A stretch of DNA of 64,000 bases, taken from Saprospiraceae bacterium (GTDB taxonomy: Bacteria; Bacteroidota; Bacteroidia; Chitinophagales; Saprospiraceae). The notes under the pieces are model-generated. The model worked only from the letters and a program-made list of their open reading frames with translations. It was not told the DNA's origin and did not search any database. This document shows positions 1-64,000 of the stretch, one piece after another; within the stretch, counting starts at the first letter, position 1; each line of letters begins with the position of its first letter. The position numbers were made by a program, and so were the translations under genes. The stretch lies in NCBI GenBank assembly GCA_021738725.1, contig JAIPBE010000009.1, forward strand, positions 1-64,000, read 5' to 3'.

Positions 1-149
1 CAATATGCTCCAGAATCTGTACCACAAGCTGGTTGGATAGGGGGGTCAGTATCCGCCGGAATGTCATGTCGAATTCCGCTTCTCTAGCCCGTTGACCAGC
101 CTCCATTTGGGGGGGTCACTATGCTCCGGATTATCCACTGTTACAAGGG

Positions 150-1496
150 TTGGGAATGGTTAGTCTTCTTTGTATAGGTTGGTTGTCATATAGAGCTCTC
201 ATCCGCAGAGGGCTAACTGCTAATCAATCCGGGTTAATTGCCCTGATATTTATGACCTCCCCTGTAGTTTTACTACTCGGGCAAACGTTTATGACCGATT
301 TGCCATTCCTGGCATTCTTTGCAGGAGCATTGCTATGTTTTCCTCTTGCGCATAACTCCAGAAGACTTATCGTATTCCTGGTATTGGCAAGCCTGGCATA
401 TTTGACACGTCAATTTGGGGTTGTCTTGTTTCCAATAGCACTTATCTCTCTTCTATCACAGTCTACAAAAAGAGATTGGTCATCGTTTCGGGTCGTTCTC
501 ATGACGGGGTGTGTCCTTTTAGTTATAACACTTTGGGTGCAGTCGTTTGCGATTTCGGAGGGGTTACCTTATGTCTCCAATCTCTCTGTTGCCATTGAGC
601 GAATCCAGTCTTCACCTGGTCAATGGTGGAATTCAGTTTTACGTCGCATGGGCGGGATAGGCCTTTATATTGGAATGTTATCAATTCCTGTATTACCTGC
701 TTTGGCACCGGACATTAAGCGGAGTAATTTATGGGTGTGGGGGGGGCTTTTATCTTTAAGCGCGTTGGGTACCAGTGTCCTTTCATCGCAAAACCCATTT
801 TCACCTTTCAGAGGGAATATGTTCTATGCATTTGGATTGGGTCCTCAGACACTTCCCGATCTGTTCACTCTTCATCAGGCAGATTTGTCAATTCAGTATT
901 CCTGGGGAGTGGCTGTTTTGATTATGCTATCTCTCCTGTCCTTTATGGTACTGCTATTTAAATGCCTCAGTCACAGAAGGCAGTTAACCAAGTCAGGAAG
1001 TGTTTATCTAATAGGGGCCGCTTTACTCTATTTATTGACATTGTTCCTGCCTGGAACATTCTTCGATCGATACGTATTGCCTGCCTGGTGGACTTTACTG
1101 GTTGTCCTGGCTTCCGAAATGGATTTTTCCAAATTTCGAATGATGTTAACAATTTCATTGACCATCTGCTTCGCACTTTTTTCCTTTGTGGCGACAACGG
1201 ACTATTTGAATTGGCAACAAACCCGCTGGAGCATTCAGGGTGAGGCGAGAAGTCGTGGTATACTTCCAGAGCAAATTGACGGAGGATATGAAGTCAATGG
1301 ATGGCTTGGAAATGACATACTTGAGCCGGGAAAACAGGGATATGATATTCATAATCCGGGATTCCGTGAGTATTTGATTACGTTTACTCGAATTCCAGAA
1401 ACAGAAGTGCTTGAAACCCGAATTTTTGATCGGTTGTTGACTCCTGGAATAGATACAATTTATTTGTTGAAACGGTCAGCGGCTCCTGAAGATTGA
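150..1496 (+). CDS. PMT/GT39-family-like membrane glycosyltransferase, 5' part doubtful
   Basis: A polytopic inner-membrane protein of 448 residues from the first usable ATG, with about eight or more hydrophobic segments. The stretch FMTDLPFLAF near residue 48 and the hydrophobic layout resemble lipid-linked-sugar glycosyltransferases of the PMT/GT39 (ArnT-like) type, which add sugars on the periplasmic side. The first periplasmic loop, which carries the catalytic acidic residue in this family, is not in the frame. The frame is open only from about base 96 (TGA at 93-95), and the sequence before it is broken in all three frames, with G-runs at 40-45 and 110-116. Either a frameshift or sequencing error disrupts the 5' end, or this is a decayed gene. 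It lies just before an O-antigen-ligase-like gene on the same strand, which fits a glycan cluster. Family assignment is by pattern only. Confidence 0.7.
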   Translation: MGMVSLLCIGWLSYRALIRRGLTANQSGLIALIFMTSPVVLLLGQTFMTDLPFLAFFAGALLCFPLAHNSRRLIVFLVLASLAYLTRQFGVVLFPIALISLLSQSTKRDWSSFRVVLMTGCVLLVITLWVQSFAISEGLPYVSNLSVAIERIQSSPGQWWNSVLRRMGGIGLYIGMLSIPVLPALAPDIKRSNLWVWGGLLSLSALGTSVLSSQNPFSPFRGNMFYAFGLGPQTLPDLFTLHQADLSIQYSWGVAVLIMLSLLSFMVLLFKCLSHRRQLTKSGSVYLIGAALLYLLTLFLPGTFFDRYVLPAWWTLLVVLASEMDFSKFRMMLTISLTICFALFSFVATTDYLNWQQTRWSIQGEARSRGILPEQIDGGYEVNGWLGNDILEPGKQGYDIHNPGFREYLITFTRIPETEVLETRIFDRLLTPGIDTIYLLKRSAAPED

Positions 1497-1573
1497 TCAT
1501 GATACTATTGTTCCTAAATTGAATCAGGAAGTTTGTGTCTACATTGACATTTTGCATGCCTTGATGGTTGTTG

Positions 1574-2908
1574 ATGGCATTTAAAATTAATATGAATGTT
1601 GATGGATTGAAATCCGATCTATATTCGGATGGGGATATGGTAGGCCCGTACATTAAGTCTTGGGAGATAAAATTGTTACTAGCGTATATATTTCTCCTAC
1701 CTTTTGTCAGGCTCTATTCTTTGCCTTTCGTAGGAGCCAAAATTCAACCGTTAGAGTTTATCTTTCTTGGATTGATTCCATTAGTGTTTCGGTGGCTGCC
1801 ATTTTTCTGGCAAAGCTTTCCACGTGCTGGCAAGCTGGTGTTGATCGTCTATCTCGGTACGAATCTCTTATCTGGATTTCTTGCAGGTGAGTTCAACGGC
1901 ATGCTCGAGGCAATTGGTCGAGTCTATTTGGCTATTGTCTTTCTTCTAGGTTGGATGTTTGCCATTCGAGGTGGTCGACATTCTGTTCGTCAGGCTGTCA
2001 AGATGTGGTGTTATGGGGCTTTCATTATGGCTAGTCTGTCACTTGTTGGCTATGTGTTAGGATATCTCGGATGGTTGAATGAAACGGTTGCTCTATATGA
2101 GCAGTATCCTTATCTCGGTACAGTACTTCGAGCTTCAGGTTTTACAGGCGGGCCAGGGATGTTGATCATTGTCCTGATACCTCCACTACTGTTTTCTTGG
2201 CACATGTGGCAGAAAGACGGGAAGATTGGCTTATTTCTTCTCTTAATAGGCATTTCGTTCCTCACCTTTTCCAAAGAAATCGTCCTGGTGCTGACCGCTT
2301 TGCTTTGGATGCCCGGGAGCAGTCTGACAAAGCGTTTACGCAGTTTGGCAACCGGTTTGGTTGTGATCATCTATATAGTGGGTACGCATGTCTTGGTGAC
2401 CCGGGATGGTGGGATGAATGATGCACTTGGAAATACAGATTTTACGTCAGACATTACCCTTCTCCATATCGGCCACACCAGGATACTGGAGACCAGCTAT
2501 CTGACCCTCAAACGGACTGCCTTTCGCATTGGAAGTGCAAAACCCTGGTTTGGTATCGGACCAGGTAATTTCCAAGAGAAAGTTGCCCTTTTGAAAAAAG
2601 AAGGATTATACCCTGCGCACCTGCCAGTATACGAACCCCATTCCACCTGGATGGGAGGCTTCGCCGAGTTGGGAGTGGTAGGCTTAGGATGCCTCTTCGC
2701 ATTTAGTATATGGCTGCTGCGATGGCTGTATAATGGACGAGGTGAGATCTGGTCGCATTCTGAAAGTCGCATTTTATTGATCTATGTGGTGACCATTCTC
2801 GTCATAAGCATTTCCATGGATGTCCTTAATTTTAGACACCTCTGGTTGCCCTTGGGATTGTTGGCAGGGATAGTCTCTCGATCAAAGATAGGTTCGCGAA
2901 ATACTTGA
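1574..2908 (+). CDS. O-antigen ligase / polymerase-like membrane protein
   Basis: A protein of 444 residues with about ten to twelve hydrophobic segments. It carries the typical Wzy/WaaL (PF04932) arrangement: a large loop after mid-protein with GIGPGNF, then PHSTWMGGFAELGVVGL, matching the conserved 'HN..l....e.G..G' pattern around the catalytic region. Such proteins join or polymerise lipid-linked glycan units at the periplasmic face. In-frame TTG codons lie at 1568 and 1571; the ATG at 1574 is preferred. It follows the GT39-like gene by 77 bases and ends before a strong bidirectional terminator. Whether it is a ligase or a polymerase cannot be decided from sequence. Confidence 0.8.
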   Translation: MAFKINMNVDGLKSDLYSDGDMVGPYIKSWEIKLLLAYIFLLPFVRLYSLPFVGAKIQPLEFIFLGLIPLVFRWLPFFWQSFPRAGKLVLIVYLGTNLLSGFLAGEFNGMLEAIGRVYLAIVFLLGWMFAIRGGRHSVRQAVKMWCYGAFIMASLSLVGYVLGYLGWLNETVALYEQYPYLGTVLRASGFTGGPGMLIIVLIPPLLFSWHMWQKDGKIGLFLLLIGISFLTFSKEIVLVLTALLWMPGSSLTKRLRSLATGLVVIIYIVGTHVLVTRDGGMNDALGNTDFTSDITLLHIGHTRILETSYLTLKRTAFRIGSAKPWFGIGPGNFQEKVALLKKEGLYPAHLPVYEPHSTWMGGFAELGVVGLGCLFAFSIWLLRWLYNGRGEIWSHSESRILLIYVVTILVISISMDVLNFRHLWLPLGLLAGIVSRSKIGSRNT

Positions 2909-3021
2909 TATGGATCGTTTGTTCCCCTTCAATCAATTGGTAATTCTGATTTTTGAAGGTACCAGTAATCATGATTTCTATGGTTCCGCTGTAACTTAAG
3001 TAACCTTTGACTACTTTATAT

Positions 3022-3059
3022 AAAAGACCCCGGAGTGATACCTCACCCGGGGTCTTTTT
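3022..3059. terminator. Bidirectional rho-independent terminator
   Basis: The stem AAAGACCCCGG pairs with CCGGGGTCTTT around a short loop, with A-runs on the left and T-runs on the right. It can therefore end both the upstream plus-strand ligase-like gene and the convergent minus-strand gene. Confidence 0.9.
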
Positions 3060-3079
3060 ATTATGGCAAAATTCAAAAG

Positions 3080-3823
3080 CTAGGGAATGTGATACCCCAC
3101 CATGACAATTCCGCCCGGGACAGTCGATTTTTCCAGCCAGGGTTTGTCTGATTCGGGTTTCTCGAAAGAGTACTCCAGAAGAGCAATGAGATATCCGCCA
3201 GTGAGATTGTATTTCTCAGGTGTTAGATGTACGGGCTTTTCTGTTCGTTTGCCCGTCATTTTTTGACGGGGAAAGCCATACATCAGAATCCACCCATCTT
3301 CAGGATTGGGCTCGGCATAGATGATCCGCAGATGTGTCGGTATGGGTAGTCCGGCTTTGGCCAACCCTTGCTCCATGACGTTGTAGTCCAGCCACGTATC
3401 CCAGGTTTTGGTATTCAGGAAAACGGCTTTTCGCAATACCTTGTCGACCTGTGGGTAGGCACTCCAGCAGAAATCCTTCAGAGCGGCCTTTCCCTGCGGG
3501 AGCCGCATCCCCTGAATGAGTCGGAGATGGACCTGCCGAAAACTGGTTTCGATCCAGAACCAATGCCACAATAACCCGGCAACCCGCGACTCAAGTCCCC
3601 GGGGCCAGGTGACTTGAGTGAGTACCCGTAACGCCCGCATCCATTGTTCAGATAAACACTGGATCTCTTTGAGACAATATCCGTGATAACCCTGTTGATC
3701 CTTCTTCATTACCGGCCGATTCCGGTTTCTTGATTTTTTAATCAGGTTAGTTCCATCTTGCAGATAACAGGTCATTGTTCCCCATCTGCCGACAATCTCC
3801 AGATCACTGATAATTTTAGCCAT
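3080..3823 (-). CDS. Bacteroidota-type protein of unknown function, paralogous in style to the 5436-6185 gene
   Basis: A soluble protein of 247 residues with no signal peptide. The start at MAKIISD is preferred over an upstream ATG because the N-terminus then lines up with the protein encoded at 5436-6185: both have a glycine, then [V/M]T.[F/C]Y, two or three residues, a DG/QG turn and a basic stretch ending in KK (about residues 10-35). Proteins opening like this are common in Bacteroidota and have no known role. The C-terminal half is rich in aromatic and strand-forming residues. It stands alone, convergent with the ligase-like gene and sharing its terminator. No function is assigned. Confidence 0.6.
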   Translation of the reverse strand: MAKIISDLEIVGRWGTMTCYLQDGTNLIKKSRNRNRPVMKKDQQGYHGYCLKEIQCLSEQWMRALRVLTQVTWPRGLESRVAGLLWHWFWIETSFRQVHLRLIQGMRLPQGKAALKDFCWSAYPQVDKVLRKAVFLNTKTWDTWLDYNVMEQGLAKAGLPIPTHLRIIYAEPNPEDGWILMYGFPRQKMTGKRTEKPVHLTPEKYNLTGGYLIALLEYSFEKPESDKPWLEKSTVPGGIVMVGYHIP

Positions 3824-4555
3824 TTTCGATTGTTTGAAGTGAACAATCCCATTCATGACTTGTAATCAGCCTTGCTCCTTTGCAGATGGGATGCCGGGGA
3901 TCGAATTGCTTCTCTCCCCAGCGGTCCATCTAGACAAAGGATCAGATCTTTAAAAACTTCCTTTTTTATGTTGATCAGTATTACCAAGGCTAATTTCTAA
4001 TCAAATGGGCTTTCTGTTGTGGCAACTTTTGCCGCATTCACATAAATATTTATTACATGTCAATACAACGCAGTGTTCGACATCAACTAGTTCCGAGCCT
4101 GTCCCTTGTCCCCCTCTGTGCCCAAACCTCAACTCATAGACCACTGTAAACTAGATGGGGTAGCCAGGAGGAGGAGGGATAGCGAACCGCTCCCCATTTT
4201 CCACTCCCCAAGCGGCACCAGCCGCTGAGGCACTCAAGCGAACAGCGAACGGCGATTAGCGAATAGCATTCCATCTCACCGTCTCTCTGTCCCTCGGTCC
4301 TCAGTCCTCGGTCCTCCCTGCCTCGCCGGCAGGCGGGCGTCTTCAGTCCTCGGTCCAATTTCGGCAGCTAAAGCAGCCGTTACGAATAACTCGTCTCCAA
4401 GTCTCTCAGTGTCTGTGTCCCTCAGTCTTCGGTCCCCACTCTCAACTCCCCACTCTCAACTCCCCACTCTCCACCCTCCACTCCGTCTCTGCGTCTCAAA
4501 ACCGCCCCACCTGCCTCTGCAGACAAGTGGGTGCGGATTTGAAGAAGACCGATGA
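3824..4555. repeat. Gene-free gap with degenerate pyrimidine-rich micro-repeats
   Basis: About 730 bases without a credible gene. From about 4080 the plus strand becomes C/T-rich and consists of recurring words: GTCCTCGGTCC and CAGTCCTCGGTCC (4290-4350), GTCTCTCAGTGTCTG, and CAACTCCCCACTCTC repeated (4440-4480). An 'AGCGAACAGCGAACGGCGATTAGCG' type of word lies at 4237-4268. These word families recur in other gaps of the window. The short open frame at 4134-4358 is made of these words and is not a gene. Confidence 0.7.
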
Positions 4556-4756
4556 CTATTCCTTCCTCTTCTTCTTGGGGAGGATCCTCCCGGCTATCCA
4601 GGTGCCGATATAACTGGCGAATGCGCCGATGAAACCCAACAGGGCGATGTCGATCAGACTCTGGAACGTCCAGATGGCGTATTGGGTCATCAGGCAGCCG
4701 ACCAGAAAGGCACTCAGGCTAGCCTTGTGATATAGGAAGGTGAACAGGCTGGTCAT
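4556..4756 (-). CDS. Small two-helix membrane protein, holin-like size
   Basis: A 66-residue protein with two hydrophobic segments (about residues 10-30 and 34-56) and a very basic tail ending KKKRKE. Its start codon overlaps the stop of the 86-residue gene before it by four bases, so the two are probably translationally coupled. Size, helices and charged tail resemble holin-like proteins, but no family motif was recognised. It is the last gene of the cassette that contains DUF5675. Confidence 0.55.
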   Translation of the reverse strand: MTSLFTFLYHKASLSAFLVGCLMTQYAIWTFQSLIDIALLGFIGAFASYIGTWIAGRILPKKKRKE

Positions 4757-5013
4757 TGGTCACCGACCACACTGACCTGACTGACCGTGGTGATCACTGT
4801 GCCTGCCACCGTCAGGTAGCCAGCGATCTGGACCAGGATGGCAGGCAGTAAAACTGGACTGGCCAGCAGCGCACCGCCAACTCCCGCCACGGTGATCCCG
4901 ATATTCCGCAAGATGCGGAAGAACCGAGGGGTAGGGGCGCGAGCCCGGTCGATCAGGTCCATATGGGGGGGGATCATTGGACTGGGGTCAAATCCCGAAT
5001 TTTTCTTTTTCAT
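4753..5013 (-). CDS. Small membrane-associated protein of unknown function
   Basis: An 86-residue protein. The N-terminal 30 residues are polar and proline-rich and lead into TPRFFRILRNIGI, followed by an alanine/glycine/valine-rich hydrophobic C-terminal half (about residues 38-82) that could form two membrane passes. Proteins with this 'TPRFFR..RN.G' start and hydrophobic tail occur in many Bacteroidota next to DUF5675 genes (recollection, not searched). It lies 11 bases after the DUF5675 gene and overlaps the 66-residue gene by 4 bases. Confidence 0.6.
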   Translation of the reverse strand: MKKKNSGFDPSPMIPPHMDLIDRARAPTPRFFRILRNIGITVAGVGGALLASPVLLPAILVQIAGYLTVAGTVITTVSQVSVVGDQ

Positions 5014-5024
5014 GGTAAAATGTT

Positions 5025-5423
5025 TTAAGAGTGAATGATCAATTGCACCGGCATGCCACTTTGCAATACCGGTTGGACCTCGTCCAACAACCGTTGAAGC
5101 GCTTTTCGGGAACCGGTGCCACTACCAGGCCCGGTGAGGTCAGTCACCGGAGCGATACAGCCGCGCAATTCCGTTAAAGCATCATTCGCAGGATGGATCA
5201 GGATCCAGTCCCGTTCCGGGACATGGGGGATCTGGAAGTGCCAGCCCCACCGGCTGGTCCACCGTAAAGACAGCATATAGCGGCCCTCCGGAATGCAGGA
5301 TACATTCCGCTGGTTTTGTCGCCAGGGCAGTTCGATCGTATGACAGATCAACTGGTTCCCGACGCACAATTGGCCATTCGTGCCGGTGGGGTGGTACTTC
5401 CGCATGAGAGTGAGTACTCTCAT
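5025..5423 (-). CDS. DUF5675 family protein
   Basis: A 132-residue protein matching DUF5675 along its whole length: an N-terminal 'R.Y...GTNG.L' strand, IELPW (about residues 31-35), SCIPEGRY (43-50), then ILIHPAND (74-81) and RGCIAP (87-92). The late histidine followed by a GC[IV] motif recalls the active-site layout of L,D-transpeptidase-like folds; a cell-wall role is inference only. There is no signal peptide. It lies between the 249-residue unknown protein (12 bases upstream) and the two small membrane proteins, all on the minus strand, so one operon is likely. Confidence 0.85.
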   Translation of the reverse strand: MRVLTLMRKYHPTGTNGQLCVGNQLICHTIELPWRQNQRNVSCIPEGRYMLSLRWTSRWGWHFQIPHVPERDWILIHPANDALTELRGCIAPVTDLTGPGSGTGSRKALQRLLDEVQPVLQSGMPVQLIIHS

Positions 5424-5435
5424 GGGCGGTCTCCC

Positions 5436-6185
5436 TTAGGAGACGGAGACAATAGCCGCAGCGTTGTGGCTCTTGTCTTTCATTGGATAAAGGATCCCGG
5501 CATCCTCGATCATGAATTCGATCAACAGAACGACGAGATCCCTGCCGTCTCCTGTGAGCGATTCAGTGGGTGACAAGACCAGATTTTGGATGGTCTCATC
5601 AAGAGGAATCGGATCAAGACTCATTCGGACAGATTGGTAGTCATCCTTCAGGAAATCAATCCTGGACCAGTAACCCGTCAGTTTGAAATGAGAGGCATAG
5701 CTTGGAATGCTAAGCATCTCTTTGGGGTTGAGCCCGTTGATCGAGATCGTGTTGGCACTCGTATCCACCACAGGATTCAGAGGCAAGATCTGTTTCAAAG
5801 GCGCACCGATGTTGAAATTGAATCCGGTGAGCACTTCCTTGCCACTATCCGTATCCAGTCCGATCACCGCTGTTCGACTGCCACGTTTGTTGGTCACATC
5901 GAATTTGCGGATCTGGAAAAGAACCCGGGTCAACCGCTGTGGGACACGTTTGTCCCCCACCTTTTTGATCAACCCAGGAAACGCGTTCCTTACCAATCGG
6001 GCCACCTGGTTGGTCGTCCCAAATTCGCGGAAGGTCTCCTGCGTCCTCTCAAATGCTGGGTCGTTCTTGATCCGGTCACCACTGAGCCTGGTCTTTTTCT
6101 TGACCAGGTGCACACCCTGCCGTTCGTAGAATGTGACATCGTCCAAGGTCCCTTTGACTTTGAACAAACTATTCTGTCTAGCCAT
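5436..6185 (-). CDS. Bacteroidota-type protein of unknown function heading the DUF5675 cassette
   Basis: A 249-residue protein starting at MARQNSLF; the frame extends upstream, but the upstream part does not look like protein. The N-terminus has GTLDDVTFY, then a QG turn and HLVKKK, followed by a helical, basic stretch with NDPAFERT (about residues 42-49). This layout is typical of an uncharacterised protein family common in Bacteroidota. The C-terminal half is strand-rich. The gene at 3080-3823 has a similar opening. It is the first gene of a four-gene minus-strand unit. No function is assigned. Confidence 0.65.
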   Translation of the reverse strand: MARQNSLFKVKGTLDDVTFYERQGVHLVKKKTRLSGDRIKNDPAFERTQETFREFGTTNQVARLVRNAFPGLIKKVGDKRVPQRLTRVLFQIRKFDVTNKRGSRTAVIGLDTDSGKEVLTGFNFNIGAPLKQILPLNPVVDTSANTISINGLNPKEMLSIPSYASHFKLTGYWSRIDFLKDDYQSVRMSLDPIPLDETIQNLVLSPTESLTGDGRDLVVLLIEFMIEDAGILYPMKDKSHNAAAIVSVS

Positions 6186-6338
6186 AAGTAAAAAAATTTG
6201 AAGTGAAAGAATGGGGTTCTGAAAAGCCGGCATATCAGTCGCCCTGTCAAGATTATAACGCCCCGAAATATGGAGTAACGTATTGATAATCAGGTTGCTG
6301 TTCCCATTTATGCCCTTTTCTTCCTCAATCTTCTCCAT

Positions 6339-6662
6339 TCTTCCTCCTTGTGCTTATCTCTGCCTTTTCTTACACCTTTCTGCCTCTTTCTTCCTATTAT
6401 TTCGCGAAATTTCGCCAATCAATGAATACTAAGAGAGAGCCGACATGCGTTTACATTCCATGTGAATCTGCCATGAAAGCATGGTAAATTCCGGGTGAAC
6501 TCTGTCTTTAGTCCGTGTTTAGTCCAGGTTAAAGCCGTAGTTATCCCTCTTTCCCTGAGGATCTTCATCGCTCAGGATCTCCATTACAGACATCAGGATC
6601 AGATCAGAAATTGGCAAGTTGGACGTCGTCCTCTTGCCAGATCGTTCATGAAATGTTGACTC
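6339..6662. other. Gap before the small HTH gene
   Basis: About 320 bases with no credible gene. It separates the minus-strand cassette from the divergent HTH-like gene and may hold promoters for both. No TAnnTTTG box next to either start was seen. Confidence 0.4.
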
Positions 6663-6854
6663 ATGGAGAATCAGCGCGTATTTGTTTACATCAGCGATCT
6701 GATGATCTGGACCGGAAAAAGCAGACGGTCCTGCCAGAAATTGATGACGCTTATTCGAAAGGAATATGAGAAAGAATCATTTCAGCCAATCACAGTTGCC
6801 GAGTATTGCCAGTTTATGAAAGTCGATCCGGCGCATCTTCCACCGTTGCAATGA
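6663..6854 (+). CDS. Small HTH/excisionase-like DNA-binding protein
   Basis: A 63-residue protein with the pattern seen in many small Bacteroidota proteins: a start strand (VFVYISDLMIWTGKSRRSC), a basic recognition-like helix (KLMTLIRKEY), then PITVAEYCQFMKVD. This resembles a winged HTH or excisionase-like fold in which an N-terminal 'ctk.a...lG.S.rt' helix-turn-helix is followed by a 'pVt..eFc.y...' segment. It is transcribed away from the DUF5675 cassette and may regulate it. The family resemblance is from memory and unverified. Confidence 0.6.
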   Translation: MENQRVFVYISDLMIWTGKSRRSCQKLMTLIRKEYEKESFQPITVAEYCQFMKVDPAHLPPLQ

Positions 6855-6989
6855 ATGAAAAGATGGATATCTGACATTCATTTCCTCCCCATTAACTACA
6901 GGTAAATACCAGATTTGGTTGTGGCTTTACCGAATACGGCATCCTTCGTACCAGACGGGTATCTTTAGGCCGGCAATAAGCCACCTGTT

Positions 6990-7757
6990 ATGCGCTTCTT
7001 TCTGAATCTCCTTGTTGATCCTGTCTTCCATTGGATGGGCATGATCGCAATCGCTGTAATCTGCAGGTATCTGCATCGTCCTCGCTGGGCCAAAGTATGG
7101 TTTTACGCCTCCTGCTTCTGGTTGTTTCTGATTGCGATGTCACCGATACCGATCTGGTTGGCCTATCAGTTGGAATATCGCTATCCAGTATTGAATCCTT
7201 CCCAGATCGATCAGGATTCGTTTCCAGAAGTCAATATTGTTGTCTTGGGAGGAGGGATGACTACGGGTGCAAATATTACCGCCGCAGATCAGCTCAGTCC
7301 AGATGCACTCAGTCGAGTGGTGGAGGGAATTAGAATCTATCACCAGATATCTGCAGGCCATTTAATTACTTCTGGGTATTCCCTTCAAGGGAAGCGATCC
7401 CAGGCTGATTTTCTCGCATCCACTGCTGTTGATCTCGGCGTGCAACCATCGGATACCTTTCTCTTGTCAATGCCCCGGACAACAAGGGAAGAGGCCCTTG
7501 CTTATAAAAACCGATTTGACCATCAACTGCCGATCATCCTGGTCACCAGTGCTCTCCACCTCCCTCGCGCCATGGGATGGTTCAAATACCAAGGCTTAAA
7601 CCCTATTCCCGCTCCCGCCAACCATATGATCAAGATCGATCCCGATAAGTGGACTTACCACTGGCGCCCCTCTATGCGGAAGATCTCCATCATGCAAAAG
7701 GTCTTCCACGAATATACCGGTCATGCCGAATTGGCCTGGGTCAGTAGATCTGAATAA
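6990..7757 (+). CDS. YdcF/ElyC/SanA (DUF218) family membrane protein
   Basis: 255 residues. Two N-terminal hydrophobic segments (about residues 5-28 and 35-57) are followed by a DUF218 domain. The domain opens with IVVLGGG (about residue 83), continues with HLITSGYS and TTREEA, and has the conserved VTSALHLPRA stretch (about 185-194). In other bacteria, relatives affect envelope integrity, peptidoglycan precursor or polysaccharide metabolism; the reaction is unknown. A weak TAnnTTTG-like box (TATCTTTA) lies at 6960-6967. The neighbouring glycan genes make an envelope role plausible. Confidence 0.85.
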   Translation: MRFFLNLLVDPVFHWMGMIAIAVICRYLHRPRWAKVWFYASCFWLFLIAMSPIPIWLAYQLEYRYPVLNPSQIDQDSFPEVNIVVLGGGMTTGANITAADQLSPDALSRVVEGIRIYHQISAGHLITSGYSLQGKRSQADFLASTAVDLGVQPSDTFLLSMPRTTREEALAYKNRFDHQLPIILVTSALHLPRAMGWFKYQGLNPIPAPANHMIKIDPDKWTYHWRPSMRKISIMQKVFHEYTGHAELAWVSRSE

Positions 7758-8567
7758 CTTATCCATCAACATTTGGCAGTTTAATGCTTGCCTGCCGTAG
7801 GCAGGTTCAAGCCGTGCTCTTCCGGGCATGCAGTTCAACGTCCAAGATGAACACACGTTGAACCATGAACAGAAGAGCCGTCAGGCTCCGTCTTTGATCG
7901 TTGAACCGTCCAACTTTTGAATTCACTCTCCAAACCTGAAACCAACCAGGAAAAAGGAACCAGAAACGCAGGAACAAGGAACATTCCCCAGCTCCAGCGA
8001 TATGTATATCTCCCTGGCATCAATGGATATACAAGGCGGTGAGACACCGCCCATGCTTGCTATTCCATGAAATGAGATACTTGGAGCCACTCGTCACGCA
8101 CTGCCGGTGAGACACCGTCACCAACATCCATTATTTTTAATCGATCCCAGGAGTAGAATCGAAAGATCCAATCCGTTGTTTGACTTGGTAATTAAGCCGA
8201 TTCGATATGAAAACCTCTCTCCTAAAGCCCCTCTCCTTGCAAAGGAGAGGGGTTGGGGTGAGGTTATACGTACAACCAGACGCTTGAAACAATCCGCCCA
8301 ACCTGAAACCAACCAGGAACCAGGAACGCAGGAACAAGGAATCCATACCCTCCCCCCGACCCGGCAGGATGGGCAGTATCCAGCACGTTCAGCCAGTCCG
8401 GTGCCGGCCCACCCCCTCCGGTGGACGAATGTCTCCGGGAAAAGCATACGAGGTTGAGGGGGACATGGTAGCCACACTTCGAACTTTGAATCGAGACTTC
8501 GGCAGGCGGACAGCCAGGCGTTTGAAGTTGCTCCAGACCTCATGAACAAGCCATAAAGTGAAACCTA
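7758..8567. repeat. Gap with several micro-repeat words and hairpins
   Basis: No credible gene in 810 bases. Recognisable pieces: a palindrome around TGCCTGCCGTAGGCAGG (7789-7805); GTTGAACCATGAAC-type words (7826-7870); two copies of a word string containing CCTGAAACCAACCAGGAA (7936-7982 and 8299-8342, the second shorter and diverged); hairpins CGGTGAGACACCG (8037-8049, 8106-8118); and a palindromic CCTCTCCTTGCAAAGGAGAGG with GGGTTGGGGTGAGG after it (8231-8265). A relative of the last occurs at 40740-40782. Confidence 0.75.
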
Positions 8568-9632
8568 TTACAACCCCTTCACCACTCCCTTGATCTCCTG
8601 TTCCTGATCCATAGGAAAGATCAACAAAGCGTCTGTTTCATCCACGACGATCATATTGTTCATTCCTCTGATGACCACCGTTTTTCCAGGTTGTACACGA
8701 ATCAGATTCCCATTTGCATCCTGAATGATGGATTTTCCGGATTGAACAGCATTACCCTGTTCGTCTTTCTGTAATTCCGCATGAAGGGAACCCCAGGTGC
8801 CCAGATCACTCCAACCGATATCGGCCGGCAGGGTGTAGATATTCTCGGCCGATTCCATCACCGCGTAGTCGATCGAAATGTTCGGTGTCAAAGGGTATCG
8901 CTCCTCCAGGAGCTGATATTCTTCACTGGAATTGTAGGGCACTTCAGCCAACAGGTCACAGATCAGGGGCGCATACTCGCGTAGCGCTTTCACCATGCTT
9001 GTACCAGAGAAAATGAAAATCCCTGAATTCCAGATATAGTTGCCTTCATCCAGATATTCTTTCGCTGTTTCCAGATCGGGTTTTTCTTTGAACTCTACCA
9101 CCTTATGAATGCCCGATCCCACATCTTTCCCAAAATGGATGTATCCATACCCTGTATCCGGGCGGGATGGGTGGATGCCCAGGCAACAAATGGCATCATG
9201 ATCAGCGGTAAAAGACAACGCGATCCTGATCCGATCCAGGAAATCACTCTCCTTGAGGATCAGATGATCACTGGAGGCCACGACGATATTGGCCTCCGGA
9301 TCGATATCCAGGATCTTGTAGGTGGCATAGGCCATACACGGAGCGGTGTTATTTCGACTGGGTTCGCCCAGGATATTATCCTCAGGCAGCTTCGGCAGCT
9401 GTCGCGCCACCAGGTCTTCATACTTCCGATTGGTGACTACATAGATCCGCTCCTTCGGCACCAACGGTAAGAACCGCTCATAGGTCATCTGCAAAAGCGT
9501 CTTTCCCAATCCCAGGATGTCCAGGAACTGCTTGGGATGTGCCTCGGTACTGGCAGGCCAGAAGCGGGTACCTGCCCCTCCTGCCATGATCACCACGTAG
9601 GTGTTGTCGTTATTCTGTAGGCTATCTTTCAT
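8568..9632 (-). CDS. manC: Mannose-1-phosphate guanylyltransferase
   Basis: 354 residues, the length of a stand-alone guanylyltransferase without the C-terminal isomerase domain. It makes GDP-mannose from mannose-1-phosphate and GTP. The nucleotidyltransferase signature is near the start (VIMAGGAGTRFWPAS, about residues 14-28, then PKQFLDI). Further marks are ILGEPSRNNTAP (about 92-103), the FKEKPD region and NSGIF (about 197-201). Its product feeds gmd and fcl, which lie in the same direction further along, so the three encode a GDP-fucose route. A four-helix-bundle gene separates it from fcl. Confidence 0.93.
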   Translation of the reverse strand: MKDSLQNNDNTYVVIMAGGAGTRFWPASTEAHPKQFLDILGLGKTLLQMTYERFLPLVPKERIYVVTNRKYEDLVARQLPKLPEDNILGEPSRNNTAPCMAYATYKILDIDPEANIVVASSDHLILKESDFLDRIRIALSFTADHDAICCLGIHPSRPDTGYGYIHFGKDVGSGIHKVVEFKEKPDLETAKEYLDEGNYIWNSGIFIFSGTSMVKALREYAPLICDLLAEVPYNSSEEYQLLEERYPLTPNISIDYAVMESAENIYTLPADIGWSDLGTWGSLHAELQKDEQGNAVQSGKSIIQDANGNLIRVQPGKTVVIRGMNNMIVVDETDALLIFPMDQEQEIKGVVKGL

Positions 9633-9751
9633 TTTTAGTTTGGCTGTTCAAAGTTCAAGGACGGAGCCTGCCGGCTCGTCTGTTTAAAGTTCAAGGGAGT
9701 TCCTGATTCCTGCGTTCCTAATTCCTAATTCCTGAGATGTCGGGTTGGGGA

Positions 9752-10141
9752 TTATTTAAACTTATTACCTCTGTTTCCACTGTTTTTCAAATAGCGCATA
9801 AACCCGGCGATCTTGGCTGAAAGATAGCGTGCTTTCTCCTGCCAATGATTGAATTCTTCCTCTGTAATGAGGTTGCGGTCAAGGGCACGATAAAGTTGAG
9901 AGCGGGTTTCGCCACATGATCCTTTGGCGATGGACAGGTATTGAATGAATTCCCTGTTTCCATCTCGTTCAAACCCTTCTGCGATGTTATCCGATATAGA
10001 ACCGGATGATCTTCTAATTTGATCGATCAGATCAAATTGTTTGTGCCACCTGTCAGAACCTGAAATATCTGCCATCTCCCTTGCAAAGTCTCGCCCGAGT
10101 TGCCAGATCTCCATGTCCTCAAATCGTTGAAAGGTGGCCAT
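9752..10141 (-). CDS. Four-helix-bundle (23S rRNA intervening-sequence type) protein
   Basis: A 129-residue, mostly helical protein of the four-helix-bundle/S23 family. Signatures are the WQLGRDFAREM opening, QIRRSSGSISDNIAEGF (about residues 42-58), FIQYLSIAKGSCGETRSQL and a final helix rich in Lys/Arg. Members occur as free-standing passenger genes and inside rRNA intervening sequences; Avd of diversity-generating retroelements has the same fold. No reverse transcriptase or rRNA is nearby. The gene interrupts the manC-fcl order and is flanked on both sides by GGAATCAGGAA-type words in opposite orientation. A TATCTTTG box sits four bases before the ATG. Confidence 0.9.
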   Translation of the reverse strand: MATFQRFEDMEIWQLGRDFAREMADISGSDRWHKQFDLIDQIRRSSGSISDNIAEGFERDGNREFIQYLSIAKGSCGETRSQLYRALDRNLITEEEFNHWQEKARYLSAKIAGFMRYLKNSGNRGNKFK

Positions 10142-10145
10142 GCCT

Positions 10146-10153
10146 CAAAGATA
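10146..10153 (-). promoter_or_regulatory. Bacteroidota -7 box of the four-helix-bundle gene
   Basis: TATCTTTG on the minus strand, only four bases before the ATG at 10141, so the transcript would start at or very near the start codon. Confidence 0.6.
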
Positions 10154-10196
10154 CAAATGTGGAATCAGGAACGAAGGAACCAGGAATTGCCACGCA

Positions 10197-11138
10197 CTAG
10201 ACCCAAGGTTGATTTTTAGATTGGAGCAATTCCGAATAAACGTGCTGGATACCTTCCCGAAGGTCGATACGGTGTTGCCAACCCAGGGCATGCAGGCGAG
10301 AGACATCCATCAGCTTGCGAGGTGTGCCGTCCGGCTTGGTGGTGTCGTGGACGATATCACCTGAGTAGCCGACAATTTCTTTAATCATCAGAGCGAGATC
10401 TTTGATGGAGAGGTCCGTACCGGTGCCGACATTGAGGAATCCGGGGTCGTCCCAGTTTTGCATCAGGAAATAACTGGCATCGGCCAGATCATCGACATGC
10501 AGGAACTCACGTTTTGGACTGCCCGTGCCCCACATACTTACAGAGGGGGAGCCATTTTTCTTTGCCTCATGAAATTTGCGGATCAGCGCTGGTAGGACAT
10601 GAGAGGATTGCAGGTCGTAATTGTCATTCGGACCATACAGGTTTGTGGGCATCACGGAAATGGCAGAAAATCCATACTGGCTGCGGTAGGCATCACACAT
10701 TTTGATTCCAGCAATTTTTGCAATAGCGTAGGGTTCGTTGGTGGGCTCCAGCAAGCCAGTCAACAGGGACTCTTCTTTTAAAGGCTGTGGCGCGAGCTTG
10801 GGATAGATACAGGAGGATCCCAGGAAAAGTAATTTCTTCGCTCCATGTTGCCAGGCGGAATGGATGATATTATTCTGGATCTGCAGGTTGTCATACAGGA
10901 ACTCTGCGCGAAAGGTGTTGTTGGCCAGGATGCCGCCGACTTTCGCCGCGGCCAGGAAGACGTAATCCGGCTTTTCTTTCCGAAAAAACTCTTCTACCTC
11001 CGTTTGGCGGCGGAGGTCCAACTCGGCAGAGGTGCGGAGGGCGAAGTTGGTGTAGCCTTCGGCTTGCAGCTTGCGGAGAATGGCGGAGCCGACCATACCG
11101 CGATGACCTGCGATGTATATTTTAGAGGATTGGTTCAT
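10197..11138 (-). CDS. fcl: GDP-L-fucose synthase
   Basis: 313 residues. It converts GDP-4-keto-6-deoxymannose to GDP-L-fucose with NADPH (epimerase and reductase). This is a short-chain dehydrogenase fold with the dinucleotide motif GHRGMVGSA (residues 11-19), Ser108-Ser109-Cys110 of the catalytic region, and the Tyr137/Lys141 pair in YAIAK. Later [14 protein letters not shown] and the KPDGTPRKL stretch fit the substrate-binding domain. It acts directly after Gmd, encoded upstream in the same direction, with a GxxExxY gene between them. Confidence 0.95.
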
Positions 11139-11143
11139 ATTTT

Positions 11144-11160
11144 ACCACTAAGTGACTTAG
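11144..11160 (+). repeat. Left member of a 17-bp inverted repeat around the GxxExxY gene
   Basis: ACCACTAAGTGACTTAG here matches the reverse complement of 11697-11713 at 15 of 17 positions. The two copies enclose the GxxExxY gene and abut the fcl start and the gmd stop. Confidence 0.7.
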
Positions 11161-11272
11161 AGATCTATAGACTCTAGTTCAATAAAGAAATTCAATTCCA
11201 AACCTAAATGTTGTTATAATTGAGCACAATCAGTTCACTAAGAGATTCAATTTGTCAGTTCTTCAAAAGTAT

Positions 11273-11683
11273 TTATTCAGGTAATTGTTTGAAGTACTCG
11301 ATCACTAGAGGAACCAGGCCTTCATAAGTAATATTCCCAACATTAAAATTGATCAATAACCCTTTTGGTTTTTTCAGCAGTTTCATATAAGTCAGTAGCT
11401 GAGCTTGAAAAACTGGTGATATTTCTTCAACTGCCTTTAATTCCACGATTATTAAATCTTCAACGAGAAGATCAATGCGATAGTTTGATTTCAATGGCAC
11501 TCCTTTATATTGGACTGGCACCTCCAATTGTCTTTTGACCTTCAAACCATTTAACTCCAATTCCATGACGAGACTCTCTTCATAGATATTCTCCAAGAGC
11601 CCCGGTCCAAGTTCCTTGTGAACTTCAATTGCACTACCTACAATTCTATAGGCAATCTCATTGATCTCACTTTTGCTCTTCAT
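11273..11683 (-). CDS. GxxExxY protein
   Basis: 136 residues matching the GxxExxY family (PF13366): INEIAYRIVGSAIEVHKELG, then GPGLLENIYEESLVMEL (about residues 27-43) containing the name-giving GxxExxY, then a strand core with YRIDLLVED and LIIVELKAVE (about 65-83) that looks like a PD-(D/E)xK nuclease core (D..., E-x-K). The biological role of the family is unknown. It separates gmd from fcl and is enclosed by a 17-bp inverted repeat of CACTAAG words, so it looks like a passenger inserted into the GDP-fucose genes. Confidence 0.92.
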   Translation of the reverse strand: MKSKSEINEIAYRIVGSAIEVHKELGPGLLENIYEESLVMELELNGLKVKRQLEVPVQYKGVPLKSNYRIDLLVEDLIIVELKAVEEISPVFQAQLLTYMKLLKKPKGLLINFNVGNITYEGLVPLVIEYFKQLPE

Positions 11684-11696
11684 ATTTCTTAGTGAA

Positions 11697-11713
11697 CTAA
11701 GTGTCTTAGTGGT
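11697..11713 (-). repeat. Right member of the 17-bp inverted repeat around the GxxExxY gene
   Basis: Read on the minus strand this is ACCACTAAGACACTTAG. It overlaps the first base of the gmd stop codon region, and a further CACTAAG word lies beside it (11688-11695). Confidence 0.7.
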
Positions 11714-12825
11714 TATTCAAACTCATTCTTCACATCAAAGCCATGCTCCCGCAAGATCGCATCCTTCTTAAACACCTCCAGGTCCGACTGCACCATTTCG
11801 CTGACCATCTCCTGGAGCGAAGTAGTAGCGGTCCAGCCTAATTTCTCGCGAGCCTTAGTGGGGTCGCCGATGAGGAGTTCGACTTCGGCGGGGCGGAAGT
11901 AGCGGGGATCGACGGCGAGAACCTCCTTTCCGAGGTGGAGAGTGGGGTGTGGAGAGTGGAGAGTGGAAATGGCAGCGATCTCATTGACGCCAGTGCCTTT
12001 GAACTCCAGTTCGATGCCGACCTCGCGAAAGGCCATGCGCACGAACTCGCGGACGGAAGTGGTGACACCCGTAGCCAGGACAAAATCCTCAGGGGTATCC
12101 TGCTGGAGCATGAGATACATGCCTTCGACATAGTCGCGGGCATGACCCCAGTCGCGCTGAGCGTCCAGGTTGCCGAGCCAGAACTTGTCCTGGAGGCCGA
12201 GGGCAATGCGTGCCACCGCACGGGTGATCTTCCGGGTAACGAAGGTCTCCCCCCGGATCGGGGATTCGTGGTTGAAAAGGATACCATTGCAGGCGTACAT
12301 GTCGTAGGCCTCGCGGTAGTTCACTGCGATCCAGTAAGCATAGAGCTTGGCGACGCCATAGGGCGATCGTGGATAGAAGGGTGTGGTTTCACTTTGCGGG
12401 ACTTCCTGGACCAGACCATAAAGCTCAGATGTGGAGGCCTGGTAGTAGCGGGTCTTTTCCTGCAGACCGAGCAGGCGGATGGCCTCCAGGAGGCGGAGGG
12501 CGCCCAGGGCATCGACATTGGCGGTGTATTCCGGCGTCTCAAAGCTGACTTGTACATGGGATTGAGCCCCCAGGTTGTAGACTTCATCCGGCTGGACCTC
12601 CTGCATGATGCGGATGAGGTTGGTGGAGTCGGTCAGATCGCCATAATGGAGGATGAAATGCGCGTTGTCTACGTGGGGATCCTCATAGATATGGTCCACC
12701 CGCTGGGTATTGAAGAGGGAGGCCCGGCGCTTGATGCCATGGACGGTATAGCCCTTCTTGAGGAGAGATTCGGCGAGGTAGGCGCCATCCTGGCCGGTGA
12801 CTCCGGTAATGAGTGCAGTTTTCAT
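11713..12825 (-). CDS. gmd: GDP-mannose 4,6-dehydratase
   Basis: 370 residues. It converts GDP-mannose to GDP-4-keto-6-deoxymannose. The NAD(P) motif [10 protein letters not shown] is at residues 8-17. The catalytic set is Thr132 and Glu134 (ASTSELYG) and Tyr156/Lys160 (YGVAK). The Gmd hallmarks [16 protein letters not shown] (185-200) and [14 protein letters not shown] (305-318) are present. Oddly, residues about 287-302, normally a short loop before VDPRYFRP, read [16 protein letters not shown] and are encoded by CCACTCTCCA micro-repeat DNA of the kind found in the gaps of this window. The frame is intact and the active site untouched. Confidence 0.95.
11932..11968 (-). repeat. CACTCTCCA micro-repeat array inside gmd
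   Basis: The plus strand reads GAGGTGGAGAGTGGGGTGTG followed by further GGAGAGTGG words. The same words form gap sequence near 4440-4490. Here they keep the gmd frame open and encode a Ser/His/Pro/Leu loop. Confidence 0.75.
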
Positions 12826-13022
12826 AATTCCTGGTTGCGGTGCAAAGGTCGGAAAATGACGGTTAGTAGCGGTCAGTTGTCGGTAGTCGGTCAGGATTTA
12901 TAGATGGTTTAAGCAGCCTGACGTTTTGAGAGCTGCGAAATTGAAAGACGACTGTTCTCCCTCCCTGGAACGTAACAGAAATGAGATTTGAGCTCATCTT
13001 CATAGAGTTCGTACTTTTCAGC

Positions 13023-14174
13023 ATGAAGCCGGAACGCGTCTCCTTACCTGTGAAGAGGATTGGAATAATAGCCAACTCGGCTTGGAATATCCTTCACTTT
13101 AGATCCCCATTGGTGGAAATGTGGGAGGCTACAGGAATGAAGATTATTCTCCTTGCTCCGCCGGTTTCTGAAGGTTTTGTACTACCACCGGAGTGGTCGG
13201 AGCGGCATTGGGTTTGGTTGAGTGAGCTTACTCCCTATCGATCTGGACCTGTCTCCTTCCTTCTAGGATATAGACAATTGCGACGCTTGCTTCTTGAACT
13301 GGATCTGGATCAGCTTTATTCATTTACGGTCAAACCAAATATCCTGTCATCTTGGGCAAGCCGAGGGTTGAGGACCATAGTGGTGCCAACAATCACAGGG
13401 CTGGGTTCTGTCTGGATCAGAGGAGGCTGGAGACGATGGCTTTTGATGCTCCTGTATAGGATATCTTTACGGTCAACAGAACACGTGGTCTTTCACAATG
13501 CGGATGATCTTGACCTGTTCCTGAAGAAGAAGATCATTCTCTCTCATCAAAGCAGTGTCATCCCTGGTTCTGGTGTGGACACAAAGTATTACTTTCCGAG
13601 ATCAAAGCCCGCTGGATCTCCATTCACTGTTCTCTATATAGGAAGGTGGCTGATAGATAATGGGTTGAGGGAATTGGTCCAGGCCGCTAGCAAGGTGAAA
13701 ATGGTTCACCCGAATGTACATTTCCTGATCATTGGAAATGGATCTTCTCCGAATTCGTCGACTGTCCGAGAAAAGGAGATCCAGAGTTGGATAGCGGAAG
13801 GATGGGTTGAGCTTATGGAAGAACAGGTCGATATCCGGGAATGGATCGCGTTGAGTGATGTCGTGATCCTGCCGTCATGGCGGGAAGGGATGCCCCTCTC
13901 ACTGCTGGAGGCCATGAGCATGGAACGACCGGTGATTACAACAGATGTGCCCGGCTGCCGACAGTTGATGGAACAGGATGATGTTGGGTGGCTGATTCCG
14001 GTTGACGATTCGGCTGCCATAGCGGCTGCAATTATTGAGGCAATCGCCTGCTCGCCTGATGACCGAAAGAAGAAGGGTACATTGGCTCGGGAACTTGTTC
14101 GGAAGAAATATGCTCAGGAATGGATCGTAAGGGAATATAATCTACTGAGTCAATCATTTATTGTCCATGTCTGA
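13023..14174 (+). CDS. Glycosyltransferase, GT4 family
   Basis: 383 residues from the ATG at 13023; an in-frame ATG at 12981 would add 14 residues. Two Rossmann-like halves of GT-B type. The N-terminal start is IGIIANSAWNILHFRSPLVE, as in CapM/PglA-type enzymes, with VKPNI and ITGLGSV in the middle of the acceptor domain. The C-terminal donor half has VLYIGRWLIDNGLRELV (about 200-216), the WREGMPLSLLEAMSMERPVI stretch with the E-x7-E-type motif (about 285-304) and DVPGCRQL. It probably adds a sugar to a lipid-linked precursor on the cytoplasmic side. It overlaps the next gene by eight bases. Confidence 0.88.
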   Translation: MKPERVSLPVKRIGIIANSAWNILHFRSPLVEMWEATGMKIILLAPPVSEGFVLPPEWSERHWVWLSELTPYRSGPVSFLLGYRQLRRLLLELDLDQLYSFTVKPNILSSWASRGLRTIVVPTITGLGSVWIRGGWRRWLLMLLYRISLRSTEHVVFHNADDLDLFLKKKIILSHQSSVIPGSGVDTKYYFPRSKPAGSPFTVLYIGRWLIDNGLRELVQAASKVKMVHPNVHFLIIGNGSSPNSSTVREKEIQSWIAEGWVELMEEQVDIREWIALSDVVILPSWREGMPLSLLEAMSMERPVITTDVPGCRQLMEQDDVGWLIPVDDSAAIAAAIIEAIACSPDDRKKKGTLARELVRKKYAQEWIVREYNLLSQSFIVHV

Positions 14175-14898
14175 GCGGAAAGAACATCATCGAAGTGCCG
14201 AAGTAACAGCTTTTTTTAACGGGAGAGGAAAAGCCTATGCTGACAAAGTGGGGGGGGCTGACAAAATGTTCCGGTTTCCATATAAGGCCAGACTGGAATG
14301 TGCAGTTTGGGATATTGATCTTGACAGCGCAGATATCCTGGATATCGGGGCTGGTTCAGGGGAACTCTATAACAGAGTATCTCCCATGTCGGATGGAGCC
14401 AACTACTATGCATGCGATCTTTCAGTTGTACTTCTGGAGAGTCATAGGGCGTCAGATGAGCGAAAATGGTTAGGGGAGATTTTCGATGCTCCATTTCATG
14501 GATATAAATGGGATTACATCTTTTTAATAGGTGTTGTTGCCTACCTTTCCAATGAGAGCCTCGATCGACATATTTGTTATTTCAGGGAACATTTGCAGGA
14601 GCGAGGTCAGGTGATCCTGTCGATAACAAATGTTGAGGCCTGGTCTGTACAAATTCAACGGTTAACCCGTAGATATATCCCTCGGTCCTGGTTTCGATCA
14701 AAGACCATCGGTCAGTCTTTTTCCACCCTGGCCATGTCTTACATGGAGGTTGAGAAGAAATTTTCTCCGCTTTTTCAGGTGCACTTGAAGGGATACATTT
14801 TCCCCAGAAGAATCCCCTCATGGTTGGGCAGAAAATGGGCCCCTGAGTTCGTAGTAAGTTTTTGCTTTTTAGATCAACTTCCTCAAATAAATGACTGA
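14167..14898 (+). CDS. SAM-dependent methyltransferase
   Basis: 243 residues from the ATG at 14167, which overlaps the end of the glycosyltransferase gene; a TTG at 14161 is an alternative. Motif I for SAM binding is ILDIGAGSGEL (about residues 57-67), an acidic post-I residue lies in YACDLS, and WDYIFLIGVVAYL fits motif IV. The C-terminal part is basic and hydrophobic. The class I fold and its place between two glycosyltransferases suggest methylation of a glycan or its lipid carrier intermediate. The substrate is unknown. Confidence 0.8.
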   Translation: MSERKEHHRSAEVTAFFNGRGKAYADKVGGADKMFRFPYKARLECAVWDIDLDSADILDIGAGSGELYNRVSPMSDGANYYACDLSVVLLESHRASDERKWLGEIFDAPFHGYKWDYIFLIGVVAYLSNESLDRHICYFREHLQERGQVILSITNVEAWSVQIQRLTRRYIPRSWFRSKTIGQSFSTLAMSYMEVEKKFSPLFQVHLKGYIFPRRIPSWLGRKWAPEFVVSFCFLDQLPQIND

Positions 14899-16186
14899 TC
14901 CTGAGAAGTATCGCCTCCTGTCGGTCTGTTATTCCTTTCCTCCTGCCCGAGTAGCTGCAGCAATACGCATGTTCTATCTCCATCGGGAATTCAAGGCCCA
15001 TTTTGATTCCATTCATGTAATCTCGTCCATGGATCGAAACCTGATGGAACAGGATCCGGATCTGGTCCTTCCCGAGATCCCGGTACTGGATGTTCGTGCA
15101 TGGGATCCGCGTCATGTATGGGTCAGGCGTGAAGGTGGAAGACCCACACTCCCGGGACCTGTAAAACGAAATCGCCTGGTCCGCTGGGTATTGCGTGCTC
15201 GTGATACCTTTCCGCTGAATATCATCCTGGGAGACGGAGGGGTTATCTATATCCTCAGGGGTTATAAAATGGGTAGTGAGCTGGTCCGCAAGCGGGAAAT
15301 CACTCATCTGTTCACCACCTTCCGTCCCCTGTCTGATCATGTAATAGGCTGGTTGTTGAAATGGAATTTTCCCTATCTGGTATGGATTGCTGATATCCAG
15401 GATCCACCCGTTGATCCTACTCGTCGACATGTCTTAAATGGTCCTTGGCAACGGATGTGGTTTCGTTTCTTTTTGAAAAGAGCATCCATACTGACCACCG
15501 TCTCCAGGGGCGTTAAGGAAGGACTGACGGACTGGGGACCTCCTGTCGTAGTGATCCACAATTGGATGCCCTCATCACGGGTGGGATTGGACTCTGGTAT
15601 CAATATGGACGGATCTGTTTTCAGAGTGGTGTATACCGGAACGATCTATCCGGATCATCACCGTCCACAGTTGCTTTGGCAGGCAATCCGGAGAATGATC
15701 CCGGAATGGGCATCGCAGGGGATCACCCTGGAATTGCATTATGCCGGTCATGATGATGCGATCTGGGATCAATGGATGGTTAAGCACGGATTATCGAACT
15801 ATTCGATCCAGCATGGCCCATTGGCTCTGACCGAAGTACGTAGGCTGCAAGCTTCTGCCACGATGAATCTTTTATTGACATGGTCCAAACCCGGTCAGGT
15901 CTTGGGCATTCTTACCAGTAAGCTCTTTGATTATCTGGAGGCAGGTCGTCCCATTTTGGCGTTGGTCCATGGCATCATGGATCCTGAATTGAACGAATTG
16001 GTTGGGCAAGGCCATGGCTTGGTGATCACTACAGAAGACGAAGGTGCTCCCGAGAAATTCGACGCATTTGTGCGATATTGGACCGCAAAGGTATATCCAC
16101 CTTATAGAATAGACAGTGGCATTCGGTTGAAGGAGGAGGTCGCCCACATGATGGTGCACCATCCATTTCCTGCAGAGATCCGCTAG
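14891..16186 (+). CDS. Glycosyltransferase, GT4-like
   Basis: 431 residues, overlapping the methyltransferase stop by eight bases, so coupled. GT-B layout: N-terminal LLSVCYSFPPARVAAAIRM (the 'fPP..g....R...l' start of WbuB-like GT4 enzymes), mid-protein ADIQDPP and ILTTVSRGVKEGL, and a donor domain with VVYTGTIY (about 245) and SKLFDYLEAGRPILAL (about 365-380). It is probably a cytoplasmic sugar transferase of the surface-polysaccharide pathway. It is convergent with the deacetylase-like gene, only eight bases away, and no terminator was seen between them. Confidence 0.87.
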   Translation: MTDPEKYRLLSVCYSFPPARVAAAIRMFYLHREFKAHFDSIHVISSMDRNLMEQDPDLVLPEIPVLDVRAWDPRHVWVRREGGRPTLPGPVKRNRLVRWVLRARDTFPLNIILGDGGVIYILRGYKMGSELVRKREITHLFTTFRPLSDHVIGWLLKWNFPYLVWIADIQDPPVDPTRRHVLNGPWQRMWFRFFLKRASILTTVSRGVKEGLTDWGPPVVVIHNWMPSSRVGLDSGINMDGSVFRVVYTGTIYPDHHRPQLLWQAIRRMIPEWASQGITLELHYAGHDDAIWDQWMVKHGLSNYSIQHGPLALTEVRRLQASATMNLLLTWSKPGQVLGILTSKLFDYLEAGRPILALVHGIMDPELNELVGQGHGLVITTEDEGAPEKFDAFVRYWTAKVYPPYRIDSGIRLKEEVAHMMVHHPFPAEIR

Positions 16187-16194
16187 GAGAAAAG

Positions 16195-17586
16195 CTAACA
16201 GATGGACTCTTTCCAGGAATGCAATTGCTCCAGAATGGAGCGCATTTCTGAGCTGTTCCAATCGATATCGTCGAACGAGGAATTATGAACGTTAATACAC
16301 AGCTGTCCTGTCTGTTGGCGGTCCAGGAAGTTGTTCAATAAAGTTGTCATGGAAACCCTGGTTCGTTTCGCTTCATCCCGAAGAGCCTTATCCATGATGA
16401 TCAACGGCGTCTCGACCACCATGCTTTCCCGCTCGTCAGGAAAGGAATAGAGTGCATAGGTATACGCGGTGCCACACCGGAATCCGATCCGGTCTTGATA
16501 GCCAAGACTGAAATCATGTGTTATTCCACAGGCTTCCAGAACAGTGAGAGTGTCTGGAAAGGCAAAATGAAGATAATGTTGCCGACTGGTCCTGATCGCA
16601 GTATCCGTCAGTTCGCTTAGTCGATCTTTTTCCTTCCGCATCAGATCCTCCCGTTTCCAGGTCAGATAGGAAGGGTGGAGTCCGATGGTGTATCCACGAC
16701 TGGCGGCAAGATGGATCAGATTCAAAGCCTCACGGGAATCAATATCGTAATATCCTTCCAATGGCAATGCGCCTCCGGACATCAGGAACATACACTTTGG
16801 AGAGTCCTCAGCAGCATCCAGGAGTTGTTCGAATGTATCGTAAGGATCGACTGAATAGTTAATGACCTGGCCTAACCACCGGGTGAACATCCGATAAAAG
16901 GCTGAAAATTCACGTCGAAGAATTCGTCTGATAAAACCTCTCAGGGTTTTTAACCCATTGGGAAAGAGGCGAAGAGCATCCACATCATGTGTCCAAATGA
17001 GTTGGCGGCTCAGAGCATTAGGGGGATAACCCAGGACCCGAAAAAAGACCTCCACTAACTGGTCGACTACGGGGATTTGATGGAGTTTATGGTGTACGAG
17101 GAGATGTTCTTCTGCGCAAAGCATATCCCACCGATCGGTACGGCGCTCCCCAGGGTAATGTTCTTCAAATCGTGATATGTGAAAGAAGATTGTTTCAAAG
17201 AGATCGAATTGAAAGACATTTTTAATCAGTAATTCTTGATTGATTTGAGTCTTGCGTTGAACGGAATAATAATTTTCAGTAACATGTTTATAAGAATAGA
17301 TCTGTAGACCAGCAATAGGAGCATCTGCTTGAAAGAATACCTCCTGTTGAGGCACAAAGAAATCAAAGTTTGCGGCATTCGAATGGCCTTTCCCATAGCC
17401 GATTTGCACCCCTTCTGCTTGTTTAACATTGCGGATGTCTAGAGATAAATTTTCAGGTTTAAGTGGATGATTGTCAAGAAATCGGCTTACATAATCCAGT
17501 CTGGCTTGTTCTCTGGATGACAAATGCGATGCAATGATTGTTATCGTAGCCGCGGCATCATGGTTTGATAAAGTCCTCGAAGACAT
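16195..17586 (-). CDS. Polysaccharide-deacetylase-like protein (DUF7033 plus NodB-like)
   Basis: 463 residues. The N-terminal part (about 1-190) fits the Bacteroidota DUF7033-type domain. The second part starts with LIWTHDVDALRLFP (about residue 197), where THDVD is the metal-binding 'HDVD' of carbohydrate esterase family 4-like proteins, and later has IGLHPSYLT (about 305-313) with the second metal histidine and HLHFAFPDTL. It probably removes acyl groups from a glycan. Its start overlaps the stop of the acyltransferase-like gene by 46 bases; the two seem to form one unit. Confidence 0.8.
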   Translation of the reverse strand: MSSRTLSNHDAAATITIIASHLSSREQARLDYVSRFLDNHPLKPENLSLDIRNVKQAEGVQIGYGKGHSNAANFDFFVPQQEVFFQADAPIAGLQIYSYKHVTENYYSVQRKTQINQELLIKNVFQFDLFETIFFHISRFEEHYPGERRTDRWDMLCAEEHLLVHHKLHQIPVVDQLVEVFFRVLGYPPNALSRQLIWTHDVDALRLFPNGLKTLRGFIRRILRREFSAFYRMFTRWLGQVINYSVDPYDTFEQLLDAAEDSPKCMFLMSGGALPLEGYYDIDSREALNLIHLAASRGYTIGLHPSYLTWKREDLMRKEKDRLSELTDTAIRTSRQHYLHFAFPDTLTVLEACGITHDFSLGYQDRIGFRCGTAYTYALYSFPDERESMVVETPLIIMDKALRDEAKRTRVSMTTLLNNFLDRQQTGQLCINVHNSSFDDIDWNSSEMRSILEQLHSWKESIC

Positions 17587-18506
17587 TTTGTTTTCCCTTT
17601 TATTACAGATAAATATGGAACCACTACTCCTCCAAAATCGTGATAGAAAGTGGCAATATCCTGGATCATGCTCCCTTCAAAATCAAAGATGAGTTCTTTT
17701 TCGTGAGCCAGTTGGATGGCCTTCCATAAGAGAAGATGTCCAGCATGCAAAGTTCTTCCGACGGAAGGTATTGCAGGAATGAGATTGTACATCACCTTGT
17801 CATCCCATACGAGAAGTAAACTGCCAACTGGATGCTTTCCGTTTTTAGCTATCAGGAGACAAGCACGATCCGGAGATAATGCTGCAAATAGACGGCCAGG
17901 CAGTGTAGCAGGGTAGGGAATGTTTATTCCCTTATCCTGATAGGTTTCACGGATATGCGTGGCGAGAATTTGCGTGTCGTCTGAAAGAACTACAGTGAGC
18001 AATTGGTTAGCAGTACGGATGGCGCGCCGTTTCGAGGAAGAAATCAGCTGCCAACGTTCATCCAGAGAAACATTGGCAGGAATCCTAAATGTATACAATA
18101 TACTGTTTTGGAATCCAGACCATTCAAAATGCAGAGCGTCAGTCCACTCTGGAATCAAGTGGAACTCCGTAACCAGAAACTGTTTGGGAATTTGTGAAAT
18201 AAATTGCCGAATCATTTTTCTGGTTCGCGAAAGTGAATGCGCGTTCTTATTCCCAGGTTCGGGTACCCAGATTCCCCAATAGGGTGTCAAAACAGGGTTC
18301 TTCATACGAAGCGCAAAACCCTTCTTCTGAACCTGGATGGCCATGACCCCATTGAGCACTCCTGAAGGATTGGTATGAAGCTTAACATCCCATCCTTCAG
18401 GTAGTACACAGTCCAACCAGAGGGGGTGAAAGAAGACAGGCAAGCCAGGGGCCTGGTCAGCAATCCTTCGAAAGTGATCCTGTTGTGAGGTTTCAGAACG
18501 ATTCAT
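17541..18506 (-). CDS. FemAB/GNAT-like acyltransferase
   Basis: 321 residues, cytoplasmic, no signal peptide. The layout of FemAB-like two-GNAT proteins is visible: FFHPLWLDCVLPEGWDV at the N-terminus (about 25-41), SSKRRAIRTANQ in the middle (about 172-183), ILATHIRETYQDKG, then LLIAKNGKHPVGSLLLVWDD (about 232-251) and FDFEGSM (about 289-295), which matches the 'fDfeGs' pattern of the family. In surface-glycan loci such proteins are thought to transfer acyl or aminoacyl groups; the substrate is unknown. It is upstream of, and overlapping with, the deacetylase-like gene. Confidence 0.8.
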   Translation of the reverse strand: MNRSETSQQDHFRRIADQAPGLPVFFHPLWLDCVLPEGWDVKLHTNPSGVLNGVMAIQVQKKGFALRMKNPVLTPYWGIWVPEPGNKNAHSLSRTRKMIRQFISQIPKQFLVTEFHLIPEWTDALHFEWSGFQNSILYTFRIPANVSLDERWQLISSSKRRAIRTANQLLTVVLSDDTQILATHIRETYQDKGINIPYPATLPGRLFAALSPDRACLLIAKNGKHPVGSLLLVWDDKVMYNLIPAIPSVGRTLHAGHLLLWKAIQLAHEKELIFDFEGSMIQDIATFYHDFGGVVVPYLSVIKGKTKCLRGLYQTMMPRLR

Positions 18507-18584
18507 CCGCCTGTCAAGATACCCAGGTCGTCGAACATTGTGTAAACCGATCGATCTAAAAAGGGATTTGACTTATGCCCCAGA

Positions 18585-21500
18585 TTAAGGTGCCAATCGA
18601 ATCAGTGTACCTGTTTGTCCGGAACCTGGAATGGGTTTGTTGTTTTCTCCAAACAGGTCGATGACGTAATAATAGGCACCAGACGGAACCGGATGACCCG
18701 CCCGGTCTCTTCCGTCCCATCGCAGGCTTGTGGTATGAGTTCCCGGAAGGATCGTCCCTATTTCTGACTGGCCAAACTGTCGAACAAGTTGCCCGTTCGT
18801 TGAGTAAATACACAAACTGGCACGGGAGGGTGCACGAGGACCTGTATAGCTATATCGGAATCCAATGTCCCCATTTGATGGATTGGGGAAAGCTGTAAAT
18901 CCGGCAAAGGAGTATGATCTGTCAACGTGAAATTTGACCTCATAGTAGGCACTTGAATAGGGCTTTCCATTCGCATCATAGGCTTGAACATCAAGGGTGT
19001 AAAATCCGTCCTCGCTTAAGAAAGGAGTGAATGATACCTTTACTTGATTGAGAGCGCCCATATAAGCAGGTTCGAAATGGAGATCGCCTTGTTGGTAGGA
19101 AAGAGGCACCATATGGCCACCCGGATCAAAAAGCCTGACCCTTAGGATTGCCGTATCCTTCAGTTGGATATGTTTATTGTTATCCCAGAGGTAAATGTCA
19201 ATTTGGGGTCTTTCATTGACCAGGGCACCAGTTTCAATTTGAATGCTGTCAAACAGGATTTGTAGAAGTGGTGGCTGATCGTCGGGTAGGACAAGGAACG
19301 ATAATTGAGTGGTGTTGTCAGCAAACACGGTTTCATTGATCGAGCGTCTGGGATTGATTTCCAGCCGGATGGTGTGAAGACCGATCGGTCCGACCGACGT
19401 TAATGACAGATCAGATAAGAAGAGTTCGGATTGATGTAGACCCTGGATCCAGGCGTTCAGCGTATCCGCTGTAAAGTCGGGAAAAATATGAATGACCCGA
19501 TAGGGAATGCTATCCGAATAAGAACCACCGATATTGGACAATTGAAATGGAATGTCCATTTGGTCTCCTTCCACCCGGGCAGGCAAGGGGCCAGTTGAAA
19601 ATTCAGCCGTGAACTCGGGAGGCGGCAGATGAAAGATTCGCCAGGCCGCCAATTGTGCAGGGAGGCGAGTAGTATCGTCCCGAGTATAATAGGTAAGCTG
19701 CAGATACGGATAAGCTTCCGCATTGACAAAGGAAAGATCCTCTTTTGCTGAAACGGTCGCCAGAAGGACGTCAGGAGCCGAAAGGGTATCCGCATAGCCA
19801 AGCAGTTGAATGGTAGTGGAATCATTGGATGCCCCTTGAAGGAGCGTGATTGCTGTGGTCAGGCTGTCCCAGCGTTGTGCAGGCCCAATAAACCGGCTGG
19901 TCATCCATCCTTCTGGATAAGTCGCTGGGATGTCAAATACAATTATGGCGTTCTCTTCTCCAAGTTCACCCACTTTTTCGATTATGGGGCCGATATCCTT
20001 TCTGAAAGCCAAAGCATAAGGACCGGATGCGTTCTGGATCAATCCTCGCACTTGCGTTGCCCCTTGTTTTTCCAGGATAGAATAGAGATTGTCACCGTAC
20101 AGGACGGAATCCTGAGTCCATTCATCAAGGGAATAATTCACCCCTTGTTTTCTGAAAGTGGCACAGATCGCATAATCGCCTGAAGTGATCTGATCGCGCA
20201 GATAATCAATGGCCTCTTTGCGCTTTTGGTTGGCACCACTGAGCAGGAATGATTTTACTTCCCTCTTTACTCCAGTGATAGGATTGACCACCATTATATT
20301 CAACGAGGGACTGGAAACCCCCAGATAGGTCACAGCATTATTTAAATTGAAGGTAATACCAACTGAATTGAAATCAGAATTGACAGCAGCCCGGGCACCT
20401 GCATTGACAAATTTGGTATTGAACAACCAGGTGGTATCACCCTTTAATGGTGAAATTTGTGTGAGATCGTTTCGATGAAACTGCTCCCCATGGGATTGGT
20501 TCCACCCCTCCGTCAGCACGGAGTCCAGTAAAAAAGAGGATGCGTTCCAAACCACCGGATCTGAGGACGGAGTAATGGTTTTTCTCCCGGTTCGCCAGAA
20601 ATAGATACCGAAAGAAAGCACCTCTTTGGTGGCGAAAGTTTTGATCAGTGACGGGCTGTCATCCTCCCAGGAGATCAATGCGGGACTGTCGAAAGTGGAA
20701 ACTGTATCCAATTCGACTACAGTTATCGTTTGGTTCGATACATCTCCAGGGGAAAAGACCGATAACACCAGACTGTCGCGATGGACAATGGCAAACTCGT
20801 TTGGCCACAATGGGAGTACTGCATTTTCCAGGACCTGAAAAGGCCAGAAGGGATTATTGTCCTTGCTGCGGAGAGAATTGTTGTCGTTACCTCCGTTTGG
20901 TGATTCAGCGATCACATTGTCCTCATCCAGAGTCAGAAACAATTTGTAACTCCCTGCCATCAGGGATCCACCAGTCGGTAAATAGAAGGTATAGGTCGTT
21001 CTACTCGAAAGCACTTGTGTGGTGTCATAGATGTGAATAAACTGAGCATCTGGCGTTTCGATGGTCACATGAACAGGTACACTCAATGGTATAGTCCTTC
21101 CCAGATTCCAGATCACACATTGGAACCGGATGGAGTCGGTATTGGTCCGTACTGGGCTGGGAGTAGTTAACAGGGATGAATAATCAAGCAGAAGATCCGG
21201 TAAGGAATCCTTGGCAATGACAATGGCCGGGTCGCCATGCAGCGAAAACTGATCGACCAGCGATGCGATTGTATAATTGCTGTCCTTGTCAAATTTTTCT
21301 CGAACGGCCTGCATGATTGTACCGACACCCCGGCCATAAAGACTGGTTGAAGACAAGCGGTAGAACTCGTGGGTGAAGGCGGTCAGACTGGATGGGAAGC
21401 CAAGTCCACTGGAGCCCATATAGCAAATAGCTCCCCGTTCTGGAGCCAGGGTGAAGACTTCACTGATGCTGAATTGAGGTGAGAAGATGTTCCCGGTCAG

Positions 21501-23492
21501 ACAACCCAGGGAAAAGACGATGGGGAAATGATCCTTATTGGATAATAATGAAGCATCGTCAATGGTAAAATTACCCGTTGTGGACACTCCGCCATGCCCG
21601 AGATAGGTCTTCATCAGGATGCCTTCATTGATCTTATCAATGAGATATTCGACTGAAGAACTGGATACGGGATCAGTGGATTTACCTACCAGGGTTTCGA
21701 TATCCATGCCTAATGGATCGTTGGTAACCTCCTCCTCGATGTACGAAAGCAGGGATTGATGGTAATCCAATTCCGACTGTTTACCGCCCCCTACCAGATG
21801 TATACCTTTCTTTCGCCAGCTGTGTCGTTGTAGCGTATGGGCTACCTCAAAATCAGATTCATAACGCTTTACCTTGTCCAGATAGAACAATACCTCACCG
21901 GCATTTCTGGCAGCCAATCGGCCGGTTGGAAAATAGGGCCGACTTTGTCCGATAGGAGAGAGGAGCAAATTATCTGACCCGAAAAAACCAAATGGAGAGA
22001 TCAAATTGTAATCAGAATAATCAATGATCGGAATTCTGACGTAAGGATATTCGAGCCCTTTCCCGATCAGATAAACAAACTGAATATCCTGCTGCTCCGC
22101 ATAGGCTCTTGCGGCCCAATTGCGGACGGCGAGAGGCTGATGTGCATTTCCATAAGCGAACTGGTTGATCAATTGATCGATCATGATCACCTCGACTGAA
22201 TAACCCCCACCTTGCAGGGAGCTGCGATAATCCGCATATTCCTGGATGGGATGTATACCTCCAGGTCCTGAAGTCATGGATGGGTGTGTGATGATCACGT
22301 AGTTTCCCTGAGACAGATCAGTGTTCACAAACTGCAATAGCTCGATGACGGAAATGGTGGATGGCATACTGCTCAGCCTGCGGATACAATACTGACTGGG
22401 TTCTGGAGAAGCAGCAATGGTCAGCGTATTCAGACCATTGTCATTGGGAAGTATGAATCGTTTTAATTGAATAAGGTCATAACCAAGAAGCTCTTCGTTT
22501 GCTGACCAGATCATGTTTTGATCAACATTGGAAGCCTGCAATGTGTAGAATCTTGAAGACTGACCCAGGTCAGCGACAGTCCTGGAATAAAGTATGGAAG
22601 CTGAGGCGATCTGGTACCTGTCTGAATTGGCCACAATTCCTTCGATAACAATAAGATTCAAGTCAAGTAAGACGGCTGGGGGGATTGGGATGATCAGCGA
22701 ATTGACCTTGTCAGATGGATAATCCGGAATATCTAACACAAGAACGTTATTGACCTTGACCGTTAATTCATGTGCTGACGAACTGGATACTAAACGCAAT
22801 ACCAAAGTTGCTATTGAGTCTGAAACAACACCTGGGCAGGATAGAGGAATCGTTGTTATTTTTGCTGATGATGTTGCTAGCCCTTCCCCCTCATCATAGA
22901 TTGAATACCGGGTTTCATGGTCTGAGTCATACGTTTTCGAATAATGCCAGGAAATAAAATCAATTCTGGCAGTATCCTTATATGATGAGACAACGGGGGT
23001 ACTGAGCATTGTTGGGCCAGTCGTTGCGAGATATCGTTTTGTCGGCTGTCCAGCTTCGGTCCAGCACAGAAAATACACCGCCGTATCCGTATACAAACTC
23101 ACCTCCGGGTTCAGCATCTCCTCCCGACCGCCTTCGAACAGAAACTGGTCGAGCTGACTCTTGTTTTTATCTCCGTAAAATTCAAAGTAATCATCCGGGC
23201 CGAACAGACCATCAGTACTGACGTACAGAGGGACTTCTTTGCCATAGACAAACAACTGGAATTGATCACCGTTCACCTGGTCAACGGGAAAACCTCCGGC
23301 AGCCAGGACATCGTAGTTCACCCGATACATATCCCGTTTGGCCACCTTGATCTTCCAGTATGTTTTACTGTAGTCGATCCATTCATTGCCATACAGCGTA
23401 TCCTGCCCCACCACCATCTGTGCCAACAAGCCATTGGCCGCGATTGTGTTGAAAAGGAGAAGCAGCAGTAGGATCTTGGTCCGGTTTGCCAT
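18585..23492 (-). CDS. porU2: PorU2-type T9SS sortase / C25 (gingipain-like) peptidase
   Basis: 1635 residues with an N-terminal signal peptide (hydrophobic to about residue 20, LLAQ before the mature part). Residues about 395-780 form a C25 peptidase: SQGNYVIITHPSM opening, then the catalytic pair His633 in YLGHGG and Cys664 in SLGCLTGNI, then SLHGDPAI closing the domain. After it come large beta-sandwich (CARDB/Ig-like) regions and a C-terminal FlgD-like/T9SS sorting domain (about 1545-1635: PNPSNGD, GTHTTSLRWDGRD, PVPSGAYYYVI). It is longer than classical PorU (about 1150-1250), which suggests the PorU2 subtype found in Saprospiria-like genomes. It probably cleaves CTDs of T9SS cargo at the outer membrane. 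Subtype is inferred. Confidence 0.88.
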   Translation of the reverse strand: MANRTKILLLLLLFNTIAANGLLAQMVVGQDTLYGNEWIDYSKTYWKIKVAKRDMYRVNYDVLAAGGFPVDQVNGDQFQLFVYGKEVPLYVSTDGLFGPDDYFEFYGDKNKSQLDQFLFEGGREEMLNPEVSLYTDTAVYFLCWTEAGQPTKRYLATTGPTMLSTPVVSSYKDTARIDFISWHYSKTYDSDHETRYSIYDEGEGLATSSAKITTIPLSCPGVVSDSIATLVLRLVSSSSAHELTVKVNNVLVLDIPDYPSDKVNSLIIPIPPAVLLDLNLIVIEGIVANSDRYQIASASILYSRTVADLGQSSRFYTLQASNVDQNMIWSANEELLGYDLIQLKRFILPNDNGLNTLTIAASPEPSQYCIRRLSSMPSTISVIELLQFVNTDLSQGNYVIITHPSMTSGPGGIHPIQEYADYRSSLQGGGYSVEVIMIDQLINQFAYGNAHQPLAVRNWAARAYAEQQDIQFVYLIGKGLEYPYVRIPIIDYSDYNLISPFGFFGSDNLLLSPIGQSRPYFPTGRLAARNAGEVLFYLDKVKRYESDFEVAHTLQRHSWRKKGIHLVGGGKQSELDYHQSLLSYIEEEVTNDPLGMDIETLVGKSTDPVSSSSVEYLIDKINEGILMKTYLGHGGVSTTGNFTIDDASLLSNKDHFPIVFSLGCLTGNIFSPQFSISEVFTLAPERGAICYMGSSGLGFPSSLTAFTHEFYRLSSTSLYGRGVGTIMQAVREKFDKDSNYTIASLVDQFSLHGDPAIVIAKDSLPDLLLDYSSLLTTPSPVRTNTDSIRFQCVIWNLGRTIPLSVPVHVTIETPDAQFIHIYDTTQVLSSRTTYTFYLPTGGSLMAGSYKLFLTLDEDNVIAESPNGGNDNNSLRSKDNNPFWPFQVLENAVLPLWPNEFAIVHRDSLVLSVFSPGDVSNQTITVVELDTVSTFDSPALISWEDDSPSLIKTFATKEVLSFGIYFWRTGRKTITPSSDPVVWNASSFLLDSVLTEGWNQSHGEQFHRNDLTQISPLKGDTTWLFNTKFVNAGARAAVNSDFNSVGITFNLNNAVTYLGVSSPSLNIMVVNPITGVKREVKSFLLSGANQKRKEAIDYLRDQITSGDYAICATFRKQGVNYSLDEWTQDSVLYGDNLYSILEKQGATQVRGLIQNASGPYALAFRKDIGPIIEKVGELGEENAIIVFDIPATYPEGWMTSRFIGPAQRWDSLTTAITLLQGASNDSTTIQLLGYADTLSAPDVLLATVSAKEDLSFVNAEAYPYLQLTYYTRDDTTRLPAQLAAWRIFHLPPPEFTAEFSTGPLPARVEGDQMDIPFQLSNIGGSYSDSIPYRVIHIFPDFTADTLNAWIQGLHQSELFLSDLSLTSVGPIGLHTIRLEINPRRSINETVFADNTTQLSFLVLPDDQPPLLQILFDSIQIETGALVNERPQIDIYLWDNNKHIQLKDTAILRVRLFDPGGHMVPLSYQQGDLHFEPAYMGALNQVKVSFTPFLSEDGFYTLDVQAYDANGKPYSSAYYEVKFHVDRSYSFAGFTAFPNPSNGDIGFRYSYTGPRAPSRASLCIYSTNGQLVRQFGQSEIGTILPGTHTTSLRWDGRDRAGHPVPSGAYYYVIDLFGENNKPIPGSGQTGTLIRLAP

Positions 23493-23639
23493 AGGATGTT
23501 GAGCAATTTCGTCGATCAGACGAAGTTAGGGCCAATTGCACTGCCCCGCAAGATTCACAAACAGCATCTTGAACCGATTGTTGCCTTTTGTCCCTCCCCA
23601 CCTGACAACCAGAGGTCCATCCCACGTTCTCAATGTCCC

Positions 23640-24880
23640 AAAGTCTCAAAGTCCCTCCGTCCTCCCCGTTCTACATTCTACGTTCTACAATTCTCCAGCT
23701 CTTCATTCTATGGTCCTCCGTCTTCCCTGCTCGCCGGAGGCGAGGGTCCTCCGTCCCACGGCCCCCTTTCTATATCCTACATTCTACATTCTACCTTCTA
23801 CAATTCTCCAGTTCTACGTTTCTCCAGTTCTACGTTCAGCAGTCCTCGGTCCTCCCCGTTCTACATTCTACATTCTACGTTCTACGTTCTACAATTCTCC
23901 AGTTCTTCATTCTACGGTCCTCCGTCCTCCCCGTTCTACATTCTACATTCTACATTCTACAATTCTCCAGTTCTACGTTTCTCCAGTTCTACGTTCAACA
24001 GTCCTCCGTCGCTCGTTCCTCCTCGTTCTACGTTCTACCTTCTACATTCTACGTTCTACAATTCTCCAGCTCTTCATTCTATGGTCCTCCGTCCTCCCCG
24101 TTCTACATTCTACATTCTACGTTCTACGTTCTACAATTCTACAATTCTCCAGTTCTTCATTCTACGGTCCTCCGTCCTCCCCGTTCTACCTTCTACCTTC
24201 TACAATTCTCCAGTTCTCCAGTTCTCCAGTTCTACATTCTACGGTCCTCCGTCCTCCCCGTTCTACATTCTACCTTCTCCAGTTCTACGTTTCTCCAGTT
24301 CTTCATTCTATGGTCCTCCGTCTTCCCTGCTCGCCGGAGGCGAGGGTCTACGGTCCGTCCTCCCCGTTCTACATTCTACCTTCTACATTCTACATTCTAC
24401 GTTCTACAATTCTCCAGTTCTTCATTCTACGGTCCTCCGTCCTCCCCGTTCTACAGTTCTACAGTTCTCCAGTTCTACATTCTACGGTCCCTCCGTCCTC
24501 CCCGTTCTACATTCTACGTTCTACGTTCAGCAGTCCTCCGTCCCACGACCCCTTTCTACATTCTACGTTCTACAATTCTACAATTCTCCAGTTCTACGTT
24601 TCTACGTTCAACAGTCCTCCGTCGCTCGATCCTCCTCGTTCTACCTTCTACCTTCTACGTTCTACAATTCTACAATTCTCCAGTTCTTCATTCTACGGTC
24701 CTCCGTCCTCCCCGTTCTACATTCTACGTTCTACGTTCTACAATTCTCCAGTTCTACAGTTCTCCAGTTCTACAGTTCTCCAGTTCTACATTCTACGGTC
24801 CTCCGTCCTCCCCGTTCTACATTCTACAATTCTACAATTCTCCAGTTCTACAATTCTACAATTTTCCAGTTTCTCAAAAC
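23640..24880. repeat. 1.25-kb TTCTAC micro-repeat array
   Basis: The plus strand is built almost only from words such as TTCTACATTCTACGTTCTAC, AATTCTCCAGTTC, TTCATTCTACGGTCCTCCG and TCCTCCCCG. Larger units recur: a 48-base block with CTCGCCGGAGGCGAG is identical at 23701-23748 and 24301-24348, and the string CAGTCCTCCGTCGCTCG recurs at about 23998 and 24614, giving a higher-order spacing near 600 bases. No TAA, TAG or TGA arises on the plus strand, so all three frames stay open for more than 400 codons. On the minus strand TAG is frequent. It lies between the porU2 start and the end of the next OMP gene. Confidence 0.95.
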
Positions 24881-25761
24881 GTATAATGGATCCCCGCATT
24901 CAACGTAAGGACCTGCAGGGATGCAGGGTAATATGGATCAGGATCTGAGGCAGAATAGACACGCCGTCTCCACAGATAGCGGTTTTGTAGATCTCGATCG
25001 GAAGAATTGATATCTAAAAGAGAAAAGAACGCCTGCGCCTCCAGGGTGATCTCCAATCCTGGAGAAAGAATCAGATTCCAGCCGACCCCTCCGACTAAGC
25101 AGAGAAATGTCTTCTGGAAAAGATCCCTGCTGTCTTCTGGTAAATGATCCGGGATCTCATCGATAGGTACATAACCATCAAACCCCGGCTTGATATCGAT
25201 CAGATCCGCAGCTTGCCATTTAAAGCCGGTCGCAGCACTGTTCTTCTGGAAAGTGACACTGGCTCGTTTGAAACTGGAGATCTGAGGGCCCACCAAGACA
25301 AAGAAGGTGTTCTTCCGCTGTAAAGCGATACTGATCGACTTCTCATTGCCGGCATAGATCAGATCCGGGTTGATGATATAGTGGCGATAAGTGAGTGGGA
25401 TATTGACCAGGGTGATGTCGATCTGCTTGCGCAAGGACAGAATGCCATCCGTGCTGGAGCTGGAATAGCTCTCACTGAATCTGTAACTGGAACGGTAGAT
25501 CTGATAGTCAACCTGTAACCGACTCCACGGGCGCATGGCTAATCCGGCATGCACACCGTATTGGGTGGCTATGGCCGGGTTATAGTTCATTTCCGGAAAC
25601 CCGTAATTATTCTGATTGACAATGATGCTGAGGCCTCCACCTACAGATGCACCGACATACACATGCGGCTTCAAAAATTGTGCACCCACCTTCAAACTCA
25701 GACAGCTCAGGCCCAGAGTAAGAACAAGGATACTCATACGAACGATCATCGGTTTCTGCAT
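24874..25761 (-). CDS. Outer-membrane beta-barrel protein, paralogue 1
   Basis: 295 residues. Signal peptide of about 27 residues (MSILVLTLGLSCLSLKVGAQ), then alternating strands ending in an aromatic residue (final HYTF), as expected of an 8- to 10-stranded barrel of the Bacteroidota OMP_b-brl type. Shared with the next gene are GFPE[ML][ND]Y.P, PLTYRHY, FVPIDE[IL]PDHLPED (about residues 175-190) and SSDRDLQ/NSAARNL near the end. The conserved PIDE.PDHLPED loop is polar and acidic and may face the outside or the periplasm. No ligand is known. The last codons border the micro-repeat array. Confidence 0.8.
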   Translation of the reverse strand: MQKPMIVRMSILVLTLGLSCLSLKVGAQFLKPHVYVGASVGGGLSIIVNQNNYGFPEMNYNPAIATQYGVHAGLAMRPWSRLQVDYQIYRSSYRFSESYSSSSTDGILSLRKQIDITLVNIPLTYRHYIINPDLIYAGNEKSISIALQRKNTFFVLVGPQISSFKRASVTFQKNSAATGFKWQAADLIDIKPGFDGYVPIDEIPDHLPEDSRDLFQKTFLCLVGGVGWNLILSPGLEITLEAQAFFSLLDINSSDRDLQNRYLWRRRVYSASDPDPYYPASLQVLTLNAGIHYTF

Positions 25762-25878
25762 CGGGAGGCGTAAAAGGTTAAGTGCGTCCCTTGTTCGCTA
25801 TAAAGACGCGTAGGACAAAAGTAAGCTTCCTTATGGAAAGAGACTACCGTTCAGGTAGATATCCGGATCTGGTAGATA

Positions 25879-26772
25879 TTAAAACGAGTAGGTCAATACT
25901 CCGAACAATGTCACACTGGCCAAAAAGGCCTGCGTATAAGGTTCTGGATCGGAGCTCGAGTGGATCTGGTACCGCCAGGTATAACGGCCATCAAGGTTGC
26001 GTGCCGCCGAGTTCAGATCGCTCATACTGACCACGCCACGACCTTCTAATCCGATGTCCAGATCCGGCCCCAGTTTCATCACCAGTCCCGCACCGAGGAC
26101 CGCATCCAAGGTAGTGCTGGCAAAGAGCTCTTTTCGATCTTCCGGTAAATGATCGGGCAACTCATCGATCGGCACAAAACAATCGAACCCTTCTTTGATA
26201 TCCACCAGATCAACAACTTCCCAATTGTTGCCTGTGGAAGAACTGTTCTTGGACAACACCAGACCTGCATCCCGGATCACCGTGACCTGAAATCCGCCCA
26301 GCAAATAGAATAACTGCGGCTTGGCCAGTTCTTTCCGACTCTCTGCCTGGTTGAATGCCAGCAGCTTTTCTTCATTGAAAAAGTAATGGCGATAGGTCAA
26401 CGGGATCTGTAGCACCTTCAGTCCGATCTCTTTTCGGATGGAGATGGGGGTTTCCGTACAGCCCTCATAAGGTCCGTAGGCCTGGCTGTAGGTATAATCC
26501 GCCCGGCCGATCTGCATGCCCAGCTGGATCCGTCCCCACGGCTTGGGCGCATATCCCACAGATAGACCCACCGTCTGGATCGCCGAGGGCTTGTAGTCCA
26601 GCTCCGGAAAGCCGAAGGTGTTGTGATTCAGAATGGCACTCACTCCGCCTCCGCCTGCAAAACCGATACTCCATCGGGGCCCTGTTTTGGACAGTGGCTG
26701 GCCTGTCATCTGACCGCACATCCCCAGGATGCCAGTCATCAAAACGAAGGAAATAAAGGATGAATGCCTCAT
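25879..26772 (-). CDS. Outer-membrane beta-barrel protein, paralogue 2
   Basis: 297 residues from the ATG that gives a clean signal peptide (MRHSSFISFVLMTGILGMCG); an ATG at 26799 would add nine residues, and the frame upstream of that is micro-repeat DNA. The mature part is a barrel-like alternation ending TYSF. It is a tandem paralogue of the preceding barrel, sharing HNTFGFPELDYKPS, LQIPLTYRHYFF, SSSTGNNWEVVDLVDIKEGF and VPIDELPDHLPEDRKELF. Its partner is unknown; the proximity of PorU2 suggests a surface role but does not prove it. Confidence 0.8.
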   Translation of the reverse strand: MRHSSFISFVLMTGILGMCGQMTGQPLSKTGPRWSIGFAGGGGVSAILNHNTFGFPELDYKPSAIQTVGLSVGYAPKPWGRIQLGMQIGRADYTYSQAYGPYEGCTETPISIRKEIGLKVLQIPLTYRHYFFNEEKLLAFNQAESRKELAKPQLFYLLGGFQVTVIRDAGLVLSKNSSSTGNNWEVVDLVDIKEGFDCFVPIDELPDHLPEDRKELFASTTLDAVLGAGLVMKLGPDLDIGLEGRGVVSMSDLNSAARNLDGRYTWRYQIHSSSDPEPYTQAFLASVTLFGVLTYSF

Positions 26773-26934
26773 TCTGTTGGTGCTCAATAGGATAGACATA
26801 CAAATTACATGCCGTTCACCAGCCACAAGATGTGCCGAAAGTTGATGAATTGCACTTGGCGTACGGTTTGAAATTGGTAAATCGTGCACCCCGACGGGTA
26901 AAGCACCACATCCCAGGGAAATTTCAATGACCAA

Positions 26935-28169
26935 TTTCTAAATAAGATCAATAGCACAGGATCAGCCCCCCGGCCCTCATCCCTCGGGCAAACCGACAAC
27001 GGATAACTGACAGGGGAAATCCCAAATGACAAATCCCAAATCCCAAACCCGCCTCTCGGCGGCCAGGCAAGAACCAAATCCCAAAAACGAATGTCCGAAA
27101 CGGGTGAGTCGGCTACTTTGTCTTACCCTCCTTTCGCTAATTATTCCATCCCCGAACCAAGTTGAACGAATATCACGTTCGACCTTGAACCCAGACGATC
27201 CCGCCCCAGTGGGATGTCTGGATCCAGACTTTTCACTGAAGGTGAAACGTCTGGGCGGCTAAGCGTTGTATTCTGAGGTCAAACCAACAACTGACAACTC
27301 CTGCCTGCCGGCAGGGATAACTGACAACAGTCCCCCGAATGCGAATTGAAAAAAATAAACCGTTCATGCCGGTGTCTCACCGGCATCCCGGAGGCTGGTC
27401 ACTCTTGTACGGATTGACTGGTAATGATACTATCGTCGGTGTCGCACCGACAACCGGATCTGGATCGAAGACCTTGCGCCTTAGCTTCTTTGCGAATCAT
27501 TCGTCCAGCTTCGGCTGGCAAACGCTTCACCTTCTTTTCGAAATAACCCAATCACTCAATCACGAAATAACATCATCCGCCTTCAAGAAACCGACAAGCG
27601 ACAGGGGAAATACCAAAACACAAGTACCAAATCCCAAATAAACCTCAAATCTCAAATGCCAATGACCAAAACAGTTAGCGAATGTTTAGATCAAACGAAT
27701 TTGCCATTACCCATTACCCCTTACCCATTACCCATTACCCAATACCGAACCAGGAATCCGGAATCCCTCTCCAAACTGACAAGCGACAGGGGAAATACCA
27801 AAACACAAGTACCAAATCCCAAATAAACCTCAAATCTCAAATGCCAATGACCAAACAGGTAGCGAATGTTTAGATCAAACGAATTTGCCATTACCCATTA
27901 CCCAATACCCAATACCCATTACCCAATACCGAATCTGGAATCCGGAATCCCCCTCCAAACCGACAACCGACAGGGGAAATACCAAAACACAAGTACCAAA
28001 TCCCAAATAAACCTCAAATCTTAAATGCCAATGACCAAAACAGTTAGCGAATGTTTAGATCAAACGAATTTGCCATTACCCATTACCCAATACCCAATAC
28101 CGAACCAGGAATCCCTCTCCAAACTGACAACCGACAACGGACAACTGACAACTGACAACTGAGAACCGA
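26935..28169. repeat. Gap with micro-repeats, a double-hairpin element and three 185-bp tandem copies
   Basis: 1.2 kb without a gene. 27000-27090 and later hold words such as AAATCCCAAATGACAAATCC and CAACTGACAACTGACAAC. A double-hairpin element lies at 27188-27259. From about 27585 to 28130 a unit of about 165-185 bases occurs three times (27589-27774, 27775-27957, 27958-28125), each reading GACAGGGGAAATACC, CAAATAAACCTCAAATC, CAGTTAGCGAATGTTTAG, CAAACGAATTTGCC, a variable run of CATTACCC/CAATACC words, then AGGAATCC. CCGGTGTCTCACCGG (27368-27382) is a hairpin. Confidence 0.85.
27188..27259 (+). repeat. CCAGAC/GTCTGG double-hairpin element, copy 1
   Basis: Two adjacent hairpins that meet at GTCTGGATCCAGAC. 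The first is CCAGAC-G-ATCCC / GGGAT-GTCTGG, the second is CCAGAC-TTTTCAC / GTGAAA-C-GTCTGG. Other copies are at 30577-30636, 32228-32286 and 56325-56396. Confidence 0.8.
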
Positions 28170-30188
28170 TCACATTCCTTCTATCAAATCATCATCCACC
28201 AGATTCGGCAACGTAACACTCAGCCGTGGTTCCGCTTCCATCGCTCGCTTGATAGCCCAGATTGCTTCATCATTCCGCGCCCAGGACCTCCGGGCTATGC
28301 CATTGTTGACATCCCAGTGCAGCATCATCGACAGTCGCCGATCTGCCGCATCCGTACCATCCAGCACCATGCCGAAGCCTCCGTTGATCACCTCTCCCCA
28401 GCCGACACCACCGCCATTGTGCAGGCTCACCCAGGTCGCACCCCGGAAAGCATCCCCGACGAAGTTCTGGACCGCCATATCCGCGGTGAAACGTGAACCA
28501 TCGTAAATATTCGCCGTCTCCCGGTAGGGTGAATCTGTACCCGACACATCATGGTGATCGCGACCCAGGACCACCGGCCCCTTCAGCCGACCCTCCCGGA
28601 TGGCATGGTTAAATGCCTTGGCGATGCGTGTCCGCCCTTCCGCATCCGCATACAGAATGCGAGACTTGGATCCGACCAGGGGAATATTCTCATCAGCAGC
28701 TCGTATCCAGATCAGGTTGTCTTTCAACTGCCCCTTGATGTCATCCGGTGCAGCCGCATACATCTCTTCCAGGATGTCTCCTGCCAGCCGATCGGTGAGA
28801 TCCAGGTCCGCCTTCTCTCCGGAACAGCAGACCCAGCGGAATGGTCCAAACCCGTAATCAAAGCACATCGGCCCCATAATGTCTTCGACATAGGAGGCAT
28901 ATTTATAAAGTCCCTTCTCCTGGTCCTTCCAGACATCCGCATCGCTGTCTCCCGCCTCTTTCAGGAAGGCATTGCCATAATCCCAGAAGTACATACCCCT
29001 ATCCGCCATCGCATTTATAGCACGGACATGTCGCCGCAACGAGTCGCGCACAGCGGCCATAAACATGGTCTTGTTCTCGATCAACAAGGCTTTCGCATCT
29101 TCATAGCTGTAGCCAGCGGGACAGTATCCCAGATCATCAATATTGTGGAGCGAGGTCTGATCTGATCCCAACTCTATGAAGACTTTTTCCTTGACCAGCT
29201 TTTCCCACAGATCCACCACATTGCCGTGATAAACCAGGGCGATCGCTTCCTTTTCTTTCCGGCAGTGGTCGATCCGATCCAGTAAGGCATCCAGGTCGAC
29301 ATAGACATTGTCCCGGAGGATATACCCGTCATTGATCCGCTGTTCCACGGTCAGTCCATCCACCTCTGCAATGACACCTACTGCACCAGTGATGATCGCC
29401 GCCAGGGCCTGTGCACCCGACATCCCTCCTAGCCCCGAAGTGAGGTAGACCTTGCCTCGCAGATCATCCTTGCCCAGACCGTGCAGGCGGCCTGCATTCA
29501 ACAGGGTGATGGTCGTACCATGCACGATACCCTGGGGCCCGATGTACATATAGGAGCCGGCAGTCATCTGCCCATACTGGGTGACACCCAGGGCATTGTA
29601 TTTGTTCCAGTCGTCCTTTTTGGAATAGTTGGGGACCATCATGCCATTGGTGACCACCACGCGCGGAGCCTCGGAATGGGATGGGAATAATCCCATCGGA
29701 TGACCGGAGTACATCACCAAGGTCTGCTCCTCGGTCAAAGTGGCGAGGTAGTACATGGTCAGCCGGTATTGGGCCCAGTTCTGGAAAACGGCCCCATTTC
29801 CCCCGTAGGTGATCAGTTCATGCGGGTGTTTGGCGACCAGCGGGTCCAGATTGTTCTGGATCATCAGCATGATCGCTGCAGCCTGCTGGCATTTGGCCGG
29901 GTAATCCGTGATCGGCCGGGCTACCATTGTATAGGTGGGCCTGAATCGATGCATGTAGATGCGTCCGTACTTCTTCAGTTCCTCAGCAAACTCCGGGGCC
30001 AGGACAGCATGATGTTTTTTCGGAAAATACCGCAGGGCATTGCGCAGGGCCAGTTTGCGGTCATCCTCACTCAGGTCCTGAATATTCCGGATGGGCGCAT
30101 GACTGACCTGCGTGTCATATACGGCCACCGGTGGCAACTCGGCAGGAATGCCCTGAAGGATGTCTTGCTGAAAATCGTGGAGGTTCAT
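28170..30188 (-). CDS. hutU: Urocanate hydratase
   Basis: 672 residues from the ATG at 30188. A longer frame to 30266 is unlikely because a TATCTTTG promoter box lies inside it (30210-30217). It hydrates urocanate to imidazolone propionate in histidine breakdown, with tightly bound NAD+. Family marks: LITYGGNGAVFQNWAQY (about 124-140), YSGHPMGLFPS, GLGGMSGAQ in the dinucleotide domain, and FDYGFGPFRWVCCSG with the active-site cysteine region (about 465-480). The length matches the long (about 660-residue) form of the enzyme rather than the 550-residue form. No other hut gene is in the window. Confidence 0.95.
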   Translation of the reverse strand: MNLHDFQQDILQGIPAELPPVAVYDTQVSHAPIRNIQDLSEDDRKLALRNALRYFPKKHHAVLAPEFAEELKKYGRIYMHRFRPTYTMVARPITDYPAKCQQAAAIMLMIQNNLDPLVAKHPHELITYGGNGAVFQNWAQYRLTMYYLATLTEEQTLVMYSGHPMGLFPSHSEAPRVVVTNGMMVPNYSKKDDWNKYNALGVTQYGQMTAGSYMYIGPQGIVHGTTITLLNAGRLHGLGKDDLRGKVYLTSGLGGMSGAQALAAIITGAVGVIAEVDGLTVEQRINDGYILRDNVYVDLDALLDRIDHCRKEKEAIALVYHGNVVDLWEKLVKEKVFIELGSDQTSLHNIDDLGYCPAGYSYEDAKALLIENKTMFMAAVRDSLRRHVRAINAMADRGMYFWDYGNAFLKEAGDSDADVWKDQEKGLYKYASYVEDIMGPMCFDYGFGPFRWVCCSGEKADLDLTDRLAGDILEEMYAAAPDDIKGQLKDNLIWIRAADENIPLVGSKSRILYADAEGRTRIAKAFNHAIREGRLKGPVVLGRDHHDVSGTDSPYRETANIYDGSRFTADMAVQNFVGDAFRGATWVSLHNGGGVGWGEVINGGFGMVLDGTDAADRRLSMMLHWDVNNGIARRSWARNDEAIWAIKRAMEAEPRLSVTLPNLVDDDLIEGM

Positions 30189-30209
30189 CGTCTGTACATC
30201 TTGGTCCGG

Positions 30210-30217
30210 CAAAGATA
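30210..30217 (-). promoter_or_regulatory. Bacteroidota -7 box of hutU
   Basis: TATCTTTG on the minus strand, 21 bases before the ATG at 30188. It decides between the two possible starts of hutU. Confidence 0.6.
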
Positions 30218-30576
30218 GCCAGGCTTTTGCCTTTCGCATTTCGCCATTCGCCGTTCGCCAACGCACTCAAGCGAATCGCGAACCATCCAGGGTCCTCGGG
30301 GCGAATCGCACCTCCAACCTGCCCCTCAACGGCTCAACTCCATAACGCAACTCATAACCTCATAACCTCCTCCCTCATAACCGTCAACAGCGGCTTCCTG
30401 TTTGAGATTAGCAGTATCACCCCTACGGGGCTCCTGATTCTTCGCCAATAAATTTGCTATAAACGTTGCACCCCTACAGGGCGCTTAGCATGGATTCGAA
30501 TCCGAACGGCATTGGATTTTCGAAATATCGCAATAACTCAATAACCCAATAACCTCATTGTCCTGCTGCCATCCGA

Positions 30577-30636
30577 ACCCAGACGCTTGCGGTCTGGATC
30601 CAGACATTCGCCACCAGGCGAATCGTCTGGGCGCCG
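30577..30636 (+). repeat. Double-hairpin element, copy 2
   Basis: First hairpin CCAGAC-GCTTGCG-GTCTGG with a short arm, second CCAGAC-ATTCGCC / GGCGAAT-C-GTCTGG. The second stem differs in sequence from copy 1 but stays paired. Confidence 0.75.
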
Positions 30637-32227
30637 AACACCGAACGCCTTCCTCCTCGACGCCTCTACTCTTCGACTTTCGAAATAACCCAATAACGAA
30701 ATCACGCCTTAACGTAAAATGGCCCCGTAGGGGTCAAACGATTATAGCAGGCCAGGTCAGGAAATGAAGGCGGCCCCGTCGGGGTCGAACTGCAACCGCC
30801 AAACGCCTTCCCTCAATATCACATCTAATTGAATAGCCAAGCCAGAGGAATCCTTATCTACGGAATAAAAGTTTCAACCCCACCGGGCGCTTAGTATGGA
30901 TTCGAATCCGAACGGCATTGGATTTTCGAAATAACTCAATAACCCAATAACGAAATCACACCTTAACGTAAAATGGCCCCGTAGGGGTCAAACGATTATA
31001 GCAGACCAGGTCTGGAAATGAAGGCGGCCCCGTCGGGGTCGAACTGCAACCGCCAAACGCCTTCCCTTAATATCACATCTAATTGAATACCCAAGCCAGA
31101 GGAATCCTTATCTACGGAATAAAAGTTTCAACCCCCCGGGCGCTTAGCATGGATTCAAATCCGAACGGCATTGCATTTTCGCAATAACGCAATAGCGAAA
31201 TAGCTCCATAACGCCATAACCCCACTCATAACCTCCTTGCCCCACCTTTCCGAATACCGAATACCGAACACCGAACACCGCCTCCATAACTCCATAATTC
31301 CATAACGAAATAACCTCCTTGCCAGGCCATCCGAGCGCCGAATACCGAATACCGGACACCGCCTCCATAACTCCATAACTCCATAACTCCATAACGAAAT
31401 AGCCTCCTTGCCCGGCCCTCCGATCACCGAACACCGAATACCGAACGCCTCCACCTCATGGCCCCGCAGGGGTCAAACGATTATAGCAGGCCAGGTCAGG
31501 AAATGAAGGCGGCCCCGTCGGGGTCGAACTGCAACCGCCAAACGCCTTCCCTCAATATCACATCTAATTGAATACCCAAGCCAGAGGAATCCTTATCTAC
31601 GGAATAAAAGTTTCAACCCCACCGGGCGCTTAGCCTGGATTCGAATCCGAACGGCATTGCATTTTCGCAATAACGCAATAACGAAATAGCTCCATAACGC
31701 CATAACCCCACTCATAACCTCCTTGCCCCACCTTTCCGAATACCGAATACCGAACACCGAACACCGCCTCCAAACGCCTTCCCTCAAAATCTCATCTAAT
31801 TGAATATCCAACAGCGGCTTCCTGTTTGAGATTAGCAGTATCACCCCTACGGGGCTCCTGATTCTTCGCCAACAAATTTGCTATAAACGTTGCACCCCTA
31901 CAGGGCGCTTGGCATGGATTCGAATCCGAACGGCATTGCATTTTCGAAATAACGCAATAACGAAATAGCTCCATAACGCCATAACCCCACTCATAACCTC
32001 CTTGCCCCACCTTTCCGAATACCGAATACCGAACACCGAACACCGCCTCCAAACGCCTTCCCTCAATATCACATCTAATTGAATACCCAAGCCAGAGGAA
32101 TCCTTATCTACGGAATAAAAGTTTCAACTCCACCGGGCGCTTAGCATGGATTCGAATCCGACCGGCATTGCATTTTCGAAATATCGCAATAACTCAATAA
32201 CGAAATAACCTCCTTACCCTGCCCCCC

Positions 32228-32286
32228 GAACCCAGACGCGTGCGGTCTGGATCCAGACATTCACCAACAGGCGAATCGTCTGGGCG
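32228..32286 (+). repeat. Double-hairpin element, copy 3
   Basis: CCAGAC-GCGTGCG-GTCTGG, then CCAGAC-ATTCACC / GGCGAAT-C-GTCTGG with one mispair. Close to copy 2. Confidence 0.75.
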
Positions 32287-32375
32287 CCGAATACCGAATG
32301 CCTTCCTCCCCGCGTTAATCTTCTCTTAATCTGCCCTTTCCAGCAAAGATTCTTAGGAGAGTTCCGTTTTCCCCT

Positions 32376-32383
32376 TAACTTTG
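32376..32383 (+). promoter_or_regulatory. Bacteroidota -7 box of the bamD operon
   Basis: TAACTTTG, seven bases before the bamD ATG at 32391. Transcription would start at or just before the start codon. Confidence 0.65.
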
Positions 32384-32390
32384 CAGGCTT

Positions 32391-33185
32391 ATGAGATTGA
32401 GGATCCTTGGCATCAGCCTATTACTAGTCGTTTTCGCCAGTTGTAAATCAGACTTTGAACGCGTCCGCCTCAGTGGTGACACGCAACTGATATACGACAA
32501 GGGCATCGCCCTGTTCGAAAAAGGGGAGTACCAGAAGGCTCAAACCCTCTTCGAGCTGATTATCAACAGCTTCCGAGGGCAAAAAGAGGCAGAAGACCTC
32601 TATTTCAAGTATGCCTACACTCATTATCATTTGAAGAATTACATCCTTGCGTCGTACTACTTCAAGAACTTTTCCACCACATATTCCCTCAGTACGTTGA
32701 AGGAAGAAGCCGACTTTATGGCGGCCTTTTCCAACTACCGGATGTCACCCCAATTTCGACTGGAACAGTCGTTTACACAGAAAGCGATCGACGGTTTACA
32801 GGATTTTGTCAATACCTATCCCAGGAGTGAGCGCGTAGCGGAGTGCAACCAGCTGATTGATGGGCTTCGTGCCAAGTTGGAAAAGAAAGCCTTCGCTGAA
32901 GCCAAACTCTACTACGACCTTCGCCAATACCAGGCCGCCCTCCACACCTTTGAGAACCTTCTCAAAGACTTTCCGGAGACCAAGGATGCCGAATTTATCC
33001 GCTATCTGATGGTTGACGCAGCATTCGCCTGGGCTGAAAACAGCGTGGTCGATAAAAAAGCCGAACGTTACGAGAAGACCCTGGAATTTGCCAGGCTCTT
33101 CCGTGCAAAATATCCGAGCAGTACGTACAGCGAAGAACTGTCTCGTACCGAATCTGAAACCAGGAAAGCTTTAAACACAATCTGA
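32391..33185 (+). CDS. bamD: Outer-membrane protein assembly lipoprotein BamD
   Basis: 264 residues. Lipoprotein signal with lipobox VFASC (Cys18), then TPR-like helices: LIYDKGIALFEKGEYQKAQTLFE (about 33-55), FKYAYTHYHLKNYILASYYF (about 70-90), AKLYYDLRQYQAALHTFENLL (about 175-195). It is the periplasmic partner of BamA in inserting beta-barrels into the outer membrane. It heads the typical Bacteroidota order bamD-rpoZ-coaBC-porD; rpoZ follows after three bases. Confidence 0.93.
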   Translation: MRLRILGISLLLVVFASCKSDFERVRLSGDTQLIYDKGIALFEKGEYQKAQTLFELIINSFRGQKEAEDLYFKYAYTHYHLKNYILASYYFKNFSTTYSLSTLKEEADFMAAFSNYRMSPQFRLEQSFTQKAIDGLQDFVNTYPRSERVAECNQLIDGLRAKLEKKAFAEAKLYYDLRQYQAALHTFENLLKDFPETKDAEFIRYLMVDAAFAWAENSVVDKKAERYEKTLEFARLFRAKYPSSTYSEELSRTESETRKALNTI

Positions 33186-33188
33186 TCC

Positions 33189-33527
33189 ATGTCCGACCTA
33201 AAAAGTAAGTACCAGGGTGTTGACCCCCATCTCAAAGCACTCCAGATCGAGCGCCTTGTTGAGAAGACCGGTAATATCTACGAGTCTCTTGCCATTATCA
33301 GCAAGCGGTCCCGGCAGGTAGCCGTGGATATGAAGAAGGAACTCCACGACAAGTTGGAAGAGTTTGCCGTTCATACCGAGACCATCGAAGAGGTCCAGGA
33401 GAACAAAGAGCAGATCGAGATATCCAAGGTCTATGAAAAGCTCCCCAATCCAGCGATTATCAGCATGCAGGAATTCATGGAAGATGAACTGCATATCCGC
33501 TATAAGGAAGAGACACCGGAGGAATAA
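33189..33527 (+). CDS. rpoZ: RNA polymerase omega subunit
   Basis: 112 residues. Omega is a small structural subunit of RNA polymerase. The Bacteroidota form shows VEKTGNIYESLAIISKRSRQVA (about residues 20-41), matching the conserved 'N.ye....ia.RArqi' core, with an acidic C-terminal tail. Its place between bamD (3 bases) and coaBC (about 20 bases) is the usual one in this phylum. Confidence 0.9.
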   Translation: MSDLKSKYQGVDPHLKALQIERLVEKTGNIYESLAIISKRSRQVAVDMKKELHDKLEEFAVHTETIEEVQENKEQIEISKVYEKLPNPAIISMQEFMEDELHIRYKEETPEE

Positions 33528-33547
33528 TCCTCCCGGTGACTACGCCT

Positions 33548-34753
33548 ATGTCTGCCCTTCAGGGAAAACGAATTATTCTCGGTGTGACAGGCAGCATCGC
33601 TGCCTATAAATCCGCCTTCCTGACCCGTCTGCTGGTCAAGGCTGGCGCAGAGGTCCGTGTGATCATGACCCATGCCGCGACCCAATTCGTCAGTGCACTC
33701 ACCCTGGGCACCCTCTCCAAAAATCCCGTCCATACCGATATCATGGATGAGGGGCAATGGAACAACCATGTCGAAATGGGCCTTTGGGCAGATCGGATCA
33801 TGGTGGCTCCGGCAACCGCCAACACCCTGGCAAGCATGGCCAACGGCATATGCGATGACCTGCTTCTAGCCGTCATTCTATCTGCTCGCTGCCCGGTCAT
33901 GGTCGCTCCGGCGATGGACCTGGATATGTGGACCCACCCCGCCACACGACGGAACATGGAAACCCTCCAGGCGGATGGCATCCGATTGATCCCAGTCGGC
34001 GATGGCGAATTAGCCAGCGGACTGGTGGGTCCCGGGCGCATGGCAGAACCGGAGGAGATCATCGCCTTTCTGGAACAGGACCTGGCCACAACCCAGGATC
34101 TGCTTGGCAAAACCATCCTGGTGACCGCCGGACCGACTCAAGAGGCCCTCGATCCAGTGCGCTACCTGACCAATCACTCCAGCGGAAAAATGGGCGTTGC
34201 TCTGGCAGAGGAACTGGTCCGCAGAGGGGCTCTGGTCCATCTGCTATTGGGTCCTGTGGACATCCTCCCGACCCATCCGAACATCCAGGTGGTGCCCATC
34301 ACCACGGCACGCGACCTCCTCGCGGCCTCCGAACGGATCTTTCCCGGTTGCGATGCGGGCATTCTCGCTGCCGCCGTGGCAGATTATCGTCCCGCCACCG
34401 AAGCCAAAGAGAAGATCAAAAAAACCGGAAATAACGACACACTTTCCCTCGACCTGGTTCGTAACCCGGATATCGCCGCCACCCTGGGAGCGACAAAAAG
34501 ACCCGATCAGGTATTGGTCGGCTTTGCCCTGGAGACAACCAATGAACTGGAGTATGCCCGCAAGAAACTGGTAGCCAAGAATTTTGACTTCATCGTCCTC
34601 AATTCCCTGCGCGATCCAGGCGCCGGCTTTGCCGGCGATACCAACAAGATCAGCCTCGTCTTCCCAAAAGGCGAACCACAATCTTTCGACCTCAAGTCCA
34701 AAACCGCAGTAGCCACAGATATTGTCAATGCCCTCGCCTCCTTATTGAAGTAG
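33548..34753 (+). CDS. coaBC: Phosphopantothenoylcysteine decarboxylase / phosphopantothenate-cysteine ligase
   Basis: 401 residues from the ATG at 33548; a GTG at 33536 is the alternative. It is a bifunctional coenzyme A enzyme. The N-terminal flavoprotein CoaC part has GVTGSIAAYKSA (about 11-22), the active-site-type His in WNNHVEMG, ATANTLASMANG, and PAMDLDMW with the substrate clamp residues (about 123-130). The C-terminal CoaB part starts at ILVTAGPTQEALDPVRYLTN (about 180-199) followed by SSGKMG, with later AAVADYRP and LVRNPDI. It is third in the bamD operon. Confidence 0.95.
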   Translation: MSALQGKRIILGVTGSIAAYKSAFLTRLLVKAGAEVRVIMTHAATQFVSALTLGTLSKNPVHTDIMDEGQWNNHVEMGLWADRIMVAPATANTLASMANGICDDLLLAVILSARCPVMVAPAMDLDMWTHPATRRNMETLQADGIRLIPVGDGELASGLVGPGRMAEPEEIIAFLEQDLATTQDLLGKTILVTAGPTQEALDPVRYLTNHSSGKMGVALAEELVRRGALVHLLLGPVDILPTHPNIQVVPITTARDLLAASERIFPGCDAGILAAAVADYRPATEAKEKIKKTGNNDTLSLDLVRNPDIAATLGATKRPDQVLVGFALETTNELEYARKKLVAKNFDFIVLNSLRDPGAGFAGDTNKISLVFPKGEPQSFDLKSKTAVATDIVNALASLLK

Positions 34754-36211
34754 GTATCCCATCTCTACCCTTCCAGCCTGGAAGGACACCACTACCAGAT
34801 CTGCGAGTTTGCATCTGGTCGTTTCACCCCTTCTCAAAGTCTCACAGTCCCACTGTCTGACGGTCTAATCCAACTTACCATTTTCTTATTTCTCATTCCG
34901 GCGGTGGGCAGGTATACCTCATTTCTGATTTCACCCACCACTGCGGGCAGGGGCATCTGTTCTTCTTTTCAAGGACAAATTCTCTTCTTCTTAATGCCTT
35001 GAATGTTAACTATGGTCAACCGATTGAGGGTTCTTCAACCCCTTCAGGGTTGTACTGAGCAGGACATTGAACCCCGGGTTGCACCCGGGGCTATTCTATT
35101 GAACCCTTCCAGGGTTCTTCGCTAATGATTTTGGATCTTCCATTATTCTCACGATCCGTTGTAAATGGCCTTCCGTTTCGCCAACAGTGTTCTTGGCATC
35201 TGGCAAAGGGTTAATGGTTATCCCTGATTCCTGCGATCCTGGTTTCTCCCTCCTGTGGTGGGCAGGCATTTTTATTCCCTCCATCTGGCCCACAGTCTCA
35301 AAGTCTCACAGTCCTTTCCGACTTCCGACTTCCGCTTTCCCACTTCCGCCTTCATTCCTCATCCAATCTCAGAGTCCCAAAGTCTCAAAGTCTCACAGTC
35401 TCAAAGTCCCACTTTCTCATTCCTGCGTTCCTGGTTTCTCATTCCTGATTCCCTTCACCTGTCCCACAGTCTCAAAGTCCCACTTTCTCATTCCTGGTTC
35501 CTGGTTCCTAATTCCCTTAGTCTCTTCGTCACTCCGTCTCTTCGTCAAATTCCTGATTTCTGATTCCCTTCACCTGTCCCACAGTCTCAAAGTCTCACAG
35601 TCCTTTCCGACTTCCGACTTCCGCTTTCCCACTTCCGCCTTCATTCCTCATCCAATCTCAGAGTCCCAAAGTCTCAAAGTCTCACAGTCTCAAAGTCCCA
35701 CTTCCTCATTCCTGCGTTCCTGGTTTCTCATTCTTCATTTCCCATTCCTTATTCCTGATTCATTTCCCACCGTCTCGAAGTCTCTCCTCAACTCCTCCAC
35801 TCCTTCACTCCTGGTCCTCCGTCTTCGATTCCAGTAGAAACTTATTGCGCCCCTTCAGGGCTCTGATGTCTGGTTTATCCTTTTCGTTGGGCCCTGCCCA
35901 ACGCTGAGGTATTCCGCCCCTTCAGGGCTTGCTGCCTGGTATCTGGTCGAACCACAGGTTCCTCCCGTAACGACGGGCAAGCATTCCTGATTCCTGCGTT
36001 CCTGGTTCCTGATTCCCTTCACCAGTCCCAAAGTCTCACTGTCTCAAAGTCCCACAGTCCCAAAGACCCTCCTCTCAAAACCTCATAACCTCCCAACTCA
36101 CAACCTCACTTTGGCACTTCTCTTGCAACTTGAAAAGTGAATCCCGGTTATACTTTCCAGGAAGAATCCTCGTTTCATGCAATGTGTCCCGCTTGTTTCA
36201 ACAGGACAAGC
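34754..36211. repeat. 1.4-kb gap with CTCAAAGTC / TTCCTGATTCC micro-repeats
   Basis: No gene. Palindromic words AACCCTTCCAGGGTT, CCCCTTCAGGG and CCCGGGTTGCACCCGGG occur (35030-35115, 35850-35930). A block of about 120 bases starting CACAGTCTCAAAGTCTCACA and running through ACTTCCGACTTCCGC to AAAGTCCCAC is present twice nearly identically (35289-35410 and 35579-35700). Around it lie runs of CTCATTCCTG, GGTTCCTGATTCCC and CACCTGTCCCACAG. Reverse complements of the same words form the gap at 55.5-56.2 kb. It splits coaBC from porD, which normally sit closer. Confidence 0.85.
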
Positions 36212-36219
36212 TAGATTTG
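36212..36219 (+). promoter_or_regulatory. Bacteroidota promoter of porD
   Basis: TAGATTTG with a TTG at 36193-36195, sixteen bases upstream, matching the -33/-7 spacing of the phylum. It suggests porD has its own transcript after being separated from coaBC by repeats. Confidence 0.55.
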
Positions 36220-36260
36220 CACAATCTGCCGGATACCGGCAATGGTTAATGTCTGCTAAG

Positions 36261-37166
36261 ATGAAGCATGTATTGCGCACCCTCTTTTTTCTGATGATCG
36301 CCCTGTCTTCCCTCTCCGCTCAAGAGCTGAAGGTGGATATCATCGTGAATACCCCCCGTCTCCAGAGCGTCGATCCGCAAGTCTTTCAAACCTTGCGCAC
36401 GGCCATCCAGGAGTTTATGAACAACCAGCCGTTCACCGAAGATGTCTTCGAGATCGATGAACGGATCGAGGTGACCATCCAGTTGACCATCAAGGATGAG
36501 TACAGCCTCAACTCCTTTGGTGCCGACATGTCCATCCAGGCAGTTCGCCCGGTCTATGGCAGCAACTACAAATCCTCCATCCTGATGCACGTGGACAAGG
36601 ATGTGACCTTTACATACGATCAGTATCAGCCTATCGTCTTCAGTCGCAATGCGTTTGTGGATAATCTGTCCTCCATCCTGTCATTCTATGCCTATTACAT
36701 TCTGGGACTGGACTATGATACCTATTCAAAAATGGGTGGGGAACCCTATTTCCAGGCGGCACAGGAGATCATCAATATGATCCCTTCCTCGGTGACGAAC
36801 GGCAATAAAGGCTGGAAGCCAACCGATGGCACCCGCAACCGCTACTGGATGGTGGAGAATGCACTCAACCCCACCTTCAAAGCCATGCGCGAAGCATCCT
36901 ATACCTATCACCTCAAAGGATTGGATGAAATGCACCGCGACCCGAACAAGGGGAAGATCAACATGTTGAAAGCGATCGACGCCATCGCCACCATCGCCAA
37001 GATCAACCGCAACAGCATGGCCATTCAGCTGTTTGCCAATGCCAAGAATCAGGAAGTAGTCGAGGTCTTTAAGGAAGCAGATATGGACATGAAACGCCAG
37101 ATAAAGGACCTCATGGGTCTGATCGACCCGGCCAACGCATCCCGCTACAACCAGATCGGGCTGTAA
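36261..37166 (+). CDS. porD: T9SS protein PorD (DUF4835)
   Basis: 301 residues from MKHVLRTL; an ATG at 36249 adds four residues. Signal peptide to about residue 20 (LMIALSSLSAQ), then the DUF4835 pattern: V.VNTPRLQSVDPQVFQTL, EFMNNQPFTEDVF (about 55-67), YYILGLDYDTYSKMGGEPYF (about 150-170), RYWMVENALNP (about 205-215). It is a periplasmic or outer-membrane-associated factor needed for T9SS assembly or function in studied relatives. It follows bamD-rpoZ-coaBC in the usual order but across a repeat-filled gap. Confidence 0.92.
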   Translation: MKHVLRTLFFLMIALSSLSAQELKVDIIVNTPRLQSVDPQVFQTLRTAIQEFMNNQPFTEDVFEIDERIEVTIQLTIKDEYSLNSFGADMSIQAVRPVYGSNYKSSILMHVDKDVTFTYDQYQPIVFSRNAFVDNLSSILSFYAYYILGLDYDTYSKMGGEPYFQAAQEIINMIPSSVTNGNKGWKPTDGTRNRYWMVENALNPTFKAMREASYTYHLKGLDEMHRDPNKGKINMLKAIDAIATIAKINRNSMAIQLFANAKNQEVVEVFKEADMDMKRQIKDLMGLIDPANASRYNQIGL

Positions 37167-37658
37167 ACCACATGTCCCCCGCTGGCGGGGGTGGATGTTG
37201 ACCTGGCCGAAGGCCATGTCAACAGACGGGGGTGGAAAAACGTGCTTCCAAACCCAGGGAACAGCTAAATCTGCCTAAGGTCAAGAAACCGGATCAGCTC
37301 CGTGGATAGATCAAAAAATGCTTTTCCGTAATTCTTTCCCGAATGGGTGAATCATGTCCCCCGCTGGCGGGGGTGGATGTTAGCCTGGCCGAAGGCCGGG
37401 CAAACAGACGGGGGTGGAAGAACGTGCTTCCAAACCCAGGGATTAGCAACACCTGCCTAAGGTCAAGAAACCGGATCAGCTCCGTGGATAGATCAAAAAA
37501 TGCTTTTCCGTAATTCTTTCCCGAATGGGTGAATCATGTCCCCCCGCTGGCGGGAGTGGATGTTAGCCTGGCCGAAGGCCGGGCAAACAGACGGGGGTGG
37601 AAGAACGTGCTTCCAAACCCAGGGATCAGCAACACCTGCCTAATGTTCAGAAACCGAA
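37167..37658. repeat. Tandem 182/183-bp repeats carrying copies of the 3' end of the HD gene
   Basis: Two full units and a third that runs into the HD gene. Each unit has a hairpin-rich part (CCCCCGCTGGCGGGGG, GCCTGGCCGAAGGC, CAGACGGGGGTGG), a spacer, and a 60-base segment at 37294-37353 and 37476-37535. Read on the minus strand, the 60 bases encode the same 19 residues plus TGA as the last codons of the HD gene (37659-37718). The spacing is 182 and 183 bases. Confidence 0.95.
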
Positions 37659-38861
37659 TCAGCTCCGCGGATAGATCAGAAAGTGTTTTTCGGTGATCCT
37701 CTCCCGGATCGGTGAATCCGTTTCATCCGAATACCGGATCAGTTTCCCCGATTTCTTCAGGATCAGGATCTCGTCATTTCCCTCCAGGTACGCTTTGGAT
37801 TCCTCCTTTCCGGTGATGATGAATGACTCCCATTCCGGGGTAAGACCACCAAATTTTGTTTCCGCAGCCGCCCGTACCTCCTGGATAAATTCTTCTGAAG
37901 GAGGCAGTCGATCCAGGTAAACTTTGAACAGTTTTCGGTCCAACAAGGCATTGGCCAGAAACTGGAGGAGGAAATCGGGAGAATGCCGCATCTCCTTCAA
38001 CTCGTGGACGATGTCCGTATCATCCAGCCGCACAAATTCATGGAGAATGGAACTGACCGGCAGACTTCGATCTGTGGGGAAGTCCAGGATGGCTTTCAAG
38101 GTGCGAGAGGTGACCACCCGACTCCCTTCCCGATGTAAACGCGCCAGGCGCTCCAGCACCAGGATCAGCATCTGTTCGGCAGCCAGGACTGTTTTGTGGA
38201 GATACACTTGCCAGTACATCAGTCGTCGGGCGATCAGAAACTTTTCGATCGAATAGACCCCTTTCTCCTCGACGACCAGCTGGCCGTCGACTACGGAGAG
38301 CATTTTCACGATCCGATCATACCCGATGACCCCTTCATGGACCCCGGTGAAAAAACTGTCGCGATTGAGGTAATCCATTCGATCCATATCCAGTTGGCCG
38401 GAGACCAACTGATGGAGGAAAGGCTTTGTATAGGTATCAGCAAAGATGGACAGGGCGAGATCGAGACGACCCTGGAATTGCTCATTCAGCTCGGCCATAA
38501 TGGCCTGTGACAACTCCTCATGGTGATAGGGGAGGAGGGTGTGTTCCAGCACATGACTGAAGGGGCCGTGACCGATATCATGCAACAGGATGGCGATCTG
38601 CACGGCCTCCGCCTCTTCCGCAGTGATCTCCACATCTTTGCTGCGAAGGACATCGATGGTAGATTGCATCAGGTGCAGGGAGCCCAGCGCATGCTGGAAT
38701 CGCGTATGCAAGGCGCCCGGATACACGAAATCGGTCATACCCAATTGCCGGATCCGACGAAGGCGTTGGAACCATGGGTGTTCGACCAGATCCATGATGA
38801 TCCCACGGGGAATGGTAACAAATCCGTAGACCGGATCGTTGAAAATTTTGTGTGCGGCCAT
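37659..38861 (-). CDS. HD-domain phosphohydrolase (dNTPase/SAMHD1-like)
   Basis: 400 residues from MAAHKIFND; the longer frame upstream lies across a TACCTTTG box and is not expected. Signatures of the SAMHD1/YdhJ-type HD family: DPVYGFVTIP (about 8-17), HPWFQRLRRIRQLGM, HTRFQHALGSLHLM with the first metal His, LLHDIGHGPFSHVLEH with HD (about 92-107), and QLDMDRMDYLNRDSFFTGV with the last metal Asp (about 158-176). It probably removes phosphates from nucleotides or (d)NTPs; the substrate is not fixed by sequence. Two extra copies of its last 19 codons lie downstream. Confidence 0.9.
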   Translation of the reverse strand: MAAHKIFNDPVYGFVTIPRGIIMDLVEHPWFQRLRRIRQLGMTDFVYPGALHTRFQHALGSLHLMQSTIDVLRSKDVEITAEEAEAVQIAILLHDIGHGPFSHVLEHTLLPYHHEELSQAIMAELNEQFQGRLDLALSIFADTYTKPFLHQLVSGQLDMDRMDYLNRDSFFTGVHEGVIGYDRIVKMLSVVDGQLVVEEKGVYSIEKFLIARRLMYWQVYLHKTVLAAEQMLILVLERLARLHREGSRVVTSRTLKAILDFPTDRSLPVSSILHEFVRLDDTDIVHELKEMRHSPDFLLQFLANALLDRKLFKVYLDRLPPSEEFIQEVRAAAETKFGGLTPEWESFIITGKEESKAYLEGNDEILILKKSGKLIRYSDETDSPIRERITEKHFLIYPRS

Positions 38862-38897
38862 AGTGGCGTACGAAAACGGGTTTTGCGCTCGTTCATG

Positions 38898-38905
38898 CAA
38901 AGGTA
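38898..38905 (-). promoter_or_regulatory. Bacteroidota -7 box of the HD gene
   Basis: TACCTTTG on the minus strand, 36 bases before the ATG at 38861. Confidence 0.55.
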
Positions 38906-39065
38906 AGGCGAATCGTTTAGCCGCCAGTCTTCCTGAAAAGGAGATCAGTTCGCGAAAATTGACGTACTTAACAACAGGAATCTGAATTACAGATGCGGGC
39001 TGGATCAAGCGGGGATGAACGCACCGGCCTGTTCATCTTTCATTGAACAAGAAGAACACCCACAT

Positions 39066-40619
39066 ATGCCAAAGATCCTCTGGGCTGACGACGAAATCGA
39101 TATCCTCAAGCCCCAGATCCTCTTCCTTCAGGAAAAAGGATATGAAGTAATTACCGTTTCAAACGGATATGATGCCATTGAAGAGTGCAGTTTGCAAAAG
39201 GACCTGGACATCATTTTTCTGGATGAATCCATGCCCGGACTCTCCGGTCTGGAAACCCTCAGTCGGATCAAGGACGCAAATCCCAACATCCCGATCGTGA
39301 TGATCACCAAGAATGAGGCCGAAACGGTGATGGAGGAAGCCATCGGTAGCCGGATATCCGACTACCTGATCAAACCGGTCAATCCGAACCAGATCCTGCT
39401 GACCATCAAGAAACTCACCGAGAACAAGCGCCTGGTCAGCGAGAAGGTCATGACCGGATACCAGCAGGATTTTCGTTCCATTCTCATGGACATCAACATG
39501 GCCGAGAATGTGGAAGAATGGGTGGATATCTACAAGAAGATCATGAACTGGGAAATGAAGATGGATGACTCCCAGAGCCAGGATATGGCAGACATCCTCA
39601 ATACCCAGAAGACGGAGGCGAACAGCGAGTTTTCTCGCTTCGTCGATCGCAATTATCACGATTGGATCGCCAACCCCAAGGCAGCCCCGACCATGTCCTG
39701 GAATCTCATGCGGGAAAAGGTCTTTCCTCGCTTGTCCGACGATCGCCCGACCATCTTTATCCTCCTGGACAATCTCCGCTTTGATCAGTGGAAGATCCTG
39801 GCGCCCATTATCTCAGAACGATTCCGGATCACAGATGAAGAATACTTTTTCAGCATCCTGCCCACCACCACGCAGTACAGCCGGAATGCCATCTTTGGTG
39901 GGATGTTGCCATCAGAGATCGAAAAGCATTATCCGGATTGGTGGCGGAATGATGCCGAGGAAGGAGGTAAAAACCAGTTTGAAAGTGACCTGCTGGGCAA
40001 ACAACTCAAGAAGGCCATTCACAAGCCCTTGAAATGGACCTATCAAAAGGTCACGAACCTCCATGCTGCCCGCCAGTTGCAAGACAGCGCATCCGACTAT
40101 CTGCAGTATGATTTTACCGCCATCGTCTACAATTTTATTGACATGATCTCTCATGCCAGGACAGAGATGGATGTGTTGAAGGAATTGGCCGGCGACGAGA
40201 CGGCTTATCGCTCCCTGACCAGGAGTTGGTTTCTTCACTCTCCCCTTTGGGCAGCCATGCAACGCTGGTCGGAGAAAAAGCCACTGCGCATCGTGGTGAC
40301 CACAGACCACGGTACGATCCGGGTCAAGACCCCGACGAAGGTGGTCGGAGATCGCGATACCACCACCAACCTGCGTTATAAAGTTGGGAAGAACATGCAG
40401 TATGAGCCGAAGGATGTACTGGAGATCCGCGATCCGGACAAGGTTGGATTGCCCCGCCCGAATGTGAGCTCTGCATTCATCTTTGCCAAGGATGATCGGT
40501 TCTTCCTATACCCGAATAACTACACTTATTACTACAATTATTTCAAGAACACCTTCCAGCATGGTGGCATTTCCCTGGAGGAAATGATCTGCCCCTTCAT
40601 TGTTCTGGAGCCGAAATAA
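39066..40619 (+). CDS. porX: T9SS response regulator PorX (receiver plus PglZ)
   Basis: 517 residues. The N-terminal receiver domain has acidic Asp8/Asp9, phospho-acceptor Asp53 in FLDESMPG, Thr81 and Lys103 in LIKPVNP. A helical linker (about 115-200) is followed by a PglZ/alkaline-phosphatase-like domain with LLDNLRFDQW (about 230-239), LPTTTQYSRNAIFGGMLPSE and VTTDHGTIRV (about 410-420), which supply metal ligands. In studied Bacteroidota PorX works with PorY and a sigma factor to control T9SS genes, and its PglZ domain has phosphodiesterase activity. No DNA-binding domain is present. The ATG at 39066 is chosen because the receiver starts there. Confidence 0.95.
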   Translation: MPKILWADDEIDILKPQILFLQEKGYEVITVSNGYDAIEECSLQKDLDIIFLDESMPGLSGLETLSRIKDANPNIPIVMITKNEAETVMEEAIGSRISDYLIKPVNPNQILLTIKKLTENKRLVSEKVMTGYQQDFRSILMDINMAENVEEWVDIYKKIMNWEMKMDDSQSQDMADILNTQKTEANSEFSRFVDRNYHDWIANPKAAPTMSWNLMREKVFPRLSDDRPTIFILLDNLRFDQWKILAPIISERFRITDEEYFFSILPTTTQYSRNAIFGGMLPSEIEKHYPDWWRNDAEEGGKNQFESDLLGKQLKKAIHKPLKWTYQKVTNLHAARQLQDSASDYLQYDFTAIVYNFIDMISHARTEMDVLKELAGDETAYRSLTRSWFLHSPLWAAMQRWSEKKPLRIVVTTDHGTIRVKTPTKVVGDRDTTTNLRYKVGKNMQYEPKDVLEIRDPDKVGLPRPNVSSAFIFAKDDRFFLYPNNYTYYYNYFKNTFQHGGISLEEMICPFIVLEPK

Positions 40620-41041
40620 GCCAATGGCATCAGGTGACTCGCCTGGGGTATTCGCCTTTCGCTGTTCGCCTTTCACCCTGAGTGCTCGTGGCTTGGGTAC
40701 GTTGGCGGCTACGCCGCTTTGGGAGACACTCTGATCGTTTAGGCTCCCTTCTCCTTGTAAAGGAGAAGGGTTGGGGATGAGGTTACCGCAATTCGCCTTT
40801 CGCTTGGGTACGTTAGAGGCTGGAGCCGCTTGGGAAGCGGGTATTCGGTAATGCGTTTATTCGTTAACGGGGTGTTTGGTAAAAGGTCAAGGGTAAAAGA
40901 CAAAGGGCGGAATGAGCAACGCATTCGACTGGGATTTTGGTTAATAGCCCGGGGGGTTTTAACCGCCGCAGGAGGTCAACCCCTGAAAACGACCCAAGAC
41001 GGAGAGGATAGTTCCAGGCGTGTGCCTCCTACAGCGGTCCG
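40620..41041. repeat. Gap with repeat words
   Basis: No gene. TTCGCCTTTCGCTGTTCGCC-type words at 40650-40680, a palindromic CCTTCTCCTTGTAAAGGAGAAGG with GGGTTGGGGATGAGG after it (40745-40782), related to 8231-8265, and GGCGGCTACGCCGC (40704-40717). Confidence 0.7.
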
Positions 41042-41491
41042 TTATGACCACTTCAACAGATCCATCCAATTCGGATTGTTCCGCACAAACTGCTCGATCC
41101 GTTTGCGGGAGGGGACAAACCAGATACGCCGACCCAATTTTCCTTTCAAGACCAATTCCACCCGACCCAGATAGAACAATCCATAATGCCGGATGGTGAT
41201 CTGTTCCATGGCTGCCAGAGGGTACTTATACGTCTTGAAATAATTGGAGACAAACAAATGTCCCGGATCTGCATCGATACGATGCAACCGCCAGAATGAG
41301 ATACGGATCAGGATCAATCCCACCACCAGAAACAGGGTGGTGACTGCGCGATAGATGGTCGAATGAAAGGGCCCGACAAAATCTTCGGAGGTCATCCACC
41401 CGACAATGGTAAAGGACCCGAAAAATACCGTCCAGATCGTCGGAATGAACAATCGCAGGATCAGAGTGGCAGAGGAGGAGAGTTGGTACAT
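41042..41491 (-). CDS. Small membrane protein with PH-like tail
   Basis: 149 residues from MYQLSSS. Two hydrophobic segments (about 8-30 and 45-65) are followed by a soluble strand-rich part (DPGHLFVSNYFKTYKYPLAAM, FYLGRVELVLKGKLGRRIWFVPS) that resembles bacterial PH-like domains in small membrane proteins. No known function. It starts seven bases after the tatC stop, so the two are co-transcribed. Confidence 0.65.
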   Translation of the reverse strand: MYQLSSSATLILRLFIPTIWTVFFGSFTIVGWMTSEDFVGPFHSTIYRAVTTLFLVVGLILIRISFWRLHRIDADPGHLFVSNYFKTYKYPLAAMEQITIRHYGLFYLGRVELVLKGKLGRRIWFVPSRKRIEQFVRNNPNWMDLLKWS

Positions 41492-41498
41492 GTAATGA

Positions 41499-42335
41499 CT
41501 ACGATTTTGACTCCTCACCACCTTCTTCCCATTCCTCCTCCCGCTGCCGGGCCACACGCGCAGAGATCAGAATACTGACTTCATACAAGGCTAACAAAGG
41601 CAAAGAAAGGATCACTTGTGAAGTGACATCAGGCGGCGTGATGATCGCTGCCACAATCACAATAACGACTAAAGCATGTCGTCGATAGGTCCGAAGAAAA
41701 GAAGGATACAGGATACCGATCTTGGAAAGGAACCAGGCAACGACGGGTAATTCAAATACAAGACCAACAGGAAGGGTGAGCATGGTCAGGTAATCCACAT
41801 AGGATTCCAGACTGGGGGTCGTGGCCACGTTACCCACATTGTATGATCCCAGGAACGTGATGGCAAATGGCGCGATAAAATAGTATCCGAAAAGCACACC
41901 TGTCGTAAAGAGCATTGAACAAATCAAAACCATGCCTCGAGCGGCTTTCTGTTCCTGAGGATACAAACCCGGCCGGATAAAACGCCAGAACTCATAGAAC
42001 ACATAGGGAAATGCGCCCAGGAAACCGATCCAGAAGGAACTCTTCAGGTGGATCATAAACTGCTCTCCCAGATCCCGGGTCAGGATCTGAAAATCCGGGG
42101 GCTGCATGCACAAAGACTCGGACAACCAGCACATGAACCGATAGGTCGGGAACTGAGGAGACCGTGGACCAAAGATCACCGTATCGAAGATAAAGTCCTT
42201 ATTCAGAAAAGCGACCACACCAACGACAACGATCGCTACCAGAGACCGAAGGATATGCATCCGTAAATGATCCAGGTGGTCCAGGAAGGACATCTCCGTG
42301 TGACCGGTGGGCTCTTTGGTTTCTTCTTCAGCCAT
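41499..42335 (-). CDS. tatC: Twin-arginine translocase subunit TatC
   Basis: 278 residues from MAEEETKE. Core of the Tat system that exports folded proteins with twin-arginine signals. MSFLDHLDHLRMHILRS is the conserved cytoplasmic 'fl.HL.ELR.rl' segment (about 15-31). Six hydrophobic helices follow, with FWRFIRPGLYPQEQKAA (about 125-141) and LPVGLVFELPVVAWFL (about 200-215) matching conserved loops. An insertion between helices 1 and 2 (about 55-95) is typical for Bacteroidota. A TATTTTTG box lies six bases before the ATG. Confidence 0.95.
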   Translation of the reverse strand: MAEEETKEPTGHTEMSFLDHLDHLRMHILRSLVAIVVVGVVAFLNKDFIFDTVIFGPRSPQFPTYRFMCWLSESLCMQPPDFQILTRDLGEQFMIHLKSSFWIGFLGAFPYVFYEFWRFIRPGLYPQEQKAARGMVLICSMLFTTGVLFGYYFIAPFAITFLGSYNVGNVATTPSLESYVDYLTMLTLPVGLVFELPVVAWFLSKIGILYPSFLRTYRRHALVVIVIVAAIITPPDVTSQVILSLPLLALYEVSILISARVARQREEEWEEGGEESKS

Positions 42336-42341
42336 CGGAGG

Positions 42342-42349
42342 CAAAAATA
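42342..42349 (-). promoter_or_regulatory. Bacteroidota -7 box of tatC
   Basis: TATTTTTG on the minus strand, six bases before the ATG at 42335; the transcript is probably leaderless. Confidence 0.6.
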
Positions 42350-42670
42350 GTGAAAGGTTTGTTCGTTCTCTCGCATTCATAGCAACAGAAGATTCGCTAC
42401 CCCCTTTTATCTGGTATTCTGATGAAACAGGTCTGTATGAATGTTTCTGCCCGTTGTCATGAGTCAGATGAGAGCGGCTGAATGGCTATACGCCTCAACA
42501 AATGACCACAACCATCTCGCATCATGCCTGCTTTTAGTGGAATGGTAGAACTGATAGACCGTTTTGAATTTGATATTTATTTGTTGTTTGGCTATTGTGA
42601 TTTGTTATTTCTCTGCCTGAGTTCTCCTATTTTTGGCCCTTCAAATTTTTACCCGCTCAATCTTGACAAA

Positions 42671-43807
42671 ATGATCAGAATCGTTCTTTCCCTCCTCACC
42701 TGTTTCTTCTTCACCGGGTCTCTCATGGCCCAGAGCCTTTTCCTGGTGGATAACCTGTATTTGAAATTTCAAGAGCATGATATGCAGACGGGAATGGTCA
42801 CCGATCACCGCGACCTGAGTGGCGGGCTTCCGTATGATGTCTACGATTGTATTTCCTACCATCCAGTAGATAAGGTGTTCTATGTGGCCTACGACAAGTA
42901 TCTGGCGACTGATCGGATCATGCGCTACAATCCATCCTCCAAGATCTATACACCCGTCATTACCACCGGCCTCGAAAAGGTCGTCGACATGGATTTTGAC
43001 CTGGGAGCGGGAAAGATCTACTTCCTGGACAAGGACACCAAACTGATCCAGCGCGCCAATCTGGATGGATCCAATATCGAACAGGTCGGTCCCGGCCAGT
43101 CCTTTCTCACCGGATGGACACCGGTGCTGGCGGTGGATGAAACCCATGGCCTTCTCTTTTATACCATAGGCGGCGGGCAGATCAACTTTACCGATCTGGA
43201 TACATGGTCTCCTGCGGAAATGCCGTCTTCGGTCTATGTTGCTGGCGGACGCGTCGGGGATATCGCCATTGATGAGACCAACACCTGGATCTACTGGACC
43301 TATAACCTGAGCCAGGAACCTTCTTCTGTCAACAGGACCAATCTGGAAACCTTTGTGACCGAAACCCTGCATAGCAATATGGAGCCGCATAATTACCTTT
43401 CCCTGTACAACGGGCGTGTTTACTGGTCTACGACTGGTTCCGTGATCCATTCGACGACCTTGACAGGTACCGACCTGAAAATGGAGTATGATGTGCCTTC
43501 CGGCACCTTTGCTGCTGACTTTGTGGTGATGGCGGGATCCACTACTTCCATCGATCCTACCTATGTCGCAGAGAAGCTGGAGCTGTTCCCCAACCCGGCG
43601 GTCTCTACGACGACTCTCTCCTTCGGTGAGTCGGTCATGTCGGACATCCAGATCCTGGATGCCAGCGGTAAGATTGTGCAGACCCGCAAAGGACCATTTA
43701 CCGGTCAGATGGAATTGTCCCTTTCCGACCTGATGCCCGGACAATATATCGTGCAGGCCAGACGCACATCGGGCGGTTGGGTGACAGCTTCCTTTGCGAA
43801 GCTCTAA
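42671..43807 (+). CDS. Secreted beta-propeller protein with T9SS type A sorting domain
   Basis: 378 residues from MIRIVLSL. Signal peptide to about residue 21 (GSLMAQ). The middle part has repeated blades with IYFLDKDTKLIQRANLDGS and WIYWTYN (about 105-125 and 198-204), the YWTD-like pattern of LDL-receptor class B propellers. The last 80 residues form a T9SS type A domain: ELFPNPAVSTTTLSF, DIQILDASGKIV and GQYIVQARR. It is probably exported through T9SS and anchored or released at the surface. No catalytic residues were recognised. It faces tatC across a 335-base divergent gap. Confidence 0.85.
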   Translation: MIRIVLSLLTCFFFTGSLMAQSLFLVDNLYLKFQEHDMQTGMVTDHRDLSGGLPYDVYDCISYHPVDKVFYVAYDKYLATDRIMRYNPSSKIYTPVITTGLEKVVDMDFDLGAGKIYFLDKDTKLIQRANLDGSNIEQVGPGQSFLTGWTPVLAVDETHGLLFYTIGGGQINFTDLDTWSPAEMPSSVYVAGGRVGDIAIDETNTWIYWTYNLSQEPSSVNRTNLETFVTETLHSNMEPHNYLSLYNGRVYWSTTGSVIHSTTLTGTDLKMEYDVPSGTFAADFVVMAGSTTSIDPTYVAEKLELFPNPAVSTTTLSFGESVMSDIQILDASGKIVQTRKGPFTGQMELSLSDLMPGQYIVQARRTSGGWVTASFAKL

Positions 43808-43866
43808 GTAGACGATCCTGGGAGTACGCGCTTGTGAGTTCCCCCGATTTTGTGCATCTTGGAGGA

Positions 43867-44631
43867 ATGATACGACGCATATGGCTGCTGATCTTTTGGT
43901 GTGCAAGCACGGGGATATTTGCCCAGATGCCCGCGGGGGCGCTCGTCGCCTTTTACTCTTTTAACGGGTGTGATCGTTCCGATCACACAGGGCTCAATGA
44001 AGATATCCGAATGCTGGGAGGCGTCGGCTGCTGGTGCGGGATCGATCAGGATGGACTGCTGTTTTCCGGGAGCACGGACTATGCGCTCCTGGATGGACCC
44101 CTGAGCCGTTATTTCAGCACCTCTGACCTCACGGTCAGCTTTTATCTGCGGGTATGGCCGGATCAATTGTTCAGACAGGTTATCTTTTCAACCTATGAAC
44201 CCGACCGTTCACCGGCCGGATGGGAAGCCATCTATGATCCGGTAGACGGGGTCGTGACATTTCATCTGATGCAGGATTCCATCCGCAGGATGATTCCCCT
44301 GGAGGTCCCTCTGGATACGGGCAAGTGGCATCATTTGACCCTCGTTCGGGATGGGGCCATCACCAAAGGTTACCATAATGGCAGATTGATCCATCAGGTA
44401 AGGCGGTGCCGCAATGTAGACATCAGTAACACCTCACCCCTGTATATTGCGCGTCCGGCAGGTCGGGCGGGACCATTGCGGTTTCCACTGAAGGGTATGG
44501 TCGATGAACTACGTGTGTACAGTATTCCCCTTTCAGATGATGAAGTACTGGACCTCTACAACCGGCATCCGGTGGAAGAAGCCCAATGGGATTGTTATTC
44601 TGCCGAAAGGCCGCCGGGCCGCTCCGAATGA
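43867..44631 (+). CDS. Exported LamG-domain protein without a sorting domain
   Basis: 254 residues from MIRRIWLL (signal peptide to about residue 20, TGIFAQ); GGAGGA directly abuts the ATG. A single concanavalin/LamG jelly-roll fills residues about 27-230: LVAFYSFNG, the DLTVSFYLRV strand, KWHHLTLVRDGAITKGYHNG (about 157-176) and GMVDELRVYSIPLSDDEVLDLY (about 215-236). The same fold begins the protein encoded at 45039-46259. No type A or B sorting domain follows, unlike its neighbours, so its export route past the periplasm is unclear. It is a likely glycan- or protein-binding module. Confidence 0.75.
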   Translation: MIRRIWLLIFWCASTGIFAQMPAGALVAFYSFNGCDRSDHTGLNEDIRMLGGVGCWCGIDQDGLLFSGSTDYALLDGPLSRYFSTSDLTVSFYLRVWPDQLFRQVIFSTYEPDRSPAGWEAIYDPVDGVVTFHLMQDSIRRMIPLEVPLDTGKWHHLTLVRDGAITKGYHNGRLIHQVRRCRNVDISNTSPLYIARPAGRAGPLRFPLKGMVDELRVYSIPLSDDEVLDLYNRHPVEEAQWDCYSAERPPGRSE

Positions 44632-44644
44632 TCCACAGGGATCG

Positions 44645-44652
44645 TACCTTTG
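44645..44652 (+). promoter_or_regulatory. Bacteroidota -7 box of the YbaB gene
   Basis: TACCTTTG, 20 bases before the ATG at 44673. It lies after the stop of the LamG gene and supports the short YbaB start. Confidence 0.6.
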
Positions 44653-44672
44653 CGGCGCAAAGCAATTCCCCC

Positions 44673-44990
44673 ATGTTCCAACAGATCGAAGAACAACAAA
44701 AAGCGGTACAGGAAAAACTGGCCGGTCATATCCTGGAGACATCTTCCGGCGAGGGCCTGGTGACCGTGCGGATGGCGGGAAATAAGGAAGTGAGATCCAT
44801 CATCATTGATCGGGAGCATCCCGGTTATGCAGATGCAGATCAGGTGGAAGATCACCTGGTCCTGGCCCTCAATGATGCCATCCGACAAGCGTCCACCCTC
44901 GAACAGGAGTTGGTGCAGGAATGGATGAGCTCTGTTTTACCCGGCGGACTGGGCGCCCTCGGTGGTTTGGGCAGTTTATTTGGTAAATAG
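44673..44990 (+). CDS. ybaB: YbaB/EbfC family nucleoid-associated protein
   Basis: 105 residues from MFQQIEEQQ. It binds DNA as a dimer in studied relatives. The family pattern is visible: an N-terminal helix (IEEQQKAVQEKLAG), GLVTVRMAGNKEVRSIIID (about 26-44), then VEDHLVLALNDAIRQA (about 56-71) and a glycine-rich tail (GGLGALGGLGSLFG). The longer upstream frame overlaps the LamG gene and the promoter box and is rejected. Confidence 0.88.
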   Translation: MFQQIEEQQKAVQEKLAGHILETSSGEGLVTVRMAGNKEVRSIIIDREHPGYADADQVEDHLVLALNDAIRQASTLEQELVQEWMSSVLPGGLGALGGLGSLFGK

Positions 44991-45038
44991 GATAATCCGG
45001 ACCCTCCAAGCAACGTTTTCACCCCGATCAGGTTTCTT

Positions 45039-46259
45039 ATGGTTATGCGCGTATCGATATTTCTTCTTTTCCTGACCTTCGGGTTATCGGCATCACTGCA
45101 GGCTCAACTCTCTGCGAACCTGGTGACCAATCTGTCATTCAATGACAGCCTCTTCGATGAAAGCGGTTACGGCAACGTCCTCTTTTTTGATGGGGACACC
45201 ACCTTTGTTTGTGGCCCGATCGGTAATGCGCTCAGCTTTGACGGGAGTGTCAACTTTATCACCCTGCTCGGCGATATCTCCGTCAACCGCCTGCGAAAAG
45301 CAGACTTTAGTATCAGCTTTTACTTCCGACCCGAGAGTTCTTCCGGGATCTATGATATCGTATCCAAGCGGGAAGACTGCGACGAGAACCGCGCATTGGC
45401 CATAACCTATACGCCTTCCAGCCGGACCTTGGGCATCCTGGTCAGTGAGGATCCGACCCAGCAGGTCAAGATGAACTACCGACTACCTACCAGCCGATGC
45501 TGGTATCATATTGTTGTTGTTCGCCGGGCCACCAAGATCCTCCTCTATGTCGATGGCGAATTTGTCATGGAAGACGCCTCCGCCGACCGTCTCGAGCTAC
45601 AGAACAATGCCCAATTGGCCCTTTCTGCCAGTCCATGTATCGGGGCAGGACAGATCCGCTATCGCGGTCATCTGGATGAATTTCGAGTTTACGATCGGGC
45701 GCTTCCTGAAGACGATATCAAGCAATTGTACACGCCACGGGATGTCATCCTCACTCGGGATACAGTGATCTATCTCGGCGAATCCTTCCAGGTCAGAACC
45801 TCAGGAACCTGTGCCACCACCTTTGCCTGGCTACCGACGACAGGGGTGAGTGACCCGACAAAACGTGAACCGGTGATTACTCCGACCGTTTCTGGACGGT
45901 ACCAGATCAACTTTGTTCAGGGTGGTTGCACAGCGACGGATACAGTTTATGTCGAGGTCGTCGACCCGGCAGATCTCAGCTGTGACCGCCTGCTCTTACC
46001 CAGCGCTTTCACACCCAATGGGGATCAACTTAACGAGGAGTATGGGATCAGTAACCCAGTGGCTCTTGAAGGCCTGGACTATTTCGAAATCTATGATCGA
46101 TGGGGCACTCGTGTGTTCACGACGACAGATCCCTTTGAGAAGTGGAATGGAGTGTTCAAGGGAGATCCATTGATCCCCGGCATCTATGTCTACAAGGCCC
46201 GATATTTGTGCAAAGGAGAGTTTTATGAGAGCCTGGGCAGCTTTTCACTGATCCGATAG
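45039..46259 (+). CDS. LamG protein with T9SS type B (CHU_C) sorting domain
   Basis: 406 residues. Signal peptide (LLFLTFGLSASLQAQ, to about residue 23). LamG domain about 30-230 with DFSISFYFRP, CWYHIVVVRRATKILLYVDG (about 154-173) and HLDEFRVYDRALPEDDIKQLY (about 209-229). Then an Ig/PKD-like region with FAWLPTTGVSDPTKREPVIT (about 263-282). The last 90 residues are the gliding-motility-associated C-terminal domain: LPSAFTPNGDQLNEEYGI, YFEIYDRWGTRVF, KWNGVFKG, IPGIYVYKA. It should be exported by T9SS and remain on the surface. Confidence 0.9.
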   Translation: MVMRVSIFLLFLTFGLSASLQAQLSANLVTNLSFNDSLFDESGYGNVLFFDGDTTFVCGPIGNALSFDGSVNFITLLGDISVNRLRKADFSISFYFRPESSSGIYDIVSKREDCDENRALAITYTPSSRTLGILVSEDPTQQVKMNYRLPTSRCWYHIVVVRRATKILLYVDGEFVMEDASADRLELQNNAQLALSASPCIGAGQIRYRGHLDEFRVYDRALPEDDIKQLYTPRDVILTRDTVIYLGESFQVRTSGTCATTFAWLPTTGVSDPTKREPVITPTVSGRYQINFVQGGCTATDTVYVEVVDPADLSCDRLLLPSAFTPNGDQLNEEYGISNPVALEGLDYFEIYDRWGTRVFTTTDPFEKWNGVFKGDPLIPGIYVYKARYLCKGEFYESLGSFSLIR

Positions 46260-46355
46260 GGACCTGTTCGGATCGGTTTATCGGCAGACTTTGGTCATTG
46301 AGCACTTCCTGACCGTCATTCATCGAAAGGATTTTCTACACCGCCTGACCGGGAG

Positions 46356-46363
46356 TATCTTTG
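46356..46363 (+). promoter_or_regulatory. Bacteroidota -7 box of the MacB-like permease gene
   Basis: TATCTTTG, six bases before the ATG at 46370. A TTG at 46361 lies inside the box and is therefore not the start. Confidence 0.6.
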
Positions 46364-46369
46364 GCTGAG

Positions 46370-47626
46370 ATGAAGGCCATCCTCCAATCCTTACCTGCCA
46401 GCTTTTTACAAGCATTGAATGAGTTGCGTTTCAACCGGACGCGGAGTGTGCTCTCATTGTTGGGGATCACCATCGGGATCTTCTGCATCATCGCCATCAA
46501 ATCTGCGGTGGACAGCCTGGAGAGCAATATCAAACAGAGTCTGGAGAAATTGGGAGATGATGTCCTCTATGTCACCAAGCAACCCTGGAACGAGGATCCC
46601 AACGCGAATTATTGGAAATATCTGCGACGGCCGAATCCGAACTATCAGGATTTTAAAACCATCAAAGCCAAAAGTGAAAGCTCGGAATATGTCACCTATT
46701 CCATCTTTCTGGGTCCGAAACCGGTCAAATATGGCGCCAGTAGTGTCGACAGGGCCTATCTGATCGCCGGGACAGAAGACTATTCCAACCTCTTCAACCT
46801 GCAGTATGCGGAAGGACGTTACTTTTCATCTGTCGAATATCAAACTGGAAGCCGGGTGGCCGTCATCGGTTCCCGGATCGCCGAAATGCTATTTGGTCAT
46901 CTCGATGCAATTGGTAAGGAGATCAAGGTCAGCGGGCACAAGCTCAAAGTGATCGGCCTCATCGAACCTTCCGGAAAGGATCTGATCAAGGTGATGGACT
47001 TCGACCGGGTGGTCATGATCTCCTATCCTTTGGCGCGTCAGATCGCCAATGTGCGTGAAGCAGGCGATTATGGTGGTGGGATGGTCGCCGTCAAAGCATA
47101 CAAGGGGTCAGATATGGAGGACGTGACGGATGAGGTGATCGGAGCCATGCGGTCTGGCAGACGGCTTTCACCCCGTCAGGATAATAATTTCGCCATTAAT
47201 GAAATGTCCATTCTCACTGCCTTGTTGGATAGTGTTTTCAAGGTCCTGAATCTGGCCGGTATGGCCATCGGTATCTTTGCTCTGTTTGTGGGGATGTTCA
47301 GTGTGGCCAATATCATGTTTGTATCCGTCAAGGAACGAACACATCTCATCGGTATCAAAAAGGCGCTGGGAGCCAAGTCGGTCTTCATCCTGCTGGAATT
47401 CCTGGTAGAGGCAGTTATCCTGTGTATCATTGGCGGAATCGCCGGACTGTTGTTAGTCCTTGCAGTCATCAAAGGCATCTCAGTAGTGGCCGACTTTCCC
47501 ATGTTCCTTTCCTGGCAAAATGTATTTCTCGGGATCGGCGTATCAGCTGCGATCGGCATACTCTCCGGATTGATACCTGCCTTGCAAGCAGCACGTATGG
47601 ACCCGGTAGAAGCGATGCGGAGTTGA
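46370..47626 (+). CDS. MacB/FtsX-type ABC transporter permease
   Basis: 418 residues. One N-terminal membrane helix after FNRTRSVLSLLGITIGIFCIIA (about 19-40), a MacB-type periplasmic domain (about 55-270, with YSNLFNLQYAEGRYFSSVE and RVAVIGSRIAEMLF), then three C-terminal helices with SVKERTHLIGIKKALGAKSVFILLEF (about 323-348) and PALQAARMDPVEAMRS at the end, a strong family hallmark. It needs a separate ATPase, not seen nearby. It probably works in lipoprotein or small-molecule export or in mechanotransmission. It is convergent with the alanine dehydrogenase gene two bases away. Confidence 0.9.
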   Translation: MKAILQSLPASFLQALNELRFNRTRSVLSLLGITIGIFCIIAIKSAVDSLESNIKQSLEKLGDDVLYVTKQPWNEDPNANYWKYLRRPNPNYQDFKTIKAKSESSEYVTYSIFLGPKPVKYGASSVDRAYLIAGTEDYSNLFNLQYAEGRYFSSVEYQTGSRVAVIGSRIAEMLFGHLDAIGKEIKVSGHKLKVIGLIEPSGKDLIKVMDFDRVVMISYPLARQIANVREAGDYGGGMVAVKAYKGSDMEDVTDEVIGAMRSGRRLSPRQDNNFAINEMSILTALLDSVFKVLNLAGMAIGIFALFVGMFSVANIMFVSVKERTHLIGIKKALGAKSVFILLEFLVEAVILCIIGGIAGLLLVLAVIKGISVVADFPMFLSWQNVFLGIGVSAAIGILSGLIPALQAARMDPVEAMRS

Positions 47627-47628
47627 GT

Positions 47629-48849
47629 CTAGAGGATAGAAGCGATCAGCAGTTCCAGATCGGTGGTCTTCATTTCAAATTTTTCCCCCAGATACGAATT
47701 AGTGATACAGCCTTTGTAGGCGTATACCCCGTTGCGCAATCCTACGCTTTGATAGAGCAAGGCTTCGATACCAGTGACCGATTCCAGTTTGAGTAATATC
47801 GGTGTCAGAATATTACTGACCGCTGCCGAGGCTGTTTTTCCGACACGGGAAGGGATATTGGGCACACAGAAATGGACTACTCCATGCTTGGTAAAGGTCG
47901 GTTTCGAATGAGTGGTCAGATCGGAGGTGGCGAAACAGCCCCCCTGGTCGATGCTGACATCGACAATGATCGATCCGTCCTTCATTCCGGCGACGATCTC
48001 TTCCGCCACCACCACCGGCGCCCGACCACTTTTGGAGTGGATCGCACCTATGGCGACATCTGCCTGGAACAGTTCATTGCGCAGGATCACCGGGTCCATG
48101 GCCGATGTAAAGATCTGGCTGCCCAGATGATGCTTCAGGCGCATCAGTTTGTAGATGTTATTGTCAAAAACGCGCACCTCAGCCCCCAAACCGAGGGCCG
48201 CGCGTGTGGCATATTCAGCGACAACACCCGAACCGAGGATAACCACGCGTGCCGGTGGTACACCAGATATGCCTCCGAGTAATAATCCGGTGCCTTTGTT
48301 GGATCGACTGAGCAGTTCAGCTGCCGTGAGAATGGCGGATATCCCGGCGATCTCACTCATGATGCGCACCACCGGAAAAGCGCCGGAATCATCCTGGATA
48401 TATTCCATTGCCAGGGCGATGACTCGCTTGCTCCGAAGTTTTTCAAGAAACTCCCGTTGAACAATCGGTAGATGCAAAGGTGAAATCAGCACCTGATTGG
48501 GATGCATCAAATTGATCTCCTCCAATGTCGGAGGAGCGGTTTTGATGATCATTTCGGCACGATACACCTCTTCATCCGATTGGGCGATCTCGGCCCCCGC
48601 TTCGCTGTACTCATGGTCCAGGAAGTTGGCTCGCTTTCCGGCATCACTCTGGATCACGACCCGGTGTCCATACCCGACCAGCGCGGCTACGTTGGAGGGC
48701 ACGAGGGCCACCCGGGTTTCTTCAGATGAACTTTCCTTGGGAATGCCGATGAACAGCTTATGGTTTTTCGGTCGCAATGCCAGGGCTTGTTCCTGGGGTT
48801 GCATATGGGCCTTGGTCAACTCGGCGGGGATGGGAATACGCTTGCTCAT
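47629..48849 (-). CDS. ald: Alanine dehydrogenase
   Basis: 406 residues. NAD-dependent conversion of alanine to pyruvate and ammonia. The N-terminal AlaDh/PNT part has IGIPKESSSEETRVALVPSNV (about 34-54), IIKTAPPTLEEI and SPLHLP. The NAD-binding part has VILGSGVVAEYATRAALGLGAEVRVFDN (about 208-235) and DVSIDQGGCF (about 297-306). Its ATG overlaps the tsaE stop by four bases (ATGA), so it is the second gene of that unit. The N-terminus is about 30 residues longer than in typical enzymes. The related PNT alpha subunit is less likely because no beta subunit is present. Confidence 0.9.
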   Translation of the reverse strand: MSKRIPIPAELTKAHMQPQEQALALRPKNHKLFIGIPKESSSEETRVALVPSNVAALVGYGHRVVIQSDAGKRANFLDHEYSEAGAEIAQSDEEVYRAEMIIKTAPPTLEEINLMHPNQVLISPLHLPIVQREFLEKLRSKRVIALAMEYIQDDSGAFPVVRIMSEIAGISAILTAAELLSRSNKGTGLLLGGISGVPPARVVILGSGVVAEYATRAALGLGAEVRVFDNNIYKLMRLKHHLGSQIFTSAMDPVILRNELFQADVAIGAIHSKSGRAPVVVAEEIVAGMKDGSIIVDVSIDQGGCFATSDLTTHSKPTFTKHGVVHFCVPNIPSRVGKTASAAVSNILTPILLKLESVTGIEALLYQSVGLRNGVYAYKGCITNSYLGEKFEMKTTDLELLIASIL

Positions 48850-49292
48850 CTCTCCAAAATTACAATTTCCCGCGTGGAATCCGGGAGGATTTGAATGTCA
48901 ATGTCCAATCGGTTCTCCGGCAGCACCGCAGTCAGTACCTCCGGCCACTCGATAAAGGTCCAGGCTGGATCATCCAGCGTTTCCAGAATGCCGATATCCA
49001 GGGCCTCATTCAGATCGGTCAGGCGATAGGCATCGATATGGTGGATGACAGGTGGTTCTTGCAGATCGGACAGGTAGTCCTGTACCAGGGCAAAGGTGGG
49101 GCTGGAGACGATGTCAGTACTTCCAAGGGCTTTGACCAGGGCGGTGACCAGGGCAGTCTTACCTGCACCGAGATCGCCCGTCAGGCAAATGACCCGTCGG
49201 TTTCCGGCCATGCGGATCACCTCTTTGGCAACCTGCGGCAGCGCTTCCGGTGAGGGGCAAAGAATGGTTTTCGAGACGGGTAGCATAGGCAT
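48846..49292 (-). CDS. tsaE: tRNA threonylcarbamoyladenosine ATPase subunit TsaE
   Basis: 148 residues from the ATG at 49292, the usual size; in-frame ATGs at 49286 and 49328 are alternatives and the frame upstream to 49463 is not conserved-looking. Walker A is in LTGDLGAGKTALV (about residues 36-48), SSPTFALVQDY and HHIDAYRL (about 82-89) carry switch and catalytic residues, and FIEWPEVL (about 113-120) completes the family pattern. It works with TsaB and TsaD in making t6A37 of tRNA. It is divergent from gyrB. Confidence 0.92.
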   Translation of the reverse strand: MPMLPVSKTILCPSPEALPQVAKEVIRMAGNRRVICLTGDLGAGKTALVTALVKALGSTDIVSSPTFALVQDYLSDLQEPPVIHHIDAYRLTDLNEALDIGILETLDDPAWTFIEWPEVLTAVLPENRLDIDIQILPDSTREIVILER

Positions 49293-49419
49293 TTGGCGAT
49301 CCTTTCCGGTGCCGGGGTTAAAGATCATCAGTTCTGCGGGAACCACAAAAAAACGACCCTTTTTGCCCTCATTTGTACCATGTATTAATTGAGCAAATAA
49401 TTGTTTTATAAGTAATTGA

Positions 49420-51459
<2,040 letters not shown>

Positions 51460-51480
51460 TTGATCTGCCGCACACGAAGG

Positions 51481-51516
51481 AAAAAAGCCCGCTGTCATAC
51501 ACTGCGGGCTTTTTTA
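51481..51516. terminator. Terminator after gyrB
   Basis: AAAAAAGCCCGC, an eleven-base loop, then GCGGGCTTTTTT. It serves gyrB and can also act for the convergent leucine-rich-repeat gene. Confidence 0.9.
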
Positions 51517-51558
51517 TTTGGGGGCTCATCTGACCTTGTAGTCCCTCTCTTGCAGTGC

Positions 51559-53349
51559 CTATTTTTTTATCCAGAACGCCAGCGCATCGGTGGGGATGTC
51601 CCATTTGTGAGCAAGTTCCCGGACATCCACTTTCAGTTCCTTTTTCGGAATCAGGCAATCGACCACCCATTCCCCCAATCCGTTGCGGACGATCAGCCCT
51701 GGCCATTCCTTCTGCAACTGAGGGATCAATCCGTTGCGTATGATCAGCAGTAATTCGCCGTATAGACTTCGCGGTATTCCATGATCATGCAGATCCTGAC
51801 GGGCAATAGCCTGGTAGATGGGCATTCCGCTGCGCAACAACTGCGAGATCTTCTGTGCCATCCCGTCCGGCACACAAGCAGCGGGGCCCAAAGGAGGGAG
51901 GACCTCCATCAGTCCGGCTGCCGCCCACCAGGATTGCCGCCCTGCGTGCAAGCTATCCGGATCGCCCTGAGGGCTTCCAAGCAGGATCATGTTCGGATAG
52001 TCTTTCGCTGAGTGGACCAGGGTGATGCCCGAGCCTTTAGCCCGTTGTGCCAGCGGCTGTGCAGGCAACCAGCTGCGACCGAACACCAGGAGCCGTCCCC
52101 GGGCGGGCAACTTTCGCCCCGGTGAAAGACGGACCATCGCTTCGGGATAGTCAGGCAAGCCCAGAGTCCAGAGATCGAGATGATCCTGTATGGTTAGTTT
52201 TTCTCTTCGCCCTGAAGCGATCCCTTCTGCGAGTTTCCAGATCCGAGCTTGATGGGCAGGCGTCCACCCCGCTTTTCCGGCCTTTTGACGAAAGACACTC
52301 AACGACAGATTAGCCGGAGTGTCTATTCGTTTTTTTCCGATGACCTTGATCCGGGAAGGAAGGCTGCGTAAAAATTCTTCACTTTGAGCCACTGGGGTAT
52401 CCAGGATGGACAATTTTTCCAAAGCAGGCCATGGTTCAGTGGCCAGATGGGTGAGGCTGGTTTTCTTTAGATCCAGGACTTGCAACCGAGGATGATTGGC
52501 CAGATCGTCCGGAATGAACTTCAAGGGATTGCCATTGAGATGAAGTCGGGTCAACTGGGGTAGCGCAGAGAGACCTTCGGGGAGGACGGTCAGTTGATTG
52601 CCGGACAGGTCGATCTGTCGAAGATGATGACAAGACGTCCAATCCTGGGGAATCTCCTCGATTCTGTTCTTTGCCAGATTCAATTGCAACCAATGCTGGC
52701 CGGATACAGAAAATGATTCCGGCAATCGTAAAAGCCAGTTATTAGAGAGATCGATATGTTGTAAGACGGGAAAACGGTCTGCCCATTCGGTAGGCAGTGA
52801 CTGGACTTTTGACCGGATGATATGGAGGGTTTGCAGCTGGGAAAACCGACCCTCGAAAAATCGTTCTGCCGCTGCGGGAGATCCTTCCAGATAAATACCT
52901 CTCAGACGGTGATGATCGGCCGGCCATTTCATGCGGGAAAGCGGGTTCCGTCGGAGGTCCAGATATTTCAAAGCATCGAGTCCGTCGAGGGAGAACTGTA
53001 CCAGTCGATTTCGGGCCAGGTTGCAATGGGTCAGATGGAGAGGGATCCGGTCGGCTGGAATGGAGGTTAGACTGTTTTGGGTGAGATCCAGATGCTGCAA
53101 GGTCTGCATTTCCTGCATCCATTGGGGCAAAGCAGTGATCGTATTCCGGGGCAATTTGAGTGTGTGAAGCGGTAGTAATTTCAACCGTTCATCCAGTTGG
53201 GTAACGGCGCATTGATCCAATTCCAAATGGGTCAGACGTTTCAATTGAAACAATGCATCCGGCCAGGTCGTCAGGGACCGACGGTAGAGGACCAGGCTTT
53301 GAACCTGATCGGGAGCAGCCAGAGCATCTTCCAGATTGTATGCGATCAT
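51559..53349 (-). CDS. Leucine-rich-repeat protein with a unique C-terminal domain
   Basis: 596 residues from the ATG at 53349, which overlaps the glycosyltransferase stop as ATGA; the frame continuing upstream to 53781 is an alternate frame of that gene. Residues about 20-330 hold about a dozen leucine-rich repeats of the L..L.L..N.L..LP type (LRQIDLSGNQLTVLPEGL, LQHLDLTQNSLTSIPAD). The C-terminal 200 residues are not LRR; LLVFGRSWLPAQPLAQRAKG and MILLGSP recall a BRCT-like strand-helix pattern, weakly. No signal peptide, so probably cytoplasmic. Coupling to a glycosyltransferase is unexplained. Confidence 0.8.
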   Translation of the reverse strand: MIAYNLEDALAAPDQVQSLVLYRRSLTTWPDALFQLKRLTHLELDQCAVTQLDERLKLLPLHTLKLPRNTITALPQWMQEMQTLQHLDLTQNSLTSIPADRIPLHLTHCNLARNRLVQFSLDGLDALKYLDLRRNPLSRMKWPADHHRLRGIYLEGSPAAAERFFEGRFSQLQTLHIIRSKVQSLPTEWADRFPVLQHIDLSNNWLLRLPESFSVSGQHWLQLNLAKNRIEEIPQDWTSCHHLRQIDLSGNQLTVLPEGLSALPQLTRLHLNGNPLKFIPDDLANHPRLQVLDLKKTSLTHLATEPWPALEKLSILDTPVAQSEEFLRSLPSRIKVIGKKRIDTPANLSLSVFRQKAGKAGWTPAHQARIWKLAEGIASGRREKLTIQDHLDLWTLGLPDYPEAMVRLSPGRKLPARGRLLVFGRSWLPAQPLAQRAKGSGITLVHSAKDYPNMILLGSPQGDPDSLHAGRQSWWAAAGLMEVLPPLGPAACVPDGMAQKISQLLRSGMPIYQAIARQDLHDHGIPRSLYGELLLIIRNGLIPQLQKEWPGLIVRNGLGEWVVDCLIPKKELKVDVRELAHKWDIPTDALAFWIKK

Positions 53350-54404
53350 CGAACCATTCTTCCTTTCCAAAGATACGTCTGTCGGAGTGGTCCGGCGATG
53401 CCAGCCCATACTACCAGAAATGGGTGAATGAACACGGCTGCCAAGTAAGTTGACCAGGATGGAGGTGATCCTGCCTTCCGCCAACCACTGGAGAGCAATC
53501 GATGATCGGCCAGAATTTTTATGAATAGAGGCGCCATCAAAACAGGCCATTGCTCCGGCATAAAGGCAATCAAGATCACAATCGACACCAGGAAGATCAG
53601 ACTCATCAGGAAAGCGACCATCATAGGAATTTGTGCCTGCCGGAAGTGTAATCTTCCGGTCTTGGAGGCCCAACGCGCACGTTGAGCGAACAGTTCGTGC
53701 CAGGAGTCTGGAGCAGCGGTCTGTATGATCGCCTTTTTGTCGGATTGAAATCGACAGCCGTCCGGATAGAGGGCATGACATTGTGCGAGAAAGAAAAGAT
53801 CATCACCGGAGGCCCGCGGTGGCAAGTCAGCGGAGGTGATCTGATGAAGGGTGGTTTTGCGAATCGCCATATTTGCACCCTGAGCCAGTGTGGGATGGCC
53901 ACGGGTGAATCCGGCACCGGTCCAGGCCATCATCCCCTGTGATTCCAGAGTATCATACCGGCTGACCAATGTAGAACCGGAAATACTGATCACTGACCCC
54001 GATATCCAATGAATAGCCAGATCCTGAAAAGGGGAGGACATTGCCAGCACCCAATCAGGATCGGGAATGCAATCTGCGTCTGTAAAAAGGAGGATGTCGC
54101 CATGTGCCATTTCGGCTCCGGTACGCAAGGCGGCTCGCTTCCCCTCTCCCTTGTTGGTTACCAGGTGTATCCGGGAATGACCAGAATTTCGGACCACTTC
54201 CAGTGTGTCATCTTCAGAATGGTCATCGACCACGATGATCTCCCATTCGCCCGGATATTCCAATTGGTGCAAAGCATTGAGGGTTGGTCTGATCCGATGC
54301 GCTTCATTGCGTGCAGCGATCAGAATAGATGCAGAGGGAGGAGCCTGTTTTGTGATAGGCAGAGGGAGCGTGCGGAGCCAGGCATGGCGGGATCTTTCCT
54401 GCAT
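53346..54404 (-). CDS. Glycosyltransferase, GT2 family, membrane-bound
   Basis: 352 residues from the first ATG. GT-A fold: SILIAARNEAHRI (about 26-38), IIVVDDHSEDDTLEVV (about 56-71), LLFTDADCIPDPDWV with the DxD (about 105-119), QRARW (about 237-241, the QxxRW-type motif), then two or three C-terminal helices. This is the layout of processive or lipid-linked GT2 enzymes. In-frame codons before the ATG encode SWPLIFSWTIFTILIGFLYLR, which looks like the missing N-terminal membrane helix, yet no ATG, GTG or TTG precedes it before a stop. A CTG at 54458-54456 is the best alternative start. The stop overlaps the LRR start. Confidence 0.85.
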   Translation of the reverse strand: MQERSRHAWLRTLPLPITKQAPPSASILIAARNEAHRIRPTLNALHQLEYPGEWEIIVVDDHSEDDTLEVVRNSGHSRIHLVTNKGEGKRAALRTGAEMAHGDILLFTDADCIPDPDWVLAMSSPFQDLAIHWISGSVISISGSTLVSRYDTLESQGMMAWTGAGFTRGHPTLAQGANMAIRKTTLHQITSADLPPRASGDDLFFLAQCHALYPDGCRFQSDKKAIIQTAAPDSWHELFAQRARWASKTGRLHFRQAQIPMMVAFLMSLIFLVSIVILIAFMPEQWPVLMAPLFIKILADHRLLSSGWRKAGSPPSWSTYLAAVFIHPFLVVWAGIAGPLRQTYLWKGRMVR

Positions 54405-54474
54405 GCGGAGATACAGAAACCCGATCAGAATGGTAAAAATGGTCCAGGAAAAGATCAGGGGCCAGGATTTACCG

Positions 54475-54482
54475 CAAAATTA
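54475..54482 (-). promoter_or_regulatory. Bacteroidota -7 box upstream of the GT2 gene
   Basis: TAATTTTG on the minus strand, 70 bases before the ATG at 54404 but only about 16 bases before the CTG at 54458. Confidence 0.5.
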
Positions 54483-54547
54483 GGGGATGGGGGACCATCC
54501 TGTATGTCAACAGGATAAATTGGAACCAGCGCTGTGTGAAGAACAGA

Positions 54548-55009
54548 TCATTCGAACAAATCGCTGTAGCGATCTGTGGACTCCAGTTCTTTTTTCTCGG
54601 CTCGTTGTTTGCGCTGATTGAAGGTTGTCTCCAATTCTTCGAAATCGACCCACTCACCGTCACGTTCCTGTTGAACAGCATCCTGCAATTTGGATACTTT
54701 CCGATTGACCAGTGCGCGAACAAAGAGGTAAGCAAACAGGACAGGGTAAAGGAGCACACCCAGAGCGGTCAGGAAAATCCCTTGCAGCGGATTGGTCCGA
54801 ATGGTATTCCACAACCATTTGCCAAAATCAACCACGGTTTTATAATGAATGATCAGGGCAGCTGCCAATAGGAAAAAGGCCGCTTTCGCCAGCACCCAGA
54901 AAATGCCTTTGGCAATAAAAAAAAGTCCGACCAATACCAGAGACATCATCAGAATTCCGACGATACTGGAAAATGGATTGAGGCGTTCTCGATTGAAAAA
55001 AATGGTCAT
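54548..55009 (-). CDS. Membrane protein of unknown function
   Basis: 153 residues. Three hydrophobic segments (about 14-34, 35-58 and 72-98) are followed by a charged helical tail (RKVSKLQDAVQQERDGEWVDFEELETTF) ending in acidic residues. No family was recognised with certainty; FxsA-like proteins are a remote possibility. It lies just before the GT2/LRR pair on the same strand. Confidence 0.6.
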   Translation of the reverse strand: MTIFFNRERLNPFSSIVGILMMSLVLVGLFFIAKGIFWVLAKAAFFLLAAALIIHYKTVVDFGKWLWNTIRTNPLQGIFLTALGVLLYPVLFAYLFVRALVNRKVSKLQDAVQQERDGEWVDFEELETTFNQRKQRAEKKELESTDRYSDLFE

Positions 55010-56573
55010 GGGATCTGTTCGAAAAATGGTGCATCAAAATAACGTCCAAAAACACGGAAGAGCATAGATCGGAGGCCGCATTAGGAACTCATTCACATAT
55101 ATAACGAATGAAAAGAGAAAATGGCTGGCTCCTATCGGAATATTTCGACTGAATCACTTGTCTTTCAGGATAAAAGGGCCTCCTTCTTCGATCAGAGGAG
55201 GAGGTGATGAGTCTGGAGGGAGCCGTTCGACTCCTGCAGGGCCGCATTTTTAAATCAAAACTCGCAGGCTATACATATTTGACCCCTACAAGCCCATGTC
55301 AAGTTTTGAGGTTAAGGGGTTATTTCGGTATTGAGTTATTTCGAAAAAACCATGCTGTTCGCATTCAAGTCCACAGAAAAGCACCCTGTAGGGGTGACAC
55401 TACATCGGTCATTCTGGAAGCGTTCATTCCAGTGCCATGCTTTCGGAAGTGGAAGAGGGATGCCTGCCTGCTGATGCGAGAAAAATCAGGAATGAGGAAT
55501 TTGACGAAGAGACGAAGTGACAGAGTGACGAAGGGAAATTGGGACTGTGGGACAGGTGAAGGGAATCAGGAACCAGGAACCAGGAATCAGGAATGAGGAA
55601 TGAGGAATGAGGAATGAGAAATACTCTGCCTCCCCCGGTTTGGCGCACTTAAGATGATCTTCCATGATATCATTCCGTCGCCAAACCACCCCCTCATGAA
55701 ATCCTTTGTCTCCGGTATTGGACGTATTCTGTGAGGGGGACATGCCCGCGTTATAGAGTTTGTGAAATAGAAACTGGTCCATTTCCAGGCTAGAATACAC
55801 ATAGTCACGTTAAACTTTGAACGTCAGAGCGCTAGTTCTGACTTTGAACGTTGAACAGCCCAGCCGAGAATCAATCAACCAGACGATGTGCACCAATGCT
55901 CCACTCAAATCTTAACTTGGAATCAGGAACCAGGAACCAGGAATCAGGAATCAGGAATGAGGAATGAGGAATGAGAAAGTGGGACTTTGAGACTGTGGGA
56001 CAGGTGAAGGGAATCCGGAATGCAGGAATCCGGAATGCAGGAATCAGGAATGCAGGAATCAGGAATGTCTACAAACCGCAGGAGAGAGGAATGAGGAATT
56101 AGGAATGAGAAGTGTGACCTTGAGACTGTGGGACGGGTGAAGGGAATCAGGAACTCCACCTGTGGCGGATATTCAAGTTTGCTTGTTTTCACGGATTACG
56201 GAGTTGGGTGAAGATTGGATGTTCAAGGTTCAAGATGCCTGTTGAAACAGGCATTGGTTCAACGTTTAATGTACATCACGTTAAACCTTGAACTGACGAG
56301 CCGTCAGGCTCGTCCTTAAACGTTGAACCCAGACGATCCCGCTTCAGCGGGATGTCTGGATCCAGACTTTCACAGAAGGTGAAACGTCTGGGCGGCTAAA
56401 TGTTTGACCCCGCCTATGAAACCTGAAGCCAATCAGGAATCAAGCCTGCGGCTTGCAGGCAGGAACGCAGGAATCAGGAATGGTAAATGACTGCCCGTCA
56501 CAGGAAGGAGGAAGTCGGGATTTGAGACGAAGAGACGGCGTGGCTGTGGAAAAGAGATTGACTGCCAAAACCT
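55010..56573. repeat. 1.5-kb gap filled with GGAATCAGGAA micro-repeats
   Basis: No gene; a short frame at 55204-55596 is made of repeat words. 55318-55405 is an inverted, diverged copy of family A from the 30-32 kb region (ACCCTGTAGGGGTG, TGAGTTATTTCGAAAA). 55555-55620 and 55918-56160 are runs of GGAACCAGGAATCAGGAATGAGG. GTGGGACTTTGAGACTGTGG followed by GACAGGTGAAGGGAATC at 55979-56015 is the reverse complement of words at 35.4-35.6 kb. TTGAACGTTGAAC words lie at 55810-55860 and 56220-56330. A double-hairpin element is at 56325-56396. Confidence 0.85.
56325..56396 (+). repeat. Double-hairpin element, copy 4
   Basis: CCAGAC-G-ATCCCGC / GCGGGAT-GTCTGG, then CCAGAC-TTTCAC / GTGAAA-C-GTCTGG. Same subtype as copy 1 at 27188. 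Confidence 0.8.
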
Positions 56574-58322
56574 TTATTCGATCAACGAAAACTGCAATTC
56601 CACCAGCTCCCGATAACGCCCGTTTTCCTGTGCCATCAACTCTTCGTGTGTTCCGAATTCCAGGCATTCTCCACTTTCCAATACCATGATCTGATCGGCA
56701 TGCCGGATGGTGGATAATCGGTGTGCGATGACGATCGAGGTGCGTGTCGCGATCATCGTTTCGATCGCATGCTGGATCACCTGTTCGGTTTCGGTATCAA
56801 TGGAGGACGTGGCCTCATCCAGGATCAGAATATCTGGATCAAACACGAGCGCTCGCACAAAAGAGATCAACTGTCGTTGACCCATGGACAGCGTCGCACC
56901 TCGCTCTCGCACTTGAAAATCATAGCCTCCGGGTAAACGCAGAATAAATTCTTCTGCACCGATCATTCGTGCCGCTGACTTGACCTGATCCATGGAGATG
57001 CTCGGATCCTTGAGGGTGATATTATCCATCACTGTACCGGAAAAAAGAAATACATCTTGCAGGACAATGGCGATCCGTCTGCGCAAGGCGTGCAACTCAT
57101 ATTCAGCAATGGAACGCCCATCTACTCGAATCTCACCCTCCTGGATATCGTAAAATCGGTTGAGAATATTGATAATGGTCGACTTGCCGGAACCGGTGCT
57201 CCCCACGATGGCCAGGGTCTTGCCGGCATCCACCTGAAAACTGACCTTTTTCAATACAGGATGTATGTCATCATAGGAAAAACTCACCTCGTCAAACGTG
57301 ATCGTACCTTTCAGACGTTCGGGCGACCAGGTGCCCGTATTCTGGATAAATTCCTTGTTGTCTAATACTCCGAATACCCTGTCTGCCGCAACCAACCCCA
57401 TTTGGAGGGTATTGAATTTGTCAGCCAGCATCCGGATAGGCCGAAACAGCATGCTGAGGTAAAGAGGAAAGGCGATCAAGGCACCCAGGGTTACTTCGCC
57501 CCCGATCGCTGAATAGGCACCCCACCAGATCATCAATGCAAGGGAAGTCGCGGAGATGATTTCCACGATCGGAAAAAACACGGCATAAGCCGTTATGGAG
57601 TCCAGGTTAGCCTGGGTATAGGCGCGGTTGATGACGCGGAATTTCTCCCGTTCCCTGTTTTCGGCCGTAAAGATCTGCACGATCCGCATTCCCGTGATGT
57701 GCTCTTGCAGAAACGAGTTCATCTTTTGCAACTGGTTGCGTACTTTCTGAAAAGCCGCTTTCACCTTCTCCTTGAACATGTAAGAGGCGATGATCAGGAA
57801 AGGCATGGTAAGCATGCAAATAGCAGTCAGCTTCCAACTGGTGATCAACATGATGATCAACACAGTGACTACAGTCAGGAGATCCGCGAGAATGGTGATG
57901 GTTCCTTGAGAGAAGACATCGTTGATGGTCTGGATATCGTTGATTGTCCGGGTGGTTGACGTACCGATCGGAGTCTTATCGAAATATTTCAGCTTGAGGT
58001 GGGTGATATGATTGAAGACCTGTACCCGCAGATCCCTGATCACATTCTGTCCCAGGAGGTTGGTGGTGAAAATGAAAATATAGCGCATCAGCACCTCCAC
58101 GATGAGTACGGCAAAGATGATCATGGTCATCATGAACAGACCCGAAGGATTGGGGATCAGGATATAATGATCCACCATTTGTTGGATGAGCAAGGGGCGG
58201 GATGTGGCCAATGGTGCCAGGAGTACCGCCAGGATGCCGGATGTGATGAACTGCCGCCGATACGGCTTGGCCAGAGCAAGCACACGGCCAAGGAGGTGGA
58301 GGTCAAATTTTCCGGATTCCAT
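56574..58322 (-). CDS. ABC exporter, MsbA-like (fused permease and ATPase)
   Basis: 582 residues from MESGKFDL. Residues about 1-310 form a type I exporter membrane domain with six helices. The ATPase domain has Walker A VGSTGSGKSTI (about 373-383), Q-loop in IVLQDVFLFSG, signature LSMGQRQLISFVRAL (about 476-490), Walker B ILILDEATS (about 498-506) and the H-loop histidine in IVIAHRLSTI. It works as a homodimer or heterodimer and probably flips lipid or exports a drug-like molecule; the substrate is unknown. A TACCTTTG box lies eight bases before the ATG. Confidence 0.93.
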   Translation of the reverse strand: MESGKFDLHLLGRVLALAKPYRRQFITSGILAVLLAPLATSRPLLIQQMVDHYILIPNPSGLFMMTMIIFAVLIVEVLMRYIFIFTTNLLGQNVIRDLRVQVFNHITHLKLKYFDKTPIGTSTTRTINDIQTINDVFSQGTITILADLLTVVTVLIIMLITSWKLTAICMLTMPFLIIASYMFKEKVKAAFQKVRNQLQKMNSFLQEHITGMRIVQIFTAENREREKFRVINRAYTQANLDSITAYAVFFPIVEIISATSLALMIWWGAYSAIGGEVTLGALIAFPLYLSMLFRPIRMLADKFNTLQMGLVAADRVFGVLDNKEFIQNTGTWSPERLKGTITFDEVSFSYDDIHPVLKKVSFQVDAGKTLAIVGSTGSGKSTIINILNRFYDIQEGEIRVDGRSIAEYELHALRRRIAIVLQDVFLFSGTVMDNITLKDPSISMDQVKSAARMIGAEEFILRLPGGYDFQVRERGATLSMGQRQLISFVRALVFDPDILILDEATSSIDTETEQVIQHAIETMIATRTSIVIAHRLSTIRHADQIMVLESGECLEFGTHEELMAQENGRYRELVELQFSLIE

Positions 58323-58330
58323 AACGAGCA

Positions 58331-58338
58331 CAAAGGTA
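58331..58338 (-). promoter_or_regulatory. Bacteroidota -7 box of the MsbA-like gene
   Basis: TACCTTTG on the minus strand, eight bases before the ATG at 58322. An in-frame GTG at 58331 overlaps the box and is not used. Confidence 0.6.
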
Positions 58339-58410
58339 CGAACATCCTAAACGCTCTTACCGCTGGATTGTTGGTCACTTCAAAACCTCAAAACCTCCTT
58401 CCTCATAACC

Positions 58411-59112
58411 TCATAGAAGTCCTTCATCCGCAAAAGAGAAGTACCCCCGATGCGTCACGATGAGATGATCGATGACTGGGATCTCCAACTGCTGCCCAGC
58501 CAATTTGAGCTTCTTAGTGATCTCCAGGTCGGACGGGCTGGGACGGGTATTTCCAGAAGGGTGGTTGTGGCAGAGAATAATGGACGATGCCTGGCCGTGC
58601 AATGCCCTGCGGAAAATGATCTTCGGGTCGACCACTGTGCCGGAAACGCCTCCGGCACTGACCTGTTCCAGATGCAACACCTGGTGGCCCCGGTTGAGGA
58701 GGATGAGCCAGAACTGTTCATGGTCCAGATCCGCCACCTTGGCCCGGAGCAATTGATAGGCATCGTCCGATTTGCCAATGGAAGGCAGTGCGCGAGCCTC
58801 TTTGTGTTGGCGTCGGCGGCCCACCTCCATGGCGGCCAGCAAAGTGATTGCCTTGGCCTGGCCGATGCCCTTGAATGCAGTCAGGTCAGCTAGACTTGCC
58901 CGGCCGAGGTCATTCAAATTGTGCTGATACTGTTCGAGGATGCGCCGGGTCAGGTTCACCGCTGATTCGTTTCGAGAGCCGGAGCCGATGAGAATGGCCA
59001 ATAGTTCGGCATCAGATAATGTAGACGCCCCCTTCAGGAGAAGTTTCTCCCGAGGACGATCATCTTCGGCCCAGGCGCTGATGGGCAGATGAGGGGTAGA
59101 ATAGGAAGCCAT
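58411..59112 (-). CDS. radC: RadC-family JAB/MPN protein
   Basis: 233 residues. The N-terminal UPF0758 part has SDAELLAILIGSGSRNESAVNL (about 33-54) and a helix-hairpin-helix-like stretch (FKGIGQAKAITLLAA, about 79-93). The C-terminal JAB domain has the metal pattern ILCHNHPSGNTRPSPSDLEIT (about 181-201), where H-x-H and the later Asp bind zinc, then IPVIDHLIVTHRGYFSFADEG. The name DNA repair protein is historical; the true activity is unsettled. It ends amid CATAACCTCATAAC-type words. Confidence 0.93.
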   Translation of the reverse strand: MASYSTPHLPISAWAEDDRPREKLLLKGASTLSDAELLAILIGSGSRNESAVNLTRRILEQYQHNLNDLGRASLADLTAFKGIGQAKAITLLAAMEVGRRRQHKEARALPSIGKSDDAYQLLRAKVADLDHEQFWLILLNRGHQVLHLEQVSAGGVSGTVVDPKIIFRRALHGQASSIILCHNHPSGNTRPSPSDLEITKKLKLAGQQLEIPVIDHLIVTHRGYFSFADEGLL

Positions 59113-59477
59113 ACTGCAGGTTTCATGATGAGATCAAAAACCTTGTTTTCTGCAGGTTGACTACCCAATATAAGGAGTTCATCGATTTTTTCTGGATACG
59201 CATATTGAAAAAGATACCCTCCATCGACCTGAAAGGAATGGTCCCCGGACTCTGTTTTGTCTGTAACATCGGTCGCTAGCCCGAATGTTGGGTAGAACGC
59301 CAGTTGGTGGAGTAGCGGATGGTAATCTTATAAGTCCTGGTCGTCTTCAGAATTGGCAGCCAATAAAAGGGCTGACTTTCCTGTCTGGTGTCAATGCAAT
59401 CAGGCAAAGCCATCAACCCTTTTCAAGGGGACTCGCAGACGCCGAATACCCAATGCTGAATACCGAACGCTTAAAAA
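59113..59477. other. Gap between radC and cystathionine gamma-synthase
   Basis: About 365 bases with no credible gene. A few GAATACCCAATGCTGAATACC words near 59445-59470 belong to the micro-repeat class of the window. Confidence 0.5.
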
Positions 59478-60623
59478 TTACACTTGATCCAGGGCTCCAC
59501 TTAGATCAGCGATCAGATCATCCACATCCTCGACACCGACACTGAGGCGGATCAGACTGTCGGTCAGACCATTTTTGATGCGATCCTCCCGGGGGATGGA
59601 TGCATGCGTCATTGAAGATGGATGTCCGATCAGGGACTCTACGCCGCCCAGGGATTCGGCAAGGGAGAATAAATGAGTACCGCTCAGCACGATATTGGCT
59701 TTTTCGATACTGTCGTCCAGGAGGTCGAAAGACACCATGGCCCCGAAATCTTTCATCTGACGGGCCGCCAGAGCGTGTTGGGGATGGCTCTTCAACCCCG
59801 GGTGGAGGACACGGCCGACCTTGGGATGTGCCTCCAGAAAGGCGGCAATCTGTCGAGCATTGTCACAAGCACGCTGTACCCGCAAATGCAGGGTCTTGAT
59901 CCCCCGGAGGACCAGGAAGCTGTCCATGGGTCCACAGACACCACCCGAGGCATTCTGCACGAAATGAAGCCGGTCTGCCAGCTCCTGGGTTTTAGCTACC
60001 AGGGCACCCAACACCAGGTCTGAGTGGCCACCGAGATATTTGGTCGCCGAGTGCAATACCAGATCGGCACCCAGATCCAGAGGGGTTTGGAGGTAGGGGC
60101 TGGCAAAAGTATTGTCCACACAGGTCATGATCCCTTTTGCCCGGGCTACATCACACACTGCCTTGATGTCGACAATGCTGAGCAAGGGGTTTGTCGGTGT
60201 CTCGATCCAGATCAACTTGGTATCCGGTCCGATGGCCTTTTCCAGTTCTTCGATCCGGGTCATGTCGATGAACTTTGACTTCATTCCGAAGGGTTCGTAG
60301 ATCTTTTTGATCAGACGGTAAGAACCCCCATATAGGTCATTTGTAGAGATCACCTCGTCGCCTGACTTGAAGAGTTTGAGGACAGCATCCATGGCCGCTA
60401 ATCCGGAACCGAAACAGATACCATCGGCCCCGTTCTCGAGGGCGGCCAGGTTCTTTTCCAGGACCCCACGGGTGGGGTTCTGGGTACGGGCATATTCAAA
60501 ACCTTTGTGGTCGCCAGGAGCGGCTTGTACATAGGTAGATGTCTGATAGATGGGGGTCATGATGGCCCCAGTCGTCGGATCGGGTTCGATACCGGCGTGA
60601 ATGACTTTGGTATTGAATTTCAT
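59478..60623 (-). CDS. Cystathionine gamma-synthase / gamma-lyase-type PLP enzyme
   Basis: 381 residues from [11 protein letters not shown]; the upstream extension is an alternate frame of the transketolase gene. A Cys/Met-metabolism PLP enzyme: [28 protein letters not shown] (about 45-64), ETPTNPLL (about 155-162), DNTFASPY and the PLP lysine in [12 protein letters not shown] (about 195-206). Substrate preference (synthase, gamma-lyase or sulfhydrylase) cannot be settled by eye. It follows the split transketolase genes with a one-base gap, so an operon is likely. Confidence 0.9.
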
Positions 60624-60624
60624 A

Positions 60625-61611
60625 TTAACCTTTGCGTTTGATCGCGCGGTGGACAGCTTGGACGATGTCCTGGGGCGCGAGCCCGTATTTAACCAGCAGT
60701 TCTTCCGGTTTGCCACTTTCGCCGAAGGTGTCGTCGACGGCAACATACTCTTGTGGCGACGGGAGATGACGCGCCAGGGTTTGGGCGATGCTATCACCCA
60801 ATCCACCGAGGCGGTTGTGTTCTTCACAACTGACGGCGCAACCTGTACGAGAGACGGATTCGATAATAGCGGCCTCATCGAGAGGCTTGATGGTGTGAAT
60901 GTTGATCAGTTCGCAGGAGATACCCTGTGCTTCCAGGGTCTTGACTGCTTCCATCGCTTGCCAGACCAGGTGGCCGGTGGCAAAGATGGAGACGGCTTCT
61001 CCGCGTTTGATGGTCAGGGCTTTGCCGATCACAAAAGGTTCATCTGACGGGATGAACACCGGCCAGTTGGGGCGGCCGAAACGAAGGTAGACCGGACCGT
61101 GGTGATCGGCAATGGCTACCGTCGCTGCATGGGTCTGGTTGGCATCACAGGGGTTGATGACGGTCATACCCGGTAGCATCTTCATCAGCCCGATGTCTTC
61201 CAGGATCTGGTGGGTGGCACCATCTTCTCCCAGGGTCAGTCCGGCGTGTGAAGCACAGATCTTTACATTTTTATCCGAGTAGGCGATCGACTGACGGATC
61301 TGATCATAGACACGTCCGGTCGAGAAATTCGCGAAAGTTCCGGTATAGGGGATCTTTCCGGCCGTGGCCAGCCCGGCAGCTATGCCCATCATATTGGCTT
61401 CGGAGATGCCGACCTGGAAGAACCGCTCGGGCCATTCGTTGACGAAGTCATTCATCTTGAGGGAGCCGAGCAGGTCTGCACACAGGGCGACGACATCGAG
61501 GTGGGTGGAGCCCAGGGCGTGGAGGCCGGTACCAAATCCATCGCGAGTAGCCTTTTTACCGGTGACGATAAAACGGCCGAAGATCGTTTGGGTAAATGTT
61601 TGTGTTTCCAT
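60625..61611 (-). CDS. Transketolase, C-terminal subunit
   Basis: 328 residues, the pyrimidine-binding and C-terminal domains of transketolase as a separate chain. Marks: FVNEWPERFFQVGISEANMM (about 53-72) with the cofactor-activating Glu, ANFSTGRVYDQIRQSIAYS, and SHAGLTLGEDGATHQILEDI (about 117-136). It pairs with the N-terminal subunit encoded directly upstream (two bases between) to move two-carbon units in the pentose phosphate pathway. Split transketolases are common in Bacteroidota. Confidence 0.93.
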   Translation of the reverse strand: METQTFTQTIFGRFIVTGKKATRDGFGTGLHALGSTHLDVVALCADLLGSLKMNDFVNEWPERFFQVGISEANMMGIAAGLATAGKIPYTGTFANFSTGRVYDQIRQSIAYSDKNVKICASHAGLTLGEDGATHQILEDIGLMKMLPGMTVINPCDANQTHAATVAIADHHGPVYLRFGRPNWPVFIPSDEPFVIGKALTIKRGEAVSIFATGHLVWQAMEAVKTLEAQGISCELINIHTIKPLDEAAIIESVSRTGCAVSCEEHNRLGGLGDSIAQTLARHLPSPQEYVAVDDTFGESGKPEELLVKYGLAPQDIVQAVHRAIKRKG

Positions 61612-61613
61612 GA

Positions 61614-62456
61614 TCAGTAGTCTCCCAGGGTTTCAGTGAGTTGCGCAAGGGCGCTTTCTGTTTGTTCGGCATTGGGTGCGATGCCATGCCACTTGTGGCT
61701 GCCCATCATAAAGTCGACGCCGGCGCCCATTTCTGTCTTCATCAGGATGACCACCGGTTTTCCTTTGCCGGCATGGGTCTTGGCCTGATCCAGGACGTGG
61801 ACCACATCAGCCATATCGTTGCCATTCATATGCAGGACATCCCAGCCGAAGGCTGCCCACTTCGCAGGCAGATCGCCCAAGGACATCACGTGATCTGTCG
61901 ATCCATCGATCTGTTGTCCGTTCCTGTCGACCGTGACGATAAGGTTGTCCACTTGATGGTGAGCGGCAAATAGGGCGGCTTCCCAGACCTGACCTTCCTG
62001 CAGTTCGCCATCTCCGGTCAGGCAATAGACCATATGGTCATCACCGTCAATGCGTTTGCTGAGGGCTGCGCCAATGGCGACGCTCATGCCTTGTCCCAGT
62101 GAGCCGGAGGCGACACGGACACCAGGCAGACCTTCATGTGTGGTCGGATGGCCCTGCAGCCGGCTGTTGATCTGGCGAAAGGTGCCCAATTCAGAAACGG
62201 GGAAATAGCCACTGTGTGCCAGTACGCTGTACCAGACTGGTGAGATATGTCCGTTGGAGAGGAAAAACATGTCCTCATCCTTGCCTTCCATAGCAAAACC
62301 GGGCTTCCGATCCATGGTATGAAAGTAAAGGGCTGTCAGGAAGTCGGCACATCCCAGCGACCCGCCGGGGTGACCACTTTGCGCCTGGGAGACCATCCGG
62401 ACGATGTCCCGGCGAACCTGGCTGGCTGTGCGTTGAAGTTCCGCGATTTGACTCAT
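61614..62456 (-). CDS. Transketolase, N-terminal subunit
   Basis: 280 residues from MSQIAELQ. Diphosphate-binding domain of transketolase: QSGHPGGSLGCADFLTALYF (about 27-46), then the thiamine diphosphate motif starting CLTGDGELQEGQVWEAALFA (about 147-166) with VTVDRNGQQIDG closing it. It forms the active enzyme with the C-terminal subunit. A TACCTTTG promoter box lies 26 bases upstream and a terminator shared with the HU gene lies just before that. Confidence 0.93.
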   Translation of the reverse strand: MSQIAELQRTASQVRRDIVRMVSQAQSGHPGGSLGCADFLTALYFHTMDRKPGFAMEGKDEDMFFLSNGHISPVWYSVLAHSGYFPVSELGTFRQINSRLQGHPTTHEGLPGVRVASGSLGQGMSVAIGAALSKRIDGDDHMVYCLTGDGELQEGQVWEAALFAAHHQVDNLIVTVDRNGQQIDGSTDHVMSLGDLPAKWAAFGWDVLHMNGNDMADVVHVLDQAKTHAGKGKPVVILMKTEMGAGVDFMMGSHKWHGIAPNAEQTESALAQLTETLGDY

Positions 62457-62482
62457 TGGGGGGTGGGTTTCTCGTTGGGACC

Positions 62483-62490
62483 CAAAGGTA
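62483..62490 (-). promoter_or_regulatory. Bacteroidota -7 box of the transketolase operon
   Basis: TACCTTTG on the minus strand, 26 bases before the ATG at 62456 and inside the gap after the HU terminator. Confidence 0.6.
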
Positions 62491-62514
62491 GGGATTTTGG
62501 TTGGGCCTGAAAGA

Positions 62515-62544
62515 CAAAAGGGCAGCCACATGGGCTGCCCTTTT
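62515..62544. terminator. Terminator after the HU gene
   Basis: AAAAGGGCAGCC, a short loop, then GGCTGCCCTTTT. It lies between the HU stop and the transketolase promoter. Confidence 0.88.
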
Positions 62545-62566
62545 GTTCGTTTGTAGTGACAATATC

Positions 62567-62839
62567 TTAGTTGACGTCGTCAGCCAGTTCTTTGCCGGGC
62601 TTGAACTTCACCACATTCTTAGCAGCGATCTGGATAGATTTGCCGGTTTGTGGGTTACGACCTGTGCGAGCTTCACGCTTGCTGATCGAGAAAGTACCAA
62701 ATCCTACCAGAGTGACTTTGTCACCTGACTTCAATGTTCCGCTTACGCCATCGATAACTGCACCAAGTGCATCAGCAGCTTGCGCTTTTGTGATGTTTGC
62801 ATCAGCAGCGATCTTGTTGATCAGATCTCCTTTGTTCAT
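62567..62839 (-). CDS. HU-family DNA-binding protein
   Basis: 90 residues from [11 protein letters not shown], the exact size of HU. Dimeric nucleoid protein that bends DNA. The beta-arm signature [21 protein letters not shown] (positions about 46-66) and the final basic [11 protein letters not shown] are typical. The longer frame to 62875 runs into the TAAATTTG box and is rejected. HU versus IHF subunit cannot be told apart with certainty, but HU is expected. Confidence 0.95.
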
Positions 62840-62872
62840 TTGAGGTATTTTAGTAATGTGAACGATTCGTCG

Positions 62873-62880
62873 CAAATTTA
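62873..62880 (-). promoter_or_regulatory. Bacteroidota -7 box of the HU gene
   Basis: TAAATTTG on the minus strand, 33 bases before the ATG at 62839, leaving a normal leader. Confidence 0.5.
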
Positions 62881-63020
62881 GCTGTACAACCCTTATTCAA
62901 CAAGGGTTTTGCTCCAGAGAGGCAAAAAAAGGCATAATTTCACGCATTCAGGGGCGTTTAAGACCTAAATTCATGTTTTCAACCCTCCAGAATCTCTCGT
63001 TTTTCGTCAAAAATCACTTC

Positions 63021-63221
63021 ATGAACGTTCGTCGCACTCGTTTTGCCTTCCTGTTTTTCCTCCTCGGAGCCTTCATTTTTGCCCCATCTTGTAGCAGTAG
63101 CAAGTCGGGATGTCCGGCAAATGACAAGGCCGATAGTGTCAAATTGAATAAGAATGGAGAGATGTCCGGCAAGCGTGGCAGCTCGAACTTGTTTCCCAAA
63201 AAGATGCGCAAGAAATACTAG
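63021..63221 (+). CDS. Small conserved lipoprotein
   Basis: 66 residues from MNVRRTRF; ATG at 62973 is a less likely alternative. Lipoprotein signal with a hydrophobic core (FAFLFFLLGAFIF) and lipobox APSC at about residue 24. The short mature part has KSGCPAND, a KLNKNGEMSGKRGSS stretch and NLFPKKMRKKY. Very short proteins with this C-rich start and 'LFPK.m.kk' end recur in Bacteroidota, but no role is known to me. Confidence 0.7.
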   Translation: MNVRRTRFAFLFFLLGAFIFAPSCSSSKSGCPANDKADSVKLNKNGEMSGKRGSSNLFPKKMRKKY

Positions 63222-63238
63222 ATCGCTTTCAGATCGGT

Positions 63239-64000
63239 CTATTTCCCAGACGGAGGGAGGTAGGGTTTTCGTTCATCCAGACTTTCCTGGACCGCCTCCC
63301 CAAAAAGATTGAAAGCCGTTACGGCCAGAAAGATCCCCAATCCGGGAAAGATCGCCAACCACCAGGAACTGAATTGTTTCCTGGCCAGATTGAGCAAGGT
63401 ACCCCAGGTGACATCATCGGCAGGTACACCCAATCCCAAAAAGGAAAGAAAGGCTTCGATGAGCACTCCGGAGGAGATGCCAAATGCAACCAATACCAGG
63501 ATCGGTTGTAAAGCATTGGGCATGGCATGACGCCATAGGATGCGCCGATGTGGTATACCTGCCAGCATGGCCGCCTCCAGATAGGGCATTTCCCGGATCT
63601 TCAACAGTTCACCCCGGACGAATCGGGCAAACCCCGGCCACCGGATCAATCCGACGATCAACACCACATTCCATATAGATGGTACCGTGAATAGCGGAAC
63701 CAGGGCCAGCAGGAGGAGCATGCCAGGGAGTGATTGTACCGCTTCAATGCCCCGCATGATCAGCAGATCCAGAGGAATGTTGTACGGTTTGAAAGCCCAT
63801 TGCCTGTCCACCCATCTACCCAGCCGTACAAAGACCCAGATGGTGGTGACCAGTGTGGCCACTGCCATTAGGACGACCAGAATAGAAGACCAGTCTTTCC
63901 ATGCGGGATGGGTCAATGCCTGTTGCGCGAAAAAGCTCCCCAATGTAGTGCCGATCACCGCCCCTCCCCACGAGGGAAGACCCGCTTTCAGGCGGTCATC
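63239..64000 (-). CDS. DppC-type ABC transporter permease, 5' end outside the window
   Basis: 253 residues visible; the frame is open to the last base of the window, and the GTG at 63958 is inside the protein rather than its start because the residues before it (RLKAGLPSWGGAVIG) continue the permease. Binding-protein-dependent transport domain with several helices and the EAA-type loop YLEAAMLAGIPHRRILWRHAMPNAL (about 63620-63520), then SFLGLGVPADDVTWGTLL, typical of oligopeptide/dipeptide/nickel permeases (DppC/OppC). The partner permease and ATPases must lie beyond the window or elsewhere. Confidence 0.88.
   Translation of the reverse strand, partial: DDRLKAGLPSWGGAVIGTTLGSFFAQQALTHPAWKDWSSILVVLMAVATLVTTIWVFVRLGRWVDRQWAFKPYNIPLDLLIMRGIEAVQSLPGMLLLLALVPLFTVPSIWNVVLIVGLIRWPGFARFVRGELLKIREMPYLEAAMLAGIPHRRILWRHAMPNALQPILVLVAFGISSGVLIEAFLSFLGLGVPADDVTWGTLLNLARKQFSSWWLAIFPGLGIFLAVTAFNLFGEAVQESLDERKPYLPPSGK

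Follow-up and report, generated by a model that had tools for sequence, protein, structure and literature searches.

The intergenic array described here is probably a scar without function, which would have formed when DNA exchange with a diverged lineage was combined with duplication of a gene end, and which a later unequal exchange would have enlarged. It lies in the window, the whole stretch of 64,000 nucleotides that was analysed, where three units of 182-183 nt stand head to tail (37171-37718) between the convergent genes of an HD-domain phosphohydrolase (HD) and of the type IX secretion protein PorD. Read along the HD strand, each unit runs from a 60-nt coding tail through a spacer into a REP-like palindromic element. 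The gene-proximal unit, X-a (37536-37718, minus strand), contains the last 19 codons and the stop codon of the HD gene itself (37659-37718, minus), a sequence designated type X. The middle unit (37353-37535, minus) and the distal unit, Y-b (37171-37353, minus), which adjoins the PorD end, carry stranded tail copies of a second type, Y (37476-37535 and 37294-37353, both minus), that are identical in sequence. Pattern matches place the palindromic element at 37536-37602 in the gene-proximal unit, at 37353-37419 in the middle unit, whose copy has dispersed relatives, and at 37171-37237 in the distal unit; the base G at each border between element and tail can, in our reading, be assigned to either side. 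Neither stranded tail is likely to have a function.

The window belongs to contig C54, one of 109 contigs in a 4.18-Mb draft genome that is probably a metagenome bin. The nearest named matches in a genome collection search are Saprospiraceae and other Bacteroidota; none of the best 80 of 592 relatives exceeds 58% identity, in a search from which very near records were possibly omitted. The HD gene (37659-39008, minus) was taken from the list of open reading frames (ORFs) and is supported by the Pfam domains HD (PF01966) and HD_assoc_2 (PF19276). Its listed start is a TTG codon, and the real start probably lies further in, near the segment MAAHKIF. Matches to it occur in 58 of 60 genomes, its own genome counted. 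PorD, with domain DUF4835 (36177-37166, plus; NCBIfam NF052317, Pfam PF16119), converges with it, and the response regulator PorX (39015-40619, plus; NCBIfam NF052313), its divergent neighbour on the other side, served as a control in the divergence comparisons. A search of Rfam at gathering scores found no known structured RNA in 36900-39100, and a tRNA search found none in the window. Intergenic minisatellites are numerous in the window, several with 7-nt units, and there are also arrays of 184- and 254-nt units (these repeats lie at 23777-24871, 27588-28101, 30684-31194, 31228-31446 and 55562-56067).

On the minus strand, the gene end and both copies translate to DSPIRERITEKHFLIYPRS followed by a stop codon (19 residues and the stop), and sequence comparison confirms what the original prediction had stated, namely that two 60-base segments repeat the last residues and stop of the gene and are identical to each other. 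Copy and gene differ at 10 of 60 nucleotides and every difference is synonymous, again as predicted; nine affect the third base of a codon and one the first base (CTG/TTG), and eight of the ten are transitions. Among random single changes in this stretch, the synonymous fraction is 0.23-0.31, depending on the transition bias, which gives a probability of about 4e-7 to 9e-6 that ten of ten are silent by chance. When ten random changes were simulated per set, 0 of 400,000 sets were entirely silent. The copies also have more A/T at third positions, as had been claimed (8 of their 19 codons end in G or C, against 13 of 19 in the gene), a weak difference with 19 codons.

The direction of these changes was read from a relative of the same genus, G002. 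There one orthologous unit occupies the corresponding place, and it aligns across 183 of 183 positions with 76% identity. At the HD locus of G001 the match is confined to the 60-nt coding tail (80%), and at those of G003 and G004 no unit match was found. On the evidence of this one relative, a single unit is probably the ancestral state. Polarised with G002, six of the ten coding sites are derived in Y, three are derived in X and one is ambiguous, and all are silent; since G002, at a silent distance of 0.39, is the sole outgroup of this polarisation, individual sites may have changed more than once. The chance of six of six silent changes on the Y side is at most about 9e-4. Since the changes on the Y side are all silent, Y would have belonged to a functional HD gene during most of the time that it evolved apart, and the view that the copied tail evolved under protein-level selection in a diverged working gene, which the original prediction drew from the silent-only divergence, is thus supported.

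Alternatively, the tails could have been copied from the gene beside them and drifted thereafter as non-coding sequence, so that only luck would account for the silent pattern. Drifting tail copies do occur in this genome, as downstream of a polyprenyl synthetase gene (Pfam; L172, contig C49, 507-1505, minus), where a copy of 57 nt lies 246 nt beyond the stop codon, without the palindrome of the HD array. Gene and copy differ at three sites, and by comparison with the G002 gene the copy holds the derived state at all of them; one of the changes is non-synonymous (Q to H). The copy serves as a contrast, being what a tail under drift looks like. Given that all ten differences in the HD tails are silent (at most about 9e-6 by chance), six of them on the Y side (at most about 9e-4), neutral drift is scarcely credible.

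Two sources of Y then have to be weighed, since the HD gene is the only intact one of its type in the genome (the three HD matches there are the gene and the two tails): Y derives either from a different lineage or from a paralogue since lost. The silent distance between X and Y (10 of 19 codons) is indistinguishable from 0.39 (P 0.16) and from 0.53 (P 0.60). A Y-type HD gene was sought in five genomes of the genus and 150 of the family; none was found, nor anything nearer than G002, and the donor lineage is therefore one that we infer. In the paralogue version, two full HD genes would have stood in tandem and diverged silently, a deletion would have spared the last 20 codons of the second, and unequal exchange would have followed. 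Silent-only divergence and the adjacency of X-a and Y would be explained in this way with no donor lineage at all, and tandem paralogues with conserved ends are known elsewhere in the genome (L118, L131 and L164). However, each of the other four genomes of the genus has exactly one HD match, G002 has one unit at the same place, and more than one HD match was seen among 60 genomes only in G005 (two partial pieces), in G058 and in the genome studied here. The extra gene would have had to persist long enough to diverge and then to be lost only here, and this explanation is accordingly regarded as unlikely, exchange with another lineage being preferred.

The order of the last events can be read from the middle unit, which is a recombinant: its tail and first spacer bases are of type Y and the remainder is of type a. 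Over alignment columns 1-75 it agrees with the distal unit, Y-b, at 14 of 14 informative sites, and over columns 84-154 with X-a at 11 of 11, a division so clean that its probability under random site order is 2e-7. The switch from type Y to type a falls within eight identical bases, TTAGGCAG (37453-37460, minus; columns 76-83). Two places depart from this pattern, column 164 and the G-run near column 178, where the middle unit agrees with the distal unit and with G002, and the X unit alone deviates; later changes in X, or a conversion tract of ~70-90 nt in the middle unit in place of a crossover, are equally possible readings. At column 92 the middle unit has a state that it shares with no other unit. 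Within the tandem array, the internal unit thus combines its two neighbours in the expected register, a conversion tract being the alternative. An unequal exchange that converted the pair X-a, Y-b into the series X-a, Y/a, Y-b explains both why the tails are identical and why the elements differ. The combination of a Y tail with an X-type hairpin in the middle unit also implies that multiplication came after the two types were adjacent; the original prediction was right that the tail was tandemly multiplied together with a hairpin, and is corrected here as to the timing.

Artefacts of assembly have to be considered at this point, since the genome is a draft of 109 contigs and the reads of two co-occurring strains or species might have been joined via the common palindrome. 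The units contain identical runs of 92 and 71 bases, across which a careless assembly could alter the number of units. However, the type switch in the middle unit spans only 8 identical bases, and about 10-15 identical bases separate the X-specific positions in the gene-proximal element from the Y tail that follows, both probably shorter than the usual word lengths of assemblers. The genes on both sides are, moreover, similarly distant from G002. A chimera is for these reasons quite improbable.

The density of differences between the X unit and the distal one also changes along their length. They differ at 18 of 93 columns up to column 93 and at 7 of 90 after it (Fisher P 0.03), and six of these seven later differences fall in the two arms of the central palindrome; past column 93 and outside the hairpin arms, 1 of 72 columns differs (P 0.0002). 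In these comparisons the cut at column 93 and the limits of the arms were set by hand after the sites had been seen, and column 164 and the G-run, where X alone is changed, were excluded. Between X and Y, 4 of the 15 spacer columns that follow the stop codon (61-75) differ. The denser differences before column 94 fit an exchange with a crossover shortly past the stop codon. A sharp change of divergence or ancestry is thus present in the array, both in the mosaic middle unit and, with a cut chosen post hoc, between 18/93 and 7/90. Mosaic genes that arise by homologous recombination between species have a jump of silent-site divergence at the breakpoint. The HD array is like them in this jump and differs in keeping both versions side by side, one of them as a tail only.

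Which side of the breakpoint moved was assessed from silent divergence at codons for identical residues. Compared with G002, this amounts to 150/384 for HD (0.39), 112/314 for PorD (0.36) and 186/495 for PorX (0.38), and compared with G001 to 191/360, 146/275 and 248/486, respectively. In windows of 40 codons the values between the genome and G002 scatter widely (HD 0.11-0.56, PorD 0.22-0.53, PorX 0.13-0.57), and no clear step was found in such windows for HD, PorD and PorX among the genome, G001 and G002. Amino-acid identity to G002 is lower for HD (88.5%) than for PorD (95.4%) and PorX (93.2%), whereas HD stands above PorD in the comparison with G001 (HD 86.3%, PorD 83.6%, PorX 94.0%). Because the silent distances of HD, PorD and PorX to G002 are similar, no foreign tract can be named, and neither the body of the HD gene nor either flank appears clearly foreign. 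The original prediction had taken the gene body to be the newcomer; with such similar divergence both this direction and its reverse are possible. It had also proposed that a diverged homologue replaced the body and left the old tail behind. That recombination juxtaposed two versions of the gene end is upheld by the mosaic and by the polarised silent changes. Plain replacement is insufficient, since it would leave one tail and does not by itself explain the array; with tail and hairpin both still complete at the gene itself, the gene end must have been duplicated before the exchange or along with it.

The proposed history begins in a related lineage, where Y would have evolved at the 3′ end of a complete HD gene. 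Exchange of DNA between lineages, together with duplication of the gene end, would have brought X-a and Y-b into tandem, the join of the duplication presumably lying at the palindrome's outer edge, with an overlap of one base. This may have been a single event, in which incoming DNA recombined at one end and joined illegitimately at the other, or two, in which the tail was duplicated in one lineage and a homologous exchange followed, with its crossover shortly past the stop codon. Later, sister copies would have misaligned and undergone unequal exchange within the eight identical bases, so that two units became three and the Y tail was copied. Homologues of ComEC and DprA are present in the genome, and DNA uptake by this organism is possible.

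Integrative elements offer another route to a silently altered gene end. Phage-like elements that insert at the 3′ ends of protein genes restore these genes with silent changes, as e14 does in icd, so that silent-only replacement of a gene end is typical of them and resembles the differences in the HD array. The Y tail would then be the attP copy of the gene end. Unlike such systems, the array has no element between the copies, and the homology between X and Y runs through the entire intergenic part of 123 nt, palindrome included; searches for Phage_integrase gave 0 matches on contig C54 and eight elsewhere in the genome. An attachment-site scar is on this evidence highly improbable, and lineage exchange with gene-end duplication remains the preferred reading.

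The palindromic elements form a family of their own. Elements with similar ends and different middle palindromes are dispersed in the genome (C105:26163, C7:15271, C87:12169 and C14:about 6567-6609) and in G002 (on C99, C177, C243 and C23, four places read, the orthologous one included), a dispersal that qualifies them as REP-like. By eye, the family is one of low copy number with near-constant ends, a central palindrome that varies freely and arms that co-vary. A stricter pattern of the element, searched in 13 genomes, gave four matches in the genome itself, three in G002 and none in the other 11. With the middle unit as query, 11 of 150 family genomes matched at E 0.01, including the genome itself and G001, mostly through the outermost 20-25 bases. 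The tetranucleotide CGTC stands directly beside the central palindrome in seven of the nine element loci read (the C87 element has TGTC, the C14 element neither). The central stems look longer than 8-9 bp by eye, and the folds of the three array copies vary with strand and copy. Folded as single-stranded DNA, the middle spacer and element reach a z-score of -2.1, and 6 of 200 shuffled sequences fold as well; this segment is structured, not strikingly so. REPs of the RAYT-associated (GTAG) class flank a gene for a Y1-type transposase. Two matches to the Y1-type, HuH transposase Y1_Tnp exist in the genome (C4:218-562 and C14:31682-31906); the core of the element is absent from C4 (5,539 bases), and the element on C14 lies ~25 kb from the transposase (16.5 of 37.7 kb of C14 read).

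Since the tail starts exactly at the outer edge of the element, the palindrome itself might have mobilised the tail, a single-stranded intermediate from its edge bringing the HD tail of another species beside the resident one. If the idea were true, such elements could carry short gene ends between species. Homology over the full unit and a junction of one base are explained equally well by ordinary recombination, and mobilisation by the palindrome is considered very unlikely.

How common stranded tails are was approached by scanning downstream of other genes of the genome, in 113 stretches (2,073,411 of 4,181,937 bases) with 1509 mechanical ORFs of at least 100 aa. The scan needs at least 200 nt downstream of an ORF and covers up to 2000 nt; it is ungapped and may miss short or gapped copies. 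It gave 14 matches, the HD gene among them, and the polyprenyl synthetase tail is the one other true tail copy. Four matches (L118, L131, L164 and L251) were rejected because they are, certainly or probably, neighbouring whole paralogues; L251 is a SelR-domain gene with weak similarity that extends upstream. The subtilase gene L160 ends in ten or eleven codons that look like an intergenic repeat, and the other seven matches are mechanical ORFs of about 100-240 aa within repeated DNA (L163, L165 and L199, which have no Pfam match, L184, L188 and those at 27339 and 55204 of the window). The same kind of tail-plus-hairpin unit, which the original prediction had suggested seeking at other gene ends, was found at no other of the 1509 ORF ends, which represent about half the genome, the polyprenyl synthetase tail being without a hairpin. 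A near-identical scan gave 2 matches among 228 ORFs of G002 and 2 among 1024 ORFs in 109 stretches around the HD genes of other genomes, and in none of these four does a stop codon stand at the aligned stop position. A control scan of 5′ ends gave 8 matches among 1476 ORFs, and a smaller first scan, of 142 records (1.64 Mb) that included relatives, also gave 8. Among the paralogues, L131 (14860-16056) and its copy about 1.5 kb downstream differ in their last 20 codons by four silent changes only and are more diverged in other parts, which looks like gene conversion of their ends. At L164 (270-2432, minus, and beyond), small lipoprotein-like genes stand in tandem, with common start and end segments and variable middles.

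Two described systems come closest to the array. In transformation, incoming DNA that is partly repeated produces tandem duplications and merodiploids in which changed and unchanged copies coexist, and when crossing-over is unequal, a hybrid repeat remains where the copies meet, as described by Johnston et al. (2013, PMC3784515). The HD array is like these duplications in its coexisting versions and hybrid repeat; those described there are bordered by repeats and measure about 100-900 kb, against 0.18 kb for a unit of the array. The second system is that of CGTC-tagged REPs, found also in Bacteroidetes, which are reiterated in tandem with flanking DNA and lie beside convergent gene ends (PMC3733652, 2013). 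That study gives them a stem of 8-9 bp, a loop of 4-5, an unpaired CGTC (or TGTC/CCTC) tag and mostly head-head dimers. The palindrome of the HD array resembles them, so described, in its place near convergent 3′ ends, its tandem repetition with flanking DNA, its dispersed copies and its CGTC (7/9). It is unlike the clusters of that account in its longer stems (by eye), its attached extra GC-rich hairpin and its few copies, and in flanking DNA that holds 20 codons and two allelic types. The locus is absent from the literature reports found among open-licence papers in PubMed Central.

The scar is thus well preserved, the kind of event behind it is already known and no new mechanism is needed. 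Its value lies in the persistence of both versions of one gene end on one chromosome, with a mosaic from which the latest steps can be put in order. The locus suggests that exchange between diverged lineages and repeat expansion have acted on one small intergenic array in an uncultured lineage of the Bacteroidota, and that other scars of this sort can be sought through stranded gene fragments whose divergence is silent only.
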